DNA of 64,000 bases, from the NCBI RefSeq assembly GCF_017876755.1, contig NZ_JAGIOO010000001.1:6247786-6311785 (forward strand). Reading direction: 5' to 3'. Shown here piece by piece: positions 1-64,000 of the stretch. Under the pieces are notes generated by a model. The model saw only the letters and a program-made list of their open reading frames with translations, made no database searches and was not told the origin of the DNA. Every line of letters begins with the position of its first letter. Position 1 is the stretch's first letter. The DNA comes from Crossiella equi (GTDB lineage Bacteria > Actinomycetota > Actinomycetes > Mycobacteriales > Pseudonocardiaceae). The position numbers and the translations under genes are program-made.

Positions 1-345
1 GGCCCGAACGCCCTGCGCCACATGGATTTCGCCCTGGCCGCCGCCCGAGGCGCCACCGACGACGCCACCCAGGCCTGCGGCCTGGTCGACGCGGTGTCCA
101 GCCTGGTGATGGGCAGTGTGGTCTTCGAGGTCGCCGAACTGGAGGCGCAGCGCCGCACGGGCCTCGACGAAGGAGAGTGGCGCCAGATGGTGGGGCCCTA
201 CCTCAGCCAGGTGGTGGCGAGCGGCCGCTACCCGGAGGTCAACCGCCGGGTTCTGGAGGCCGAGGACCGGACCCATGACCAGCAGTTCGAACTCGGGTTG
301 GGCTTGTTGCTGGACGGCATCGCCACTCGGCTCGGGGCCTCGTAG
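1..345 (+). CDS. TetR-family transcriptional regulator, C-terminal part (truncated by window start)
   Basis: The reading frame is open from the first base of the window and ends at a TAG at 343-345, so only about 114 C-terminal residues are visible and the N-terminal helix-turn-helix lies outside. The visible part is all-helical and ends in FELGLGLLLDGIATRL, which resembles the last helices of the tetracycline-repressor C-terminal ligand-binding and dimerisation domain (typically DQFEFGLDRLLDGL-like). In this family the C-terminal domain binds a small ligand and releases the DNA-binding domain from its operator. The ligand and targets cannot be told from this fragment. Family assignment is fairly sure; function beyond that is not. 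Confidence 0.75.
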   Translation, partial: GPNALRHMDFALAAARGATDDATQACGLVDAVSSLVMGSVVFEVAELEAQRRTGLDEGEWRQMVGPYLSQVVASGRYPEVNRRVLEAEDRTHDQQFELGLGLLLDGIATRLGAS

Positions 346-857
346 CCGGGCCGAGAGGACTGCGGGGGCGCGCACGAAACCGCAGGGGTCGGACCGCTCG
401 GGGGCCGGGGCACGGGGTGCCGTGGAAGTGGGCGGCTGTGGTGGGGCTGGCCGCTGGTGGTGGGGGCTGTGTACCGGGCCAGGGTCGATCGCCGGTGGCG
501 AAGCTGCGTGGCTGCGGTAGAGCTGTCTGGTGCGGGGACTGCTCGGCTGCCCAACGGCTGAGAGCTGTGGGGCTGCTCGGCTGCGGGGTGGTGCTCGTCC
601 CTGGGGCTCGATGCCTGCGGCTGGGTGCTGCGCGCCGCAGGCCTCGGTGTCCGCAGGCCTCGGTGTCCGCAGGGCTTGGTGTCCGCAGGGCTTGGGGTGC
701 GCGGAGTGTGGAGTGGTGGCCGGGCTTGGGCGCAGTGGTGGGACCCGGTGTCGTGGGCTGTGGCTGGGACAGGGGGTGGCTGGCGGGGGGGTGTGGTGGG
801 GAAGGCTCGGGTTTGCCGTCGTGCGGGCTTGCCCCTGGGTTTCTGGTGGGAGTGGGA
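346..857. other. 512-bp gene-free stretch with low-complexity G-rich sequence
   Basis: No convincing gene fits here. A + strand frame stays open from 417 into the transglutaminase gene, but its product is irregular and rich in Gly, Arg and Trp, without a domain. The stretch holds short tandem repeats (635-698) and repeated ctgctcggctgc-type words around 538-580. It is strongly G-skewed on the + strand. It may carry the promoter of the downstream gene, but I see no clear -35/-10 pair. Confidence 0.5.
635..698 (+). repeat. Four tandem copies of a 16-bp unit
   Basis: Four consecutive 16-bp units start at 635, 651, 667 and 683. The first two are identical (ccgcaggcctcggtgt); the third and fourth read ccgcagggcttggtgt and ccgcagggcttggggt. 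The period is exact. The array lies in the gene-free stretch upstream of the transglutaminase-like gene. It is probably a slippage-generated minisatellite; a regulatory role is possible but unsupported. Confidence 0.85.
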
Positions 858-1439
858 ATGAGGGTTGTCGGGGACGCTGGGGTGGGGGAGTACCTCGGGG
901 ACGACGAGGTTGTCGACTTCCGCAGTTCGGCCGTGCAACGGGTGGTGCGGGACCTGCCCCGCGCTGGGTACGCGGCGGCCGCGTTCGAGTTCGTGCGCGA
1001 CCGGGTGGGGCATGCCGTCGACGTGGGGGAGCGGCGGGTCACCGTGCGGGCATCGGAGGTGCTCGCCGTCGGCAGCGGGCTCTGTTATGCCAAGGCGCAC
1101 TTGTTCGTCGCGCTGCTGCGGGCCCGCGGTGTGGCGGCCGGGTTCTGCTACCAGCGGCTCGCCGACGGGGAGGGCGGGTTCGCGCTGCACGGGCTGGCCG
1201 CGGTGTGGGTGCCCGGGCAGCGGCGGTGGGCCCGGGTCGACCCGCGCGGGGACAAGCCCGGGGTGCGCACCGAGTTCGACCTCCGCCGGGAGCGGCTGGC
1301 CTACCCGGTGGCCGTCGCGGACGGGGAGGTCGACTACCCGACCGTCTTCGTGCGGCCGCACCCCGTGGTGCTCGCCGCGCTGCGCGGTGCCACCGACACG
1401 CTCGAGCTGTGCGCTGGCGGGTTGCCCGGGCACCTGTAG
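858..1439 (+). CDS. Transglutaminase-like domain protein
   Basis: A 193-residue protein with the transglutaminase-like (papain-fold) triad in order: Cys76 in VGSGLCYAKAHLF, His111 in FALHGLAAVWV and Asp128 in ARVDPRGD. This arrangement is typical of the short bacterial transglutaminase-like proteins of about 200 residues that hydrolyse or form amide bonds. No signal peptide or membrane segment is seen, so it is probably cytoplasmic. The ATG at 858 was chosen because GGTGGGAGTGGGA lies just upstream and the earlier part of the frame looks non-coding. It ends 20 bp before the convergent glgB stop. Substrate unknown; the fold is well supported, the reaction is inference. Confidence 0.8.
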   Translation: MRVVGDAGVGEYLGDDEVVDFRSSAVQRVVRDLPRAGYAAAAFEFVRDRVGHAVDVGERRVTVRASEVLAVGSGLCYAKAHLFVALLRARGVAAGFCYQRLADGEGGFALHGLAAVWVPGQRRWARVDPRGDKPGVRTEFDLRRERLAYPVAVADGEVDYPTVFVRPHPVVLAALRGATDTLELCAGGLPGHL

Positions 1440-1459
1440 GCCCGGACAACCCGTCCGCG

Positions 1460-3643
1460 TCAGTTCCCCTCGTACGCCAGCCAGATCACGCCCGACGGGG
1501 GCAGCTGGAGGGCCGCCGAGGCCGGGCGGCCGTGGTGCGGGACCGCCTCGGCCGTCACCACGCCCAGGTTGCCCACGCCGGAGCCGCCGTAGGTTTCCGC
1601 GTCGGTGTTGAGGATCTCCCGCCAGTGGCCGGTCTGGGGCAGGCCGATGCGGTAGTCGTGGTGCGGGGAGCCGGAGAAGTTGGTCACGCAGACCACCGGG
1701 CGGCCCGACTCCGCGTCGTAGCGGAGGAAGCTCAGGACGTTGCCCGCCGAGTCGTTCGCGTCGATCCAGGAGAAGCCCTCCGGGCTGGTGTCCTGGGCGT
1801 AGAGGGCCGGGTGCGCGCGGTAGGCGCGGTTGAGGTCCGCCACCAGCTTCTGCACACCCGCGTGCAGCTCGTCCTCCAGCAGGTGCCAGTCCAGGGACTT
1901 GGACTCCGACCACTCCTGGACCTGGCCGAACTCGCCGCCCATGAACAGCAGCTGCTTGCCCGGGTGCGCCCACATGAAGGCCAGCAGCGAGCGCAGGCCC
2001 GCCGCCTTGTTCCAGTTGTCACCCGGCATGCGCGTCCACAGCGAACCCTTGCCGTGCACCACCTCGTCGTGGCTCAGCGGCAGCGTGAAGTTCTCGCTCC
2101 AGGCGTAGACCAGGGAGAAGGTGACCTCGTTGTGGTGATAGCTGCGGTGCACCGGGTCGTGTTGCAGGTAGCGCAGCGTGTCGTGCATCCAGCCCATGTT
2201 CCACTTGAACCCGAAGCCCAGGCCGCCCAGGTGGGTCGGCCGGGTGACGCCGGGCCAGCTGGTGGACTCCTCGGCGATCATCAGGATGCCCGGGTGTCGC
2301 TTGTAGACGGTCGCGTTGAGCTCCTGGAGGAACTGCACCGCGTCCAAGTTCTCCCGGCCGCCGTGGGCGTTGGGCAGCCACTGGCCGTCCTGGCGGGAGT
2401 AGTCGAGGTAGAGCATCGAGGCCACCGCGTCCACGCGCAGGCCGTCGATGTGGAACTCCTCGATCCAGTACAGGGCGTTGGCCACCAGGAAGTTGCGGAC
2501 CTCGGTGCGGCCGAAGTCGAAGACCAGCGTGCCCCAGTCCGGGTGTTCGCCGCGACGCGGGTCGGCGTGCTCGTACAGCGGCTCGCCGTCGAAGCGCGCC
2601 AGCGCCCAGGAGTCCTTCGGGAAGTGCGCGGGCACCCAGTCCACGATCACGCCGATCCCGCGCGAGTGCAGGTGGTCGACGAAGTAGCGGAAGTCGTCCG
2701 GACCGCCGAAGCGCGAGGTCGGCGCGTAGTAGCTGGTGACCTGGTAGCCCCAGGAGCCGCCGAAGGGGTGCTCGGCGACCGGCATCAGCTCCACGTGCGT
2801 GAACCCGGTCTGCTCCAGGTAGTCGCCGAGCTCCTTGGCCAGCTCCCGGTAGTCCAGACCTGGCTTCCACGAGCCCAGGTGCACCTCGTAGACGCTGAGC
2901 GGGCTGCGCGTCCAGTCCGTGGCCTCGCGCCGGACCAGCCACTCCGCGTCGACCCACTCGTGCCGGTTCACCGTGACCACCGAGGCGGTGGCGGGCGGCA
3001 CCTCGGCGGCGAAGGCCAGCGGGTCGGCCTTCTCGTGCCAGGCGCCGTCCCGGCCCAGCAGCTTGAACTTGTACTTCGTGCCCGGCCCCACGCCCGGCAG
3101 GAAGACCTCCCACACGCCGGTGCCGCCCAGCGAGCGCAGCGGGGTGGCCACCCCGCTCCAGCCGTCGAAGTCACCGCACACCCGCACGCCGCGCGCGTTC
3201 GGCGCCCACACCGCGAAGCTGGTGCCGCTGACCACGCCGCCCGGGGTGTCGTAGGAGCGGGGGTGCGCGCCCAGGGCCTCCCACAGGCGTTCGTGGCGGC
3301 CCTCGCCGATCAGGTGCAGGTCCAGCTCGCCGAGCGTGGGCAGCCAGCGGTACGGGTCGTCGACGACCTCGACGTGCTCGCCGTAGGCCACCTCCAGCCG
3401 GTAGTCGCCGGGCTCGTGCGGCACCAGGCCGGAGAACAGCCCGTTGTCACCGATCGGGGACAGCGGGTACCGGCCGCCGTCCTGGAGCACGGTGACCGCG
3501 GTGGCCTGTGGTTTGAGCGCCCGCACGACCGTGCCGTCGGCGTGCGGGTGCGTGCCCAGCACCGAGTGCGGGTCGTGGTGCGAGCCGGTCAGCAGCCGCC
3601 GCACCTCGTCCGGGTGCGGGGCGCAGGCGTCCAGGCTGGTCAC
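1460..3643 (-). CDS. glgB: 1,4-alpha-glucan branching enzyme GlgB
   Basis: A 727-residue GH13 protein that cleaves an alpha-1,4 bond and re-attaches the chain through an alpha-1,6 link, branching the glucan made by GlgE. An N-terminal carbohydrate-binding module is followed by a second CBM48-like module, the TIM barrel and a C-terminal beta domain. Catalytic motifs are visible: nucleophile Asp in [11 protein letters not shown] (about residue 404), acid Glu in MIAEEST (about 456) and [10 protein letters not shown] (about 525). The length matches other actinobacterial GlgB proteins. The GTG start at 3643 overlaps the mak stop by 4 bp (GTGA), so translation is probably coupled. It is the last gene of glgE-treS-mak-glgB. 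Confidence 0.97.
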
Positions 3644-5012
3644 GACGAATCCTCTCCGGAGGTGATCCTGGCGATCGAGGACAGGGGGATGGGCAGCCAC
3701 TCCGGGCGGTTCGCGTGCTCGTAGGCCACCTCGTAGACGGCCTTGTCCAGCTCCAGCGCGCGCAGCAGCCCGGCGTGCTCCCGGGGGTCCCCGGCGACCT
3801 CGGCGTACCCCGCGCAGAAGGCCGCGCGGTTGCGCTGCGCCCACTCCAGCGCGCGCACGGTCAGCTGGTGGTCGTCGGGGTGACCGACCAGGCGCTGGTG
3901 CGCGGCGTAGTCGAAGGAGCGCAGCATGCCCGCGACATCGCGCAGCACCGAACGGGGCCGGGCCCGTTCGGCGGCGGGGGCGGCGGGCTCGCCCTCGAAG
4001 TCGATCAGCACCCAGCCGGTGACCGTGCGCAGGCACTGGCCCAGATGCAGGTCGCCGTGGATGTCCTGCACGTCGACCTCCTGCCCACCGTCCAGGGCCC
4101 CGTCGAAGGCCTTGCGCAGCGCCTCGACGTGCTCACCCAGCGCGGGCACCGACTCCAGCACGGTGTCCAGTCTGCGGTGCATGGCCGAGATCAGCCCGGT
4201 GATCTCCTCCTGGGTGGCCGGGCGGGTGCCCTTGGCCCGGCGCAGGTCGGCGTGCACCTCGGCGACCGCGCGGCCCAGCCGCTCGGCCTCCGCGGCGAAG
4301 TCCCCGCCCACCTCGTCGGCGTGTAAATCGGCCTCGGCCATCAGGTCGCGCACGCTCGCGGTGGCCATCGCCCAGCCGTCCGCGGCGCCCTCCACGAAGC
4401 ACTGCAACAGCCCGAACGTGCCCTCCGGCGCGGCGATCGAGCCCAGCGGCGCGGCGATGTGCGCGCAGTCCACCGAGGCCAGCGCGCGGTGCAGCGCCAA
4501 GTCGCGGTTGGGTCCCGGCACCAGCTTGCGGAACAGCTTGAGGATGTACTGCGAGCCGTAGACCAGCGAGGTGTTGCTCTGCTCGGCACCGACCGGGCGG
4601 CCGCGCGGGCCCGGGGCCAGCTCGACCCCGGGCTCGGGCGTGAACGCGATGCCGTCGACCTCGGTGCCCGCCGCGACCAGCCGCAGCAGCTCTCCGGCCA
4701 GCTCCGGGTCGTGGGTGGCGTCGTAGCAGGCCCAGCCGTCCCACTCGCAGACCTGGTGGACCTCCAGCCCGTGCGGCAGTTCCGGGCGGGCGCCGAGCAG
4801 CAGCTGGTACCGCTCGCGCACCGCGCCCTGGTCGACCTCGGCCACCACCAGAACGAGCAGCGGGTCCGGGCCGGTCAGCTCGGTGACCCGGTGCACGTCG
4901 ATGCCCAGCACCGGCCGGTCCTTGCCCGCGAACCACCGCAGCCCCGGTAGCCAGTCGGGCAGCGCTCCCGTCAACGCGGCCGGGAGGGTGGCGAGGTCAG
5001 GACGGCCAGAGC

Positions 5013-5016
<4 letters not shown>
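3640..5016 (-). CDS. mak: Maltokinase Mak (Pep2)
   Basis: A 458-residue aminoglycoside-phosphotransferase-fold kinase that phosphorylates maltose from TreS with ATP to maltose-1-phosphate, the donor for GlgE. The N-terminal cap contains [13 protein letters not shown], typical of maltokinases. The catalytic loop [12 protein letters not shown] is at about residue 318 and the metal-binding LIDFEGEP at about 339. The start overlaps the treS stop by 4 bp and its stop overlaps the glgB start by 4 bp, a tightly coupled order known from Streptomyces and mycobacterial relatives. Mak and TreS form a complex in mycobacteria (known); the adjacency here fits that (inference). Confidence 0.95.
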
Positions 5017-6809
<1,793 letters not shown>

Positions 6810-6867
6810 GGACGCCTCCACACGGGGTTCTCGGGGCATGGGCAATGACGACCAGCTCTCCCAGTTG

Positions 6868-8838
6868 TCACGGTCGTTGCACGGCCACCACGTGGGCGAC
6901 CGAGTTGTGGGGCTCCAGGCGCACGAAGTTGGCCTGGCCCCAGTCCCAGATCTCGCCGCTGACCTCGTCGCGGGCGACGAACCGCTCATCCCAGCGCAGG
7001 CCGATCGCGGGCAGGTCCAGGTGCAGCGTGCCCTGCTGGCTGTTGCTCGGGTCCAGGTTCACCACGACCAGCACGGTGTCCCCGGAGGCCGGGTCGCGCT
7101 TGGAGTAGGCGATCAGGGCGTCGTTGTCGACGTGGTGGAAGTGCAGCGTGCGCAGCTGGTGCAGCGCCGGGTGGGCGCGGCGGATGCCGTTGAGGCGGCG
7201 CAGCCACGGCTCCAGCGAGCGGCCCTGCGCCAGCGCCGTGGCGAAGTCGCGCGGGCGCAGCTCGTACTTCTCCGAGTCGAGGTACTCCTCGCTGCCCTCG
7301 CGCACCGCGGTGCCCTCGTAGAGCTCGTAGCCGGAGTACACGCCCCAGCTCGGCGACATCGTGGCGGCCAGCGCGGCGCGGATGGCGAACATCGCCGGGC
7401 CGCCGTGCTGCAGCGACTCGTGCAGGATGTCCGGGGTGTTGACGAACAGGTTGGGTGTGGCCTCGTCGGCGTGCTCGACCAGGCTGACGCCGAAGTCGAT
7501 GAGCTCCTGCTTGGCCGTGCGCCAGGTGAAGTAGGTGTAGTACTGGGTGAACCCGCGCCGGGCCAGGCCGTACATGCGGGCGGGGCGGGTGAAGGCCTCG
7601 GACAGGAACAGCACGTCCGGGTGCTTCTCCTTGACCTGCCAGATCAGCCAGTGCCAGAAGTCGGCGGGCTTGGTGTGCGGGTTGTCCACGCGGAAGATCC
7701 GGACGCCGTTCTCCACCCAGTGCAGCACCACGCGCAGCACCTCGGCGTAGATGCCCTGCGGGTCGTTGTCGAAGTTGACCGGGTAGATGTCCTGGTACTT
7801 CTTCGGCGGGTTCTCCGCGTAGGCGATGGTGCCGTCCGGGCGCACGGTGAACCACTCCGGGTGGTCCTTGGCCCACGGGTGGTCGGGCGCGCACTGCAGC
7901 GCCAGGTCGAGCGCGATCTCCATGCCGAGCTCGCCCGCGCGGTGCACGAAGCCCTTGAAGTCCTCAAGCGTGCCCAGCTCCGGGTGGATGGCGTCATGGC
8001 CGCCCTCCTCGGCGCCGATCGCCCACGGCGAGCCCGGGTCGGTCTCGCCCGCGACGAGCGTGTTGTTCGGGCCCTTCCGGTTGATCCGCCCGATCGGGTG
8101 AATCGGTGGCAGGTAGACCACGTCGAAGCCCATCGCGGCCACCCGGTCCAGCGCGGCGGTGGCGGTGGTGAACGTGCCGTGCACGCGGTTGCCCTGCTCG
8201 TCCCAGCCGCCGGTGGAGCGCGGGAACAGCTCGTACCAGGAGCTGTAGCGGGCGCGCTGGCGGTCTGCCCACAGCTGGTGCGAGCGGCCCTTGGTGACCA
8301 GCTCGCGCACCGGGTGCTCGTGCATGATCCGCTGCACCGGCTCCGAGAGCGCCAGCGCGATGCGCTCGGGCAGCTGGCGGGCGGCGTCGCGCAGGCCGAG
8401 CGCGGCCGACATCAGCTGGGCGCGGTCGTTGCGGCGGTCGGGCCGCCGGGCCACGCGCTCCAGCAGCTGGGCGCCGGTCTCCAGGTCGTTGGCCAGCTCG
8501 GCCGGTCCCTGGCCCGCACCGACCTTGACCTCGACGGCGTGCCGCCAAGTGGCCCACGGGTCGCTCCAGGCGTCCACGCGGAAGGTCCACAGGCCGGGCT
8601 GGTCGGGGACCACGGTGGCCACCCACCGGTCCAGACCGATGCCGTCGGGCACCATGCGGGTCTGTCGGCCGACGCGGTCGCCGGGGCCCTTCCAGACCAC
8701 GGTGGCCGCGAGTGCGTCATGCCCTTCGCGCCACACCGTGGCGTGCACCGGAACGTGCTCGCCGGCAACGGTTTTGGCGGGGAAACGTCCGCAGTCGATG
8801 AGGGGGGAGACCTCGTCGATACCGAGCCGACCAGTCAC
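6868..8838 (-). CDS. glgE: Alpha-1,4-glucan:maltose-1-phosphate maltosyltransferase GlgE
   Basis: A 656-residue GH13_3 enzyme that transfers maltose from maltose-1-phosphate to the non-reducing end of an alpha-1,4-glucan, releasing phosphate. An N-terminal beta domain (about 1-110) and helical bundle precede the catalytic barrel. The nucleophile Asp is in [10 protein letters not shown] (about residue 384) and the acid Glu in FLSEAFTRP (about 413). [14 protein letters not shown] is a typical GlgE signature. It heads the leftward operon glgE-treS-mak-glgB. No glgC or glgA lies in the window, so the GlgE route is the only visible polymerising pathway here. Confidence 0.97.
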
Positions 8839-8958
8839 CGGCGCCGCCCTTCGTCACGCTGGGATTCGGATGGTTCACGGGCAGGAGCAGTGTGCCTGAT
8901 TCGATCCAGCCCGAAGTCACCGGGCTTGGCGAAACAGGTCACACGGAGGGGGTAGCCA

Positions 8959-8978
8959 AGTGTGCGGTCGCGCACACT
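8959..8978. promoter_or_regulatory. 20-bp palindrome, possible operator upstream of glgE
   Basis: Perfect 8-bp arms agtgtgcg and cgcacact are separated by gtcg. The site is about 121 bp upstream of the glgE start. It could be an operator or a small hairpin; no known consensus is recognised. Confidence 0.4.
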
Positions 8979-9229
8979 CATGATGTGCCGGTTCCCCCGG
9001 GCGGTCCAGTGCGGATTGGCGGATCGGGGCAGTGGACCACGTTCGGTCAGGGGCTGCCACCGCTGCGGACGCGCACGGACAGTGCGGCGTGGGAACGCGC
9101 TCACGCTGTCGGGGCCGGGCTCGGTCATCCGGGTGATCACGAACCGTTCGCCTCCCGGAGGCTTGTCCGGGATCAGCCGCGGGGGCACGGTGGAGGGCGG
9201 CCCCGCACTCGGATGGGCCTTGTGGATTG

Positions 9230-9243
9230 TGCAAATGTTTGCA
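9230..9243. promoter_or_regulatory. LacI/GalR-type palindromic operator candidate upstream of glgP
   Basis: The sequence tgcaaatgtttgca is a perfect inverted repeat of TGCAAA about the central TG. LacI-family repressors of sugar and maltodextrin genes often bind TGCAAnCGnTTGCA-like sites. It lies 55 bp upstream of the glgP start, and its right arm is 16 bp before a possible -35. The assignment rests on resemblance only. Confidence 0.45.
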
Positions 9244-9259
9244 GGCTCGGCTGGGAATG

Positions 9260-9290
9260 TTGCCATCCGCCCCCGGGGGCGGGATATGGT
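9260..9290 (+). promoter_or_regulatory. Candidate glgP promoter, possibly for leaderless mRNA
   Basis: TTGCCA at 9260-9265 and TATGGT at 9285-9290 are separated by 19 bp. The -10 ends only 8 nt before the GTG at 9299, and no Shine-Dalgarno is seen, which fits a leaderless transcript, common in actinobacteria. The spacing is longer than ideal. Confidence 0.35.
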
Positions 9291-9298
9291 CCGCGTCC

Positions 9299-11884
9299 GT
9301 GAGAGCTCTGCGTCGCTTCACCGTCCGCGCCAGTCTGCCCGAGCCGATCGCCGCACTGGGGCGACTGGCGACCAACCTCCGCTGGGCCTGGCACCCGCCC
9401 ACCCAGGACCTGTTCGCCGCCGTCGACGCCGACATCTGGCAGGAGACCGGTGGCGACCCCATCCGGTTGCTGGCCCAGGTGCCCGTGGAGCGCCTGCAGC
9501 GGCTCGCCACCGACGAGAGCTTCCTCACGCGGTTGCGCGCCATCGACGACGACCTCGGCCGCTACCTCGGCCAGCCCCGCTGGTACCAGCGGCGGCAGGA
9601 GGAGGTCGAGGGCGCGCAGGGCGTCGGCGAGCACGGGCTGCCCGCGTCCATCGCGTACTTCTCGATGGAGTTCGGCGTCACCGAGGCGCTGCCCAACTAC
9701 TCCGGCGGTCTCGGCGTGCTGGCCGGGGACCACCTCAAGGCCGCCTCCGACCTCGGCGTGCCGCTGATCGGCGTGGGCCTGCTCTACCGGTCCGGCTACT
9801 TCCGGCAGTCGCTGTCCCTGGACGGCTGGCAGGTCGAGCACTACCCGGTGCTGGACCCGCGCGGGCTGCCCCTGGAGCCCCTCACCGAGCCCTCCGGCGC
9901 CCCGATCCTGGTGCACGTGGCCATGCCAGCGGGCCGGGTGCTGCGCGCCCGGATCTGGAAGGCACAGGTCGGCCGCGTGCCGCTGCTGCTGCTGGACTCC
10001 GACGTCGAGGACAACGACGAGGACCTGCGCGGCGTCACCGACCGGCTCTACGGCGGCGACCAGAACCACCGCATCCGCCAGGAGATCCTGGCCGGGATCG
10101 GCGGGGTCCGGGCCGTGCGCGTGTTCTGCGAGCTGACCGGGCACCCGCAGCCCGAGGTCTTCCACACCAACGAGGGCCACGCGGGCTTCCTCGGCCTGGA
10201 GCGCATCCGCGAGCTGGTCACCACCGAGGGCCTGGACTTCGACCAGGCGCTGTCCACCGTGCGCGCGGGCACCGTGTTCACCACGCACACCCCGGTCCCG
10301 GCGGGCATCGACCGCTTCCCGGTCGACCTGGTGCAGCACTACTTCGGCGCGCCCGGCAACGAGGCGGGCGGCCTGTTGCCCGGCATTCCGTCCGAGCGCG
10401 TGCTCGCCCTGGGTGCCGAGCAGAACCCGGGCATGTTCAACATGGCGCACATGGGCCTGCGCCTGGGCCAGCGCGCCAACGGCGTGTCCCAGCTGCACGG
10501 CAAGGTCAGCCGGGACATGTTCAGCGGCCTGTGGCCGGGCTTCGACGTCAGCGAGGTGCCGATCGGCTCGGTCACCAACGGCGTGCACGGCCCCACCTGG
10601 GCGGCCACCGAGATCAGCAAGATCCTCGGCGAGTCCGACGCGGAGCCCGGCCTCGGCCTGCGCGGTTTCGAGCCGGTCACCGACTCCCGGCTGTGGGACC
10701 TGCGCTGCACGCTGCGCACCCGCCTGGTCGAGGAGGTCCGCCGCCGGGTGCGCGCCTCCTGGCTGCAGCGCGGCGCGTCCTCGCTGGAGCTGGGCTGGAC
10801 CGACTCGGTCTTCGACCCCGAGGTGCTCACCGTCGGCTTCGCCCGCCGCGTGCCCACCTACAAGCGCCTGACCCTGATGCTGCGCGACGCCGACCGCCTG
10901 CGCGAGCTGTTGCTGCACCCGGAGCGCCCGGTGCAGCTGGTGGTCGCGGGCAAGTCCCACCCCGCTGACGACGGCGGCAAGGCGCTGATCCAGCAGATCG
11001 TGCGCTTCGCCGACGACGCGGGCGTGCGCCACCGCATCGTCTTCCTGCCCGACTACGACATGTCCATGGCCCGGTACCTGTACTGGGGCTGCGACGTGTG
11101 GCTGAACAACCCGCTGCGCCCCCTGGAGGCCTGCGGCACCTCGGGCATGAAGTCCGCGCTCAACGGCGGCCTGAACCTGTCCATCCGCGACGGCTGGTGG
11201 GACGAGTTCCACGACGGCAGCAACGGCTGGGCCATCCCGACCGCGGACGGCGTCAGCGACCCCAACCGCCGCGACGACCTGGAGGCGGTGGCCCTCTACG
11301 AGCTGCTCGGCAACCAGGTCGCCCCGCTGTTCTACGACCGCGGCGAGGACGGCGTGCCGTTGCAGTGGATGGCCATGGTGCGCCACACCCTGGCCTCGCT
11401 CGGCCCGAACGTGCAGGCCTCGCGCATGGTCAAGGAGTACGTGGAGAGCTACTACGCCCCGGCGGGCCGCTCGGCCGCGGCGGTGCGGGACAACGGGTTC
11501 GCCGGTGCCAAGGAGCTCACCGAGTACCGGCACCGCATGCAGGCCGCGTGGAGCCGGGTGCAGGTGGTCGGCACCGAGTTCGGCACCGGCGGCACCGGCG
11601 CGGCCCCGACGCTGGGCGAGAGCGTGCCGGTGACCGCGCACGTCGAGCTGGCCGGGCTGGCCCCGTCCGAGGTCGAGGTGCAGGTCGTGGTCGGCCGGGT
11701 GGACGACGCGGACGAGCTGCGCGACGTGGTGACCGTGCCGATGCGCTACGACGGCGACGGCCGCTACTACGCCGAGGTCGAGCTGCCGCACGCCGGTTCG
11801 GCGGGCTACACCGTGCGCGTGCTGCCCCGCCACCAGCTGCTGGCCTCCCCGGCCGAGCTGGGCCGGGTCGTGCTCGCGGGCTGA
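9299..11884 (+). CDS. glgP: Alpha-glucan (glycogen/maltodextrin) phosphorylase GlgP
   Basis: An 861-residue GT35 enzyme that phosphorolyses alpha-1,4-glucan ends to glucose-1-phosphate. The pyridoxal phosphate lysine is Lys618 in CGTSGMKSALNGG. IAYFSMEFGVTEALPNYSGG and HTNEGHAGF are hallmarks of the actinobacterial/archaeal-type subfamily, which carries an extra N-terminal domain (about residues 1-115). The length matches mycobacterial GlgP (about 860). The GTG at 9299 was chosen because VRALRRFTVRASLPEPIAAL is the usual N-terminus. It diverges from glgE, the same adjacency seen for glgE/glgP in mycobacteria. It opposes the GlgE operon by degrading the polymer. Confidence 0.96.
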   Translation: MRALRRFTVRASLPEPIAALGRLATNLRWAWHPPTQDLFAAVDADIWQETGGDPIRLLAQVPVERLQRLATDESFLTRLRAIDDDLGRYLGQPRWYQRRQEEVEGAQGVGEHGLPASIAYFSMEFGVTEALPNYSGGLGVLAGDHLKAASDLGVPLIGVGLLYRSGYFRQSLSLDGWQVEHYPVLDPRGLPLEPLTEPSGAPILVHVAMPAGRVLRARIWKAQVGRVPLLLLDSDVEDNDEDLRGVTDRLYGGDQNHRIRQEILAGIGGVRAVRVFCELTGHPQPEVFHTNEGHAGFLGLERIRELVTTEGLDFDQALSTVRAGTVFTTHTPVPAGIDRFPVDLVQHYFGAPGNEAGGLLPGIPSERVLALGAEQNPGMFNMAHMGLRLGQRANGVSQLHGKVSRDMFSGLWPGFDVSEVPIGSVTNGVHGPTWAATEISKILGESDAEPGLGLRGFEPVTDSRLWDLRCTLRTRLVEEVRRRVRASWLQRGASSLELGWTDSVFDPEVLTVGFARRVPTYKRLTLMLRDADRLRELLLHPERPVQLVVAGKSHPADDGGKALIQQIVRFADDAGVRHRIVFLPDYDMSMARYLYWGCDVWLNNPLRPLEACGTSGMKSALNGGLNLSIRDGWWDEFHDGSNGWAIPTADGVSDPNRRDDLEAVALYELLGNQVAPLFYDRGEDGVPLQWMAMVRHTLASLGPNVQASRMVKEYVESYYAPAGRSAAAVRDNGFAGAKELTEYRHRMQAAWSRVQVVGTEFGTGGTGAAPTLGESVPVTAHVELAGLAPSEVEVQVVVGRVDDADELRDVVTVPMRYDGDGRYYAEVELPHAGSAGYTVRVLPRHQLLASPAELGRVVLAG

Positions 11885-11902
11885 GCCCTCCCGGGTTGAC
11901 GG

Positions 11903-12427
11903 CTACGGGTTGAGCAGGGCGACACCGAGGTTGAGCGCCGTGGCGAAGAGCAGCCACACGAAGTACGGCGCGAGCAGCCAGGTGGCCGCCCTGCTCACCG
12001 TTGCCGCGGTGCGCAGGGTGACCGCGACCATCACGTCCAGCAGCACGATGAGCACCAGCGCGGGCCAGAACCACTTGAGCCCGAAGAACATCGGCGTCCA
12101 GGCCAGGTTGAGCATCAGCTGCGTCCACCACTGCCACAGGCCCCGGCTGACCTCCAGCGGGTGCGTGTCGCGGTGGATCCACAGCTGCCAGGCGGCCACC
12201 GCGACCAGGCCGTACATCGCCGTCCAGACCGGCGGGAACACCCAGTTCGGCGGGGTGAAGAACGGCTTCGGGGCGCGGTCGTACCAGTCGAGCACGCCGT
12301 AGCGGGCGGAGATGCCCGCGACCCCGGCGACGCCGTAGCTGGCGAGCAGGTAGAAGCCGAGCACGAGGAACGCGCGGGGCCCCGTGGTCCAGTCGGCGCG
12401 GCTGGGCATGGTGCCAGCAGACCGCAT
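11903..12427 (-). CDS. tspO: TspO/MBR family membrane protein
   Basis: A 174-residue protein with five hydrophobic segments and the TspO signatures APKPFFTPPNWVFPPVW and WTPMFFGLKWFWPAL. TspO proteins are outer-membrane or cytoplasmic-membrane tryptophan-rich sensors that bind tetrapyrroles and respond to stress; in actinobacteria they sit in the cytoplasmic membrane. No tetrapyrrole gene is adjacent. The start is uncertain: GTG/ATG at 12427 or ATG at 12409; neither has a clear Shine-Dalgarno. It converges on glgP, with 18 bp between the stops. Identity is clear; physiological role is not. Confidence 0.9.
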   Translation of the reverse strand: MRSAGTMPSRADWTTGPRAFLVLGFYLLASYGVAGVAGISARYGVLDWYDRAPKPFFTPPNWVFPPVWTAMYGLVAVAAWQLWIHRDTHPLEVSRGLWQWWTQLMLNLAWTPMFFGLKWFWPALVLIVLLDVMVAVTLRTAATVSRAATWLLAPYFVWLLFATALNLGVALLNP

Positions 12428-12449
12428 CGGGGCGCGGCCTGCAAACCGG

Positions 12450-13595
12450 TCAGGTCACACTCAGGCGAGCCCGCGTGTTCGCCACCCGCGGCCACCACGG
12501 GGCCAGCGTCTCGGCCTCGTCCAGCACCACACGTGCGCCGCGGTTGTCACCGGTGGCCATCAGCGCCCTGGCCAGCGTGGCCAGATCATCCGCGCGGGTC
12601 AGCGTGGCGCGGCTCTGCCGGGCCCCGGTGCGCGCCAGGCTCGCCGCCCGGCCCGCGTTGCCGGACAGCAGTGCCAGCAGGGCCTTGGTGCCCGCGAGCT
12701 TGCTCGCCGGGTAGCCCAGCTCCTCGGCGTCGGTGACGGCCTGCAGCGCGGTGGGCAGCCCGGTGGCGGCGTCCAGCTGGCCGACCTCCACCGCGTTCGC
12801 GGTCAGCGCGGCCATCGCGGCCAGGTCGAAGGCCAGGTCGCGCGGGTCCTGGGCGGGATCGGCGACCAGGCCGATGGTCAGGGCGAGCGCCTCCGCGTAG
12901 CGGCCCCTGGCTTCCAGCAGCGCGACCCGGGTGCGGGTGGTGCTGCGGCGGCCCGGGTGTGCGCGGGACAGCTCGGCGGTCAGCTCCTCGGCGGTGGCCA
13001 GGTCGCCCTCGTTCATCGCGTCCAGGGCCTGGTTGACCAGGGGCGCGGACTGCCACTCGGCCACCCGGTGCTTGGGCAGCCGGGGCAGCTGGAACAGCAG
13101 CCAGCCCGCCGAGGAGGTCCCGGCGTCGCGTCGCGGGAGCAGGCAGTAGGCCAGCACGGCCAGCGCGCCGACCGCGATGCCGCGGCTGAACGGCGACTCG
13201 GCGGGCACCACCATGGCGGTGAACATGGCCGCCCCGGCCAGCGCGGACACCACGCCCACGGTCCACATCCGGGACTGCGCGGGCGCGGCGCCGGGACCGA
13301 CGGAGACGCCGAGCAGGATCGGCAGCGCCCGCACCGAGACCGTGCGGCGCGGGGTGCGCAGCTCGTAGACCGGCGCGCCGAGGCCGACCACCACGTCGTT
13401 GACCCGCACCCGCAGCGCGAGGGCGCCCACCAGCACGCCCAGCCGCATCACCAGCAGCTCCACGAGCATGCCCAGCACGGCACCGAGCAGGCCGACGACC
13501 ACCGGGTCGAAGTCACGCTCCAGTGCCACCACGGCCAGTGCCGAGGAGGCGGTGAGGATCCGTCCGGTTCGGAACGGGCGGTTGAGGGAGCCCAT
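12450..13595 (-). CDS. Membrane protein with C-terminal TPR-like helices, function unknown
   Basis: A 381-residue protein not recognised by name. The N-terminal part holds hydrophobic segments at about residues 30-65 and 110-160 flanking a beta-rich stretch (RVRVNDVVVGLGAPVYELR). From about residue 180 onward the sequence is all-helical with repeated Ala/Leu patterns (EGDLATAEELTAELSRAHPG, GRYAEALALTIGL), which resembles tetratricopeptide repeats. Those repeats usually mediate protein contacts and would face the cytoplasm. It lies 22 bp upstream of tspO on the same strand. It could be a membrane-anchored scaffold; no catalytic motif is seen. Confidence 0.7.
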   Translation of the reverse strand: MGSLNRPFRTGRILTASSALAVVALERDFDPVVVGLLGAVLGMLVELLVMRLGVLVGALALRVRVNDVVVGLGAPVYELRTPRRTVSVRALPILLGVSVGPGAAPAQSRMWTVGVVSALAGAAMFTAMVVPAESPFSRGIAVGALAVLAYCLLPRRDAGTSSAGWLLFQLPRLPKHRVAEWQSAPLVNQALDAMNEGDLATAEELTAELSRAHPGRRSTTRTRVALLEARGRYAEALALTIGLVADPAQDPRDLAFDLAAMAALTANAVEVGQLDAATGLPTALQAVTDAEELGYPASKLAGTKALLALLSGNAGRAASLARTGARQSRATLTRADDLATLARALMATGDNRGARVVLDEAETLAPWWPRVANTRARLSVT

Positions 13596-14077
13596 GCTCA
13601 GCAGACGGTACGCGGTGGGAGCGCGTTCCGTTGGGCGTCCGGACGTATCCGAGGGCGGGGAGGTTCGCCCGATCGGGCAAGTGCGCCAAGGGTCTGAGCG
13701 TGCGAAAGACGCGTCCCGGGGCAGCCCGGTGGCCAGGGCGTTCGCCAGCCCGGCGCGTTCACGCTGGTCCGGCCGAGCCTGCCCGGAAGCGGCCGGGGCC
13801 GGGACCGGCCAGCCGGTCGGACGGGTGGGCGGCGCGGAAGTCGGTGGACACGTGTGGTCCGTTGGATGGGCATGCGTGTGCCCGGGGTTGTCCAGGCAAG
13901 GCCTGGGCCTAATGTGGGGAATGACCGAATCGCCCCGTAATCCGGTTGCTTTGCCACGCTGCCCGTGAACTTGCCGTGCCTTCGCCGTGACCAGTCGTCG
14001 TTAACGTCGTCTGAGGCGCGCCGCGAGGTTTTTCCCTGTCCGAATGGTAATTCCACCAATGAGCCGGAAGGTGTTCC
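13596..14077. other. 482-bp gene-free stretch upstream of a hypothetical gene
   Basis: No supported gene. The left part is very GC-rich; the right part (about 13910-14060) is AT-richer, with cgttaacg (13999-14006), ttaacgtcgt and aatggtaattcc, as expected for promoters of the rightward gene at 14078. I see no clean -35/-10 pair, repeat or RNA fold with confidence. Confidence 0.4.
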
Positions 14078-14482
14078 ATGCCTTTGTTCGGGCGGTCCCA
14101 TTCGCGCAAAGAGGACTGGTCGGTGAAACCGATCGTCCGGGTACCCAGTGAGCACCTGATGAGCCCTCCGGACCTGATCGCCGTGGTGGACGCGGCGGTC
14201 GCGGAGGCGGGCGGGGTCCGCGTGGACCTGGCCGGTGCGGTCCGATGGCTGATCGCGCTGTTCCACCTGCACGCCTACCAAGGGTTGTGCACGCTCGCGC
14301 GGAAAGACGCGGCGGATGCGCTGGAGGTCATCCTCCGGCGCCCGGACCTGTCCACCGACATGCTCTTCGACTACCTGACCATGCTCGGTCCGGGCGGAGT
14401 GGTGCTGCACAACCAGATCGTCATGCTCTTCGACAACAGGGGCACCCGGGAAAGCCTGGTGCAGGCCGTCCGCGCGGCCTGA
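14078..14482 (+). CDS. Small hypothetical protein
   Basis: A 134-residue protein not recognised. It starts at an ATG with GCCGGAAGGTG upstream. The N-terminus is charged (SHSRKEDW) and the rest is mostly helical, with PDLIAVVDAAVAEAGG and AVRWLIALFHLHAYQG. No signal peptide or transmembrane span is obvious. It is monocistronic, preceded by a long gene-free region and followed at once by a strong hairpin terminator. It is presumably a cytoplasmic regulatory or adaptor protein; no function is claimed. Confidence 0.65.
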   Translation: MPLFGRSHSRKEDWSVKPIVRVPSEHLMSPPDLIAVVDAAVAEAGGVRVDLAGAVRWLIALFHLHAYQGLCTLARKDAADALEVILRRPDLSTDMLFDYLTMLGPGGVVLHNQIVMLFDNRGTRESLVQAVRAA

Positions 14483-14490
14483 TCGGAAGA

Positions 14491-14531
14491 GGACTGGCGG
14501 CGCCGCTCCCCCGTGGCGGCGCCGCCAGTCC
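14491..14531. terminator. Strong bidirectional hairpin terminator
   Basis: Perfect 16-bp arms at 14491-14506 and 14516-14531 enclose a 9-nt loop. It lies between the stop of the hypothetical gene (14482) and the convergent rhodanese gene stop (14535). There is no T-tract, as is usual in high-GC actinobacteria. Confidence 0.85.
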
Positions 14532-14534
14532 CCG

Positions 14535-14933
14535 TCACGGCACGGCCGGTGTGCCACCCGGTACCACCGGCAGACCCGCCGCCCGCCACGCCCGGAACCC
14601 GCCCACCAGGTCGGTGGCCCGGCCCAGGCCGAGTCGCCGCACGTCCCGGGCGGCGAAGCTGGAGGCGTAGCCCTCGTTGCACAGGATCACCACCGGCCGG
14701 TCCGCGGTGACCCCGGGCAGGCTGTGGTCACCGCCCGGTTCCAGCCGCCACTCCAGGTGGATGCGCTCCACCGGCACCGCGCCCGGGATCTCGCCCTCGG
14801 CCTGGCGGTTGGCCAATGGGCGGATGTCGACGAACAGCGCACCCGCCTGGCGGAGCTGTTCGGCCCGTTCCGGTTCGACCCGGTCCAGGTCCGCCCTGGC
14901 CTCGGCGAGCAGGTCGTCGACGTTCCGGCTCAT
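14535..14933 (-). CDS. Rhodanese-like sulfurtransferase
   Basis: A 132-residue single-domain rhodanese. The active-site loop is VVILCNEGYASSFAA with catalytic Cys85; ALFVDIRP and GEIPGAVPVER are the CH2A and CH1-type motifs. Such proteins move a sulfane sulfur from thiosulfate or persulfides to an acceptor. The ATG overlaps the cysteine dioxygenase stop by 4 bp (ATGA), so the two are co-translated. The pairing suggests handling of sulfite, thiosulfate or persulfide released while cysteine is catabolised (inference). Expression probably depends on the leader peptide and hairpin upstream of the dioxygenase. Confidence 0.9.
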   Translation of the reverse strand: MSRNVDDLLAEARADLDRVEPERAEQLRQAGALFVDIRPLANRQAEGEIPGAVPVERIHLEWRLEPGGDHSLPGVTADRPVVILCNEGYASSFAARDVRRLGLGRATDLVGGFRAWRAAGLPVVPGGTPAVP

Positions 14934-15472
14934 GCGTTCTCCCCAACCCTCCGCCGCGGCTGCGGTACCGCGGTGTAGTCCTCCAGGCTGCCGTACTCGG
15001 TGGTCGGCAGCAGCGGCGGCGAGTAGGCGTGCACACTGGCCGCGCCGATCGTGCCGGTGTTGTGCACCCGGTGCGCCCGGCCCCGGCCGAAGGCGACCGT
15101 GTCCCCCAGCGAACGGGTGCTGGTGCGCACCGGCCCGCCCGGGTAGCGGTAGTCCTCCTCCAGTTCGCCCAGCAGCACGGTGAACGAGCCGGCGGCGCCG
15201 CCGTGGTCGTGCGGCCGGGTGCCCTGGCCCGGCGCCCAGGACAGCAGCCACAGCTCCACGCCCTCGGTCAGGGCCAGCCTCGACCACCAGCGCCGCTCCC
15301 GGTCGAACTCCAGCACGGACAGCAGCGGCGTGGTCAGCTCGCCGCTGACCGTCGAGGTCAGGCCGCGCAGCTCCTGCGGTGTCCACAGTGGACGGCGCGG
15401 GTGCAGCAGGTCGTGCAGCAGCGGCAGGTCGAGGGCGGGGTGGATCTCCGGGCGGGTCAGCGAGGTGGTCAC
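14930..15472 (-). CDS. Cysteine dioxygenase family protein
   Basis: A 180-residue cupin of the cysteine dioxygenase type I family, which oxidises cysteine to cysteine sulfinate using non-haem iron and O2. The 3-His iron site is His88 and His90 in RPHDHGGAAG and His137 in AHRVHNTG. As in many bacterial members, the position of the mammalian crosslinking Cys is Gly. GTG start at 15472, preceded by CAGGAGACCAGAA. It is followed by an overlapping rhodanese gene. Upstream, within 210 bp, lie a candidate leader peptide and a hairpin, suggesting attenuation in response to cysteine supply. A related 3-mercaptopropionate dioxygenase activity cannot be excluded. Confidence 0.9.
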   Translation of the reverse strand: MTTSLTRPEIHPALDLPLLHDLLHPRRPLWTPQELRGLTSTVSGELTTPLLSVLEFDRERRWWSRLALTEGVELWLLSWAPGQGTRPHDHGGAAGSFTVLLGELEEDYRYPGGPVRTSTRSLGDTVAFGRGRAHRVHNTGTIGAASVHAYSPPLLPTTEYGSLEDYTAVPQPRRRVGENA

Positions 15473-15526
15473 TTCTGGTCTCCTGGTCGCGGTGGCTTCG
15501 GGAAACGAGCCAGACGCGGCGCGGCG

Positions 15527-15547
15527 CCGGACCGCGAAGGGGTCCGG
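15527..15547 (-). terminator. Hairpin between leader peptide and cysteine dioxygenase, possible attenuator
   Basis: Seven-bp perfect arms ccggacc and ggtccgg enclose a 7-nt loop. The hairpin begins about 43 nt downstream of the leader peptide stop and ends 55 nt before the dioxygenase start. The position fits an attenuator or a ribosome-access switch; no U-tract follows on the transcript. Confidence 0.45.
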
Positions 15548-15589
15548 AGCGTGGTGGAGGAGACGCCGGGCGCCGTGGAACGACAGCGC

Positions 15590-15679
15590 TCAGCGGCCGC
15601 GCCGCGTCGGCCGACACACGCAGCTGGCGACCAGGAGCAGGTCGACAGCGCGGTCGCGCCACAACGGCGGGCAGATCAT
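15590..15679 (-). CDS. Cys-containing 29-residue putative leader peptide of the cysteine dioxygenase operon
   Basis: A 30-codon frame translates as MICPPLWRDR followed by AVDLLLVASCVCRPTRRGR. It contains three Cys codons (residues 3, 20, 22), two nearly adjacent near the end, and the core RAVDLLLVASCVCR. From memory, short actinobacterial leader peptides before sulfur-metabolism genes share an R-x-H/A-V-D-L-x-x-V/A-S-x-x-C pattern, and cysteine-rich upstream frames in mycobacteria act in cysteine-responsive attenuation. No Shine-Dalgarno is seen; a promoter 7 nt upstream suggests leaderless translation. It lies 117 bp upstream of the cysteine dioxygenase gene. Regulation is inferred. Confidence 0.65.
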   Translation of the reverse strand: MICPPLWRDRAVDLLLVASCVCRPTRRGR

Positions 15680-15685
15680 GGGTCG

Positions 15686-15714
15686 ATGATGCCAGCGCGG
15701 CCCCCGCTTGTCAG
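15686..15714 (-). promoter_or_regulatory. Candidate promoter for the leader peptide-cysteine dioxygenase-rhodanese transcript
   Basis: On the minus strand CTGACA (15714-15709) and CATCAT (15691-15686) are 17 bp apart, the ideal spacing. The -10 ends 6 nt before the leader peptide ATG at 15679, so the transcript would start at or next to that codon. Confidence 0.5.
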
Positions 15715-15738
15715 CTTCGTCTCACCTGATGGCGCGGA

Positions 15739-17883
<2,145 letters not shown>

Positions 17884-17982
17884 GGCTTGATCTTGCCTCG
17901 TCCGGGCCGTTTGCGGGAGGCGTTGACGTCCTCGTGCCTCCCCGGTGGCGAGCGCCGGGAGCGGGATGACAAGAATGAGGGC

Positions 17983-18822
17983 GTGACCGAGCACGGTGGG
18001 CTCCAGGCCAGCGCGGCCAATGGTGTGGATGTGACCGATCTGGTGGTGCGCATGGACACCGTGGGTGTCCGAAGAGGGCGCACCACGTTGCTCAAGGGCG
18101 TCGACTGGCGGGTCGAGCTGGACGAGCGCTGGGTGGTGCTGGGCCCGAACGGCGCTGGCAAGACCACCCTGCTGCGCCTGGCGGGGGCCGAGCTGCACCC
18201 CACCTACGGTCAGCTGCACATCCTGGGCGAGAAGGTCGGCCGCACGGACGTCTTCGAGCTCCGCCCCCGCATCGGCTTCTGCTCGGCCGCCCTGGCCAAC
18301 CGGGTGCCGGGCGAGGAGCAGGTCCGCGACCTGGTGGTCAGCGCCGGGTACGCGGTGCTGGGCCGCTGGCGCGAGGAGTACGACCAGCAGGACACCCGGC
18401 GGGCCGACGAGCTCCTGACCGCGATGGGCATCGCCCACCTGGGCGACCGCACCTTCGGCACGCTCAGCGAGGGCGAGCGCAAGCGCACCCTGATCGCCCG
18501 GGCCCTGATGACCGACCCGGAGATGCTGCTCCTGGACGAGCCCGCGGCGGGCCTGGACCTGGGCGGCCGCGAGGACCTGGTGGCGCGGCTGTCCGAGCTG
18601 GCCCTGGACCCGGACGCCCCGGCGATGGTGCTGGTCACCCACCACGTGGAGGAGATCCCGCCGGGCTTCACCCACGCACTGCTGCTCCGCGAGGGCGGCG
18701 TGGTGGCGCAGGGCCTGCTCGACGACGTGCTCACCGAGGAGAACCTCTCCGCCGCCTTCGACCAGCCGCTGACCCTCCAGCGCAACGGCAACCGCTACTT
18801 CGCCTGGCGCAAGCAGGCCTGA
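17983..18822 (+). CDS. ABC transporter ATP-binding protein
   Basis: A 279-residue nucleotide-binding subunit. The Walker A motif GPNGAGKTT is at about 57-65, signature LSEGERKR at about 161-168, Walker B MLLLDEP at about 181-187 and the switch His in LVTHH at about 220. Overall it resembles the iron-complex/molybdate (YlmA, ModF-like) type. No permease or binding protein gene is adjacent, so partner and substrate are unknown; some orphan ATPases of this type are not transporters at all. The GTG at 17983 has GAGGG just upstream but close; an in-frame ATG at 18052 would remove about 23 residues. It is divergent from glgX (99 bp apart). Confidence 0.85.
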   Translation: MTEHGGLQASAANGVDVTDLVVRMDTVGVRRGRTTLLKGVDWRVELDERWVVLGPNGAGKTTLLRLAGAELHPTYGQLHILGEKVGRTDVFELRPRIGFCSAALANRVPGEEQVRDLVVSAGYAVLGRWREEYDQQDTRRADELLTAMGIAHLGDRTFGTLSEGERKRTLIARALMTDPEMLLLDEPAAGLDLGGREDLVARLSELALDPDAPAMVLVTHHVEEIPPGFTHALLLREGGVVAQGLLDDVLTEENLSAAFDQPLTLQRNGNRYFAWRKQA

Positions 18823-18838
18823 CCCGCCCACCCGAACC

Positions 18839-18968
18839 GGCCAACACGAGGTACCAAACCGGCCAACACGCCGGGGATGTCGGGTTCGGTCGGCGTGTTG
18901 GCCGACTTCGTACCTCGTGTTGGCCGGTCTCGTACCTCGTGTTGGCTGGGTTCGTACCTCGTGTTGGT
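18839..18968. repeat. Nested large inverted repeat plus 22-bp direct repeats
   Basis: Outer arms 18839-18854 and 18910-18925 are perfect 16-bp complements (core gtacctcgtgttggcc). Inner arms 18861-18873 and 18891-18903 are perfect 13-bp complements around a 17-nt loop. The word cgtacctcgtgttgg then recurs at exact 22-bp spacing at 18909, 18931 and 18953, while the linking bases vary. Five copies of the half-site accaacacg/cgtgttggc occur in 130 bp. It lies between the ABC ATPase stop and the enoyl-CoA hydratase. It may be a terminator, a multi-site operator or a palindromic mobile element. Confidence 0.9.
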
Positions 18969-19021
18969 CGCTCTCGGCGCGTGGGTTCGGCTGGGGACGG
19001 GCGCTCCGGCGGGTGGGTTGT

Positions 19022-19033
19022 TACCGCGCGGTA
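19022..19033. promoter_or_regulatory. 12-bp palindrome upstream of enoyl-CoA hydratase, possible operator
   Basis: The sequence taccgcgcggta is a perfect palindrome 43 bp upstream of the TTG start. Fatty-acid genes in actinobacteria are often controlled by TetR repressors at such sites, but no named consensus is matched. Confidence 0.35.
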
Positions 19034-19075
19034 GCCTTCCTCCTGACCGCACCGCAGCGCGAGGAGGCGACGCAC

Positions 19076-19855
19076 TTGGGTGAGTTCGTCAGGCTTGACG
19101 TCGACGAGGGTTTGGGGACCATCCGGCTGGACCGACCGCCGATGAACGCGCTGAACCGGCAGGTCCAGGCGGAGCTGCGCGAGGCCGCCCTGGCCGCGGG
19201 CAGCCGTGCCGACGTACGCGCGGTGATCGTCTACGGCGGGCCCAAGGTGTTCGCCGCCGGTGCGGACATCAAGGAGATGGCCGAGCTGTCCTACGCCGAG
19301 ATGGCCGCCCGGATCGGGGTGCTCGGCGGGGCGCTGGACGCCGTCGCGGCCATCCCGAAGCCGACCGTCGCCGCCATCACCGGCTACGCCCTGGGCGGCG
19401 GCCTCGAGCTCGCGCTCGCCTGTGACCGGCGCATCGCCGGGGACAACGCCAAGGTCGGGCAGCCGGAAGTCCTCTTGGGTGTTATTCCTGGCGGGGGTGG
19501 CACCCAGCGGCTCGCCCGCCTGGTCGGGCCCAGCCGGGCCAAGGACCTCGTCTACACCGGGCGGTTCGTCGGGGCCGAGGAGGCGCTGCGGATCGGGCTG
19601 GTGGACGAGGTGACCGGGCCGGACGACGTGTACGCCGCCGCCCGCCGCTACGCCGGGCAGTTCGTCAACGGCCCGGCCGCCGCGCTGGCCGCGGCGAAGG
19701 CCGCCATCGACGGTGGCCTGGACACAGACCTCCACAGTGGACTGCGGCTGGAGGGACATCTGTTCTCCGCGCTGTTCGCCACCGAGGACCAGAAGATCGG
19801 TATGCGTTCCTTCATCGAGGACGGGCCCGGAAAGGCGAAGTTCGTTGGCCGCTGA
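19076..19855 (+). CDS. Enoyl-CoA hydratase/isomerase family protein
   Basis: A 259-residue crotonase that adds water across 2-enoyl-CoA in beta-oxidation. KVFAAGADIKEMAELSY is the oxyanion and CoA-binding segment; both catalytic glutamates are present, in GGGLELALACD and GQPEVLLGVIPGGGGTQRL, so it should be an active hydratase. The TTG at 19076 is preceded by a good Shine-Dalgarno (GAGGAGG, 8 nt away); upstream frame continuation crosses the repeat cluster and is not credible. The stop overlaps the following methyltransferase start by 11 bp, so the two are co-expressed. Chain-length specificity is unknown. Confidence 0.92.
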   Translation: MGEFVRLDVDEGLGTIRLDRPPMNALNRQVQAELREAALAAGSRADVRAVIVYGGPKVFAAGADIKEMAELSYAEMAARIGVLGGALDAVAAIPKPTVAAITGYALGGGLELALACDRRIAGDNAKVGQPEVLLGVIPGGGGTQRLARLVGPSRAKDLVYTGRFVGAEEALRIGLVDEVTGPDDVYAAARRYAGQFVNGPAAALAAAKAAIDGGLDTDLHSGLRLEGHLFSALFATEDQKIGMRSFIEDGPGKAKFVGR

Positions 19856-20798
19856 CCCCACCCCCAACCCCCACGCCACGGCCGAGCAGGTGGAGGCCGC
19901 CTGGCAGGACCCCAAGCTCGCCAACGTGCTCTACCACGACTGGGAGGCGGGCACCTACGACGAGAAGTGGTCCATCTCCTACGACGAGCGCTGCATCGAC
20001 TACGCCGTCGGCCGGTTCAAGACCGCAGCCGGGGACGCCGGTCCGTACCAGCACGCCATGGAGCTGGGCTCGGGCACCGGGTTCTTCCTGCTCAACCTGA
20101 TGCAGGGCGGCGTCGCGGCCAAGGGCTCGGTCACCGACCTCTCGCCCGGCATGGTCGAGGTCGCCCTGCGCAACGCCAAGGGCCTCGGCCTGGACGTGGA
20201 CGGGCGGGTGGCCGACGCCGAGCGCATCCCGTACGAGGACGAGAGCTTCGACCTCGTGGTGGGCCACGCCGTGCTGCACCACATCCCGGACGTGCCCTCG
20301 GCCTTCCGCGAGGTGATGCGGGTGCTCAAGCCCGGCGGCCGGTTCGTCTTCGCCGGGGAGCCCACCAAGGTCGGCGACTTCTACGCCCGCCGCCTGGGCC
20401 GCCTCACCTGGTGGCTGACCACCAACCTCACCAAGCTGCCCGTGCTGGACGCGTGGCGGCGCCCGCAGGAGGAGCTGGACGAGTCCTCCCGCGCGGCGGC
20501 CCTGGAGGCCGTGGTGGACCTGCACACCTTCGACCCGACCGAGCTGGAGCGCTGGGCGCGCGAGGCCGGGGCCACCGGGGTCAAGGCCAGCACCGAGGAG
20601 CTCACCGCCGCGCTGTTCGGCTGGCCGGTGCGCACCTTCGAGGCGGCCGTGCCCCGGGAGAAGCTGGGCTTCGGCTGGGCGATGTTCGCCTACCGCACCT
20701 GGCAGCGGCTGTCCTGGGTGGACGAGAAGCTGCTCACCGGGCTCATCCCGCGCGAGGCCTTCTACAACGTGCTGATCACCGGGACGAAGCCGGAGTGA
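19845..20798 (+). CDS. Class I SAM-dependent methyltransferase
   Basis: A 317-residue methyltransferase. Motif I MELGSGTGFFLLNL is at about 71-84, the acidic loop follows at GRVADAERIPYEDESFD and motif IV/V at VLHHIPDVPSAFREVMRVLKPGG. The C-terminal 130 residues are hydrophobic-aromatic with WWLTTNLTKLP, perhaps for a lipid-like acceptor. TTG at 19845 is chosen because the frame before it lies inside the hydratase gene and GGAAAGG precedes it. Overlap with the hydratase suggests a shared pathway such as lipid modification (inference). Substrate unknown. Confidence 0.85.
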   Translation: MAADPTPNPHATAEQVEAAWQDPKLANVLYHDWEAGTYDEKWSISYDERCIDYAVGRFKTAAGDAGPYQHAMELGSGTGFFLLNLMQGGVAAKGSVTDLSPGMVEVALRNAKGLGLDVDGRVADAERIPYEDESFDLVVGHAVLHHIPDVPSAFREVMRVLKPGGRFVFAGEPTKVGDFYARRLGRLTWWLTTNLTKLPVLDAWRRPQEELDESSRAAALEAVVDLHTFDPTELERWAREAGATGVKASTEELTAALFGWPVRTFEAAVPREKLGFGWAMFAYRTWQRLSWVDEKLLTGLIPREAFYNVLITGTKPE

Positions 20799-20813
20799 AC
20801 AGGCCGACGTGAG

Positions 20814-20827
20814 GCCCCGACCGGGGC
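20814..20827. terminator. Short GC-rich hairpin between convergent genes
   Basis: Arms gccccg (20814-20819) and cggggc (20822-20827) lie between the methyltransferase stop and the convergent membrane protein stop at 20832. The loop of two bases would open to four. It is a weak bidirectional terminator candidate. Confidence 0.4.
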
Positions 20828-20831
20828 GGGG

Positions 20832-21305
20832 TCAGTCCGGCTCCGCCTCGGTCCACACGGCCTGCGTCACCCGGCGGTAGGCCGTGCGGAAGGCCCGGCT
20901 GGCCGCGGTGCGCCGCCGGTGGATGCGCAGCGCGCGTCCCGCGCCGTAGGCCGCGCCGAACCCCAGCACCGCGCCCAGCACGGCGGCCACCGGCCCGCGT
21001 GCGCCCGGTGTGGTGAGGCTGAACCACAGCAGCAGCCCGAACAGGCTGGCCCCGCCCAGGCTCACGTGCACCAGGAACGGGCGCTGCCAGTGGGCGTACT
21101 CCCGCAGCGCGAGGTGCACGTGGTCGGCGTCCAGGGGGTCGTAGCCCAGCTCGTGCCGGATCCGCGCCGCCTCGCGCGCCCCGGCGGGGTGGCGCAGCAG
21201 CTGGGCCAGGGAGGGTCCGCTGTCCAGACGTCTGCGGTGGCTGACCACACTGAGCACCACGCAGAGCAGCACAAGGCCGCTCACCACCCAGACGTAGAAG
21301 ACCAT
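20832..21305 (-). CDS. Small membrane protein, function unknown
   Basis: A 157-residue protein, not recognised. Transmembrane segments are visible at the N-terminus (MVFYVWVVSGLVLLCVVLSV), at about 85-105 (SLGGASLFGLLLWFSL) and at about 112-130 (AAVLGAVLGFGAAYGAGR). Between them is a soluble helical stretch with AREAARIRHELGYDPLDADH. The C-terminus is basic. ATG at 21305 is preceded by GGGAGGTGGTA; GTG at 21311 is inside that Shine-Dalgarno. It converges on the methyltransferase. No function is claimed. Confidence 0.75.
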   Translation of the reverse strand: MVFYVWVVSGLVLLCVVLSVVSHRRRLDSGPSLAQLLRHPAGAREAARIRHELGYDPLDADHVHLALREYAHWQRPFLVHVSLGGASLFGLLLWFSLTTPGARGPVAAVLGAVLGFGAAYGAGRALRIHRRRTAASRAFRTAYRRVTQAVWTEAEPD

Positions 21306-21376
21306 TACCACCTCCCGGTAGGAGAACCGTACCGAGAGACACAGCGCGGCGGTGTCGGATGGGGCACGCTGGCGGC

Positions 21377-21520
21377 ATGAACCTGGCTGGAGTTGTCGCG
21401 GCCGACCCGGAGTTAGCGGGGGCCAAGGCCCGCCCCGAATGCCCGGTCAGCCCGGACGGCAGGCACTGCCAGTCCGCGACCGGCGCCCCCTACTGCCAGT
21501 TCTGCGGGGCGCCGATGTAG
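21377..21520 (+). CDS. 47-residue Cys-rich putative zinc-ribbon micro-protein
   Basis: A 48-codon frame from ATG 21377 ends at TAG 21518-21520. The product begins MNLAGVVAADPELAGAKARP and continues with ECPVSPDGRHCQSATGAPYC then QFCGAPM. Four Cys (in ECPV, HCQS, YCQFC) plus His give a plausible zinc-ribbon, ending in CQFCGAPM as do many short zinc ribbons. Codon 13 is TTA, the rarest leucine codon in high-GC actinobacteria and dependent on bldA tRNA in Streptomyces. It ends 7 bp before the convergent lipase stop. It is probably real but short, without a strong Shine-Dalgarno. Confidence 0.5.
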   Translation: MNLAGVVAADPELAGAKARPECPVSPDGRHCQSATGAPYCQFCGAPM

Positions 21521-21527
21521 ACCCGGC

Positions 21528-23096
21528 TCACCAGGCGCTGCTCGGGATCCAGTCGGAGTGGCCGAACCCGGTGCCGCCGGTCTGCGGCTCGAACACCCAC
21601 TGCTGCAGCGGGTCAGCCGGGTTGCACGCCGCCAGCTGGACGGGTGCGCCCGGCGTCTCGTTGGCCGAGGCCATGCAGACCTCCGGGCTGGCGGTGGAAC
21701 GCAGCAGGCCCTCGACCAGGCCCCAGCGCTGGTTGGCCGCGCCCGAGCAGTCGTGCAGCTGCACCGCCGTGCCGGGGGACAGCGCCGCGCCAGCCGGGGC
21801 CAGGCAGCGGTCGTGCGTCAGCTCGACGTGCAGCGCCGCGGTGGCCGGATCCCGCCAGAAGCCCTGGTTGCCGCCGCCGGTGCAGTTCCACACCAGCACC
21901 CGGTAGCCCACCCGCGTGGAGTAGCCCTCCGAGTCCAGGCACAGGCCGGTCTTGGCGTTGCGCAGCTGCCGGAAGTCCAGCAGCCCGCGGTACAGCGTGG
22001 CGTGCCCGGTGCTGGCCGGGTCCACGCACGTCGCGTCCTGCCAGGAGGGGTTGGCGTAGAAGGCGGTGACGCAGTCGGCGTAGGCGGTGTGCCCGGCCTC
22101 GTTGGGGTGGAAGGACTGCTGACTGCTCCACAGCGTCAGGCCGCGCGCCCACGGCGTCTCGGTGCACACCTCGTGGCCGTGCAGCAGGCGGCTGGTGTCG
22201 AGGTAGCGGACACCGGCCGCGCTGGCGGCCATCCGGACCGCGCGCTCGAACAGCGGCACCACCTTGTTGCGGGCGAAGGCCTGGTCCTTGAGGTAGACCA
22301 GGCACCCGCCCTCGTTCCACCCGGGGAACTTCGGGTTGTCCTCCACGTCCGGGCTGAACGGGCTGGGGTAGGAGCCGAGGACGAACTGGTAGTCCCCGTC
22401 GCCGTAACCCGCCTCCCGCATGGTCTCCCGCACGCTGCGGATCGCCTTGTCCAGGCTGGCCTGGCTGGCGTTCACCCGCTGCTGCAGCACGTCGGTGTAG
22501 GTGGGCCAGCAGGGCCCGGCCAGCACCAGCCTGCGGCCCGCGCAGTCCCGTGCCACCGGGCCGAACTCCAGCCCGCCGGTGTCGTTGGCCCCCGACATCA
22601 GCCACACCAGCCGCACCCGGGTGGTGCGTGCCTTGATCGCCAGGCTGTCGCCCTGGTTCAGCTCGTCGAACTGCTTTGCCCCGCTGCGGTAGACCAGGTG
22701 CGTGCTCTCCGCGCCGGAGCACGCCAGGTTGAACCGCAGGTCGACGTCGAACCGCGCCTGGTGCACGGCGGCGTCGACCGACCGGTGGCAGAAGTTGAAC
22801 GGGCCGTCCGTGCCCTGCTCGTAGTTGCCGACACCCTCCCCGGCCAGCTGGCTGTCGCCGATGGTGAGCACGGACGACTTCCGCTGCTCCGGCGGCCGGG
22901 GTTCCGGACTGCCGTACAGCGTGGTCGACTCCTGCCCCCGGAGCTTCTCCAGCTCGGCGGGCAGCTCCGCGACCGCGCGCACGCGGCCCGGGGCGGTGGA
23001 CGCCGGGACCGCGGGTTGCACGGCCAGGCTCATGATCAGCAACGACAGCACGGTGACACAACGAAGTCGGGTGGCAAGCCTGGCGATCGTGGACAC
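21528..23096 (-). CDS. Secreted SGNH-family hydrolase with C-terminal ricin-type lectin domain
   Basis: A 522-residue secreted protein. A signal peptide (about 1-32, hydrophobic CVTVLSLLIMSLAVQ then PAVPASTA) is followed by the hydrolase domain: nucleophile Ser in LTIGDSQLAGEG (about residue 80), Asn in LMSGANDTGG and catalytic His in SFHPNEAGHTAY (about 330). The last about 150 residues form a ricin B-type (CBM13) beta-trefoil with three QxW-like repeats (NQGFW, NQRW, LQQWVF). The enzyme probably esterolyses an acyl group on a polysaccharide or lipid while the lectin domain holds the carbohydrate. GTG at 23096 follows AAGGATGGG. Monocistronic. Confidence 0.88.
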   Translation of the reverse strand: MSTIARLATRLRCVTVLSLLIMSLAVQPAVPASTAPGRVRAVAELPAELEKLRGQESTTLYGSPEPRPPEQRKSSVLTIGDSQLAGEGVGNYEQGTDGPFNFCHRSVDAAVHQARFDVDLRFNLACSGAESTHLVYRSGAKQFDELNQGDSLAIKARTTRVRLVWLMSGANDTGGLEFGPVARDCAGRRLVLAGPCWPTYTDVLQQRVNASQASLDKAIRSVRETMREAGYGDGDYQFVLGSYPSPFSPDVEDNPKFPGWNEGGCLVYLKDQAFARNKVVPLFERAVRMAASAAGVRYLDTSRLLHGHEVCTETPWARGLTLWSSQQSFHPNEAGHTAYADCVTAFYANPSWQDATCVDPASTGHATLYRGLLDFRQLRNAKTGLCLDSEGYSTRVGYRVLVWNCTGGGNQGFWRDPATAALHVELTHDRCLAPAGAALSPGTAVQLHDCSGAANQRWGLVEGLLRSTASPEVCMASANETPGAPVQLAACNPADPLQQWVFEPQTGGTGFGHSDWIPSSAW

Positions 23097-23203
23097 CCCA
23101 TCCTTGTCGCACGGGATCGAGCAAGAGGGAACCTCGGGCGGCCTGTGCTCACCCGAGGGATCCACTCCTGTACCCGGCGGGGGGACAGTTGACGCGACAA
23201 GTG

Positions 23204-24151
23204 TCAGTGCGTAGCCGCCGTCAGGCGGGCCAGAACGAACCGGCTCACCTCTTCGACGTCGGCGTCCAGGAGCACGTCCACCGGACGGCCGGTCGCGCCC
23301 GGTAGCCGGTTGGCGAAGGTGGCCCCGCGCCCCGGTCCGTGCCCGCAGTCGACCTCCACCGGCAGCGGGGTGCGCACGAGCATCCCGGGCCGGGCCGCCT
23401 CCAGCACCGCGAGCACGTCGTGCAGCGCGACCTGGTCGATCCCGTAGTACTCCAGGTAGGTGCGGCGGTAGTGCTGGGCCACCGCCGCGAGGGTCCGCGC
23501 CGGACCGCCCGCCTCCGCCAGCTCGGCCAGCCAGGCCCCGTCCACCGCGCAGCGCAGGGACAGGTCGATCGGCACCAGGCTGACCGGCACCTCGCCGCCG
23601 GAGAGCACGCGGTGTGCGGCCTCCGGGTCGCTCCAGATGTTGAACTCGGCCGAGGCGGTGGTGTTGCCGCCGCTGAAGCCGCCGCCCATGACCGAGACCC
23701 GGCCGATGCGCCCGTGCAGCTCGGGGTGGGCGGCCAGCAGCAGCGCCACGTTGGTCAGCGGGCCGATGGCCACGATGGTCACCGGCGTCTCGGCCGCGCG
23801 CAGCACGTCGGCCATCAGGGCCACCGCACCGCGCCCGTCCACCCGCGTGCTGGCCTCGGGCAGCAGCACGGACTGCCCGCCGAGGCCGTCGGTGCCGTGC
23901 CACTGCTCGGCCCGGTGCGGGACCGCGTGCACCAGCGGCCGGGCCGCGCCCACGCCCACCGGCACGTCGGTGCGGTCCAGCATGGTGAGCAGGCGCAGCG
24001 CGTTCTGGCTGGTCAGCTCGGGTCCGACGTTGCCGAACACGGTGGTCACCGCGCGCAGGGAAAGCTCCGGGCTGCGGGCGGCGAACAGGAAGGCGAACGC
24101 GTCGTCGATGCCCGGGTCGGTGTCCAGGATGAGCGGGGTCGGCCCGCTCAT
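23204..24151 (-). CDS. Inosine-uridine-type nucleoside hydrolase
   Basis: A 315-residue nucleoside hydrolase that cleaves the N-glycosidic bond of ribonucleosides to base and ribose. The N-terminal calcium-binding aspartate cluster LDTDPGIDDAFAF is intact, and PVTIVAIGPLTNVALLL and GRVSVMGGGF are family motifs. Its ATG overlaps the ribokinase stop by 4 bp, so ribose released here can be phosphorylated by the next enzyme: a nucleoside salvage pair. Base preference cannot be predicted. No transporter gene is adjacent. Cytoplasmic. Confidence 0.93.
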   Translation of the reverse strand: MSGPTPLILDTDPGIDDAFAFLFAARSPELSLRAVTTVFGNVGPELTSQNALRLLTMLDRTDVPVGVGAARPLVHAVPHRAEQWHGTDGLGGQSVLLPEASTRVDGRGAVALMADVLRAAETPVTIVAIGPLTNVALLLAAHPELHGRIGRVSVMGGGFSGGNTTASAEFNIWSDPEAAHRVLSGGEVPVSLVPIDLSLRCAVDGAWLAELAEAGGPARTLAAVAQHYRRTYLEYYGIDQVALHDVLAVLEAARPGMLVRTPLPVEVDCGHGPGRGATFANRLPGATGRPVDVLLDADVEEVSRFVLARLTAATH

Positions 24152-24987
24152 GCCAGCACCGCCTCCACCTCGTCGCGGGTCGGCAGCGAGGGCTGGGCGC
24201 CGTGCTTCGTGGCGGTGAGGGCGCCGACCGCGCAGGCCCGGCGCAGGGCCTCCTCGTCGGAGCGGCCCTCCAGCATGCTGATCATCAGGGCCGCGGTGAA
24301 GGCGTCCCCGGCGGCGGTGCCGTCCACCGCGGTGACCTTGGGCGGCTTGGCCTCGGCGACCTTCTCGCCGTCGCGGAGCAGCTGGGCGCCGTCGGCGCCG
24401 AGGGTGACGGCGACCGTGCGGGCGAGGTGGATGTTCTCGATCGCCTCGTACTCGCCGCGGTTGACCACCACGAGGTCGGCGCGCCGCAGCACCTCGTCGG
24501 GCACCGGGCGGGCCGGGGCGGCGTTGAGGGCGAAGAAGCCGGTGCAGTGCTTCGCGGCGGCCTCCACGGCGGCCTCGGGCACCTCCAGCACGGTGAGCAC
24601 GCCGTCGGTGCCCGCGAGCTGCTCGGGCCGGACGTCCAGGTGCGCGTTCGCGCCGGGCACCACGACGATCGTGGTCTCGGCCGAGTCGTCGACCTCGATC
24701 AGCGCCAGGCCGGTGGGCCCGGGCACGCGGGTGAGCTGGGACAGGTCCACGCCCGCCTCGGTGAGCAGGGCCAGCGCGGGCTCGGCGAGGTTGTCCTGGC
24801 CGACCGCGGCGACCAGGCGCACGTCCGCGCCGAGCCTGCGGGCGGCCAGCGCCTGGTTGGCGCCCTTGCCACCGGGGGCCTGGTCGTAGTGCGTGGCGGT
24901 GAGGGTTTCGCCGGGTTTGGGCAGCGCGGCCAGGCGCGCGATGAGGTCGAGGTTGACGCTGCCGACGACGGTGATGGATGGAGACAC
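24148..24987 (-). CDS. rbsK: Ribokinase (PfkB family)
   Basis: A 279-residue PfkB-family sugar kinase converting ribose to ribose-5-phosphate. GSVNLDLIARLAALPKPGET and the substrate-binding APGGKGANQALAARRLGADV are ribokinase-like; the anion-hole and catalytic base motif is VDGTAAGDAFTAALM (Asp before AFTA). It is slightly shorter than E. coli RbsK. GTG at 24987 has AGGATAGG 4 nt before it; upstream codons lie in the palindromic region and are not conserved. It is the first gene of the pair with the nucleoside hydrolase, and its promoter lies in the 164-bp palindrome. Confidence 0.92.
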   Translation of the reverse strand: MSPSITVVGSVNLDLIARLAALPKPGETLTATHYDQAPGGKGANQALAARRLGADVRLVAAVGQDNLAEPALALLTEAGVDLSQLTRVPGPTGLALIEVDDSAETTIVVVPGANAHLDVRPEQLAGTDGVLTVLEVPEAAVEAAAKHCTGFFALNAAPARPVPDEVLRRADLVVVNRGEYEAIENIHLARTVAVTLGADGAQLLRDGEKVAEAKPPKVTAVDGTAAGDAFTAALMISMLEGRSDEEALRRACAVGALTATKHGAQPSLPTRDEVEAVLA

Positions 24988-25003
24988 ACGCCTATCCTGC
25001 CGG

Positions 25004-25167
25004 TAGGGCGTGACCGCCAGGTCGCGTGCGTGGGCTCCGCGGTCCAGGTCGTTCCTGGCAAGGCGCCGGGGTGGCGGCATACCGGGTCGTATGCGGTCGC
25101 CCCGGCAACGCGGCCAGGGACGGGCTGGATCCGGAGAGCACGTGCGCGACCCGGCGGTCACGCCCTA
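25004..25167. repeat. 164-bp imperfect palindrome spanning the rbsK-acyltransferase divergent promoters
   Basis: The two outer 36-bp arms (25004-25039 and 25132-25167) match at 31 of 36 positions when one is reverse-complemented; the outermost 15 bp (tagggcgtgaccgcc) are perfect. Similarity continues inward (for example gccagg at 25113 against cctggc at 25054, ccccggc on both sides) to a central gcatac-cgggtc-gtatgc at 25077-25094. The symmetry centre is 25085.5. The result is that both divergent genes have the same sequence just before their starts. It looks like an inverted duplication of a promoter segment. Confidence 0.85.
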
Positions 25168-25180
25168 TGGTCTCGAATCT

Positions 25181-25933
25181 ATGACGAGTATGTGGGGCGC
25201 GCCGCTGCGGTCGCGTCTGGGCTCCTGGCGGTCCTCCCGCAGGGACCCGCGCCAGGCGAGGTTCCTGACCATGGCCTCGCTGCGCTGGGTGGTCCGCCAC
25301 CGCGCCTGGACCCCCTGGTACCTGGTGCGCTACTGGCGCCTGTTCCGCTTCCGCCTGGCCAACCCGCACGTGATCCTGCGCGGCATGGTGTTCCTGGGCC
25401 GCAAGGTGGAGCTCCACTGCCGTCCCGGCTACGGGCGGCTGGAGATCGGCCGCTGGGTGCACATCGGCGACGGCAACGCCATCCGCTGCCACGAGGGCAG
25501 CCTGCGCATCGGTGACAAGGCCGTCTTCGGCAAGGACAACGTGGTCAACTGCTACCTCGACATCGAGCTGGGCGCCTCCACGCTGGTCGCGGACTGGGTC
25601 TACATCTGCGACTTCGACCACGTCACCAGCGACATCCACCAGCCCATCAAGGACCAGGGCATCGTCAAGACGCCCGTGCGCATCGGCCCGGACACCTGGA
25701 TCGCCACCAAGGTCACCGTGCTGCGCGGCACCCGGGTCGGCCGGGGCTGCGTGCTGGGCGCGCACGCCGTGGTCAAGGGCGAGATCCCCGAGTACTCGAT
25801 CGCCGTGGGCGCGCCCGCGCGGGTGGTGCGCGACCGCCGCCAGGACTACGAGGCCGACGCCGAGCGCCGCGCGGCCGTGGCGGACATGGCCCGCAAGGCC
25901 AAGCAGGCCATGGAGCAGCAGCTGGCCGAGTGA
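25181..25933 (+). CDS. Left-handed beta-helix (hexapeptide) acyltransferase
   Basis: A 250-residue protein with hexapeptide repeats from about residue 75 to 205 (RLEIGRWVHIGDGNAIRC, SLRIGDKAVFGKDN, PVRIGPDTWIATKVTVL, RVGRGCVLGAHAVVKGEIP), the fold of O-acetyltransferases. The basic N-terminus and amphipathic WYLVRYWRLFRFRL suggest membrane association. In mycobacteria a homologue (Rv3034c, from memory) sits near the methylglucose lipopolysaccharide genes, and here the GT4/GH57/methyltransferase set follows at 28.4 kb, so an acylated polysaccharide is a reasonable substrate (inference). ATG at 25181 lacks a Shine-Dalgarno; a TATGGT -10 ends 9 nt upstream, suggesting leaderless mRNA. Confidence 0.87.
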   Translation: MTSMWGAPLRSRLGSWRSSRRDPRQARFLTMASLRWVVRHRAWTPWYLVRYWRLFRFRLANPHVILRGMVFLGRKVELHCRPGYGRLEIGRWVHIGDGNAIRCHEGSLRIGDKAVFGKDNVVNCYLDIELGASTLVADWVYICDFDHVTSDIHQPIKDQGIVKTPVRIGPDTWIATKVTVLRGTRVGRGCVLGAHAVVKGEIPEYSIAVGAPARVVRDRRQDYEADAERRAAVADMARKAKQAMEQQLAE

Positions 25934-25937
25934 CCAC

Positions 25938-25965
25938 AGGGCTCCCCGGGGCGCCGGGGAGCCCT
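25938..25965. terminator. Bidirectional hairpin terminator
   Basis: Perfect 12-bp arms agggctccccgg and ccggggagccct enclose a 4-nt loop. It lies between the acyltransferase stop (25933) and the convergent amine oxidase stop (25971). Confidence 0.85.
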
Positions 25966-25970
25966 TCCGG

Positions 25971-27209
25971 TCAGCGCCCCAGGACCTGTGCGGCCGCGGC
26001 CCGGCCGGAGTCCAGCGCCCGGTCCACGGTGGACTCCACCACGCCGCCCCAGAACACCGACTCACCGAGCGGCGCCATGATCGTCTTCACCGCGTCCCGG
26101 TCCGGGTGGATGGTGTACGCGCCGCGGGCGAACGGGTCGCTGGCCCAGTCGTGCACCACGGCGCCGACGGCCTGCGCCCGGGGCGCGCCCGCGATGCGGC
26201 GGACCGTGCGCACGGCCTGGCCCAGGCGCTGCTCCTCGGGCATCGCCCACAGCTCCTCGGCGGCCTCGCCGACCGCCCAGGTGACCACGATCTGCCCGGC
26301 GAAGCCGCGGTAGCCCTCACTGGCGTCCCACACCCCGGCCGGGTTGGCGGTGAAGTCGGCGAAGCCGCGCCCCGGCTTGGGCAGCACCGGCTGCGGGAAC
26401 TCCAGCACCACCTTGCACACCGGCAGCTGCGTGATCGCGTGCAGCGCCTCGCGGCGTTCGGGCGGCAGCGGCGGGTCGAACTCCACCCCGTCCTGCTGGA
26501 GCACACCCAGCGGCAGCGTGAGCACGAGCTGGCGGGCCTGCGCGGCCCCGGCGTCGGTGTGCACGGTGACCCCGTCCGGGCCGTGCTCGATCCGCCGCAC
26601 CACCGCGCCCAACCGCACGTTGAGCCCCTTGGCCAGGGGCGGCAGCACCTGCGCGTACCCGCCGAGCACGCGGAAGTCGCCGCCCTCCCGCCACTCCAGG
26701 TCGCCCAGCCGCCCGGCCAGCAGCTTCGAGACCACCTCGGCGGCCTCGTGCGCGGGCCGGGTGCGCAGCGAGCCGAGGTCGTTCTCGTAGCCGAGCAGCC
26801 CGAGCGGCAGGAACTCCCTGGGCAGCCCGATGCGGGTCAGGTAGGTCTCGGCGTCCTCACCGGGACCGGTCTCGGGCAGCGGCTCCATCGGCCGCCCGCG
26901 CGGGAAGTCCCACACCTGGCGGGAGTCCTCGGGCAGCCACGGCGAACCGGGGTCGCGGCGCAGGAACGAGCTGAGCGGCTTGGTGCGCAGCCACTGCTTG
27001 CGGATGAGCTCCCACAGCGACACCTTGCGCCCGTGCACGAGCTCCGCACCGCGTTCCACCGGCACGGACAGGGACGTGGCGTCGGTCCACAGCCGTCCGC
27101 CGACCCGGTCCCTGGCCTCGATGACCAGCACCTGCCTGCCCGCGTCGGCCAGTGCCCGCGCGGCGCCGAGCCCGGCGGCCCCGGCACCGACCACGATGAC
27201 GTCGGCCAT
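25971..27209 (-). CDS. FAD-dependent amine oxidase family protein
   Basis: A 412-residue flavoprotein of the monoamine/polyamine oxidase family. The N-terminal dinucleotide fold VIVVGAGAAGLGAARALADA is followed by VLVIEARDRVGGRLWTD, the FAD ribose and pyrophosphate contacts. GAELVHG and GWGGVVEST-like C-terminal FAD residues (SVFWGGVVESTVDRALDSG) are present. It oxidises a C-N or C-C bond of an unknown amine. Its ATG overlaps the stop of the upstream TmrB-like gene by one base (TGATG), so the two are translated together. No secretion signal; cytoplasmic. Confidence 0.88.
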   Translation of the reverse strand: MADVIVVGAGAAGLGAARALADAGRQVLVIEARDRVGGRLWTDATSLSVPVERGAELVHGRKVSLWELIRKQWLRTKPLSSFLRRDPGSPWLPEDSRQVWDFPRGRPMEPLPETGPGEDAETYLTRIGLPREFLPLGLLGYENDLGSLRTRPAHEAAEVVSKLLAGRLGDLEWREGGDFRVLGGYAQVLPPLAKGLNVRLGAVVRRIEHGPDGVTVHTDAGAAQARQLVLTLPLGVLQQDGVEFDPPLPPERREALHAITQLPVCKVVLEFPQPVLPKPGRGFADFTANPAGVWDASEGYRGFAGQIVVTWAVGEAAEELWAMPEEQRLGQAVRTVRRIAGAPRAQAVGAVVHDWASDPFARGAYTIHPDRDAVKTIMAPLGESVFWGGVVESTVDRALDSGRAAAAQVLGR

Positions 27210-27808
27210 CACCCGAACCGCACGTGCCGGGCCTGCACCCACCAGCGCCGCAGCTGCCCGGTGACCGGGGTGTCGGCGCTGGGCGCGAGCTCCAGCCCGG
27301 CCTTGCCCGCCACCAGCTCGGCGACCTGGGCCACGGTCAGCCCCTCGGTGTCCAGGTGCTCCCCGAACAGCGGGTCGGCCAACGCGGCGGCGCACCGCTC
27401 GTACTGCGCGGCGGCCCAGCTGTTGCGCGTCTCACCGCGGCTGCGCAGGCGCCGCAGCAGCACGTCCCGGCTGGGCACCACGAGCGTGTAGTGCCCGACC
27501 TCGTGCCCGTCGGCGCGCAGCCCGCCGACGACCTCCTCGAAGTACTGGGGGTTGACCAGCGTCATCGGCACGAGCACGGTGCCGCGCACGCGCCGCGCCA
27601 CGGTGCCGAGCATCTCCCGCGTGCCGCTGCGCCACAGCGGCAGGTCCTGGAAGTCCTCCTGCAGCCGCACCCGCCGGGGCAGCATCCGGTGCAGTCCGTA
27701 GCCGAGCAGTTCCGGATCGGCGATGTGACTCCCGGGCAGCCGCCGCTGGATCTCATGGGCGACCTGGGTCTTGCCCGCACCGAAGGTTCCGTTCAGCCAC
27801 AACAACAT
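27209..27808 (-). CDS. TmrB-like P-loop ATP-binding protein
   Basis: A 199-residue P-loop protein closely resembling Bacillus TmrB (tunicamycin resistance) along most of its length. Shared features are MLLWLNGTFGAGKTQ with the Walker A at 7-14, the EDFQDLPLWR segment, VPMTLVNPQYFEEVVGGLR, RLRSRGETRNSWAA and a basic C-terminus ending QARHVRFG. TmrB is an ATP-binding peripheral membrane protein that confers tunicamycin resistance, reportedly by preventing its entry. Length equals TmrB (about 197). The ATG at 27808 was chosen on that alignment. Co-translated with the amine oxidase; whether it gives resistance here is not known. Confidence 0.85.
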   Translation of the reverse strand: MLLWLNGTFGAGKTQVAHEIQRRLPGSHIADPELLGYGLHRMLPRRVRLQEDFQDLPLWRSGTREMLGTVARRVRGTVLVPMTLVNPQYFEEVVGGLRADGHEVGHYTLVVPSRDVLLRRLRSRGETRNSWAAAQYERCAAALADPLFGEHLDTEGLTVAQVAELVAGKAGLELAPSADTPVTGQLRRWWVQARHVRFG

Positions 27809-27976
27809 AACGACGACGCTACACAAACCCCGCGCCACACCTGGGAGGTGCGGCCCGGTGTCGGGCGAGTGGCCGGTTCGTGCGTCACCCGGTCGGCCGA
27901 TCGCCGGGGCCCGTTGGGCGGCTTAGGGTTTCGCTCTCCTGTCCACCGTCGGGGCTGATGCGGTGCGAGGTGTACC

Positions 27977-28378
27977 GTGCGAAAACCAGCAATCCTGTTG
28001 TGCGCCAGTGCTTTCCTCCTGGCCGGGTGTGGTGGTGTGACCACCTCGGCGGTGCAGCCCTCACGGATCTCCGTGCCGGGGACCACCACGAGCACCACCA
28101 CCACCACCACCACGACCACCACCACCACCACCGAGGCGCCGCCGCCGGAGCCCCCGCAGCCCCCGCCTCCGCCGCCCGCCCCGCCTAAGACCACGGTGAA
28201 GCCGCCCGCCCCGCCGAGGACCACCAAGGCCGCCCCACCCCCGCCGCCGAAGACCGACCGCAGGTACCGGACCTGCAAGGAGGCCAAGGCGCACGGCCTG
28301 GGCCCCTACGTCCGGGGCGTGCACCCCGAGTACCACTGGTACCGCGACGCCGACAGCGACGGCATCGTGTGCGAGTAG
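27977..28378 (+). CDS. Excalibur-domain calcium-binding lipoprotein
   Basis: A 133-residue lipoprotein. The signal peptide ends in a lipobox (FLLAGCGG, Cys about residue 18), so it should be anchored outside the cytoplasmic membrane. A Thr-rich and Pro-rich linker of low complexity (about 36-95) spans the wall. The C-terminal Excalibur domain has two Cys (RTCKEAKAHG and IVCE) and the calcium motif DADSDGIVCE. Excalibur domains occur in secreted nucleases and wall-associated proteins; here the domain stands alone. GTG at 27977 follows GCGAGGTG. A hairpin terminator follows at 28388. Confidence 0.9.
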   Translation: MRKPAILLCASAFLLAGCGGVTTSAVQPSRISVPGTTTSTTTTTTTTTTTTTEAPPPEPPQPPPPPPAPPKTTVKPPAPPRTTKAAPPPPPKTDRRYRTCKEAKAHGLGPYVRGVHPEYHWYRDADSDGIVCE

Positions 28379-28387
28379 GCCCGGACG

Positions 28388-28422
28388 CGTGTTCGGGCGG
28401 ACCTCACTGCCGCCCGAACACG
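28388..28422. terminator. Bidirectional hairpin terminator
   Basis: Perfect 13-bp arms cgtgttcgggcgg and ccgcccgaacacg enclose a 9-nt loop. It lies after the Excalibur lipoprotein stop and overlaps the end of the convergent glycosyltransferase gene (stop 28404). Confidence 0.85.
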
Positions 28423-29660
28423 TTCCCGGACGGGATCTTGGGCCGTCCGAGCACGGCTGGGGCCCGCCGCGAGGTCGCCGCGTAGACCGAGGCGGTGTCG
28501 GCCGCGATGAGGTCCCAGTTGAAGTCGGTGGCCAGGCGGGCCTTGGCCGCTTTCGCCCGCCGCCGCGCGGCCGCCGGGTCGTCCAGCACCGCCCGGACGG
28601 CGCTGGTCAGCCCATCCAGGTCCCCGGCCGCGAAGGACAGCCCGGTCCGCCCGTGCCGCACGACCTCACCCAACCCTCCGGCGGTCGAGGCGACCAGCGG
28701 CGCCCCGGCGGCGGCGGCCTCCAGCGCGACGATCCCGAACGGCTCGTACCGGCTGGGCAGCACCACGGCGTCCGCGGCGGGCAGCAGCGCCGACAGGTCG
28801 CGGTCGGCGAGGTGCCCGACGAAGTCCACCGACCGGCGCACGCGGTACCGCTTCGCGTCCTCGGCCAGCTGCTGCTCGTGGTTGCCCTTCCCGGCCACGA
28901 CCAGGCGCGTCCCGGGGTGCGAGCGGCGGATGCGGGGCAGCGCCGCGAGCAGGTCCTGGACACCCTTCTCCCACTCCAGCCGCCCGAAGAACAGCAGCAG
29001 GGGACCGCCGCCCGGGGTGTGCCGGGTGCGCGCGCCCGCCACCTCCTCGGCGTCCACCCGCCAGCGGCGCGGCTCGATGCCGTTGTGCAGCACGGTGATG
29101 AGCTCCGGCTCGACCTCGAACAGGTGCACCGCCTCGTCCCGCATCGCGGCCGAGCAGGTGATCATCGCGTCCGAGCGGTTGGCCAGCCACCACTCGACCG
29201 AGTGCACCTGCTGGCTCACCGTCGAGGACAGCCAGCCGCTGTGGCGGCCCGCCTCGGTGGCATGGATGGTGGAGACCAGGGGCGCGTCCGCGGCCTCGGC
29301 CAGGGTGATCGCCGCGTGCCCGACCAGCCAGTCGTGGGCGTGCACCACCTGGGGGCGCCAGTCGCGCAGCAGCCGCAGGCCCGCCCGGACCATCGCGTGC
29401 CCCATGCCCAGGGTCCAGGCCACCAGGTCGTCCTCGAAGGTCAGGTGCGCCGGGTCCTCGGCCACGCGCAGCACCCGCACGCCCTCGCTGAGGACGTCCT
29501 CACCGGGGTGGGTGACCGCGTCCGTGCCCGCCGGGTGCCTGCACAGCACCACGACCTCGTGCCCCTGCCCGGCCAGGCTCCTGGCCAGGGCGTGCACGTG
29601 CCTGCCGAGCCCGCCGACGACGACGGGCGGGTACTCCCAGGACAACATCAACACGCGCAT
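28404..29660 (-). CDS. GT4-family glycosyltransferase, Rv3032-like
   Basis: A 418-residue GT-B glycosyltransferase. MRVLMLSWEYPPVVVGGLGR starts the N-terminal Rossmann domain; VHAHDWLVGHAA and LHNGIEPRRW are acceptor and donor elements; GRLEWEKGVQDLLAALP and the EX7E-type SRYEPFGIVALEAAAAGAPLV form the nucleotide-sugar site. In M. tuberculosis the homologue Rv3032 (from memory) extends alpha-1,4-glucan chains of methylglucose lipopolysaccharide and glycogen, and neighbours the same GH57 and methyltransferase genes. Donor is probably UDP- or ADP-glucose. First downstream stop overlaps a terminator hairpin. It lies 40 bp after the GH57 gene. Confidence 0.9.
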   Translation of the reverse strand: MRVLMLSWEYPPVVVGGLGRHVHALARSLAGQGHEVVVLCRHPAGTDAVTHPGEDVLSEGVRVLRVAEDPAHLTFEDDLVAWTLGMGHAMVRAGLRLLRDWRPQVVHAHDWLVGHAAITLAEAADAPLVSTIHATEAGRHSGWLSSTVSQQVHSVEWWLANRSDAMITCSAAMRDEAVHLFEVEPELITVLHNGIEPRRWRVDAEEVAGARTRHTPGGGPLLLFFGRLEWEKGVQDLLAALPRIRRSHPGTRLVVAGKGNHEQQLAEDAKRYRVRRSVDFVGHLADRDLSALLPAADAVVLPSRYEPFGIVALEAAAAGAPLVASTAGGLGEVVRHGRTGLSFAAGDLDGLTSAVRAVLDDPAAARRRAKAAKARLATDFNWDLIAADTASVYAATSRRAPAVLGRPKIPSGNVFGRQ

Positions 29661-29700
29661 GCGGACCCGTACCTCCCGGTGGTTCCGGACAACCTACCCA

Positions 29701-31215
29701 TCAGCGTGTCAGCAAGTCGCGGGCGTCCAGGTGGCCGAACAGGCCGTCCGGGCCGCGCAGCTCCCCGGCCAGGCGCAGTGCCGCCGCCCGGTTGCCCTCG
29801 GTCAGCAGGCGGGCCAGCTCGTGCGCGTGCCCGCCGTGCACCTTCGCGCGCCGCCGGGCGTAGTCGGCCGCGGAGTCCTTGGTCACCATGAACGCCCAGT
29901 CGCTGGACAGGCTCAGCAGCGCCTCGCGCACCAGCTGGTCGAAGGCCGGGTCCCGCACGGTCGCGCCCAGTGAAGCGTCCACAGTGGACAGGAGGCGGCG
30001 TTGCAGGTCCGCGCCGTCGGTGACCAGGTCCGCGACCTGCTCGCCGTCCCACACCCGCCAGTCCTTGCCCGAGCCCCACGAGGAGGCGGGCAGGTCCACC
30101 GGGCCGCCCAGGTGCCCGGCCTCCAGAGCACCCCGCAGTGTGGTGACCCGCACCCCGGCCTCGGGCAGGGCGCGCAGCACCGCCGCCAGCCACCGCGGGC
30201 CCTCGTGCCACCAGTGCCCGAACAGCTCGGTGTCGTAGGCGGCCACCACCAGGCCCGGCTTCCCGTCGCGCTCGGCCAGCTCGGTCAGGCGGCGCACCAC
30301 GGTGCCCACGAAGTCCGCCGCGTGCCGGGCCACCGCGGCCGCGGCCAGCTCCGGCTCGTACGGGCGCTTCTGCTCCGGCGGCACGTTCTTGCCGGTGACC
30401 CGCGAGGGCTTGAGCCCGGACGGGTGGTCGTAGGTGTGGAAGTCCCGGTAGGCGGGGTCGCCGGGGTACCCGGCCTTCGGCGACCAGACGCGGTAGGTGA
30501 CCTCCAGGTCGCGCCCGAAGCACACCACGTCGGTGTCGCCGACCGTGCGCGCGGCCGAGGTCTGCCCGTGCAGCGCGGGCCCGTCCACCAGGAACCGGCG
30601 CACCCCGGCGGCGGCGTAGCCCCGCTCCATGCCCGGCGCGTAACCGCACTCCGGTGCCCAGATGCCCTCCGGCGCCCTGCCCAGGCGGGACGCGGTGTCG
30701 GCCAGGCCCAGCCGCAGTGCGAAGGCACGCAGCCGCTCGTCCAGCAGCGGCTGGAACGGGTGGGTGGCCGGGCCGCCGATCAGCTCCACCACGCCGCTGT
30801 CCACCAGGGGCCGCAGCACGGGGGAGAAACCGTGTCGCCAGCGCGCCTCGAACTCCTCGATGGCCTGGGTGGCCTGCCGGTGCTCGGCGGCGGCCAGCTC
30901 GCCCAGCAGCGGGTCCGCGCCGCGCCACTGGTGCGCGGCGAAGTGCGCGCGGTTGAGCCAGGAGCCCAGCCAGTGGTGGTGGGCGCGCAGCGCGTACGGG
31001 TCATCCAGCTGCGCGGCCAGCACCGGCGTCACGCCCAGCGTCAGCACGTCCGTGCGGCCCTGCTCGGCGAACTCCTCCAGCAGCCGCACCACGGGCTGGT
31101 AGGAGTGCGCCCAGGCCTGGTAGAGCCACTCCTCGCCGACCGGCCACACGCCGTGGTGGCTCAGCCAGGGCAGGTGGCTGTGCAGCACCAGGCTGAACGT
31201 GCCGATCGGCCTCAC
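29701..31215 (-). CDS. GH57-family alpha-glucan branching enzyme-like protein, Rv3031-like
   Basis: A 504-residue GH57 protein. SLVLHSHLPWLSHHG is the conserved motif 1; the nucleophile Glu is in WAPECGYAPG (about residue 189) and the acid Asp in AYDTELFGHWW (about 328). GH57 members of this subgroup are alpha-1,4-glucan branching enzymes. The homologue Rv3031 sits between Rv3030 and Rv3032 in M. tuberculosis (from memory). GTG at 31215 overlaps the methyltransferase stop by 4 bp. It probably branches the polymer made by the adjacent glycosyltransferase. Distinct from GlgB, so two branching systems exist in the window. Confidence 0.9.
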   Translation of the reverse strand: MRPIGTFSLVLHSHLPWLSHHGVWPVGEEWLYQAWAHSYQPVVRLLEEFAEQGRTDVLTLGVTPVLAAQLDDPYALRAHHHWLGSWLNRAHFAAHQWRGADPLLGELAAAEHRQATQAIEEFEARWRHGFSPVLRPLVDSGVVELIGGPATHPFQPLLDERLRAFALRLGLADTASRLGRAPEGIWAPECGYAPGMERGYAAAGVRRFLVDGPALHGQTSAARTVGDTDVVCFGRDLEVTYRVWSPKAGYPGDPAYRDFHTYDHPSGLKPSRVTGKNVPPEQKRPYEPELAAAAVARHAADFVGTVVRRLTELAERDGKPGLVVAAYDTELFGHWWHEGPRWLAAVLRALPEAGVRVTTLRGALEAGHLGGPVDLPASSWGSGKDWRVWDGEQVADLVTDGADLQRRLLSTVDASLGATVRDPAFDQLVREALLSLSSDWAFMVTKDSAADYARRRAKVHGGHAHELARLLTEGNRAAALRLAGELRGPDGLFGHLDARDLLTR

Positions 31216-31964
31216 GGGCGCACCGCCACGGCCACCAGGTCCAGGCTCGCGTCCAGGTCCCGGCCGTGCAGGTCGAAGTCCGCGATGCCCACCGAGGCCA
31301 CGTCCGCGAGCAGGTCCGGCGGCCAGCCCCCGTCGCCGAGTACCACGCGCACCTGGGCGTCGATGAGCCCGTCGTACCGCGCGTCCAGCTCGCGCAGCCG
31401 CGCGCCGTGGTGCAGCCCGGCCAGCAGCTCGACCTCGAACCCGGCCTCGCGCAGCAGCCCGTCCAGCTCGGCGGGGGCCAGCTCCCGCGTGTGGAACGGG
31501 TTGAGCGGGGTGTCCCGGCCGGGGGAGAAGGTGATGCGGTTGGGCGTGGTCAGCAGCAGCCGCCCGCCTGGGCGCAGCACGCGCAGGCACTCGCGCAGGA
31601 AGCCCTCCTGGTCCCACAGGTGTTCCAGCACCTGGAGGTTGGCCACCACATCCACCGCCCCGTCGCGCAGCGGCAGCGAGGCCAGGTTCCCGCGCAGCAC
31701 CGCCACCCGGGGGTAGGCGCGGGCCACGTGGGCCACGGTCAGCGCGTCGTAGTCGAGCCCGACCACCCGCGCGGCCACCGAGGCGATGAGGTCGGCGCCG
31801 TAGCCCTCGCCACAGCCCGCCTCCAGCACGGTGGCACCCGCGCAGTGCGGCAGCAACGCCGCGTACGCCGCCTCGTGGCGCCGGAACCAGTAATTTTCCT
31901 CGGCGATCCCGGGGACGGTGCGCTCTCCGGTGAGGGGCAGCGATTCGGCGGTCACCCTCCGCAC
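31212..31964 (-). CDS. SAM-dependent methyltransferase, Rv3030-like
   Basis: A 250-residue class I methyltransferase. Motif I is VLEAGCGEGYGADL (46-59); VVANLQVLEHLWDQEGFLREC and LRPGGRLLLTTPNRITFSPG follow. In mycobacteria the homologue is a candidate methyltransferase for methylglucose lipopolysaccharide. It is the first gene of the three-gene leftward operon with the GH57 enzyme and GT4, all overlapping or close. The start is ambiguous: GTG at 31964 or at 31955; the region GGTAGGGTGCGGAGG serves as Shine-Dalgarno for one or both. Acceptor sugar position unknown. Confidence 0.88.
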   Translation of the reverse strand: MRRVTAESLPLTGERTVPGIAEENYWFRRHEAAYAALLPHCAGATVLEAGCGEGYGADLIASVAARVVGLDYDALTVAHVARAYPRVAVLRGNLASLPLRDGAVDVVANLQVLEHLWDQEGFLRECLRVLRPGGRLLLTTPNRITFSPGRDTPLNPFHTRELAPAELDGLLREAGFEVELLAGLHHGARLRELDARYDGLIDAQVRVVLGDGGWPPDLLADVASVGIADFDLHGRDLDASLDLVAVAVRP

Positions 31965-31994
31965 CCTACCGGTCAGTAACTCCAGGTACGAGGG

Positions 31995-33041
31995 TCAGTC
32001 CGTTTTCCGCTCCGGCGCGATCTGTGCCAGGCGGCCAACCAGGGCGTTAGCGAGGTGCTGGAAGTCCTGGTAGCACTTCTGTACGTAGGTCTGAGTGCTC
32101 CCGATCGCGCCGTCGGCCGTGCGCAGGTCGAACATGGGCTTGCGTGCGTCATGGGCCAGCGGCATCAGGCTGCGATAGTTCTTCAGTGTGGCCAGCTCGT
32201 ATTCGTCATGGGTTTCGGCGCTGTCGAGCACGGCGGCTGCGAACACTTCGGGAATGCGGTCCAACCAGCGTTGATATGCCTGAACCGGCCTGTCCAGACG
32301 CATACTGGGCTGCATGATCACATACCCCAACGGGAGCATGCTTCCGGAGGGGGCCTCGATGTCTGCTGGCATCTCCGGCAGCACCTGCCTTTGCCAGACC
32401 CTTCGCCAATCGCGCAGCGTCGGGCCCAGGTTGCGCAGGCCGCGGAGTGAGAACAGATCGGCGGCCAGCGGCATGAGTACCGTGTCGGCGGACAGCAATG
32501 CCGCGCGGTTGATGGCCCCCAGGTTGGGTCCGACGTCGATGAGAACGAGATCGGCCTCCACGGAACGACGGATTTGTTCGATGACGCGGTAGAAGGCGGT
32601 GGTGATGCGCAGTGCCGCGTCATCACCCACGACCCCTCTGGGCCATGCGTCGGAGAGGCGGGCCTCGAATGAACTCAGCTTCAGGTCCCCTGCCAGCAGC
32701 CACAGGCCGTAAGTGATTTCTACCGGTGCGGGTACTCGAATGTCGCCCAGTCCCTTGAGGATCGGTTCAACCGCATCCACGATAGTTCCCGCGTTGGCGG
32801 GAATCACCGTCTCCCGGGGACCCCGTCTCGGTGAGGCATCTGGCGGCAACGCACCATCTGGCTCCCGCCAGATGGATTCCAGCTCCTCGTCGTCGAGAAA
32901 GACCGAGGTCAAGTTGGACTGGGGATCCAGGTCCACGGCGAGCACTCGGTGTCCCTGCCGGTTCAGCATGTGTGCCAGGTGGTAGGTCAGCGTTGTCTTG
33001 CCAACGCCTCCCTTGTTGTTGAACAACGCGATCGAGGTCAT
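31995..33041 (-). CDS. ParA-like deviant-Walker ATPase, partner in a two-gene module
   Basis: A 348-residue ParA/MinD-family ATPase. The deviant Walker A NNKGGVGKTTL is at 8-18, with signature Lys10 and catalytic Lys15; the switch region LAVDLDPQSNL and Walker B DLVLIDVGPN are present. It is longer than chromosomal ParA, with an extra C-terminal helical part (PMFDLRTADGAIGSTQ). There is no ParB gene and no parS-like site. The start overlaps the upstream AlbA_2/GHKL gene stop by 4 bp (ATGA) and AGGAAGG precedes it. Codons use more A/T at third positions than the neighbours, suggesting horizontal transfer. Probably an effector or sensor ATPase in a defence-like module (inference). Confidence 0.85.
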   Translation of the reverse strand: MTSIALFNNKGGVGKTTLTYHLAHMLNRQGHRVLAVDLDPQSNLTSVFLDDEELESIWREPDGALPPDASPRRGPRETVIPANAGTIVDAVEPILKGLGDIRVPAPVEITYGLWLLAGDLKLSSFEARLSDAWPRGVVGDDAALRITTAFYRVIEQIRRSVEADLVLIDVGPNLGAINRAALLSADTVLMPLAADLFSLRGLRNLGPTLRDWRRVWQRQVLPEMPADIEAPSGSMLPLGYVIMQPSMRLDRPVQAYQRWLDRIPEVFAAAVLDSAETHDEYELATLKNYRSLMPLAHDARKPMFDLRTADGAIGSTQTYVQKCYQDFQHLANALVGRLAQIAPERKTD

Positions 33042-34219
33042 GGTGCCTTCCTGAGCACGACGGTCCACGACGAATCGTCCACGGTGAACTCTGCTGGTGG
33101 GTTGCCGTTCCGTTCCAGTGCTGTCTGGATTCGACCAATGCCTCGGCCAAACCGGTTGACATAGCCGAGCGCCTTCATCGCCGCGGCCAGGGACGGGTTC
33201 CGGTAGTCGTTCACCCGCGCGTAGTTGTCTCGGTTCACCTGGCCGTACGGGCCGCCTGGGTTCGTCACCTCGATCCGGTCGTCAAACCACACCACCCGGA
33301 CAGGCGCGTACGAGGACTCGTAGTTGCGGTGCATCACCGCGTTCATGCACACCTCGCGCAGGGCCTCGAACGGGTAGTCCGGGCGGCTGTGTTCGCGGAA
33401 GTCGTCCTCTTCGGTCAGCCGGGTGTGCAGGTGTCCTCTCAGTACAGCGGCCAGCCTGGTCGCGCTGCCAACGACATTCGACCGTAGTTCCTGCTCGTCG
33501 GACACGGCGGCGTCCAGGTCGGTGCCCTGGTAGCGGACGAACTGCAGGTAGGCACCCGGGATGTGTGCACCGGGATCCACGCCGACGACCAGCAGACCGA
33601 GCACGGTCGGCACCTGGTCCGAAGTAGCCATACGCAAGGAGGCCAGCTGCGCTTCGATGGGGCGGTGGTTCTCCGCGATGATCTCCGGAGCGACCATGGA
33701 CGGGAGGTAGTCGCTCCGGAACAGAGACAGGTCAAGGTCGTCTGTGGTCGCGGTGTGGACCGGCCTGGTGTCATATGGGCCGTCCAAGGCTCGACGCCGC
33801 TCGCTCAGAACGCGTTCGTCTTCCCGCCCGGCTGCCCGGGTGGTCGGGCCGGGTCGCACCCAGGCGACGCCCTTGAACCGAACTGGCGGTGTGGAGGACG
33901 GCTCAACTCGGACTTGGACAATCGGGCTGCCTTTGAAGCTCGCCACCTCCACGATCACGGAGGGACGGTCCAGGATCAGGCCGCTGTCGCGAAAGAGGTC
34001 GGTCAGCGCCCGCAACGCCTGGTCGCTGGTGTCCACCCCGGGGACCGGGTCACCCTTGTCGTCGACCCCGATCAGCAGGCTGCCGCCGCCAGTGCCGGCG
34101 AGGTCATTGGCGAAGGCGCACACAGCCTTGGCGAGCTTGTCGCGGTCCTTGCTCGACTCCTTGAACTCCAGGCTGGTGGTCTCCTTGGTGCCAAGGAGCT
34201 CGGCAAGGTCCTCGCTCAT
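33038..34219 (-). CDS. AlbA_2 (Schlafen-like) domain protein with C-terminal GHKL-type ATPase
   Basis: A 393-residue protein. The N-terminal AlbA_2/divergent AAA_4 domain (about 1-130) has TSLEFKESS, FANDLAGTGGGSLLIGVDDKG and VEPSSTPPVRFKGVAWVRPG. The C-terminal third resembles the HATPase_c_4 domain: EVCMNAVMHRNYESS, VVWFDDRIEVTNPGGPYGQV and RFGRGIGRI. Such proteins are putative transcriptional regulators, helicase-like or immunity proteins and recur in prokaryotic defence islands; eukaryotic Schlafens have related N-terminal folds. It is the first gene of the ParA-like module, starts 44 bp after the degV stop and sits next to a 21-bp palindrome. Lower GC than its neighbours. Confidence 0.85.
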   Translation of the reverse strand: MSEDLAELLGTKETTSLEFKESSKDRDKLAKAVCAFANDLAGTGGGSLLIGVDDKGDPVPGVDTSDQALRALTDLFRDSGLILDRPSVIVEVASFKGSPIVQVRVEPSSTPPVRFKGVAWVRPGPTTRAAGREDERVLSERRRALDGPYDTRPVHTATTDDLDLSLFRSDYLPSMVAPEIIAENHRPIEAQLASLRMATSDQVPTVLGLLVVGVDPGAHIPGAYLQFVRYQGTDLDAAVSDEQELRSNVVGSATRLAAVLRGHLHTRLTEEDDFREHSRPDYPFEALREVCMNAVMHRNYESSYAPVRVVWFDDRIEVTNPGGPYGQVNRDNYARVNDYRNPSLAAAMKALGYVNRFGRGIGRIQTALERNGNPPAEFTVDDSSWTVVLRKAP

Positions 34220-34227
34220 GCGGTCAT

Positions 34228-34248
34228 AGTGTCACGCCCGGTGACACT
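34228..34248. promoter_or_regulatory. 21-bp palindrome at the promoter of the AlbA_2/ParA module
   Basis: Perfect 8-bp arms agtgtcac and gtgacact flank gcccg. It is 8 bp upstream of the AlbA_2-gene ATG at 34219, where the -10 region would be, so a bound regulator would block transcription. It may instead terminate degV, which ends 16 bp upstream. Confidence 0.5.
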
Positions 34249-34263
34249 CACCCGGCAGGACGC

Positions 34264-35109
34264 TCAGCGCAGCGGCGAGATCGTCACGCCCAGCGCACCC
34301 GGCCCGACGTGCGCTCCTATTATCGAGCTGACCTGCGTCAACAGGAACTCGCGCCCGTAGGGCACCTTTCGCTGGAGCTGGCCCAGCAGCTCCTGGGCGC
34401 GCTCCGGCGAGCCGAAGTGCTCCACCGCCACGTCCACCGGGCGGTCGCCCGCCCGGGAGACCGCCGCCTCCACCACGCGCTCCAGGGCGCGGTCGGTGCC
34501 GCGGGCCTTGGTGAAGGGCACGATCTTGCCTCGGTCCAGGGTGAGCACCGGTTTGATGTTGAGCGCGGTGCCGATCACGGCCGAGGCCGCGCCGATCCGG
34601 CCGCCCTTGCGCAGGTACTCCAGGGTGTCGACGTAGATGAACTCGCTCGCGTGGTGGCAGCGGAACTTCGCCAGCGCCCGGACCTGCTCGGCGTCGGCGC
34701 CGCTGCGCGCGGCCTCGGCGGCGGCCAGCGCGCCGTAGCCCAGGCTCATGCCGCAGGACAGCGAGTCGACCACGTGCACCGGGATGCGGGCCTGGGTGGC
34801 GGCCTCGCGCGCGGCGTTGACCGTCTCGGACAGCGCGCCGGACAGGTGCAGCGAGACGATCGCCTGCGCACCCTTCGCGGCGGCCTCCTGGTAGGTCCAG
34901 AAGAACGCGGCCGAGGGCGGCGGGGAGGTGGTGACCTGGGCCTGCTCGCGCATCGCGGCGGCCACCTCGTCGGGCGGGAGGTAGGCCTCGTCACTGAGCC
35001 GCTCGCCCACCTGGAGCTGGAGCTGGACCACGGAGATGTTGAGGCGTTCGGCGAGCCCGGGCGGCAGGCACGCCGTCGAGTCGGTGACCACTGCTACTCG
35101 CCGGTACAT
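34264..35109 (-). CDS. DegV family fatty-acid-binding protein
   Basis: A 281-residue DegV protein. VAVVTDSTACLPPGL is the N-terminal fatty-acid carboxylate-binding motif; TTSPPPSAAFFWTYQEA, VSLHLSGALSETVNAAREAA and RKGGRIGAASAVIGTALNIKPVL are family hallmarks. In Gram-positive bacteria DegV (FakB) presents fatty acid to FakA kinase for acyl-phosphate formation, though no FakA gene is adjacent. Conserved near etf genes in actinobacteria. ATG at 35109; the frame's upstream 17 codons are not part of the family. The following module begins 44 bp after its stop. Confidence 0.92.
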   Translation of the reverse strand: MYRRVAVVTDSTACLPPGLAERLNISVVQLQLQVGERLSDEAYLPPDEVAAAMREQAQVTTSPPPSAAFFWTYQEAAAKGAQAIVSLHLSGALSETVNAAREAATQARIPVHVVDSLSCGMSLGYGALAAAEAARSGADAEQVRALAKFRCHHASEFIYVDTLEYLRKGGRIGAASAVIGTALNIKPVLTLDRGKIVPFTKARGTDRALERVVEAAVSRAGDRPVDVAVEHFGSPERAQELLGQLQRKVPYGREFLLTQVSSIIGAHVGPGALGVTISPLR

Positions 35110-35213
35110 GGGCCTGGACGCTAGCCCTCGTATCAAAGGATTGCATCCAGGAGAGCGCATTCAGCCCCAAGATGCGACGCGCCGCACGTCACGGAGGTGA
35201 GGACCATCACGAA

Positions 35214-35227
35214 TTAGGCTCACCTAA
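35214..35227. promoter_or_regulatory. Iron-box-like inverted repeat upstream of etfB
   Basis: The sequence ttaggctcacctaa has perfect TTAGG/CCTAA arms and equals the right 14 bases of the 19-bp DtxR/IdeR/DmdR iron box (TTAGGTTAGGCTCACCTAA, recalled). The left flank (acgaa) does not match. It lies 145 bp upstream of the etfB ATG, so it could act in iron-dependent repression of an etf promoter or of the leftward degV. Binding is not shown. Confidence 0.45.
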
Positions 35228-35244
35228 GTCGCCTTGCAGGCAGA

Positions 35245-35258
35245 TTACCCGTGGGTAA
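35245..35258. promoter_or_regulatory. 14-bp palindrome upstream of etfB, possible operator
   Basis: Perfect 6-bp arms ttaccc and gggtaa flank gt. It is 114 bp upstream of etfB and 18 bp after the iron-box-like site. The regulator is not recognised. Confidence 0.35.
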
Positions 35259-35371
35259 CATGTGGGTGGTCGAGGCCACCGTGCAGCGGGGGCTTTCGAC
35301 ATGGGAAGGTTCGGGAAGATCCTCCCCTACAGGTGGATGCCGTCCTTGATCTCGGAGGTCGAAGAGGACCC

Positions 35372-36154
35372 ATGAACATCGTCGTCCTGGTCAAGCAGGT
35401 GCCCGACACCTATTCCGAGCGCAAGCTCACCGAAGCCGACCACACGCTGGACCGTGACTCGGCCGACGCGGTGCTCGATGAGATCAACGAGCGCGCGGTC
35501 GAAGAAGCCCTCCGGCTCCAGGAGGCGCACGGCGGCGAGGTGACCGTGGTCGCCATGGGCCCCGAGCGCACCACCGAGGCCATCCGCAAGGCCCTGTCCA
35601 TGGGTGCGGACAAGGCCATCCACCTCAGCGACCCGGCGCTGCACGGCTCCTGCGCGGTCTCCACCGCCAAGGCGCTGGCCAAGGTCGTCGGCACCGTCGA
35701 GGGCGTGGACCTGGTCATCGCGGGCAACGAGTCCTCCGACGGTCGCGGCGGCGCCGTGCCGGCCATGGTCGCCGAGGTGCTGGGCCTGCCGTCCATCAGC
35801 CAGGCCACCAAGGTCGAGGTCGACGGCGGCACCGTGAAGGTCGAGCGCGTCACCGACGAGGGCAAGGCGTTCGTCGAGGCGAGCCTGCCCGCCGTGGTCA
35901 GCGTGACCGAGAAGATCAACGAGCCGCGCTACCCGTCCTTCAAGGGCATCATGGCCGCGAAGAAGAAGCCGGTCAGCTCGCTGACCCTGGCCGACGCGGG
36001 CATCGACGCCTCCGAGGTCGGCCTCGCCGGCGCCAAGACCACCGTCACCGCCTCCGCCGCCAAGCCCCCGCGCTCCGGCGGTCAGAAGATCGAGGACGAC
36101 GGCACCGGCGGCACCAAGATCGTCGAGTACCTGTCCGCGCAGAAGCTCGTCTGA
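35372..36154 (+). CDS. etfB: Electron transfer flavoprotein beta subunit EtfB (FixA)
   Basis: A 260-residue ETF beta subunit. MNIVVLVKQVPDTYSE is the classic N-terminus, LPSISQATKVEVDGGTVKVE and the C-terminal YPSFKGIMAAKKKP are typical. It binds AMP and, with EtfA, accepts electrons from acyl-CoA dehydrogenases and passes them to the respiratory chain. ATG at 35372 is preceded by GAAGAGGACCC. EtfA follows after 22 bp. Homologous to Rv3029c (fixA) in M. tuberculosis, with the same neighbours. A possible iron-box-like site is upstream. Confidence 0.96.
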   Translation: MNIVVLVKQVPDTYSERKLTEADHTLDRDSADAVLDEINERAVEEALRLQEAHGGEVTVVAMGPERTTEAIRKALSMGADKAIHLSDPALHGSCAVSTAKALAKVVGTVEGVDLVIAGNESSDGRGGAVPAMVAEVLGLPSISQATKVEVDGGTVKVERVTDEGKAFVEASLPAVVSVTEKINEPRYPSFKGIMAAKKKPVSSLTLADAGIDASEVGLAGAKTTVTASAAKPPRSGGQKIEDDGTGGTKIVEYLSAQKLV

Positions 36155-36176
36155 CAGCAGAGAAGGAGGAAGACCC

Positions 36177-37133
36177 ATGTCCGAGGTACTGGTCCTCGTC
36201 GACCACGTGGACGGCGAGATCAAGAAGTCGACCTTCGAGCTGCTGTCGGCCGCTCGGGGCATCGGCGAGCCGAGCGCCGTGGTCGTCGGCGCGCCCGGCA
36301 CCGCCGCCAAGCTCAAGGAGGCCCTGGCCTCCCACGGTGCGGCCAAGGTCTACGTGGCCGAGTCCGAGGAGGCCGCGAACGTCCTGGTCTCCCCGAAGGT
36401 CGCCGTGCTGGCCGACCTGGTCGCCCGCGTGAGCCCGGCCGCCGTGCTGGTCTCCGCGACCGTCGACGGCAAGGAGGTCGCGGGCCGCCTGGCGATCCGC
36501 GTGGACTCCGGTGTGCTCACCGACGCGGTCGAGGTCAACGCGGACGGCTCCGTCGTCCAGTCGATCTTCGGCGGCTCCTACAGCGTGCAGGCCAAGGTCA
36601 GCGTGGGCGTGCCGATCATCTCGGTCCGCCCGGGCGCCGTGGAGGCCGTGCCCGCCGACGGTGCCGCCGCGGAGGAGACCGTCGAGGTCCCCGCCGCCAC
36701 CGGCAACGTCGCCAAGGTCACCGGCCGCGAGCCGGTCGTCGGTGGCGACCGCCCCGAGCTGACCGAGGCCACCGTGGTGGTCTCCGGTGGCCGCGGTGTC
36801 GGCAGCGCGGAGAACTTCAACGTCGTGGAGCAGCTCGCGGACAGCCTCGGCGCGGCCGTGGGCGCCTCGCGCGCGGCGGTGGACTCCGGCTACTACCCGC
36901 ACCAGTTCCAGGTCGGCCAGACCGGCAAGACCGTGGCCCCGCAGCTCTACATCGCGCTGGGCATCTCCGGTGCGATCCAGCACCGCGCGGGCATGCAGAC
37001 CTCGAAGACCATCGTCGCGGTGAACAAGGACGCCGAGGCGCCCATCTTCGAGATCGCCGACTTCGGCATCGTGGGCGACCTGTTCAAGGTGGCCCCGCAG
37101 CTGACCGACGAGGTCGCCAAGCGCAAGGGCTGA
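36177..37133 (+). CDS. etfA: Electron transfer flavoprotein alpha subunit EtfA (FixB)
   Basis: A 318-residue ETF alpha subunit. [29 protein letters not shown] begins the FAD domain ([14 protein letters not shown] about 200-213), and [20 protein letters not shown] holds the FAD-binding Gly-Gln-Thr-Gly-Lys; [21 protein letters not shown] closes it. Forms the FAD-carrying heterodimer with EtfB, linked by 22 bp and a strong Shine-Dalgarno (AGAAGGAGG). A UUCG-loop hairpin follows. Supplies electrons from beta-oxidation, fitting the enoyl-CoA hydratase elsewhere in the window. Confidence 0.96.
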
Positions 37134-37178
37134 ACCCACTTCTGCCGGGCACTTAGCCCGACAGGATGAAGTTGACCT

Positions 37179-37223
37179 CCGAGGGGGTTCCGGGGCCGTT
37201 CGCGGCCACCGGGACCCCCTCGG
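37179..37223 (+). terminator. Very stable hairpin terminator with UUCG loop downstream of etfA
   Basis: A 10-bp outer stem (37179-37188 with 37214-37223) continues through a T-G pair, four more pairs, one bulged A and a 5-bp inner stem closed by a ttcg tetraloop (37199-37202). It begins 46 bp after the etfA stop and precedes the next gene at 37357. Confidence 0.9.
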
Positions 37224-37356
37224 TGCTGTCTCGCCAGCTCACGCGGCCTTCACACTCGGGGGGACCCTGAGGGGGGCACAGGGTCTTCACCGATTTTCCA
37301 CCGACGCGTCATCGAATGGACTTTCCTCGGGCCGAATGGCCAGGTAAACCGGGTGC

Positions 37357-38181
37357 ATGACGCAGTCCAGACTGCTGGTCAGCACCGCCGCCGAGGGCGC
37401 GGACCTTTCTGATGACAGCCCGCGCTACTCACTCCTGGTGGCCCGGGACAGCGATGAGGTGCGGGCCGCGCAGCGCCTGCGCTACCGCGTCTTCGCCGAC
37501 GAGATGGGTGCCAACATCACCTGTCGCACGCCGGGCGTCGACGAGGACTACTTCGACGAGTTCTGCGACCACCTGGTGGTGCGGGACGACCGCAGCCAGG
37601 AGATCGTCGGCACCTACCGGATGCTGCCGCCCGAGCGCGCGAAGGAGGCCGGTCGCCTCTACTCCGACACGGAGTTCGACCTCACCTCCCTGCGCCGCGT
37701 CCGGCCCGGCCTGGTGGAGACGGGCCGCTCCTGCGTGCACCCCGACCACCGCACCGGCGCCGTGGTCAGCCTGGTGTGGTCGGGCATCGCGCGGTACATG
37801 CTGCTGTCCGGGCACAGCTGGCTCGGCGGCTGCGCCTCGGTGCCGCTGATCGACGGCGGTGCCTACGCGGCCAGCGTGTGGGACATCGTGCGCACCCGGC
37901 ACTACGCGCCCGAGGAGTTCCGGGTCACCCCGCTCAGCGGCTGGGACCCGGACGGCATCGAGCGCATCCCGCAGGCCTCGCTGCCCGCGCTGCTCAAGGG
38001 CTACCTGCGCCTGGGCGCCTGGGTGTGCGGGCGGCCCGCGCACGACCCCGAGTTCGGCGTGGCCGACATGTACGTGCTGCTGTCCATGGACCGGGTCGAC
38101 CACCGGTACCTGCACTTCCTGCTCGGCCCGGAGATGGCCGCGCAGTTCCGGGCGCGCAACCTGCCGCCGTCACCCCGCTGA
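37357..38181 (+). CDS. GNAT-fold N-acyltransferase, OlsB-like (Rv3027c-like)
   Basis: A 274-residue protein of the ornithine acyltransferase/hemolysin-like GNAT group. SDEVRAAQRLRYRVFADEMGA, YFDEFCDHLVVRDDRSQEIVGTYRML and LVETGRSCVHPDHRTG are typical. OlsB transfers a 3-hydroxyacyl group to the amine of ornithine, first step in ornithine-lipid synthesis; related proteins use other amino acids. It is next to the plsC-like gene (75 bp), the classic olsB-olsA pairing, so a two-step amino-lipid synthesis is likely (inference). ATG at 37357; no clear Shine-Dalgarno. Cytoplasmic or peripheral membrane. Confidence 0.85.
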   Translation: MTQSRLLVSTAAEGADLSDDSPRYSLLVARDSDEVRAAQRLRYRVFADEMGANITCRTPGVDEDYFDEFCDHLVVRDDRSQEIVGTYRMLPPERAKEAGRLYSDTEFDLTSLRRVRPGLVETGRSCVHPDHRTGAVVSLVWSGIARYMLLSGHSWLGGCASVPLIDGGAYAASVWDIVRTRHYAPEEFRVTPLSGWDPDGIERIPQASLPALLKGYLRLGAWVCGRPAHDPEFGVADMYVLLSMDRVDHRYLHFLLGPEMAAQFRARNLPPSPR

Positions 38182-38256
38182 GGTTTCCGGGGCTGCTCAG
38201 GTGCGGTACAGGCCGGATTCCTCTGGAGTTCAGCCACGGCACCGACCCTGGACGGC

Positions 38257-39141
38257 ATGACCGCTGGTCCGGTTGAGGCAGTTCATTCCTGGTGGCCGCA
38301 CTCGCCGTGCGGCTCGTGGTGCCTGCCGAGCGAGGGCTCCCTGCCCGGGGTGTCCCCGGCCCGTCTGGTGCTGCGCCTGGTGTCCCTGGCGTCGGTGGTG
38401 CTGCTCGGCCCGCTCGCCGCCCTGTCCCTGTCCGTGCTCGGCCCGCGGGGGCGCTCGGCCGTGCTCCGCGGCTGGTTCCGGCTCCTGCTGCGCGCGCTGG
38501 GCACCCGGCTGCGCGTGTACCACCCCGGCGCGCTCGTCGTTGCCCGTCCGAGGGAGGGCGGGGGCGTGCTCGTCGTGGGCAACCACACCTCCTGGCTGGA
38601 CGTGGCCGTGCTCAACGCCCTGCGGCCGGTGCGCATGCTGGCCAAGCGCGAGGTGCGCGACTGGCCGCTGATCGGCGTGCTGGCGGCCCGTGCGGGCACG
38701 TTCTTCCTGGACCGGCGGCGTCTGTCCGCCCTGCCCGGCACCGTCGCCCAGCTCGCCTCGGCGATGCGTGCGGGCGCCGCGGTCGGCGTCTTCCCCGAGG
38801 GCACCACGTGGTGCGGACCGGCCTCCGGGCCCTACCGGCACGCCGCCTTCCAGGCCGCGCTGGACGCGGGGGTGCCCGTGCGGCCGGTGGGGCTGAGGTT
38901 CATGGTGGCCGACCGGGAGACCACGGCGGCCTCGTTCATCGGCGAGGAGGGCCTGCTGACCTCGCTGCTGCGCGCGGCCCGGCTGCGCGGGCTGGTGGTG
39001 GAGGCCCACGTGCTGCCGCTGGTGCACCCCGAGGGCCACGACCGCCGGTCGATGGCCAGGACCGTGGAGACCGCGGTGTGCGCGGCGCTCGGCCACACCC
39101 GCCACACCGAGCACCGGCCCGGTGTGGCCGCGGCGGCCTGA
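38257..39141 (+). CDS. 1-acylglycerol-3-phosphate O-acyltransferase family protein (PlsC/OlsA-like)
   Basis: A 294-residue acyltransferase with an N-terminal membrane segment (LVLRLVSLASVVLLGPLAAL). Catalytic NHxxxxD is VGNHTSWLDVAV (about 107-118), and FPEGTTWCG (about 179-187) is block III. It transfers an acyl chain to a hydroxyl of a glycerol- or amino-lipid. Following the OlsB-like gene it may act as OlsA, making ornithine-type lipid; a phosphatidic acid role is the alternative. Homologous to Rv3026c (from memory). Start ATG at 38257; the first about 35 residues are atypical and the true start may be slightly downstream. Confidence 0.88.
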   Translation: MTAGPVEAVHSWWPHSPCGSWCLPSEGSLPGVSPARLVLRLVSLASVVLLGPLAALSLSVLGPRGRSAVLRGWFRLLLRALGTRLRVYHPGALVVARPREGGGVLVVGNHTSWLDVAVLNALRPVRMLAKREVRDWPLIGVLAARAGTFFLDRRRLSALPGTVAQLASAMRAGAAVGVFPEGTTWCGPASGPYRHAAFQAALDAGVPVRPVGLRFMVADRETTAASFIGEEGLLTSLLRAARLRGLVVEAHVLPLVHPEGHDRRSMARTVETAVCAALGHTRHTEHRPGVAAAA

Positions 39142-39172
39142 GCCACCGCGGCCACCTCTGCGGCCGGCGGTC

Positions 39173-39424
39173 TCACTCGTTGTCGAGCGGGACCTGGTGG
39201 GTGACGCCGTCCTGACCCATGTCGAAGGCCACGTCCAGGTCGGGGAGCATCGAGCCCTCGACCTGGTCGGCGAGCGCGTCGCTCATCTGGTCGTCGAACT
39301 GCTGGCTCATCTCGGTGGCCGCCTCCTCGACACCGGGGACCTCGTCCGCGAAAGCGGCGGGGGCGGCGGCGAAGAGCGCGAGTCCGGCGAGCACGGCGGC
39401 AACCACGGCACGGAGAGTGCGCAT
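39173..39424 (-). CDS. Small secreted acidic protein, function unknown
   Basis: An 83-residue protein with a clear signal peptide: MRTLRAVVAAVLAGLALF followed by AAAPAAFADE, with an A-x-A type cleavage site after FADE/before EVPG. The mature part is acidic and amphipathic (EEAATEMSQQFDDQMSDALA). No Cys. The ATG at 39424 is chosen because AAAGGATGT lies upstream; ATG at 39454 is possible. It converges on plsC and diverges from the first MFS gene. Not recognised; could be a small periplasmic or wall-associated factor. Confidence 0.7.
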   Translation of the reverse strand: MRTLRAVVAAVLAGLALFAAAPAAFADEVPGVEEAATEMSQQFDDQMSDALADQVEGSMLPDLDVAFDMGQDGVTHQVPLDNE

Positions 39425-39542
39425 GAGATCAACATCCTTTGGTGAGTAGCCCATGCGTGGGTGCGTCACGCACAGTACTCGACTGCTCACCCAGAGGGAA
39501 ATCGCTGGACCTCCACCGCGCTGGAGCTTGCACGCTGTCCCG

Positions 39543-40910
39543 GTGACCTCCACGCCCCTGCCCGTGAAGCCCCCGAGCCCGCTGTGGGCCCCCGACCGCC
39601 GGGCCACCACGACCGGCCTGCTCCTGCTCGTCACCCTGGCCGCCTTCGAGGCCATGGGCCTGGGCACCGCCCTGCCCACGATCATCCGCGAGCTGGACGG
39701 CGCGGCCCTGTACTCCTGGCCCTTCACGGCTTTCCTGGCCGCGAGCATCATCGGCAACGTCTTCGCCGGACGCGTCTCCGACCGGGTCGGCCCGGTGCCC
39801 GGACTGCTCGCCGGGCCCGCCCTGTTCTTCCTCGGCCTGCTCGTCGCGGGCACCGCGGACTCGATGGTCCAGCTGCTCGTCGGCCGGGCGTTGCAGGGCC
39901 TGGGCGCGGGCACGCAGATCGTCGCGCTGTACGTCCTGGTCGCCATCGTGTACCCCGAACGGGATCGCCCGGCCGTGTTCGGCGCGCTGGCGGCCGCCTG
40001 GGTGCTGCCGTCCCTGGTCGGGCCGACCGTGGCCGGGCTGCTCGCCCAGTACCTCAGCTGGCGGCTGGTCTTCCTCGGGCTGGCGCCGCTGGTGCTGCTG
40101 GGTTTGCTCCTGCTCGTGCCCACGGTCCGGTCCACGCGGGCGCGCGGGTCCACCGGGCAGGACAGCGCCCCGCGCCGGTGGCTGCCGCTGGCCGCGTTCG
40201 CCGCCGGGATCGGCCTGCCCGCGCTGACCTGGGCCAGCCAGCACCCCTCGGTGTCCTCGGTCGCCCTGGCCGCCGGGGGCCTCGTGCTGCTGGTCCCGGC
40301 GCTGGGCCAGCTGCTGCCCAAGGGCACGTTCCGGGCCGGGCGCGGGCTGCCGGTCACCGTGCTGCTGCGCGGGATGCTCTCCGGCTCGTTCTTCGCCGTG
40401 GAGGCCTACCTGCCGCTGACGCTCAGCTCGGTGCACCACTACTCGCCCGCCACGGCCGGGATCCCGCTGACGCTGGGCTCGCTCGGCTGGTCGGCGGCCT
40501 CGATGTGGCAGAACCGCTACCCGGACCTGCCCCGCCCGGTGCTCATCCGCCGGGGCTTCACGCTGCTCACCGTCGGCCTAGCCGGGCTGGTGCTGGTGGC
40601 GCCGAGCTGGGGTCCGTCCTGGCTGGCGGTGCCGCTGTGGATCGTGGCCGGGGCGGGCATGGGGCTGGCGGTGACCAGCACCTCGGTGCTCACCCTGGGC
40701 ATGTCCGAACCGGGGGAGCGCGGGTTCAACTCCTCGGCGCTGCAGATCTCGGACCTGTTGCTGCAGGCGGTGTTCGTCGGTGTCGGCGGGGTGCTGCTCA
40801 ACCTGCTCGGCTCGACCGCGAACCCGACCACCGCCGTGATCACGCTGAACCTGTTGATGGCCGGGGTCGCCGCCACCGGCGCGCTGCTGGCCGGGAGGGC
40901 CGCGAAGTGA
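39543..40910 (+). CDS. MFS transporter, first of three tandem paralogues
   Basis: A 455-residue major facilitator protein with about 12-14 hydrophobic segments. [20 protein letters not shown] with [10 protein letters not shown] and motif-A-like [17 protein letters not shown], then [15 protein letters not shown] (motif C-type), place it in the DHA drug:H+ antiporter group. It is followed without gap by a second and then a third near-identical copy, in turn coupled to the cysteine desulfurase. GTG at 39543 has no Shine-Dalgarno. Substrate unknown; drug or metabolite efflux is likely. Located in the cytoplasmic membrane. Confidence 0.9.
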
Positions 40911-42262
40911 CCTCGACGACCACCCGACGCCCCTCCGCCCTCTGGTCGCCCGACCGCCGGGCCACCACCGCCGGGCTGCTCCTGCTCGTCACGCTGGCCG
41001 CGTTCGGCGCCATGGGCCTGGGCACGGCACTGCCGACGATCATCGCGGACCTGGACGGCGCCTCGCTCTACTCCTGGCCGTTCACGGTGTTCCTCGCCGC
41101 CAGCGTGGTCGGCAACGTGCTGGCCGGACGGCTGGCCGACCGGAAGGGCCCGGCCCTCGGAATCCTCGCCGGGCCCGCGCTGTTCCTGGCTGGTCTGCTC
41201 GTCGCGGGCACCGCGGACACCATGGTCCAGCTGCTCGTCGGGCGGGCGTTGCAGGGCCTGGGCGGCGGTACCCAGATCGTGTCGCTGTACGTGCTGGTGG
41301 CGCTGGTCTACGCCGAGCGCGACCGCCCGGCGGTCTTCGGCGCGTTCTCCGCGGCCTGGGTGGTGCCCGCCCTGGCGGGGCCGACCCTGGCCGGGCTGCT
41401 CGTGCAGTACCTGAGCTGGCGGTGGGTCTTCCTCGGGCTGGCGCCGTTCGTGCTGCTGGGCATCCTGCTGCTCGGGCCGACGGTGAAGGCGGTGCGCGGC
41501 CGCGAGCCCGAGCCGGGAGCCCCGCGCCGGTGGCTGCCGCTGGCCGCGGTCGCCGCCGGGGTGGGGGTGCCCGCGCTGACCTGGGCCGCGCAGCACCCGT
41601 CCCCGTCCTCGCTGCTGCTGGCCGTGGTCGGCCTGGCGCTGCTGGTGCCCGCGGTCGGGCAGCTGCTGCCGAAGGGCACGTTCCGGGGCGCCCGAGGGCT
41701 GCCGGTGATCGTGCTGGTCCGGGGCATGCTGTCCGGCTCGTTCTTCGCGGTGGAGGCCTACCTGCCGCTGACGCTCAGCTCCGTGCACCACTACCCGCCC
41801 GCCGTCGCGGGCATCCCGCTCACCGTCGGCGTGCTGGGCTGGGCGTCGGCGTCGATGTGGCAGGGCCGCCACCCCGACCTGCCCCGGCCGGTGCTGGTGC
41901 GGCGCGGGCTGGTGCTGGTCTCCTGCGCCTTGGCCGGGCTGGTGTTCGTGGCGCCGAGCTGGGGCCCGTCCTGGCTTGCGGTGCCGCTGTGGATCCTGGC
42001 CGGGGCGGGCATGGGCCTGGCCATGTCCAGCACGTCGCTGCTGGTGCTCAACCTGTCCGAACCGGGGGAGCGCGGCTTCAACTCCTCCGCGCTGATGATC
42101 GCCGACCTGCTCACCCAGGGCGTGTTCGTCGGCATCGGCGGGGTGCTGCTCAACCTGCTCGGCTCCACCGCCAACCCGACCACCGCCGTGGTGGTGCTGA
42201 ACCTGCTGATGGCCGCGGTGGCCGCGACCGGAGCGCTGTTGGCCACGCGGGCCGCGCGGTAA
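40907..42262 (+). CDS. MFS transporter, second tandem paralogue
   Basis: A 451-residue MFS protein nearly identical to its neighbours along most of its length ([47 protein letters not shown]-like stretch as [18 protein letters not shown]). GTG at 40907 overlaps the previous stop by 4 bp (GTGA), with GGGAGGG upstream. Sequence differs from copy 1 mainly in the loop after motif A ([10 protein letters not shown] versus [10 protein letters not shown]). Same predicted export function. Copies 2 and 3 share the DRKGP loop and appear closest to each other. Confidence 0.9.
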
Positions 42263-42304
42263 TCCGCTGGACCGGCAGTGCGGTGGAGGGGGCACAGTGT
42301 CCGG

Positions 42305-43678
42305 GTGACCCCTCCGACCACCGCCCGGGCCCCCTCCACCCTCTGGACCCCCGAGCACCGCGCCGTCACCACCGGCCTGGTGCTGCTCGTGACCCTGGCC
42401 GCCTTCGAGGCCATGGGCCTGGGCACCGCGCTGCCGACGATCATCGCGGACCTGGACGGGGCCTCGCTGTACTCCTGGCCGTTCACCGCTTTCCTGGCGG
42501 CCAGCGTGGTGGGCAACGTGCTGGCCGGGCGGGTCGCGGACCGGAAGGGCCCGGCCTTCGGCATCCTCGCCGGGCCCGCGCTGTTCCTGGCTGGTCTGCT
42601 CGTCGCGGGCACCGCGGACTCGATGGTCCAGCTGCTCGTCGGCCGCGCCTTGCAGGGCCTGGGCGCGGGCACGCAGATCGTGTCGCTGTACGTGCTGGTC
42701 GCGCTGGTCTACCCCGAGCGCGGCCGCCCGGCCGTGTTCGGCGCGATCTCCGCCGCCTGGGTGGTGCCCGCGCTGGTCGGGCCGACCGTGGCCGGGCTGC
42801 TCGTGCAGTACCTGGACTGGCGGTGGGTCTTCCTCGGGCTGGCGCCGTTCGTGCTGCTGGGCATCCTGCTTCTCGGCCCGACGGTCAAGTCGCTGCGCGC
42901 CCGGGCGTTCGAGGTCGAACCGGGGGCGCCGCGCAAGTGGCTGCCGCTGGCCGCCGTCGCCGCCGGGGTGGGGGTGCCCGCGCTGACCTGGGCCAGCCAG
43001 CACCCCTCGCTGTTCTCCATCGGCCTGGCCGCCGTCGGTCTCGGGCTGCTGGTCCCGGCGCTGGGCCAGCTGCTGCCCAAGGGCACCTTCCGGGCCGCGC
43101 GCGGGCTGCCGGTCACCGTGCTGGTCCGGGGCCTGCTGTCCGGGGCCTTCTTCGCGGTCGAGTCCTACGTGCCGCTGACGCTCAGCTCGGTGCACCACTA
43201 CTCGCCCGCCATGGCGGGCATCCCGCTCACGCTCGGCGCGATCGGCTGGGCGGCGGCCTCGATGTGGCAGGGCCGCCACCCCGACCTGCCCCGGCACGTG
43301 CTGATGCGGCGCGGCCTGGTGCTGGTCTCGTTCGCCCTGGCCGGGCTGGTGTTCGTGGCGCCGAGCTGGGGCCCGTCCTGGCTGGCCGTACCGCTGTGGC
43401 TGCTGGCGGGTTCCGGCATGGGCCTGGCGATGTCCAGCACGTCGGTGGTGGTGCTCGGGCTGTCCGAACCGGGCGACCGCGGGTTCAACTCCTCCGCGCT
43501 CCAGCTGGCCGACCTGCTCACCCAGGCGGTGTGCGTCGGCATCGGCGGGGTGCTGCTCAACCTGCTCGGCTCCACCGCCAACCCGACCACGGCTGTGATC
43601 GTGCTCAACTCGCTGATGGCGGGGGTCGCCGCGATGGGGGCCGTGCTCGCCTCCCGGGCTACCCTGAAGCGGCCATGA
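42305..43678 (+). CDS. MFS transporter, third tandem paralogue
   Basis: A 457-residue MFS protein, third tandem copy, with the same landmarks ([71 protein letters not shown]). The C-terminus ends LKRP and its stop overlaps the cysteine desulfurase ATG by 4 bp (ATGA). GTG at 42305; the Shine-Dalgarno GGAGGGGG lies 14 nt before, a little far. Intergenic gap to copy 2 is 42 bp. Because cysteine desulfurase and mnmA are housekeeping genes, the MFS triplet seems to have grown by duplication within this conserved locus. Confidence 0.9.
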
Positions 43679-44901
43679 CGACTTATCTCGACCACGCGGC
43701 GACCACCCCGATGTTCCCGGGGGCGGTCGCCGCGATGAGTGCGGCGCTGTCCGGGCTGGGCAACGCCTCCTCGCTGCACTCCTCGGGCCGGGCCGCCCGC
43801 CGCCGGGTCGAGGAGGCCCGCGAGGAGATCGCCGCGGTCTTCGGCGCCCGCCCGTCCGAGCTGCTGTTCACCGGCGGCGGCACCGAGAGCGACAACCTCG
43901 CGGTCAAGGGCATCTACTGGGCGCGCCACCAGGCCGACCCGCGCCGCCGCCGGGTGCTGGCCAGCGCGGTCGAGCACCACGCGGTGCTGGACGCGGTGGA
44001 GTGGCTGGTCGCGCACGAGGGCGCCGAGGTCACCTGGCTGCCCGTGGACCACCTCGGCCGCGTCCGGCCGGAGGCGCTGGCCGCCGCGATCGAGGCCGAC
44101 CCCGAGTCGGTCGCCCTGGTCAGCGTGATGCTGGCCAACAACGAGGTCGGCACGGTCAACCCGCTGCGCGAGCTCGCCGGGATCGCCCACCGGCACGGCA
44201 TCCCGGTGCACTCCGACGCGGTGCAGGCCGCCGGGGTGCTGCCGGTCGACTTCGCCGCGCTCGGTGTGGACGCGCTCACCCTCACCGGCCACAAGTTCGG
44301 CGGCCCGTACGGCCTGGGCCTGCTGCTGCTCAGCCGCGACACCGCGTGCACACCGCTGCTGCACGGCGGTGGCCAGGAGCGCGAGGTCCGCTCCGGCACC
44401 CTGGACGTGCCCGCGGTCCTCGGCCTGGCCGCGGCCGCCCGCCAGGCCGGTGCCGAGCGCGAAGCCCGCGTGGCCGAGCTGGGCGCGCTGCGGGCCGACC
44501 TGGCCGCCGCGGTGCTGGCCGCCGTCCCGGACGCGGTGCTCAACGGCGACACCTTCGACTCGGTGGTCGACGGGATGCCGGGGCGGCTGCCCGGCAACGC
44601 GCACTTCACCTTCCCCGGCTGCGAGGGTGACAGCCTGCTGATGCTGTTGGACGCCAAGGGCATCGAGTGCTCCACCGGCTCCGCGTGCTCGGCCGGGGTG
44701 GCCCAGCCCAGCCACGTGCTGCTCGGCATGGGCGTGGCGCCCGGCGCCGCCCGCGGTTCGCTGCGGTTCTCCCTCGGCCACACCTCGACCGCCGCCGACG
44801 TGGCCGCGCTGGGCGAGGCCATCGGGCCGGTGGTGGCACGGGCCCGCAGCGCGGGCCTGGCCAGCCAGCGACGAAGCGTCCGACCCCCGGCTGGAGTGTG
44901 A
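43675..44901 (+). CDS. Cysteine desulfurase (IscS/NifS family)
   Basis: A 408-residue PLP enzyme that takes sulfur from cysteine for tRNA thiolation and Fe-S clusters. The PLP Lys207 is in [14 protein letters not shown] and the persulfide-forming Cys338 in [26 protein letters not shown] and [13 protein letters not shown] are family motifs. ATG overlaps the MFS stop by 4 bp; mnmA follows after one base, and the pair is the usual sulfur relay to tRNA 2-thiouridine. Homologous to Rv3025c (iscS). Cytoplasmic. Confidence 0.95.
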
Positions 44902-44902
44902 G

Positions 44903-46018
44903 ATGGCCCTGCGAGTACTGGCGGCGATGAGCGGCGGGGTCGACTCCGCGGTGGCCGCGGCGAGGGCCGTCGAGGCCGGGCACGACGTCACCGGCGTGCA
45001 CCTGGCGCTCTCGGCCAAGCCCGGCACGCTGCGCACCGGCTCCCGGGGCTGCTGCACCATCGAGGACTCCCACGACGCGCGCCGCGCCGCGGACGTGCTC
45101 GGCATCCCGTTCTACGTGTGGGACTTCGCCGAGCGGTTCACCGAGGACGTGATCGAGGACTTCGTCGCCGAGTACGCGGCGGGCCGCACGCCCAACCCGT
45201 GCCTGCGCTGCAACGAGAAGATCAAGTTCGCCGCGCTGCTGGACAAGGCGATCGCGCTGGGCTTCGACGCGGTGGCCACCGGCCACTACGCGCGGCTGGC
45301 CCTCCTCGACGGCCACCCTGAGCTGCGCCGCAGCGCGGACGCGGGCAAGGACCAGTCCTACGTGCTGGCCTCGCTCACCCCCGAGCAGCTGGCCCACGCC
45401 ATGTTTCCGCTGGGCGGCGACACCAAGGCCGCGGTGCGCGAGGAAGCCGAGCGGCGCGGGCTGTCCGTGGCGCACAAGCCGGACAGCCACGACATCTGCT
45501 TCATCCCCGACGGCGACACCCGGGCCTTCCTCCAGCGCCGCCTGGGCAGCCAGCCCGGCGAGCTGGTCGACGACGCCACCGGCGAGGTGCTCGGCGCGCA
45601 CGAGGGGGTGCACGGCTTCACCATCGGCCAGCGGCACGGCCTCGGGCTGGACCGCCCGGCCCCGGACGGCCGCCCCCGGTACGTGCTGTCCCTGGAGCCG
45701 GTCTCGGGCACCGTGCGGGTCGGCGGGCGGGAACGCCTCCAGGTCACCGAGCTCGTCGGCGACCGCGCGACCTGGCCGTCCGGCACACCGATCGAGGGGC
45801 CGGTGGAGTGCGTGGTGCAGGTGCGCGCGCACGGCGGCACCGCCCAGGCGGTCGCGCAGCTGCGCGGGGACGACGTGGTGGTGAGCCTGCGCGAGCCCCT
45901 CGGCGGGGTGGCGCCCGGGCAGGGCCTGGTGCTCTACCGCCCGGACGCGGCGGCCGGGGACCTGGTGCTCGGCGCCGCCACCATCACGCGGACTCGCTCA
46001 GCGGCACCGCCGGCCTGA
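44903..46018 (+). CDS. mnmA: tRNA 2-thiouridylase MnmA (TrmU)
   Basis: A 371-residue enzyme that thiolates U34 of tRNA-Lys, -Glu and -Gln. The PP-loop is [14 protein letters not shown] with SGGVDS at 10-15; the nucleophile Cys in [11 protein letters not shown] (about 101) and the persulfide Cys in [12 protein letters not shown] (about 199) are intact. ATG follows the desulfurase stop by one base, giving tight coupling to its sulfur source. The end overlaps the convergent SemiSWEET gene by 35 bp. Essential in many bacteria. Confidence 0.96.
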
Positions 46019-46265
46019 GCTCGGTCCGCACCTTCACCGCGACCAGCACCGAGATCAGTAGCAGGGTGCTGGCGTTGGTCACCACGATCACCGCGTCCGC
46101 GCGGGCCAGGCCGTAGCTCACCCACGCGGCCACCCCCAGGCCGAGCGCGAGCAGGTACACCCAGGAGAAGTCGCGCGCGCTGCGCCGCTTCAGGCAGCGC
46201 GCCACCTGTGGCAGCCAGCAGGCCGTGGTCAGCACCCCAGCCAGCGCGCCCATGACCGTGATCAC
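45984..46265 (-). CDS. SemiSWEET/PQ-loop family sugar transporter
   Basis: A 93-residue membrane protein with three hydrophobic segments in the SemiSWEET layout: [20 protein letters not shown] contains the PQ signature LPQ, followed by [20 protein letters not shown] and [20 protein letters not shown]. SemiSWEETs dimerise into one 6-helix sugar facilitator. GTG at 46265 is chosen because AGGGGGT lies upstream and it keeps the natural first helix. It diverges from a ROK regulator (72 bp), suggesting sugar-dependent control. Its 3' end overlaps mnmA. Confidence 0.85.
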
Positions 46266-46283
46266 CTGGATACCCCCTGTTAC

Positions 46284-46291
46284 CTGTACAG
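46284..46291. promoter_or_regulatory. Short palindrome in the SemiSWEET/ROK divergent promoter
   Basis: ctgtacag is a perfect 8-bp palindrome in the 72-bp region between the divergent genes; ctgt also precedes it (ctgttac). A TTTATT -10-like box lies 3 bp downstream. It could be part of a ROK operator; support is weak. Confidence 0.3.
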
Positions 46292-46337
46292 ACTTTATTC
46301 TGGGTGAGAACAAAAGAAGCGTGGCAGGGTAGGGGCC

Positions 46338-47525
46338 ATGAGCACAAGCCCGTTCGCCGAGACCGCCGCCACGCGCCTGCTGTCGCTGGTGCACCGGCAC
46401 GGGCCGCTGAGCAGGGCGGAGATCGGCCGCAGGCTCGACCTGGCGCGCAGCGCGACCGGGGCCGCCATCACCGAACTGGCCGAGCTGGGCCTGGTGCGCA
46501 CCACCGCGCCCGACGGCCCGCGCCGCCTCGGGCGGCCCTCGCCGGAGGTGTCGGTGTGCGAGCAGCCGAGGGTGCTGGCCGCGCAGGTGCGCCCGCGCTC
46601 GCTGACCGTGGCCGCGGTGGGCCTGGGGCGTGCCGTGGCCGAACGCGCGGACGTGCCGCTGCCGGACCCCTCACCGACGGCCGTGGCGGACGCGCTCGCC
46701 GAGCTGGCCCGGCCGGTGCTGCGCCGCCACCCCGGGCTGTCCGGGCTGGCGGTGGCGCTGCCCGCGGTGCTGGACGCCCCGGCCGGGCGGGTGCACGCCG
46801 CGTTCCACCTCGGCTGGCACGACGTGGACATCACCGAGCTGCTGGCCGCGCGGCTGCCGGGGCTGGCGCTGTTCCCGTGCAACGACGGGCACCTGGCCGC
46901 GCTCGCGGAGAGCCGCCACGGCGCCGCGCAGGAGGCCCGGGTCGGGCTCGTGCTCAGCGGCGACGAGTACGGCATCGGCGGCGGCCTGGTGCAGCTGGGC
47001 GTGACCTTCGACGGCAGTGCCGGGCATGCCCTGGAGGCCGGTCACCTGCCGCTGCCGGGCGAGGCGCCGCTGCCCTGCCCGTGCGGGGCCACCGGCTGCT
47101 TCGAGACCCAGGCGGACGCGCGGGCGCTGCTGCGCCGGGCGGGCAGGCCCCTGGCGCCCGGTCAGGACCCCCGTGCCGCGCTGGCTGAGGTGCTGGCGGC
47201 GGCCGAGGCGGGCGAGCCGGTGGCGCTGGCGGCGGTGCACGAGACCGCGGACCGGCTCGGCGCGGGCCTGGCCGTGCTGGTCTCGCTGCTCAACCCGGAC
47301 CTGATCGTGCTCACCGGGCACCTGGTCGGCCTGTACGGGGCCGCCGGGGCCCGGGAGCGGGTGCTGGCCGGGATGGGCGCCAGCCACGTGGCCCGCATCC
47401 ACCCGGTGCCGGTGGTGACGGCGGGCTTGGCCGAGCCGGTGCTGCTGGGGGCGGCCGAGCTGGCGCTGGGCCCGCTGCTGGCCGCGCCCCGGGCGCTCAG
47501 GACCCCGGCGTCCACGCCGAGTTAG
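46338..47525 (+). CDS. ROK family transcriptional repressor
   Basis: A 395-residue ROK protein. An N-terminal winged helix (ATRLLSLVHRHGPLSRAEIG, about 11-60) precedes the ASKHA fold. The zinc site has the typical spacing CPCGATGCFET; GHALEAGHLPLPG carries the zinc His. The ATP-binding and sugar-kinase-like motifs are partly degenerate, so it should be a regulator rather than kinase. It diverges from SemiSWEET and its stop overlaps the next convergent gene by 29 bp. ATG at 46338 has GGTAGGGG. The inducer is probably a sugar related to the SemiSWEET substrate. Confidence 0.88.
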   Translation: MSTSPFAETAATRLLSLVHRHGPLSRAEIGRRLDLARSATGAAITELAELGLVRTTAPDGPRRLGRPSPEVSVCEQPRVLAAQVRPRSLTVAAVGLGRAVAERADVPLPDPSPTAVADALAELARPVLRRHPGLSGLAVALPAVLDAPAGRVHAAFHLGWHDVDITELLAARLPGLALFPCNDGHLAALAESRHGAAQEARVGLVLSGDEYGIGGGLVQLGVTFDGSAGHALEAGHLPLPGEAPLPCPCGATGCFETQADARALLRRAGRPLAPGQDPRAALAEVLAAAEAGEPVALAAVHETADRLGAGLAVLVSLLNPDLIVLTGHLVGLYGAAGARERVLAGMGASHVARIHPVPVVTAGLAEPVLLGAAELALGPLLAAPRALRTPASTPS

Positions 47526-48399
47526 CGCCGCAGAGCACCACGCAGGCGCGTTCGGCGGGCACGGATCCCTTGAGCCACAACGCGAACGGCACCGCGGCGG
47601 CCGGTTCCACGGCGAGCCGGAACTCCGTCCACAGCCGGTCCCGGGCGGCGACGATCTCCTCGTCGGTCACCAGGTGCGAGTCCGCGCCCGCGCCCTTGAG
47701 GACCGCGAACGGCAGCTCGCCGAGCTTGGCCGCGCCGAGGGCGGACATCGCCACCGAGTCCACCTCGGTGTGCACCGGCTCGCCCGCCCGGAACGCGGCG
47801 TTGAGGCAGTGGCAGCCTTCCGGTTCGACCGCGACGACGTGCTTGCCCGAGCCGAGCGCGATGCCCGCCGCGAGCCCGCCGCCGCCGACCGCGACGAACA
47901 CCGCGTCCACCTCCGGGGCGTCCTGGGCGATCTCCAGGCCGACCGTGCCCTGGCCCGCGATCACCGCCGCGTCGTCGTAGGCGGAGATGTAGAGCCCGCC
48001 CGGTGCGGCGCCCTCGGCGCGGGCGGTCGCGTCGGCGGCCGGGTACTCCTCGTGCGGCACGACCTCCGCGCCGGTGCGGCCGATCAGCGCGAGCTTGTCC
48101 GGGGCGGCCCAGGCCGGGACGTGCACGCGCACCGGCAGGTCCAGCAGGGCGGCCGCGGTGCCCACCGCGTAGCCGTGGTTGCCGCCGCTGACCGTGGCCA
48201 CCCGGTCCGGGCGCGGGCCGCTGAGCAGCTTGTTCGTCGCGCCGCGCAGCTTGAACGTGCCGGTGCGCTGGAGGTGCTCCAGCTTCAGCCACAGCGGACG
48301 GCCGTCCACCTCGGCGCGCAGCACCGGCGTGCGGCGGACGTAGGGCGCGAGGCGGTCGGCGGCCTGGACGACGTCGGCGTGCGTGGGGAGTGCGGTCAT
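47497..48399 (-). CDS. Threonine/serine dehydratase-like PLP enzyme
   Basis: A 300-residue fold-type II PLP enzyme. Lys in RTGTFKLRGATNKLLS is the PLP lysine (about residue 49), SGGNHGYAVGTAA the substrate loop and VAVGGGGLAAGIALGSG the phosphate-binding Gly-rich loop. It is shorter than IlvA, without an ACT regulatory domain, like catabolic TdcB or serine dehydratases. The reaction is probably deamination of threonine or serine to a 2-oxo acid. It diverges from a LysR gene 74 bp away, a likely regulator. ATG at 48399 with GGTGGGG. Confidence 0.85.
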   Translation of the reverse strand: MTALPTHADVVQAADRLAPYVRRTPVLRAEVDGRPLWLKLEHLQRTGTFKLRGATNKLLSGPRPDRVATVSGGNHGYAVGTAAALLDLPVRVHVPAWAAPDKLALIGRTGAEVVPHEEYPAADATARAEGAAPGGLYISAYDDAAVIAGQGTVGLEIAQDAPEVDAVFVAVGGGGLAAGIALGSGKHVVAVEPEGCHCLNAAFRAGEPVHTEVDSVAMSALGAAKLGELPFAVLKGAGADSHLVTDEEIVAARDRLWTEFRLAVEPAAAVPFALWLKGSVPAERACVVLCGANSAWTPGS

Positions 48400-48473
48400 G
48401 GCCCCACCCTGCTCCCGGGCAGGCTTTAACGACAAGCGAAGTCTGCTCGGGGGTTTGTAGCGATACTTAAGGC

Positions 48474-49373
48474 ATGGACGCCGACCGGTTGCGGGTGCTC
48501 GTCGCGGTGGTGCAGGCGGGGTCGATCAGCGCGGCCGCGCAGCGCCTGTCCGTCACGCCGTCCGCGCTGTCCCAGCAACTGTCCAAACTGGAGCGTTCGG
48601 TGGGCGTGCGCCTGCTGGACCGCGGCCCCGGTGGCGTGCGGCCCACGGAGGCGGGCGTGGTGCTGGTGCGGCACGGCGAACGCGTGCTGGGCGAGCTGCG
48701 CGACGCCGAGGACGCGGTGCGCGAGCTGCTGGGCAGCACCCCGGAACGCCTGGCGCTGGGCACGTTCGCGTCGATGGGCGCGCTGCTGGTGCCGCAGGTG
48801 CTCGCCGAGTTCCGCCGCCGCCACCCCGGCGTCCGCCTGGCCCTGCTGGACATCGAGCGGCCCGAGGGCTACGGCCTGGTCGCCTCGCGGGAGCTGGACG
48901 TGCTGATCACCCACCGCTACCCGGGCGTGGCCCTGCCCCCGCTGGGCGGCGCGCGGCGCCAGCGCCTGCTCACCGACCCGCTGCGCCTGGTCCTCCCGGC
49001 GGGCCACCGCCTGGCGCGCGCCCCGCGCATCCGGCTGGCCGACCTGGCCGGGGAGGAGTGGATCAGCGGCGGCCCGGGTGTGCCCAACCGGGTGTGCCTG
49101 ACCGCGCTGGCGGCCCGCGATCGGCTGGAACTGCACGTGGCGTTCGAGACCCGCGACTACGGTGTGATGCTGGGCCTGCTGCGGGCGGGGGTGGGCGTCT
49201 CGCTCGTCCCGGCCTCGGTGCTGGTCTCGACCGAGGGCCTGGCGGTCCGCTCGGTGCACGGCCACACCCCGGCCCGGGAGGTGTACGTGGTGCACCGCCG
49301 ACGCCCGCTGCGCCTGACCGCCGAGGTGGTACGCCTGCTCACCGAAGCGGGCACGAGGATGGAGGCACGATGA
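48474..49373 (+). CDS. LysR-type transcriptional regulator
   Basis: A 299-residue LysR protein. The winged helix at 3-60 contains GSISAAAQRLSVTPSALSQQ; the ligand domain follows (RLALGTFASMGALLVPQVLA). The subgroup resembles ArgP/IciA-like proteins. It diverges from the dehydratase, and LysR proteins usually control the divergent gene, so an amino acid effector is plausible. The 74-bp intergenic region contains cttaaggc near the start and gctttaa, AT-rich for this genome. Its stop overlaps the next membrane gene by 4 bp. Confidence 0.9.
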   Translation: MDADRLRVLVAVVQAGSISAAAQRLSVTPSALSQQLSKLERSVGVRLLDRGPGGVRPTEAGVVLVRHGERVLGELRDAEDAVRELLGSTPERLALGTFASMGALLVPQVLAEFRRRHPGVRLALLDIERPEGYGLVASRELDVLITHRYPGVALPPLGGARRQRLLTDPLRLVLPAGHRLARAPRIRLADLAGEEWISGGPGVPNRVCLTALAARDRLELHVAFETRDYGVMLGLLRAGVGVSLVPASVLVSTEGLAVRSVHGHTPAREVYVVHRRRPLRLTAEVVRLLTEAGTRMEAR

Positions 49374-49855
49374 AGGGCGAGGACCGCTCCTACCGCCGCG
49401 CGCGGATCCTGGACGACCCCCGCTACGAACGCTTCCGCAACCCGGCCACACGCCGCCGCCTGGTCCTGCTGCTGCTCGCCCTCCTGGCGCTGGAAGCGGC
49501 CCTGTTCATCCTCGCGGCCGCGGACCACCCCTGGCTCCTGCTCACCCTGGCCACCCTCCTGGTCCTGGCCTTCGTCCTGTGCGTGGGCCTGCTCAAGGCC
49601 AGCACCCGGGGCGTGGAGGAGCTCCCGGAACGCAACCTGGACGAGTACCAGTGGCAGCTCCGGGGCGAGACCTATGCCAGTGCCTACCGCATCGCCCAGT
49701 TCCTCACCATGACGGCCCTGCTGGTGGTCGGGGTGTGGCTGCTCTTCCGCTGGCCCGCCCCACCCCGCGGCGTGGTCATCACGGCCCTGGTCCTCCCCTT
49801 CCAGCTGGCCACGATCCTGCCCACCATGGTCGCGGCCTGGAACCGCCGCGTCTGA
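49370..49855 (+). CDS. Small membrane protein, function unknown
   Basis: A 161-residue protein with transmembrane segments at about 32-51 (LVLLLLALLALEAALFILAA), 55-75 (LLLTLATLLVLAFVLCVG), 108-127 and 135-155. The N-terminus is charged (EDRSYRRARILDDPRYERFR). Not recognised. The ATG at 49370 overlaps the LysR stop by 4 bp with GGAGG upstream, so it is probably expressed with the regulator. Role unclear. Confidence 0.7.
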   Translation: MKGEDRSYRRARILDDPRYERFRNPATRRRLVLLLLALLALEAALFILAAADHPWLLLTLATLLVLAFVLCVGLLKASTRGVEELPERNLDEYQWQLRGETYASAYRIAQFLTMTALLVVGVWLLFRWPAPPRGVVITALVLPFQLATILPTMVAAWNRRV

Positions 49856-49876
49856 GCTGTAGAACGGAGAACGCCG

Positions 49877-50254
49877 ATGCTGTCCACGAGCAAGGCCTTC
49901 AGCGGATTCGCGGTCGACGACATCCCGGCCGCCCGCCACTTCTACGCCGAGGTCCTGGGCCTGGGCGTCACCGAGTCCAACGGCATGCTCACGCTGCACC
50001 TCGGTTCCGGCGCGGAGGTGCTCGTGTACCCCAAGCCCGACCACGTGCCCGCCACGTTCACCGTGCTCAACTTCCCGGTGGAGGACATCGACGCCGTTGT
50101 GCGCGACCTCGCGGCCGCCGGGGTGCGGTTCGAGCGGTACGAGGGGATGACCGACGAGCACGGCATCGCGCGGGGGCGGGCCGCCGGGCGGGGGCCGGAC
50201 ATCGCGTGGTTCACCGATCCGGCGGGGAACGTGCTGTCCGTGCTGGCGGGGTGA
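49877..50254 (+). CDS. VOC superfamily (glyoxalase-like) protein
   Basis: A 125-residue protein with one VOC fold: [20 protein letters not shown] and ITDVPG-like second half [17 protein letters not shown]. Metal-binding Glu/His positions are only partly present, so it may be a ligand-binding protein or antibiotic-resistance-like member. Family members isomerise or bind small molecules. It lies 21 bp after the membrane protein gene with CGGAGA before the ATG and probably belongs to the same short operon. Its stop is 3 bp before the convergent Fic gene stop. Confidence 0.85.
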
Positions 50255-50257
50255 GGG

Positions 50258-51379
50258 TCAGGCCGGGTACGGGTCGCGCAGCGCGGTGCGGGAGGCGGTC
50301 ACCTTGCGCCGCACCGCTCGCAGCTCCTCGCTGGCCGCGTAGGTGCGAGCTTTTGTCTCCCCCCGTGCGGTGAGCAGACCGGATTGGACGAGGAGCCGGA
50401 GGTCACGTGCGGCCGTGCCCGGTTCCAGTTGGGCCTCGCGGGCGTAAGCACTGCGGCGCACGGTGACACCGTTGGTCGCGTCGAACAGCGCCGAGGCGGC
50501 TCGCTCGGGCAGACCCCGTTGCGCCAGCACCGCCTCCAGTTCTTCCCAGAGCGAACTCGCTTCGGTGACCCGTCGGAGGACGGTCTGTGCCTGGATGTGG
50601 TGTGCCACCAGGTTGAACCGGACCCAGCCGACGGTGCTCCGCGTGGGCTGCCAGCTTCCGCCCCCCGTCTCGGCGAGCACCTCGTAGTAGGCGGAGGTGT
50701 TGCGCCCCAACCACTCCTCGATGCTGCTGAACTCCGGCTGGAGGATCCGTTCCCTGGCCAGGATCAGTGTCTGCAGCGCGCGTGCCATGCGGCCGTTGCC
50801 GTCGCGGAACGGGTGGATCATCACCAGGTTCAGATGCGCGAGCGCGGCTCGCACGAACACCGGGCAGTCCGAGGGCTCCGCCAGCTCGTCGGTGAGTTCG
50901 CGCATCAGCGGTGGTACCGACTCGTGGTCCGGACCCTCGTAGACGATGGTGTTGTTCTCCTCGTCGTGCACGAAGATCGACTTCTGGCGGTACCGGCCGG
51001 GGCTCTTGGTCAGGTCGTGACCGAGCATCATGAAGTGCAGGCTGCGCACGAGCGACTGGTCCAGGCTGAACTCGCTGTCCTCAGCGAGCTGCTGGATGTA
51101 GGTCAGCGCGTTGCGGTACCCGATGATCTCCAGCGAGGTGAGCCGGTCGGCGCTCAACGGCTCCTCGTCCTCCAGGAGTGCCACGGCGTCGTCGAAGGAC
51201 ACCTCGTAACCTTCGATGCTGTTCGAGCCGCGGATGGCGCGGGCTCGCAGGTTCCGTCGCAGCTGCCCCGTCCAGCGCCGGGGTTCCCGCAGGTGGAACC
51301 GCAGGTTGCGGCGGTGCTGCTCGATTTCGGCGACGACCCGGAAGTCGTCATCGGTGAGCGGTGGGGTTGAGAACAGCAT
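50258..51379 (-). CDS. Fic-domain protein with N-terminal inhibitory helix
   Basis: A 373-residue Fic protein. The catalytic loop HPFRDGNGRMAR is at 189-200, with His189 as catalytic base, and the flap is nearby (KSIFVHDEENNTIVYEG). The N-terminal SNSIEG motif (52-57) matches the (S/T)xxxE(G/N) inhibitory helix of class II Fic proteins, so activity is auto-inhibited. A C-terminal winged-helix-like region (about 300-365; RSAYAREAQLEPGTAARDLR) may bind DNA. Fic proteins AMPylate target proteins. ATG at 51379; upstream is an AT-rich palindromic operator (51395-51434) that may serve for autoregulation. Targets unknown. Confidence 0.9.
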   Translation of the reverse strand: MLFSTPPLTDDDFRVVAEIEQHRRNLRFHLREPRRWTGQLRRNLRARAIRGSNSIEGYEVSFDDAVALLEDEEPLSADRLTSLEIIGYRNALTYIQQLAEDSEFSLDQSLVRSLHFMMLGHDLTKSPGRYRQKSIFVHDEENNTIVYEGPDHESVPPLMRELTDELAEPSDCPVFVRAALAHLNLVMIHPFRDGNGRMARALQTLILARERILQPEFSSIEEWLGRNTSAYYEVLAETGGGSWQPTRSTVGWVRFNLVAHHIQAQTVLRRVTEASSLWEELEAVLAQRGLPERAASALFDATNGVTVRRSAYAREAQLEPGTAARDLRLLVQSGLLTARGETKARTYAASEELRAVRRKVTASRTALRDPYPA

Positions 51380-51394
51380 GGGTCGAGTGTCGAG

Positions 51395-51434
51395 ATTGAT
51401 GAATCATTCGTCAATCTAATAAGATGAATCAATC
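51395..51434. promoter_or_regulatory. AT-rich palindromic operator pair upstream of the Fic gene
   Basis: 51395-51415 forms a near-perfect palindrome (attgatgaat against atttcg-type arm, one mismatch per arm around a central base). The half-site gatgaatca recurs 25 bp later at 51423, followed by atcatc. The stretch is far AT-richer than its surroundings and lies 16-55 bp upstream of the Fic ATG, overlapping the expected promoter. Fic proteins with a C-terminal winged helix can repress their own promoter; that is inference here. Confidence 0.55.
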
Positions 51435-51469
51435 ATCTCTCCACTCGGTCGAGTGATGACCGGCGAACG

Positions 51470-51510
51470 CCCGACCGGCCCCGGTGGGAAGGAGTCCGGG
51501 GCCGGTCGGG
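51470..51510. terminator. Strong hairpin terminator between Fic promoter region and chitinase
   Basis: Perfect 15-bp arms (51470-51484 and 51496-51510) flank an 11-nt loop. It lies just after the chitinase stop at 51519 (chitinase reads leftwards), so it terminates the chitinase transcript and shields the Fic operator. Confidence 0.88.
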
Positions 51511-51518
51511 CTCCCCGG

Positions 51519-52862
51519 TCAGCCCGTGAACCGCTTGAACGTGTTCACGAACTCGTACGTCCCCTGGCTGATCGAGCTGCACGTGGGCGAGATCCCGCCG
51601 CCCGGGCAGCCGCCGTTGTCGCGGCCGACCGACCAGAACGCCAGCAGGCCGATCCGGTTGGTGCTGGCCCAGTTGACGAGTTTCGTGGCGTGGGCGGGCA
51701 GGAAGACCTTGCCGTTGAAGTTGCGGCCGATCATGGGGGTCACGCCGAGCATGCGCTTGCGGTCGGCGTCGGACTTCTCCGGCCAGATCTCGGCCATCTG
51801 GCGCAGGGTGCTCTCCGCGGCGGTGATCACCGCGTCGCCCCAGTCCGGGCGGCTGGTGCCGAACTCCATCGTCATGGGGTTCACCAGGTCCACGCGGACG
51901 CCGTTGGCCTTGGCGTTCTTGAGCAGGTCCACGCCCAGGGCCGGGGTCAGGCCGTAGTCGTCGCCCTGGACCATCAGGGTGAAGGAGACCGTGGTGCCCG
52001 GGCGTTCGCGCTGGACCTGGGCCAGGGCCCGGTTCATCGTGTCCAGGTTGACCGAGGCCTCGATGTCGATGTCCAGGTGGGACACGCCCAGGGTGTCGAT
52101 GATGCGGCGGTACGCTCCCGCCAGGGCGTCGACCGTGGTGCACGCCGACTCCAGGTACGGGCCCGCCGCGCCGCCCGTCGCCACGATCACGTCGCCGCCC
52201 GCGGCCTTGAGGTCGCGGATCTGGTTGACGATGCGGGGCTCGTCCAGGTTGATCGTGCCGCCCCACTTGGGGTCGCAGCCCGCGTGGCTGCCCAGGACGA
52301 AGGCCAGCGTGAAGTGCTTCTGGCCCGTGGCCGCCGACACCTCGGCCAGGGTCGGGCGCTCCGCCGTGATGTCCACGTACGGGGCCACGCGCGGGCTGCC
52401 GCCCGTCGGTGGGGGCGGGGTGGAGGTGGTGGTCGTGGTGGTGGTCGTGGTGGTGGGCACCGTGCCACCGGCGCACGGCACGCCGTTCACCCGGCAGTTC
52501 GCCGGTTCACCCGTGCCGCTGACCAGGAAGCCGAACCCGGCCGTCGCGCCCGGGGCCACCGCGCCGTTGTAGTCGCGGCTGGTGAAGGTGTACCGCGTGC
52601 CGGACAGGGTCTGCGTGGCGTCCCAGTAGCTGCCCACCGAGCTGCCCGACGGCAGGTCGAACTCGACCTTCCACCCGGCCAGCGGCGAGTCGCCGGTGTT
52701 GCCGACGGTGAACTTGCCCTGGTAGCCACCGGCCCACGAGGAGTCCTTGGCGAACACGGCGGTCGGGCTGGCCGCCGCCGAGGCGGGTGCCGACACGGCG
52801 AGCAGGCCGCCGACGGCGGTGAGCGCGGCCAGGCCCAGGCCGCTTCGTGTGGATGAACGCAT
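51519..52862 (-). CDS. Secreted GH18 chitinase with CBM2 domain
   Basis: A 447-residue secreted enzyme. A signal peptide (about 1-31, ending SAPASAAA) precedes a CBM2-like cellulose/chitin-binding domain (about 32-130) with paired Cys (Cys123 and Cys130), a Thr- and Pro-rich linker (131-155) and a GH18 domain. The GH18 motif appears as HLDIDIEASV, with the catalytic Glu at about 267; a YVDITAERP start resembles ChiC-type actinobacterial chitinases. It degrades chitin outside the cell. Two DasR-type sites are 93-131 bp upstream, fitting induction by N-acetylglucosamine or chitobiose. ATG at 52862. Confidence 0.93.
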   Translation of the reverse strand: MRSSTRSGLGLAALTAVGGLLAVSAPASAAASPTAVFAKDSSWAGGYQGKFTVGNTGDSPLAGWKVEFDLPSGSSVGSYWDATQTLSGTRYTFTSRDYNGAVAPGATAGFGFLVSGTGEPANCRVNGVPCAGGTVPTTTTTTTTTTSTPPPPTGGSPRVAPYVDITAERPTLAEVSAATGQKHFTLAFVLGSHAGCDPKWGGTINLDEPRIVNQIRDLKAAGGDVIVATGGAAGPYLESACTTVDALAGAYRRIIDTLGVSHLDIDIEASVNLDTMNRALAQVQRERPGTTVSFTLMVQGDDYGLTPALGVDLLKNAKANGVRVDLVNPMTMEFGTSRPDWGDAVITAAESTLRQMAEIWPEKSDADRKRMLGVTPMIGRNFNGKVFLPAHATKLVNWASTNRIGLLAFWSVGRDNGGCPGGGISPTCSSISQGTYEFVNTFKRFTG

Positions 52863-52954
52863 GCTGGTATCGCCCTCCGCGAGCAGGGGGTGCAGAGTTG
52901 GCGGCGACCGCGGCCTGCGGGTTCAGGTCCGTGAACCGCGGTACCGCGAACGTA

Positions 52955-52970
52955 AGTGGCCTGGACCACT
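52955..52970. promoter_or_regulatory. DasR-responsive element (dre)-like site 1 for chitinase
   Basis: agtggcctggaccact matches the recalled DasR consensus AGTGGTCTAGACCACT at 14 of 16 positions and is nearly palindromic. It lies 93 bp upstream of the chitinase ATG. DasR represses chitinase genes in Streptomyces and is released by GlcN-6-P. Confidence 0.6.
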
Positions 52971-52977
52971 GGGGTCA

Positions 52978-52993
52978 ATAGGTCTAGACCTCT
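52978..52993. promoter_or_regulatory. dre-like site 2, between chitinase and the MetE-like gene
   Basis: Core aggtctagacct (52980-52991) is a perfect 12-bp palindrome, matching the core of the DasR site; flanks (at/ct) deviate. It is 116 bp upstream of the chitinase ATG and 23 bp before the rightward MetE-like gene, so it could influence both. Confidence 0.6.
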
Positions 52994-53015
52994 TTGTTAG
53001 TGGCAAGCTGCGAAG

Positions 53016-54038
53016 GTGAAGCTCAGCCCCGGCACCGCCACTGGTATCGGCTCCTTGCCCGGTACCGATCCCCTGGAAGCCGCCCGCATCCTGCTCGGCG
53101 AGCTGCCCGAGCTGCCGCACCTGCCCGAGCTGCCCGCGCGCGGCGTCGGCGCGGACATCCTCGGCCGCACCGCCGGGCTGCTGGTGGACCTCGCGGTCGA
53201 GGTGGTGCCCTCGGGCTACCGCGTCGCCGCCCACCCCGGCCGCGACCACCGGCGCGCGGTCGACCTGCTGCGCGGCGACCTGGACGCCTTCGACGAGGCC
53301 TGGGAGGTCCAGTCGCGCGAGCGGGTCAAGGTGCAGGCCGCCGGACCGTGGACCCTCACCGGCAACATCGAGCTGGCCCGCGGCCACCGCGTGCTCACCG
53401 ACAAGGGCGCGCTGCGCGAGTTCGCCGAGTCCCTGGCCGAAGGCCTGACCCGGCACGTCACCGAGGTCGCCGCGCGCACCGGCGCCACCGTCGTGGTCCA
53501 GCTCGACGAGCCCGGCCTGCCCACCGTGCTGGACGGCCGCCTGCCCACGCCCTCGGGCTACGGCATGGTCTCCGCCGTGCCGGCCCCGGACGCGCAGGCG
53601 CTGCTCCGGCAGGTCATCGAGCACGTCAAGGACCGCACCGGCGCCGAGGTCATCGTGCACTGCTGCGCCCCGCGCCCGCCGGTGACCCTGCTGCGCAAGG
53701 CCGGCGCGGACGCCATCGCCCTGGACGCCACGCTGCTCGGCAAGGCCCCCACCGAGCTGTTCGACGAGCTCGGCGAGGCCTGGGACGCGGGCACCACGCT
53801 GCTGCTCGGCCTGGTCCCGGCCACCGACCCCGGCACTCGTCCGGAGCTGCGGAAACTCGCCGACCCGGCGCTCAGGCTGGTGGACCGCCTCGGCTTCTCC
53901 CGCGAGCTGCTGGCCGAGCGCGCGGTGCCCACCCCGTGCTGCGGGCTGGCCGGGGCGAGCCAGGCCTGGGTGCGGCGCGCGCTGGCGCTGTCCCGGGACC
54001 TCGGCAAGGCCTTCGTGGAACCGCCGAGTGGCTGGTGA
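53016..54038 (+). CDS. MetE-like (cobalamin-independent methionine synthase family) protein
   Basis: A 340-residue UROD/MetE-like barrel, similar in size to the C-terminal domain of MetE. TATGIGSLPGTDPLEAARIL begins the fold; VIVHCCAPRPPVTLLRKAG and PTPCCGLAGASQAWVRRAL supply the zinc-binding Cys/His ligands of methyl acceptor domains. It lacks the N-terminal half of MetE, so it is probably not a full methionine synthase; in M. tuberculosis the homologue is Rv3015c, just before ligA. Methyl donor and acceptor unknown. GTG at 53016 with GCGAAG nearby. Confidence 0.85.
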   Translation: MKLSPGTATGIGSLPGTDPLEAARILLGELPELPHLPELPARGVGADILGRTAGLLVDLAVEVVPSGYRVAAHPGRDHRRAVDLLRGDLDAFDEAWEVQSRERVKVQAAGPWTLTGNIELARGHRVLTDKGALREFAESLAEGLTRHVTEVAARTGATVVVQLDEPGLPTVLDGRLPTPSGYGMVSAVPAPDAQALLRQVIEHVKDRTGAEVIVHCCAPRPPVTLLRKAGADAIALDATLLGKAPTELFDELGEAWDAGTTLLLGLVPATDPGTRPELRKLADPALRLVDRLGFSRELLAERAVPTPCCGLAGASQAWVRRALALSRDLGKAFVEPPSGW

Positions 54039-54111
54039 CGGGTATCCGCCACCCGATGCCAAGTCTGGCTACGCATTGACCCTGACCGATTTGCCCGGGA
54101 ATACTCTGGCG

Positions 54112-54140
54112 CCAAATAGGGAGCTTTATTAACTATTTGG
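54112..54140. promoter_or_regulatory. AT-rich inverted repeat upstream of the GH9 gene
   Basis: Perfect 8-bp arms ccaaatag and ctatttgg flank 13 bases that contain ttattaa. The repeat lies 31 bp upstream of the GH9 ATG in a promoter-sized AT-rich island. It does not resemble CebR or DasR consensus sites. It may be an operator of the cellulase or a terminator of the MetE-like gene. Confidence 0.4.
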
Positions 54141-54171
54141 GCCCGCCGCCAGCCCAGGAAGCCGAGGGTTC

Positions 54172-56061
54172 ATGCGTGTTCCTCGCCCGGCACCGCTCCG
54201 AGCCGCCGCGGTCGTGACCGCCCTGGCGCTGGGGGCGACGATGGTGAGCACGGCGGCCGCGAACGCGGCCGCCAGCGGTCAGATCCGCGTCGACGGCGTC
54301 GGCTACGCCAGCGACGAGACCAAGGTCGGCTACCTGATGACACCGGCTGGGAGTGCCGGTGCCCGGTTCTCGGTCGTCGACGAGCGCGGCCGCACCGTGC
54401 TCTCCGGCAAGGCGGGCGCCAGCCTCGGCGCCTGGAACACCGGCTACGCGGCCGTGCACCCGCTGGACTTCTCCGCGCTCAGGAGCTTCGGCACCTATCG
54501 GCTCAAGGTCGCGGGCGCGGTCACCGCCACCTCGCCCGCCTTCCGCGTGGGCTCCGCCAAGGAGCTCTTCGCGCCGATCGCGGACCGCACGTTCGACTTC
54601 TACGCCGCCCAGCGCGACGGCAGGGACGTGGTGCCCGGCCGCCTGGGCCGCAAGCCCTCGCACCTGGCCGACGCCAGGGCCACCGTCTACGACACCCCGG
54701 TGTTCAAGGACGGCGACCAGCTCGCCGAACCGCTCAAGCCCGTGGGCCAGACCGTGGACCTCGAGGGCGGCTGGGTGGACGCGGGCGACTTCGTCAAGTT
54801 CACCTCGAACTCCGCCTACACCACGGCCTCGCTGCTGCTGACCCAGCGCGCGGGCAACCGCGACGCCACCCTGGCCAGCGAGATCGACTTCAGCCTGCGC
54901 TGGCTGGACAAGGCCTGGGACGAGAAGTCCAGGACCTTCTACGTCCAGGTCGGCATCGGCACCGGCAGCGAGCAGCACGGCTTCCTCGGCGACCACGACG
55001 TGTGGCGCCTGCCCGAGACCGACGACCAGCTCGACGTGAAGCCGGGCGACGCCAAGTACTTCATCAAGCACCGCCCGGTCTTCCGCGCCGCCCCGCCCGG
55101 AGAGAAGATCAGCCCGAACCTGGCCGGCCGCACCGCCGCCGCGTTCGCGCTGGCCGCGCAGACGAACCTGGTCCGCGACCCGGGGCAGGCGCGCTACTGG
55201 CTGGAGCAGGCCGCCACGGTTTTCGCCCAGGCCAGGACCACCGACGTCGGCGAGCTGACCACCGCGTTCCCGCACTCCTACTACCCGGAGTCCTCCTGGC
55301 AGGACGACCTGGAGTTCGGCGCCACCCAGCTGGCCATCGCGGGCCACGCCCTGGGCGACAAGCGCGCGGGCGAGTGGGCCAAGGCGGCCACCACCTGGGC
55401 CAAGGCCTACCTCGGCTCCGGTGACGAGGACACGCTGAACCTGTACAACACCAGCGCCCTCGGCCACGCCGACCTGGTGAAGCTGTTGCGCACCAGGCTG
55501 GTCCGCGACGCCGAGGTGACCGAGGCCGAGCTCGTCGCCGACCTGCGCCGCCAGCTGGACAAGGGTGTGGCCCGGGCGAAGACCAGCCCGTTCCGCACCG
55601 CCGTGGACATCACCGCCTTCGACGTGGCCACCCGCAGCTTCGGCTACGCGGCCACCGCCGAGCTGTACCGCTCGGTGACCCGCGACCGCTCCTACGACGC
55701 CTTCGGCAGCCAGCAGCGCAACTTCGCCCTCGGTGCCAACGCCTGGGGCCTGTCGCTGGTGATCGGCGTGGGCCCGCGCTCGCCGTTCTGCCCGCACCAC
55801 CAGGCGGCCAACCTGTCCGGCAGCACCACCGGCGGCCAGAAGATCCTCATCGGCGGTGTGGTCAACGGCCCCAACGCCGCGGACAAGTTCGCCGAGCTGG
55901 GCCCGATCGAGGGCGCCACGCCGTGCTCGCACCCGCTCGCGCAGTTCGACGGCCAGGGCTCGCGGTTCGTCGACGACGTCGCCGCGTGGCCCAGCGGTGA
56001 GCCCGCGATCGACTACACCGCGACCGGCACCCTGGCGCTGGGCCTGACCGCCCTGCGCTGA
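54172..56061 (+). CDS. Secreted GH9 family glycoside hydrolase (cellulase-type)
   Basis: A 629-residue secreted enzyme. Signal peptide about 1-34 (VVTALALGATMVSTAAANA); CelD_N-like immunoglobulin domain (about 37-125; IRVDGVGYASDETKVGYLM); GH9 catalytic domain after. The nucleophile-water-activating Asp pair sits in GGWVDAGDFVKF (about 200-206); the acid Glu is likely in SGEPAIDYTATG (about 612). GH9 enzymes hydrolyse beta-1,4-glucan; some act on other beta-glucans. No CBM is seen, so soluble or short substrates are possible. ATG at 54172; a palindrome lies 31 bp before it. Confidence 0.9.
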   Translation: MRVPRPAPLRAAAVVTALALGATMVSTAAANAAASGQIRVDGVGYASDETKVGYLMTPAGSAGARFSVVDERGRTVLSGKAGASLGAWNTGYAAVHPLDFSALRSFGTYRLKVAGAVTATSPAFRVGSAKELFAPIADRTFDFYAAQRDGRDVVPGRLGRKPSHLADARATVYDTPVFKDGDQLAEPLKPVGQTVDLEGGWVDAGDFVKFTSNSAYTTASLLLTQRAGNRDATLASEIDFSLRWLDKAWDEKSRTFYVQVGIGTGSEQHGFLGDHDVWRLPETDDQLDVKPGDAKYFIKHRPVFRAAPPGEKISPNLAGRTAAAFALAAQTNLVRDPGQARYWLEQAATVFAQARTTDVGELTTAFPHSYYPESSWQDDLEFGATQLAIAGHALGDKRAGEWAKAATTWAKAYLGSGDEDTLNLYNTSALGHADLVKLLRTRLVRDAEVTEAELVADLRRQLDKGVARAKTSPFRTAVDITAFDVATRSFGYAATAELYRSVTRDRSYDAFGSQQRNFALGANAWGLSLVIGVGPRSPFCPHHQAANLSGSTTGGQKILIGGVVNGPNAADKFAELGPIEGATPCSHPLAQFDGQGSRFVDDVAAWPSGEPAIDYTATGTLALGLTALR

Positions 56062-56071
56062 GGTCAGACGT

Positions 56072-56112
56072 GCTGGTGACGGCCCTTGACCCCGACCGGG
56101 GCCGTCACCAGC
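56072..56112. terminator. Bidirectional hairpin terminator
   Basis: Perfect 14-bp arms (56072-56085 and 56099-56112) enclose a 13-nt loop. It follows the GH9 stop and overlaps the end of the convergent YeiH-like gene (stop 56105). Confidence 0.85.
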
Positions 56113-57076
56113 CCACCAGCACCAGGCCCGCCAGCGAGAGCACCGCCACCAGCACGGTCGAGCACAGCCCGAGCAGCAGCGCGCGCGGCCCGGTGGCCAG
56201 CAGTTCCCGCACCCGCACGGTGGTGCCCAGCGCGAACAGCGCGGCGGCCATCAGCACGGTCGCGGCCAGCTTCGCCGCGGCCAGCACCGGCTCCGGCAGC
56301 ACCCCGGTGCCGCGCAGCACGACCATCGCCAGGAAGCCGAGCACGAAGACCGGCGGCAGCCACCGGCCGCGCCGCCTGCCCACGAACGCCACCAGCGGCG
56401 CCAGCAGCACCACCCTGGTCAGCTTGACCACCACAGCCAGCGACACCAGCCCGCTCGGCGCGGCCACCAGGACCTGCGCCACCTCGTGCACGCTGGCCCC
56501 GGCCCACGCGCTCCACGTCCGCTCGGCCAGCCCCGTCGCGAGCACCGGCAGCAGCAGCATCCACGCGCTGCCGAACAGCGTCACCAGGGCCACCGCGGTC
56601 GCCACCTCCCGGTCCCGCCGCTCCAGCACGCCCTCCACCGCCGCGACCGCGGCCGCCCCGCACACCGCGAAACCGGTTGCCACCAACGTGCTCAGCCCCT
56701 CGGAGAGTCCGAACCGGCGGCCCAGCCAGCGCGTGCCCAGGAACGTGCCCGCGACCGTGGCCACGACCACCAGCGGCACACCCCAGCCCAGGCCCAGGAC
56801 GTCCGCCACGGCCAGTTGCAGGCCCAGCAGCACCACACCCGCCCGCACCAGCCGCCGGGCCGCCCAGGCCAGCCCTGGGGCCGTGGCCGGGGGCAGCACA
56901 CCGAGGTTGCCGACGAGCACACCCAGCAGCACGGCGGTGGTGAGCGCGCTGACCGACGGCAGCAGGGCGGCCACCCCGAGCGCGAGCAGCACGGCGGCGG
57001 CGGTGAGCAGGAGTCCGGGCCACAGCGCTGGGGACCGGTTCACGGTTGTGGACACCCGACCACGATCACCCGGCAC
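56105..57076 (-). CDS. YeiH/UPF0324 family membrane protein (putative sulfate exporter)
   Basis: A 323-residue membrane protein with about ten hydrophobic segments. VLLGVLVGNLGVLPP, VRAGVVLLGLQLAVADVLGL and FAVCGAAAVAAVEGVL match the UPF0324/YeiH family, which is annotated as putative sulfate exporter and related in fold to BASS-type transporters; direct proof is scarce. The start is GTG at 57076, with GTG at 57055 as an alternative. It diverges from the LysR gene (48-69 bp), the pairing yeiE/yeiH known from E. coli. Export substrate uncertain. Confidence 0.85.
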   Translation of the reverse strand: MPGDRGRVSTTVNRSPALWPGLLLTAAAVLLALGVAALLPSVSALTTAVLLGVLVGNLGVLPPATAPGLAWAARRLVRAGVVLLGLQLAVADVLGLGWGVPLVVVATVAGTFLGTRWLGRRFGLSEGLSTLVATGFAVCGAAAVAAVEGVLERRDREVATAVALVTLFGSAWMLLLPVLATGLAERTWSAWAGASVHEVAQVLVAAPSGLVSLAVVVKLTRVVLLAPLVAFVGRRRGRWLPPVFVLGFLAMVVLRGTGVLPEPVLAAAKLAATVLMAAALFALGTTVRVRELLATGPRALLLGLCSTVLVAVLSLAGLVLVGW

Positions 57077-57124
57077 GCGCCCGCCCGGTAGGCCGTCTTC
57101 GCGACCGCGTCATACCCTCCGGTT

Positions 57125-58036
57125 ATGAGCACACGGCCGGACACCGAGTCGCTGGCGCTGCTGGTGCTGCTCGGCGAGACCGGCAGTCTCGGCCAGGCCG
57201 CCGCGCGCCTGGGCATCAGCCAGCCCGCCGCGAGCAAACGCCTGGCCACCCTGGAACGCCGCCTGGGCCTGTCCCTGGTCGAGCGCGACACCACCGGCTC
57301 CCGGCTCACCGAGGCCGGGCGCATGGTCAGCGGCTGGGCCGAACGGGTGCTGGCCGAGCTGGACGTGCTGCTGCACGGCGTGGAAGCCCTGCGCGAGCAG
57401 CGCGCCGGGCAGCTGAGCGTGGCGGCCAGCATGACCGTGGCCGAGCACCTGGTACCGGGCTGGATCACCGAGCTGCGCCGCGCCGAGCCCGGCCTGCACA
57501 TCGGCCTCCAGGTCACCAACTCCACCGCCGTCGGCGGCTTGGTCGTGCGGGGCGCGGTGGACCTCGGCTTCGTGGAGGGCCCGGCCGTGCCGCGCGGGCT
57601 GCGCACCCGCCTGGTCGCCGCCGACCGGCTGGCCGTGGTGGTCGCGCCCAGCCACCCCTGGGCGAAACGGCGCAGACCGGTTGGTCCGGCCGACCTCGCG
57701 GGCACTCCACTGGTCGTCCGCGAACGCGGTTCCGGCACCAGGGAAACCCTCGAAGCCGCACTGGAACGCGCCGGGTCGGTTAAGGTCCAGGCGCTGGTGG
57801 AACTGGGGTCCACCACCGCGGTGCGCGGTGCGGTCGCGGCCGGGTCCGGCCCGGCGGTGCTCAGCGTGCTGGCCGTCGAGGCGGACCTGCTGGCCGGGCG
57901 GCTGACCGAGGTGCCGGTCACCGGAGTGGACCTGCGGCGGCGGCTGCGCGCGGTGTGGGTCGCCGGGCGGGTGCTGTCCCCGCCGGCGGCAGCCTTGCTG
58001 GCGGTCGCGGCACGCACACCTCGCCCGGTTCGGTGA
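57125..58036 (+). CDS. LysR-type regulator, YeiE-like
   Basis: A 303-residue LysR protein. The helix-turn-helix at 8-65 includes GQAAARLGISQPAASKRLAT; the effector domain follows (LSVAASMTVAEHLVPGWI). It diverges from the yeiH-like gene and, by analogy with YeiE in E. coli, probably controls it. Effector unknown. ATG at 57125; no Shine-Dalgarno, and a promoter just upstream of the ATG may make it leaderless. Its stop is 60 bp before the next gene. Confidence 0.88.
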   Translation: MSTRPDTESLALLVLLGETGSLGQAAARLGISQPAASKRLATLERRLGLSLVERDTTGSRLTEAGRMVSGWAERVLAELDVLLHGVEALREQRAGQLSVAASMTVAEHLVPGWITELRRAEPGLHIGLQVTNSTAVGGLVVRGAVDLGFVEGPAVPRGLRTRLVAADRLAVVVAPSHPWAKRRRPVGPADLAGTPLVVRERGSGTRETLEAALERAGSVKVQALVELGSTTAVRGAVAAGSGPAVLSVLAVEADLLAGRLTEVPVTGVDLRRRLRAVWVAGRVLSPPAAALLAVAARTPRPVR

Positions 58037-58096
58037 CTTCGGCGCTACGGTGGGTACCTGAGTGGTGGCGGTGTTCGAGACGAGAGATGGGCGGCC

Positions 58097-61407
<3,311 letters not shown>

Positions 61408-61417
61408 GGAGCGGACC

Positions 61418-62137
61418 GTGCTGCAGTGCTGCCCGAACGGTGCCCGCCCACCCGGCACCCACCCGTCCCTCCCGCTCACCCCCTGGGACCTGGCCACGGC
61501 GGTCGCCGACGTGGCGGCCCTGGGCATCACCTCGGTCCACCTGCACCCCCGCGACGCGGTGGGCCTGGAAACCCTGGCGGGCCCGGAGCTGGCCACGGTC
61601 ATCGCCACGGTCCGCACGGCGGCCCCGGACGTGGAGCTCGGTGTGAGCACGGGCGCCTGGATCACCCCGGACCCGGCCCGCCGCACCGAGCTTGTCGCGG
61701 GCTGGGCGGGCCTGGCCGCGGGCCGCCCGGACACGGCCTCGGTCAACGTGCACGAACCGGGCTGGCAGGCCGTGGCCGAAGCCCTGCACCGGGCGGACGT
61801 CGGCATCGAGCTGGGCGTGTTCACCCCCGCCGCCGCGGCCCACCTCGCCGAGTCGGGGCTGCCCCCGGGCACGGTCCGCGTGCTGGCCGAGGTCCAGGAG
61901 ACCCGCGCGGAGCACGCGGTGGCGGCGGCCGAGGAGCTGCTGGCGGCGCTGGCGTTCCTGCCGCCGGAGGTGCCGGTGCTGCTGCACGGCGAGGAGGGCG
62001 GCGCCTGGCCGGTGCTCACCGAGGCCCTGCGCCGGGGCCTGGCCACCCGGATCGGCCTGGAGGACACGCTGCACCTGCCGGACGGCACGCTGGCCGAGGA
62101 CAACGCGGCCCTGGTTCGCGCGGCCCAGGGGCAGTAG
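61418..62137 (+). CDS. BKACE family (3-keto-5-aminohexanoate cleavage enzyme-like) protein
   Basis: A 239-residue TIM barrel of the beta-keto acid cleavage family. [20 protein letters not shown] and [16 protein letters not shown] carry the metal-binding residues; SVNVHEPGW and [12 protein letters not shown] (usual GLED) complete the site. BKACE enzymes split a beta-keto acid and acetyl-CoA; the substrate in this clade is unknown and need not be 3-keto-5-aminohexanoate. It is shorter than most of the family (about 270-300). GTG at 61418 with AGGGAGC upstream; 10 bp after the GNAT gene. Confidence 0.85.
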
Positions 62138-62165
62138 CCGCCACTTGGCGGTGCATCCCTGGTGT

Positions 62166-62390
62166 ATGGCACGAACAAACATCGACATCGACGAAGGCCT
62201 CGTCGCCGAGGTGATGCGTCGCTACGGGCTGTCCACCAAGCGGGAAGCAGTGCACCTGGCGCTGCAACGGCTGGTTGGGCACACCGTGACCACTGATGAC
62301 GTGCTCTCCCTCCGCGGTGTCGGCGGGGACGGCGACCTCGACGAGCTGCGTTCGGGGGACAGCCCGGAGGACATGTGGCGCTCTGCCTGA
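62166..62390 (+). CDS. vapB: VapB-type antitoxin
   Basis: A 74-residue ribbon-helix-helix antitoxin: [20 protein letters not shown] binds DNA and [14 protein letters not shown] continues the RHH fold; the flexible C-terminus with EDMW would wrap the toxin. It is followed by a PIN toxin gene that starts 16 bp before its stop, so the two are translationally coupled. ATG at 62166 has no strong Shine-Dalgarno. RHH antitoxins autoregulate their operon, alone or with the toxin. Confidence 0.9.
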
Positions 62391-62785
62391 TCGATACCTC
62401 CGTGTGGATCGACTGGTTCCGGAACAGGGACTTCACGGCGGCCTTGACCATGGAGAAGCTCGCTCAACAGCCGGAGCTCATCGCGACCACCCAGCCGGTT
62501 CTCATGGAGGTCCGGGCGGGTGCGCAGCCCGCGGTCCTCACCCGGCTGGAGGAGGTCCTGGCCGGTTCTGTGCAGCTCGACCTCGACCCGGCCGTTGACT
62601 TCCACCAAGCGGCGGACCTGTACCGAGCCGTCCGGCGGGCCGGGGACACGGTGCGGTCCCTGGTCGGCTGCCTGATCGCCTCGGTCGCACTGCGCACCGG
62701 AGCGAGGTTGGTGCACAAGGACATCGACTACGAACGCTTGGCCGCGGTCGCTCCCGGGCTTCGCACCATGCCATTGTTCGACTGA
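62375..62785 (+). CDS. vapC: VapC-type PIN-domain ribonuclease toxin
   Basis: A 136-residue PIN nuclease. Acidic active-site residues are Asp7 in [14 protein letters not shown], Glu about 46 in [11 protein letters not shown] and Asp about 117 in [12 protein letters not shown] (with [13 protein letters not shown] before). VapC toxins cleave tRNA or rRNA; they are silenced by VapB binding. GTG at 62375 with CCGGAGGACAT upstream, inside the vapB gene. Stability or stress response role. Expressed from the vapB promoter. Confidence 0.9.
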
Positions 62786-62793
62786 ACGATCCC

Positions 62794-63413
62794 TCACCCC
62801 AGCCCGTGCTCGTACGCGTAGATCACCGCATGCACCCGCGTGCGCAGCCCGAGCTTGGCCAGCACCCGGCCGACGTGCGTGCGCGCCGTCCCCTCCCCGA
62901 TCCCCAGCTCCGCCGCGAGCTCGGCGTTGCTGTGCCCGCGCGCCAGCAGCCGCAGCACCTCGCGCTCGCGGTTGGTGAGGGCCTCCGCCTCGGGGCCGGG
63001 GGAGGAGGCGGATCGCGGTCAGGTGGTGGCCCACCGCGTCGTGCAGGTAGGTCGCGGGCCAGGCGCAGGCGTTCGTTCGCGATCGCGGTGGGCAGCTCGG
63101 CCCGGCGCAGGCGGCGCGCGGTGGCCAGCCGATCCTGGTGCAGCCGCACCGCCGCGCACAGCGCACCCGCCGCGACCAGCCTGCCGGACCAACCGGGCAG
63201 GCCGGTGCCCAGGAACGCCACCGCCGCGCACAGCACGGCCACGGTCACCGGCGCCCGTCGGTGCCAGGGCAGCGGCAGGCAGATCACCAGGCTGGCCAGC
63301 GCGATCGGCCCGGACACCGTGCCGGGCTCCAGCAGGGCGCCCAGGAGCAGGCCCAGGAGGACGACCCCCGCCAGGAGCGTGTCCCGGAGCGGGGGCCGCA
63401 CGCGTGCGGTCAT
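62794..63413 (-). pseudogene. Remnant of a fused and frameshifted NarL-type two-component system
   Basis: Read leftwards, the region starts as a sensor kinase (ATG 63413; hydrophobic N-terminal domain, then ANERLRLARDL), but a tandem AGGT at 63045-63048/63049-63052 (ACCT on the coding strand) shifts the frame, so the histidine motif continues in another frame as LHDAVGHHLTAIRLL. Removing four bases restores the normal RDLHDAVGH box. The kinase ATPase domain and the receiver domain of the regulator are missing; the sequence runs into a LuxR helix-turn-helix (LTNREREVLRLLARGHSN, ending EHGLG) in a third frame. Deletion between adjacent kinase and regulator genes, plus a 4-bp insertion. Confidence 0.85.
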
Positions 63414-63524
63414 GGGGCCAGTGTTCAGGGGTGCCGGGGGCAGGAGGTCCCGAACGGCGGAAGTGCCCCGGTGCGCAGGAAGCGGTGCACGTGCCCGCGC
63501 GGGCACGGGTTGGCCGCGTAGAGG

Positions 63525-64000
63525 TTAGGTGGCGTGCGCGCCGTCCACGGTGATGTGCCGGGACCCCGGCAGCTGCGCGGTCAGCCGCCGTCCTTCCTCC
63601 ACTGTGGACACCTGGTCGTGCAGGCCGTCGGCCAGCAGCACTGGCGGGCGCGGCGCGGGCGGCACCCGGTGCGGCGCGTAACCCGGTACCCGGGGCAGGC
63701 CGGTGCGCCTCAGCGCGTTCACCCAGGCCTGCCGCCAGCCCAGCCGAGGTGCCACCGTGGCCCGGAGGTCCGCGACGATCCCGATGATCTCCTTGTACCC
63801 GGCCGGGTACGGGAAGTCCGAGCAGCTGATGAGGCGGTTGACGTCGGTCTCCACCGGCACCGGGGGCAGCCCGACCAGCTTGTTGGCATCACCGGCGGCG
63901 GCCTCCGCGATGCCCTCGGCCAGCCGCGGCCACTCCCGCTCGAAGTCCACGTGCGTGCTGGTGGTGATCCGCGCGGCGGCGCCCGGCCCGTCCACCACCG
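63525..64000 (-). CDS. Alpha/beta hydrolase, C-terminal part (truncated by window end)
   Basis: The frame is open to the last base of the window; about 158 C-terminal residues are visible, so start and nucleophile serine lie outside. VLLADGLHDQVSTVEEGRRL has the catalytic Asp region and ITVDGAHAT the catalytic His of the alpha/beta hydrolase fold, in a TAP-like C-terminal arrangement (as in secreted tripeptidyl aminopeptidases of actinobacteria). LISCSDFPYP and LGWRQAWVNALRRTG precede. Probable substrate: peptide or ester. Stop TAA at 63525-63527. Confidence 0.8.
   Translation of the reverse strand, partial: VVDGPGAAARITTSTHVDFEREWPRLAEGIAEAAAGDANKLVGLPPVPVETDVNRLISCSDFPYPAGYKEIIGIVADLRATVAPRLGWRQAWVNALRRTGLPRVPGYAPHRVPPAPRPPVLLADGLHDQVSTVEEGRRLTAQLPGSRHITVDGAHAT

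Follow-up and report, generated by a model that had tools for sequence, protein, structure and literature searches.

Two adjoining genes on the minus strand of a 64,000-nucleotide stretch of Crossiella equi DNA (the window, meaning the whole stretch analysed) encode an AlbA_2-HATPase protein (gene 1) and an extended ParA-like ATPase (gene 2). The initial annotation had described a two-gene AlbA_2/GHKL and ParA-like module here, and the Pfam domains and the ATGA overlap bear this out. The locus comprises the following features:

31988 to 31998, unstranded: left junction, where homology to the empty sites of sister genomes G001, G003 and G004 stops; it includes the ParA stop codon (genome comparison)
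31995 to 33041, minus strand: gene 2, an extended ParA/Soj-like ATPase of 348 aa (Pfam, conservation, match to 3pg5)
33038 to 33041, minus strand: ATGA overlap of the gene 1 stop and the gene 2 start (sequence)
33038 to 34219, minus strand: gene 1, an AlbA_2 (Schlafen-type) and HATPase_c_4 protein of 393 aa (Pfam)
33053 to 33304, minus strand: HATPase_c_4 domain of gene 1, residues 306–389 (PF13749, conservation)
33833 to 34183, minus strand: AlbA_2 (Schlafen) domain of gene 1, residues 13–129 (PF04326)
34228 to 34248, unstranded: 21-bp inverted repeat, 8 nt upstream of gene 1, a possible operator that is not conserved (sequence, shuffles)
34264 to 34299, unstranded: right junction, where sister-genome homology restarts at the DegV stop (genome comparison)

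The gene 1 protein contains an N-terminal AlbA_2 domain (PF04326, E 2.8e-17), the domain expected of Schlafen nucleases, and a C-terminal HATPase_c_4 domain (PF13749, E 7.2e-18). Residues E13, E18 and N38 are invariant in 65/65 aligned proteins, as are N293 and H297, which lie just ahead of HATPase_c_4; D54 is kept in the window protein and in 56 of the 65, being replaced in nine. The E-E-D catalytic triad of Schlafen nucleases is thus present, its equivalence being drawn from a profile alignment with SLFN11 (chain 7fex) that is below significance (E 0.34). On this sub-threshold basis, E13, E18 and D54 likely occupy the positions of rat SLFN13 E205, E210 and D248, catalytic residues that the enzyme requires according to the available part of PMC5862951. 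Gene 1 is proposed to be a candidate nuclease effector, or toxin, with a GHKL-type ATPase part. More distant AlbA_2-HATPase proteins without ParA are found in G195:C181 and G043, and the window's own genome encodes two such paralogues, so ParA is not generally needed by such proteins.

The gene 2 protein matches AAA_31/ParA (Pfam, E 1.1e-28) and retains the deviant Walker A motif of ParA ATPases intact; K10, G11, G14, K15, T16, D37, D39 and D169 are invariant in 65/65 aligned proteins. Conservation reaches well past the ParA core. The solved structure 3pg5, deposited as an ‘uncharacterized protein’, is an extended ParA that resembles gene 2 over nearly its full length (positions 1–322 of the 330 in the profile, E 3.6e-47), the C-terminal region included. 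Gene 2 is proposed as a candidate guard, or antitoxin, and sensor. As noted in the initial annotation, there is no parB: the closest ParB_N match above the cut-off is about 0.83 Mb from the pair.

The ATGA overlap suggests translational coupling of the two genes. Both are low in GC, in agreement with the earlier remark, with values of 0.658 (gene 1) and 0.629 (gene 2) against 0.738 (sd 0.027) for the 40 other, script-called genes of the window; GC3 is 0.827 and 0.771 against 0.930 (sd 0.053, n = 40), two other window genes having GC3 as low as that of gene 2. The 21-bp palindrome noticed upstream of gene 1 is real, being built of 8-bp arms and a 5-bp spacer, and equal arms arise in about one of 60 shuffles of the 60-nt upstream region. 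Only 5/84 relatives have a palindrome that scores as well or better, and those differ in sequence; the repeat is therefore not a conserved part of the module, and no support for a function as a conserved operator was drawn from it.

The flanking blocks, MTase/GH57/GT on one side and DegV/EtfB/EtfA on the other, are syntenic in all five genomes of the genus. The pair is present at the same site in G002 and absent from G001, G003 and G004, which provide the empty site looked for in sister genomes; within the genus, this chromosomal site has the pair either present or gone without trace. The other four genomes carry two genes at the right junction that this genome lacks there. The description of the pair as ‘inserted’ is only partly right: in four genera the pair, or relics of it, occupies this intergenic site, which indicates an old site that has been repeatedly emptied or refilled. 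In the gene 1 tree, same-site copies of three genera group with one outsider (two changes), and a strict clade of same-site copies has an AU p of 0.019. Owing to this clustering, the preferred history is an old site at which the pair has been lost and regained repeatedly, and a fresh insertion as the whole story is set aside. Synonymous divergence between G000 and G002 is higher for the pair (0.84 and 1.24) than for the flanking DegV and MTase genes (0.38 and 0.44), and G159 carries a 234-bp repeat of the DegV end, 99.1% identical, on both sides; both observations indicate that recent exchange also happens. Direct repeats of at least 13 bp bound 5/82 cassettes, about 0.1 being expected from shuffles; their lengths vary from 13 to 27 bp, pointing to no one mobile-element mechanism, and target-site duplication by a single element is not supported.

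Beyond this site, the partnership is widespread. Relatives in genome contigs were recovered by an alignment query, a single-protein query having found none. Of the 80 top-ranking ParA relatives from named genomes, 69 are immediately preceded by gene 1 in intact or broken form; these loci span more than ten phyla. The window's flanking genes were not found at most of the pair loci tested, so the recurrence of the pair in unrelated contexts, suggested as a check, is strong. The pair is neither conserved at this locus in all relatives with normal GC nor limited to it, either of which would have spoken against the initial annotation. With start codons chosen by script, the overlap is exactly 4 nt in 59/66 intact pairs (64 from the 80 named loci and two from viral contigs) and in 17/18 intact relatives of a further count. 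Distances between gene 1 proteins and between their ParA partners are correlated (r = 0.767, 65 pairs), the highest value in 2000 permutations being 0.185.

Decay of the pair appears to be unequal. In four genomes of the window's taxonomic family (G102, G013, G195 and G047) an intact ParA adjoins a broken or truncated gene 1, while a search from the side of gene 1 found an intact ParA with all 12 intact close orthologues. The resulting 4:0 asymmetry within the family (one-sided binomial, about 0.06) suggests, in a small sample, that the effector is lost more readily than ParA. Both genes are broken in G194, G084 and the second G319 copy; G076, with gene 1 wrecked and ParA lacking residues 252–305, was counted as having both damaged. 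Outside the family, ParA stands beside a mere stub of gene 1 in Nocardiopsis (L167) and Symploca (L201). Eight Frankia and Pseudofrankia contigs with room upstream hold a conserved ParA and no gene 1, so this ParA can also be of use by itself.

In more distant branches of the ParA family, other genes lie directly downstream of ParA, namely HEPN (14 rows), SIR2 (21) and PIN (4); the HEPN partners were recognised as PF18735 (RiboL-PSP) matches. HEPN and PIN domains are usually RNases, and SIR2 is typical of abortive infection. In the ParA tree, the relatives partnered by AlbA_2, HEPN, SIR2 and PIN form separate groups with supports of 100, 97, 100 and 99, respectively. Gene 2 is homologous to the HEPN-linked ParAs over most of its length and belongs to a separate group; the gene order is also reversed, the AlbA_2 effector preceding ParA. 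Relatives of the gene 2 ParA occur on many plasmids and in phages, one of them near a type I restriction–modification system, and 35 loci on predicted viral contigs include two with the pair and 18 with SIR2 near ParA.

None of the PADLOC models is specific for the pair. Residues 16–388 of gene 1 match the N-terminal part of a pAgo model (best E 6.9e-15), and gene 2 matches the ATPase motif of PDC-M28B over 40 residues (E 8.8e-10). At 1e-15, near neighbours of the pair loci (146/214) match 171 PADLOC families, those listed including BrxL, BrxD, AbiLi, AriA, mad3 and a type I specificity subunit, and genes beyond 4.5 kb (146/152) match 61, with AriA, BrxHI/BrxHII, DrmD and HEC-01A among those listed. 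These counts are of families, not proteins, the near and far sets have some genes in common and both were drawn from the same contigs; any defence-island signal is therefore only suggestive.

The pairing across phyla, the catalytic residues, the partner-specific ParA groups, the loss asymmetry and the genomic context argue, on balance, for a guard/effector module with ParA as the restraint on a Schlafen-type nuclease; we consider this reading moderately probable. Points that count against it are the Frankia and Pseudofrankia ParAs lacking gene 1, the AlbA_2-HATPase proteins that do without ParA, the nine replacements of D54, a gene order opposite to that of the HEPN, SIR2 and PIN dyads, the small size of the 4:0 sample together with the genomes in which both genes are damaged, and the lack of a specific PADLOC model. 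Gene 1, with its AlbA_2 nuclease and GHKL-type ATPase domains, would be the dangerous component. ParA, made from the same message, would bind the gene 1 protein and hold the nuclease off in one nucleotide state. The simplest putative trigger is phage DNA, or some change brought about by phage, which ParA would detect by way of its DNA-binding and ATPase cycle; the nuclease thus freed would cut RNA (tRNA, by analogy with Schlafens), causing growth arrest or cell death. The role of the module is probably abortive infection. More tentatively, at somewhat less than even confidence, the extended ParAs may constitute a modular immune family, so far undescribed as one, in which a shared type of ATPase both senses phage and restrains the killing enzyme matched to each branch (Schlafen/AlbA_2-GHKL, HEPN, PIN or SIR2), the window version being a ParA-gated Schlafen that kills infected cells.

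Some of the same evidence would fit a pure addiction cassette, in which a Schlafen toxin has ParA as its antitoxin and the unit persists by post-segregational killing with no role in defence. The compact two-gene unit with its 4-nt overlap, the many plasmid-borne ParA relatives and the broken toxins beside intact antitoxins are all in keeping with it, and addiction was proposed for ParA/Soj-HEPN dyads in the available part of PMC3710099. However, in the genus the pair resides at a chromosomal site and is present or absent without trace, and other members of this ParA family have SIR2 partners, a domain of the abortive-infection type; this explanation is unlikely.

It is improbable that the pair controls transcription, with the AlbA_2-HATPase protein acting as a regulator on the palindrome at 34228–34248 and on other targets and ParA as its modulator, since few relatives have an equal or better palindrome, the Schlafen glutamates are invariant and the same ParA family is partnered by HEPN, PIN or SIR2. 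DNA-binding regulator is a common label for AlbA_2-HATPase proteins, and the position of the palindrome, 8 nt before the gene 1 start, would suit such a role. ParA proteins bind DNA non-specifically, and AlbA_2 might instead bind or act on invading DNA, not RNA, after being loaded or moved on DNA by ParA. This alternative, a DNA-targeting defence module to which the pAgo match of gene 1 also lends itself, is quite improbable given the sister dyads with HEPN and PIN, which are usually RNases. Both DNA-centred explanations find support in PMC6299218, where, in the available part, AlbA_2 is treated as DNA-binding and listed as such in pAgo operons; the catalytic glutamates of gene 1, however, correspond to those of an RNase (PMC5862951, in part). 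A leftover of a ParABS system (its ParA) that once partitioned plasmids or chromosomes, in line with the ‘partition-like’ label given earlier, would explain the ParA/Soj core and its intact deviant Walker A, but is largely refuted by the lack of ParB within about 0.8 Mb, the standing AlbA_2-HATPase partner and conserved residues well past the core, and a partition role of gene 2 is rejected.

ParA-type ATPases are DNA-segregation motors; if the guard/effector reading is true, they would also act as controllers of enzymes that kill cells. Bacterial Schlafens, the relatives of which are RNA-cutting proteins of animal immunity, would be placed in a defined, widespread two-gene system. The reading also predicts that orphan ParA genes without parB, whether on chromosomes, plasmids or phages, deserve an inspection of the neighbour gene.

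Gene 2 has its ATPase motifs in common with the ParA of ParABS partition, from which it differs in having no adjacent parB, another standing partner and an extended C-terminal part. Gene 1 likely shares the E, E and D catalytic positions of SLFN11/SLFN13 (PMC5862951, in part; 7fex), but has one AlbA_2 domain and a bacterial GHKL-type ATPase part. According to the available part of PMC12839542, BREX loci contain accessory effectors combining a Schlafen RNase, a minimal histidine-kinase ATPase and a wHTH; the Schlafen (AlbA_2)-HATPase type of fusion and the link to defence recall gene 1, which differs in its standing ParA gene and in the C-terminal wHTH, not found by Pfam. ParA paired with AlbA_2, SIR2 or PIN was not recognised in searches of open-licence, non-preprint papers, and the term ParA was not found in PMC9503650. 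The closest known counterpart is the ParA/Soj-HEPN (MAE_18760) dyad, predicted to be a toxin–antitoxin by Anantharaman et al. in 2013 (PMC3710099); the available part also notes Schlafen domains fused to the MAE_18760 HEPN family. The suggestion of an undescribed defence system stands in part: the company kept by the ParA family (HEPN, SIR2, PIN, phages, predicted viral contigs and plasmids) speaks for it, but with a dyad of the same logic already predicted, the pair is not a wholly new kind. In both, a ParA/Soj-like ATPase gene adjoins a predicted RNase gene on the same strand; in the window, the partner is an AlbA_2-HATPase protein with no HEPN domain detected by Pfam, it lies upstream rather than downstream and its ParA falls in a separate group. 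The ParA and Schlafen pair thus represents a variant of the already predicted ParA/Soj-effector dyads, the Schlafen, SIR2 and PIN versions of which, not found in print, join the HEPN version.

Two overlapping genes are present on the minus strand of the window (G000:C1:6247786-6311785, G000 being its genome):

31995-33041, minus strand: gene 2, a ParA-type ATPase of 348 aa (AAA_31, E 1.1e-28)
33038-34219, minus strand: gene 1, AlbA_2 (PF04326) at residues 13-129 and HATPase_c_4 (PF13749) at residues 306-389

These Pfam matches agree with the domain make-up given in the initial annotation. The lower GC claimed there was also found (0.658 for gene 1 and 0.629 for gene 2 versus a mean of 0.738 for the 40 other called window genes), as was the absence of parB, with no ParB_N match above cut-off within about 0.8 Mb of the pair. 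Gene 1 has zero matches in NCBIfam, and none of the 25 matches listed of 29 for gene 2 attains its cut-off. The PADLOC matches of gene 1 were to a pAgo model, in its N-terminal part (E 6.9e-15; gene-1 residues 16-388), and to two pAgo-type models linked to SIR2; gene 2 matched PDC-M28B through the ATPase motif only and AbiO at E 0.059. The PHROGs matches were a family named DNA helicase for gene 1 and a ParA-like family for gene 2.

The pair is widespread. A ParA profile built from 17 of 19 intact sequences was searched against named genomes; among the best 80 of at least 566 relatives, 69 have gene 1 directly upstream, broken in a few cases. Judged by record title, these belong to Actinomycetota, Pseudomonadota, Planctomycetota, Cyanobacteriota, Acidobacteria, Chloroflexota, Bacteroidota, Fusobacteriota, Nitrospirae, Latescibacteria, Verrucomicrobia and other phyla. 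The remaining 11 loci comprise nine Frankia/Pseudofrankia contigs, one of which (L164) has no room upstream of ParA, and the Nocardiopsis and Symploca loci, which retain a C-terminal stub of gene 1. The Frankia/Pseudofrankia loci (L160-L165, L168, L170, L191) carry a conserved solo ParA, about 60% identical, without an AlbA_2 gene. Among 106 loci with ParA relatives, the window's flanking genes recur in L075 (genome G002), L062 (G159) and L065 (G102) and partly in L070, with distant Etf homologues in L231; at most loci they were not found, and the pair recurs together in unrelated contexts. In the Pseudonocardiaceae, a ParA relative scoring E 1e-15 or better occurs in 39 of 390 genomes. Gene 1 or what remains of it lies immediately upstream of the relatives with at least 45% identity (18 genomes, best long alignment) and of none with 37% or less, apart from G005, where both genes form a short fused scrap. 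This identity rule also holds for the matches at 1e-22 in order-wide (16 of 397 genomes) and phylum-wide (5 of 396) samples. An exact 4-nt overlap is found in 59 of 66 intact pairs (64 from named genomes, two from viral contigs; starts picked by script), and the two proteins show correlated pairwise distances (r 0.767; 65 pairs, the window's included).

The catalytic residues of both proteins are conserved. In 65 gene-1 proteins, E13, E18 and N38 are invariant and D54 is D in 56; N293, H297, E317 and G322 are invariant in the ATPase part. In ParA, K10, G11, G14, K15, T16, D37, D39 and D169 are invariant, while G12 and V13 each vary in one sequence. A profile alignment, below significance (E 0.34), places E13, E18 and the GVDD stretch opposite SLFN11 (7fex). 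According to PMC5862951, the active site of rat SLFN13 comprises E205, E210 and D248, and E205A and E210A are fully inactive. Both genes are under purifying selection between G000 and G002, another genome of the genus (omega 0.15 for gene 1 and 0.30 for gene 2). The G002 ParA (L075:7425-8420) is 52% identical to the window's copy, versus 82% for its AlbA_2 partner; the divergence begins at about residue 60, as if the ParA body were swapped or fast-evolving.

The initial annotation regarded the pair as inserted in a conserved block. The block itself is conserved in 5/5 genomes of the genus, with MTase-GH57-GT and DegV-EtfB-EtfA flanking the site. No match to the pair was found at the site in three of the five (G001, G003, G004), which instead have two other genes, one for a 102-aa protein that matches nothing in Pfam and one for a 560-aa protein of WXG100-like/alpha-beta hydrolase type. 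G002 has the pair and these two genes; G000 has the pair without them. Relative to G001, G002 carries a clean insertion of about 2.2 kb whose two ends share a 13-bp repeat. Insertion is only part of the picture. The MTase-DegV interval was compared in 71 wider-family regions (G159, G102 and 69 selected among the 151 genomes, out of 200, that have the MTase), no flanking gene being recognised in eight. It is almost empty (43-119 bp) in G044, G045, G047, G087, G152 and G343 and longer in many others. The pair occupies it in G159 and G102, with gene 1 frameshifted in the latter, and the scrap in G005 lies there too. In 6/8 genomes compared from g12, another genus of the Pseudonocardiaceae, the interval holds a relic of gene 1 that lacks the AlbA_2 domain and has no ParA with it. 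This relic (L330, L331, L333, L335, L374, L375) is an open frame of the gene-1 middle and ATPase part adjoining the same MTase, and is possibly domesticated. Same-site copies cluster in the gene-1 tree, with one copy from another locus (G157) nested among them. The relics, copies and clustering indicate a site long associated with the cassette, with losses. Recent exchange is indicated as well: the G159 pair (L372:8483-11228) lies between two copies of the DegV 3' end, 99.1% identical over 234 bp, which suggests recent gain or tandem-type recombination, and synonymous divergence of the pair between G000 and G002 is in excess. Direct repeats of 13-27 bp flank the cassette at L211, L232, L146 and L063, more than in shuffles.

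Losses were surveyed in 390 Pseudonocardiaceae genomes from ParA's side and 386 from gene 1's side. Four genomes (G102, G013, G195, G047) combine an intact ParA with a gene 1 that is broken or missing its N-terminal part, and both genes are damaged in G076, G194, G084 and a second G319 copy. Each of the 12 intact close orthologues of gene 1 is accompanied by an intact ParA. In g12, a match without the AlbA_2 domain occurs in 17 genomes, and no ParA match lies beside the relic in the regions examined. The count leaves out frameshifts in L190 and L199 (metagenome bins; sequencing errors possible) and a break in L153 (a locus with 716 N). A toxin and its restraint would be expected to leave such a pattern, but 4:0 is a small sample. 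Counting against this reading are more distantly related full-length AlbA_2-HATPase proteins that have no ParA (G195:C181, G043) and two gene-1 paralogues in the window's genome, both far from any ParA match. Under the toxin and restraint reading, ParA would bind and restrain the Schlafen nuclease in one nucleotide state, a phage-linked signal would switch ParA, and the released nuclease would cut RNA, causing cell arrest. The GHKL part may serve for dimerisation or act as a second switch that depends on ATP.

More distant ParA relatives have other effector-type genes directly downstream: HEPN (PF18735; a Burkholderia glumae plasmid, filamentous Pseudomonas phages), SIR2 (PF13289; plasmids of Vibrio ponticus, Spirosoma and Salmonella) or PIN (PF16289). 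Phage Pf1 Orf317 (L108:2567-3520) is annotated as a Soj-like regulatory protein, and the frame after it, which has no annotation, is HEPN-type by profile match, the same arrangement as in phage WX-TY. The ParA of phage ST160 is solo and lies within the immunity region, two genes after the repressor. At 35 viral-contig loci, SIR2 was found near ParA in 18, an AlbA_2 gene in two, HEPN in one and none of the four partners in 13; one had no usable ParA frame. L080, L081, L083 and L149 have a low-GC PIN_12 gene, a further RNase-type partner, directly downstream of ParA. In L150, ParA lies directly downstream of a 1067-codon frame, PLD/helicase restriction-type by eye, and not beside a small effector. 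A ParA tree of 96 sequences (32 AlbA2-linked, namely the window's and 31 of 95 chosen by hand, plus all others of sufficient length) supports the AlbA2 (100), HEPN (97), SIR2 (100) and PIN (99) groups, with nine partner label changes versus a shuffled mean of 52.8. The 25 sequences without a recognised partner are scattered, 11 of them inside the AlbA2 group. The tree is quick and midpoint-rooted, and the long branches of L094, L237, L102 and L150 make its deep order unsafe.

The pair is a real, conserved module and is probably immune-related. The surprising part, larger than the two-gene module initially annotated, is an extended ParA family that appears to serve several different killing enzymes. 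Searches of a library of open-licence papers, without preprints, turned up no recognised account of ParA paired with AlbA_2, SIR2 or PIN. PMC6299218 lists AlbA_2 proteins of pAgo operons as DNA-binding. PMC12839542 presents proteins made of a Schlafen RNase, a minimal histidine kinase and a wHTH as effectors linked to BREX, and refers to a 2025 preprint that deals with bacterial Schlafens in phage defence. Among the closest known systems are the ParA/Soj-HEPN gene dyads of PMC3710099, predicted there to be toxin-antitoxin systems with ParA as the antitoxin.
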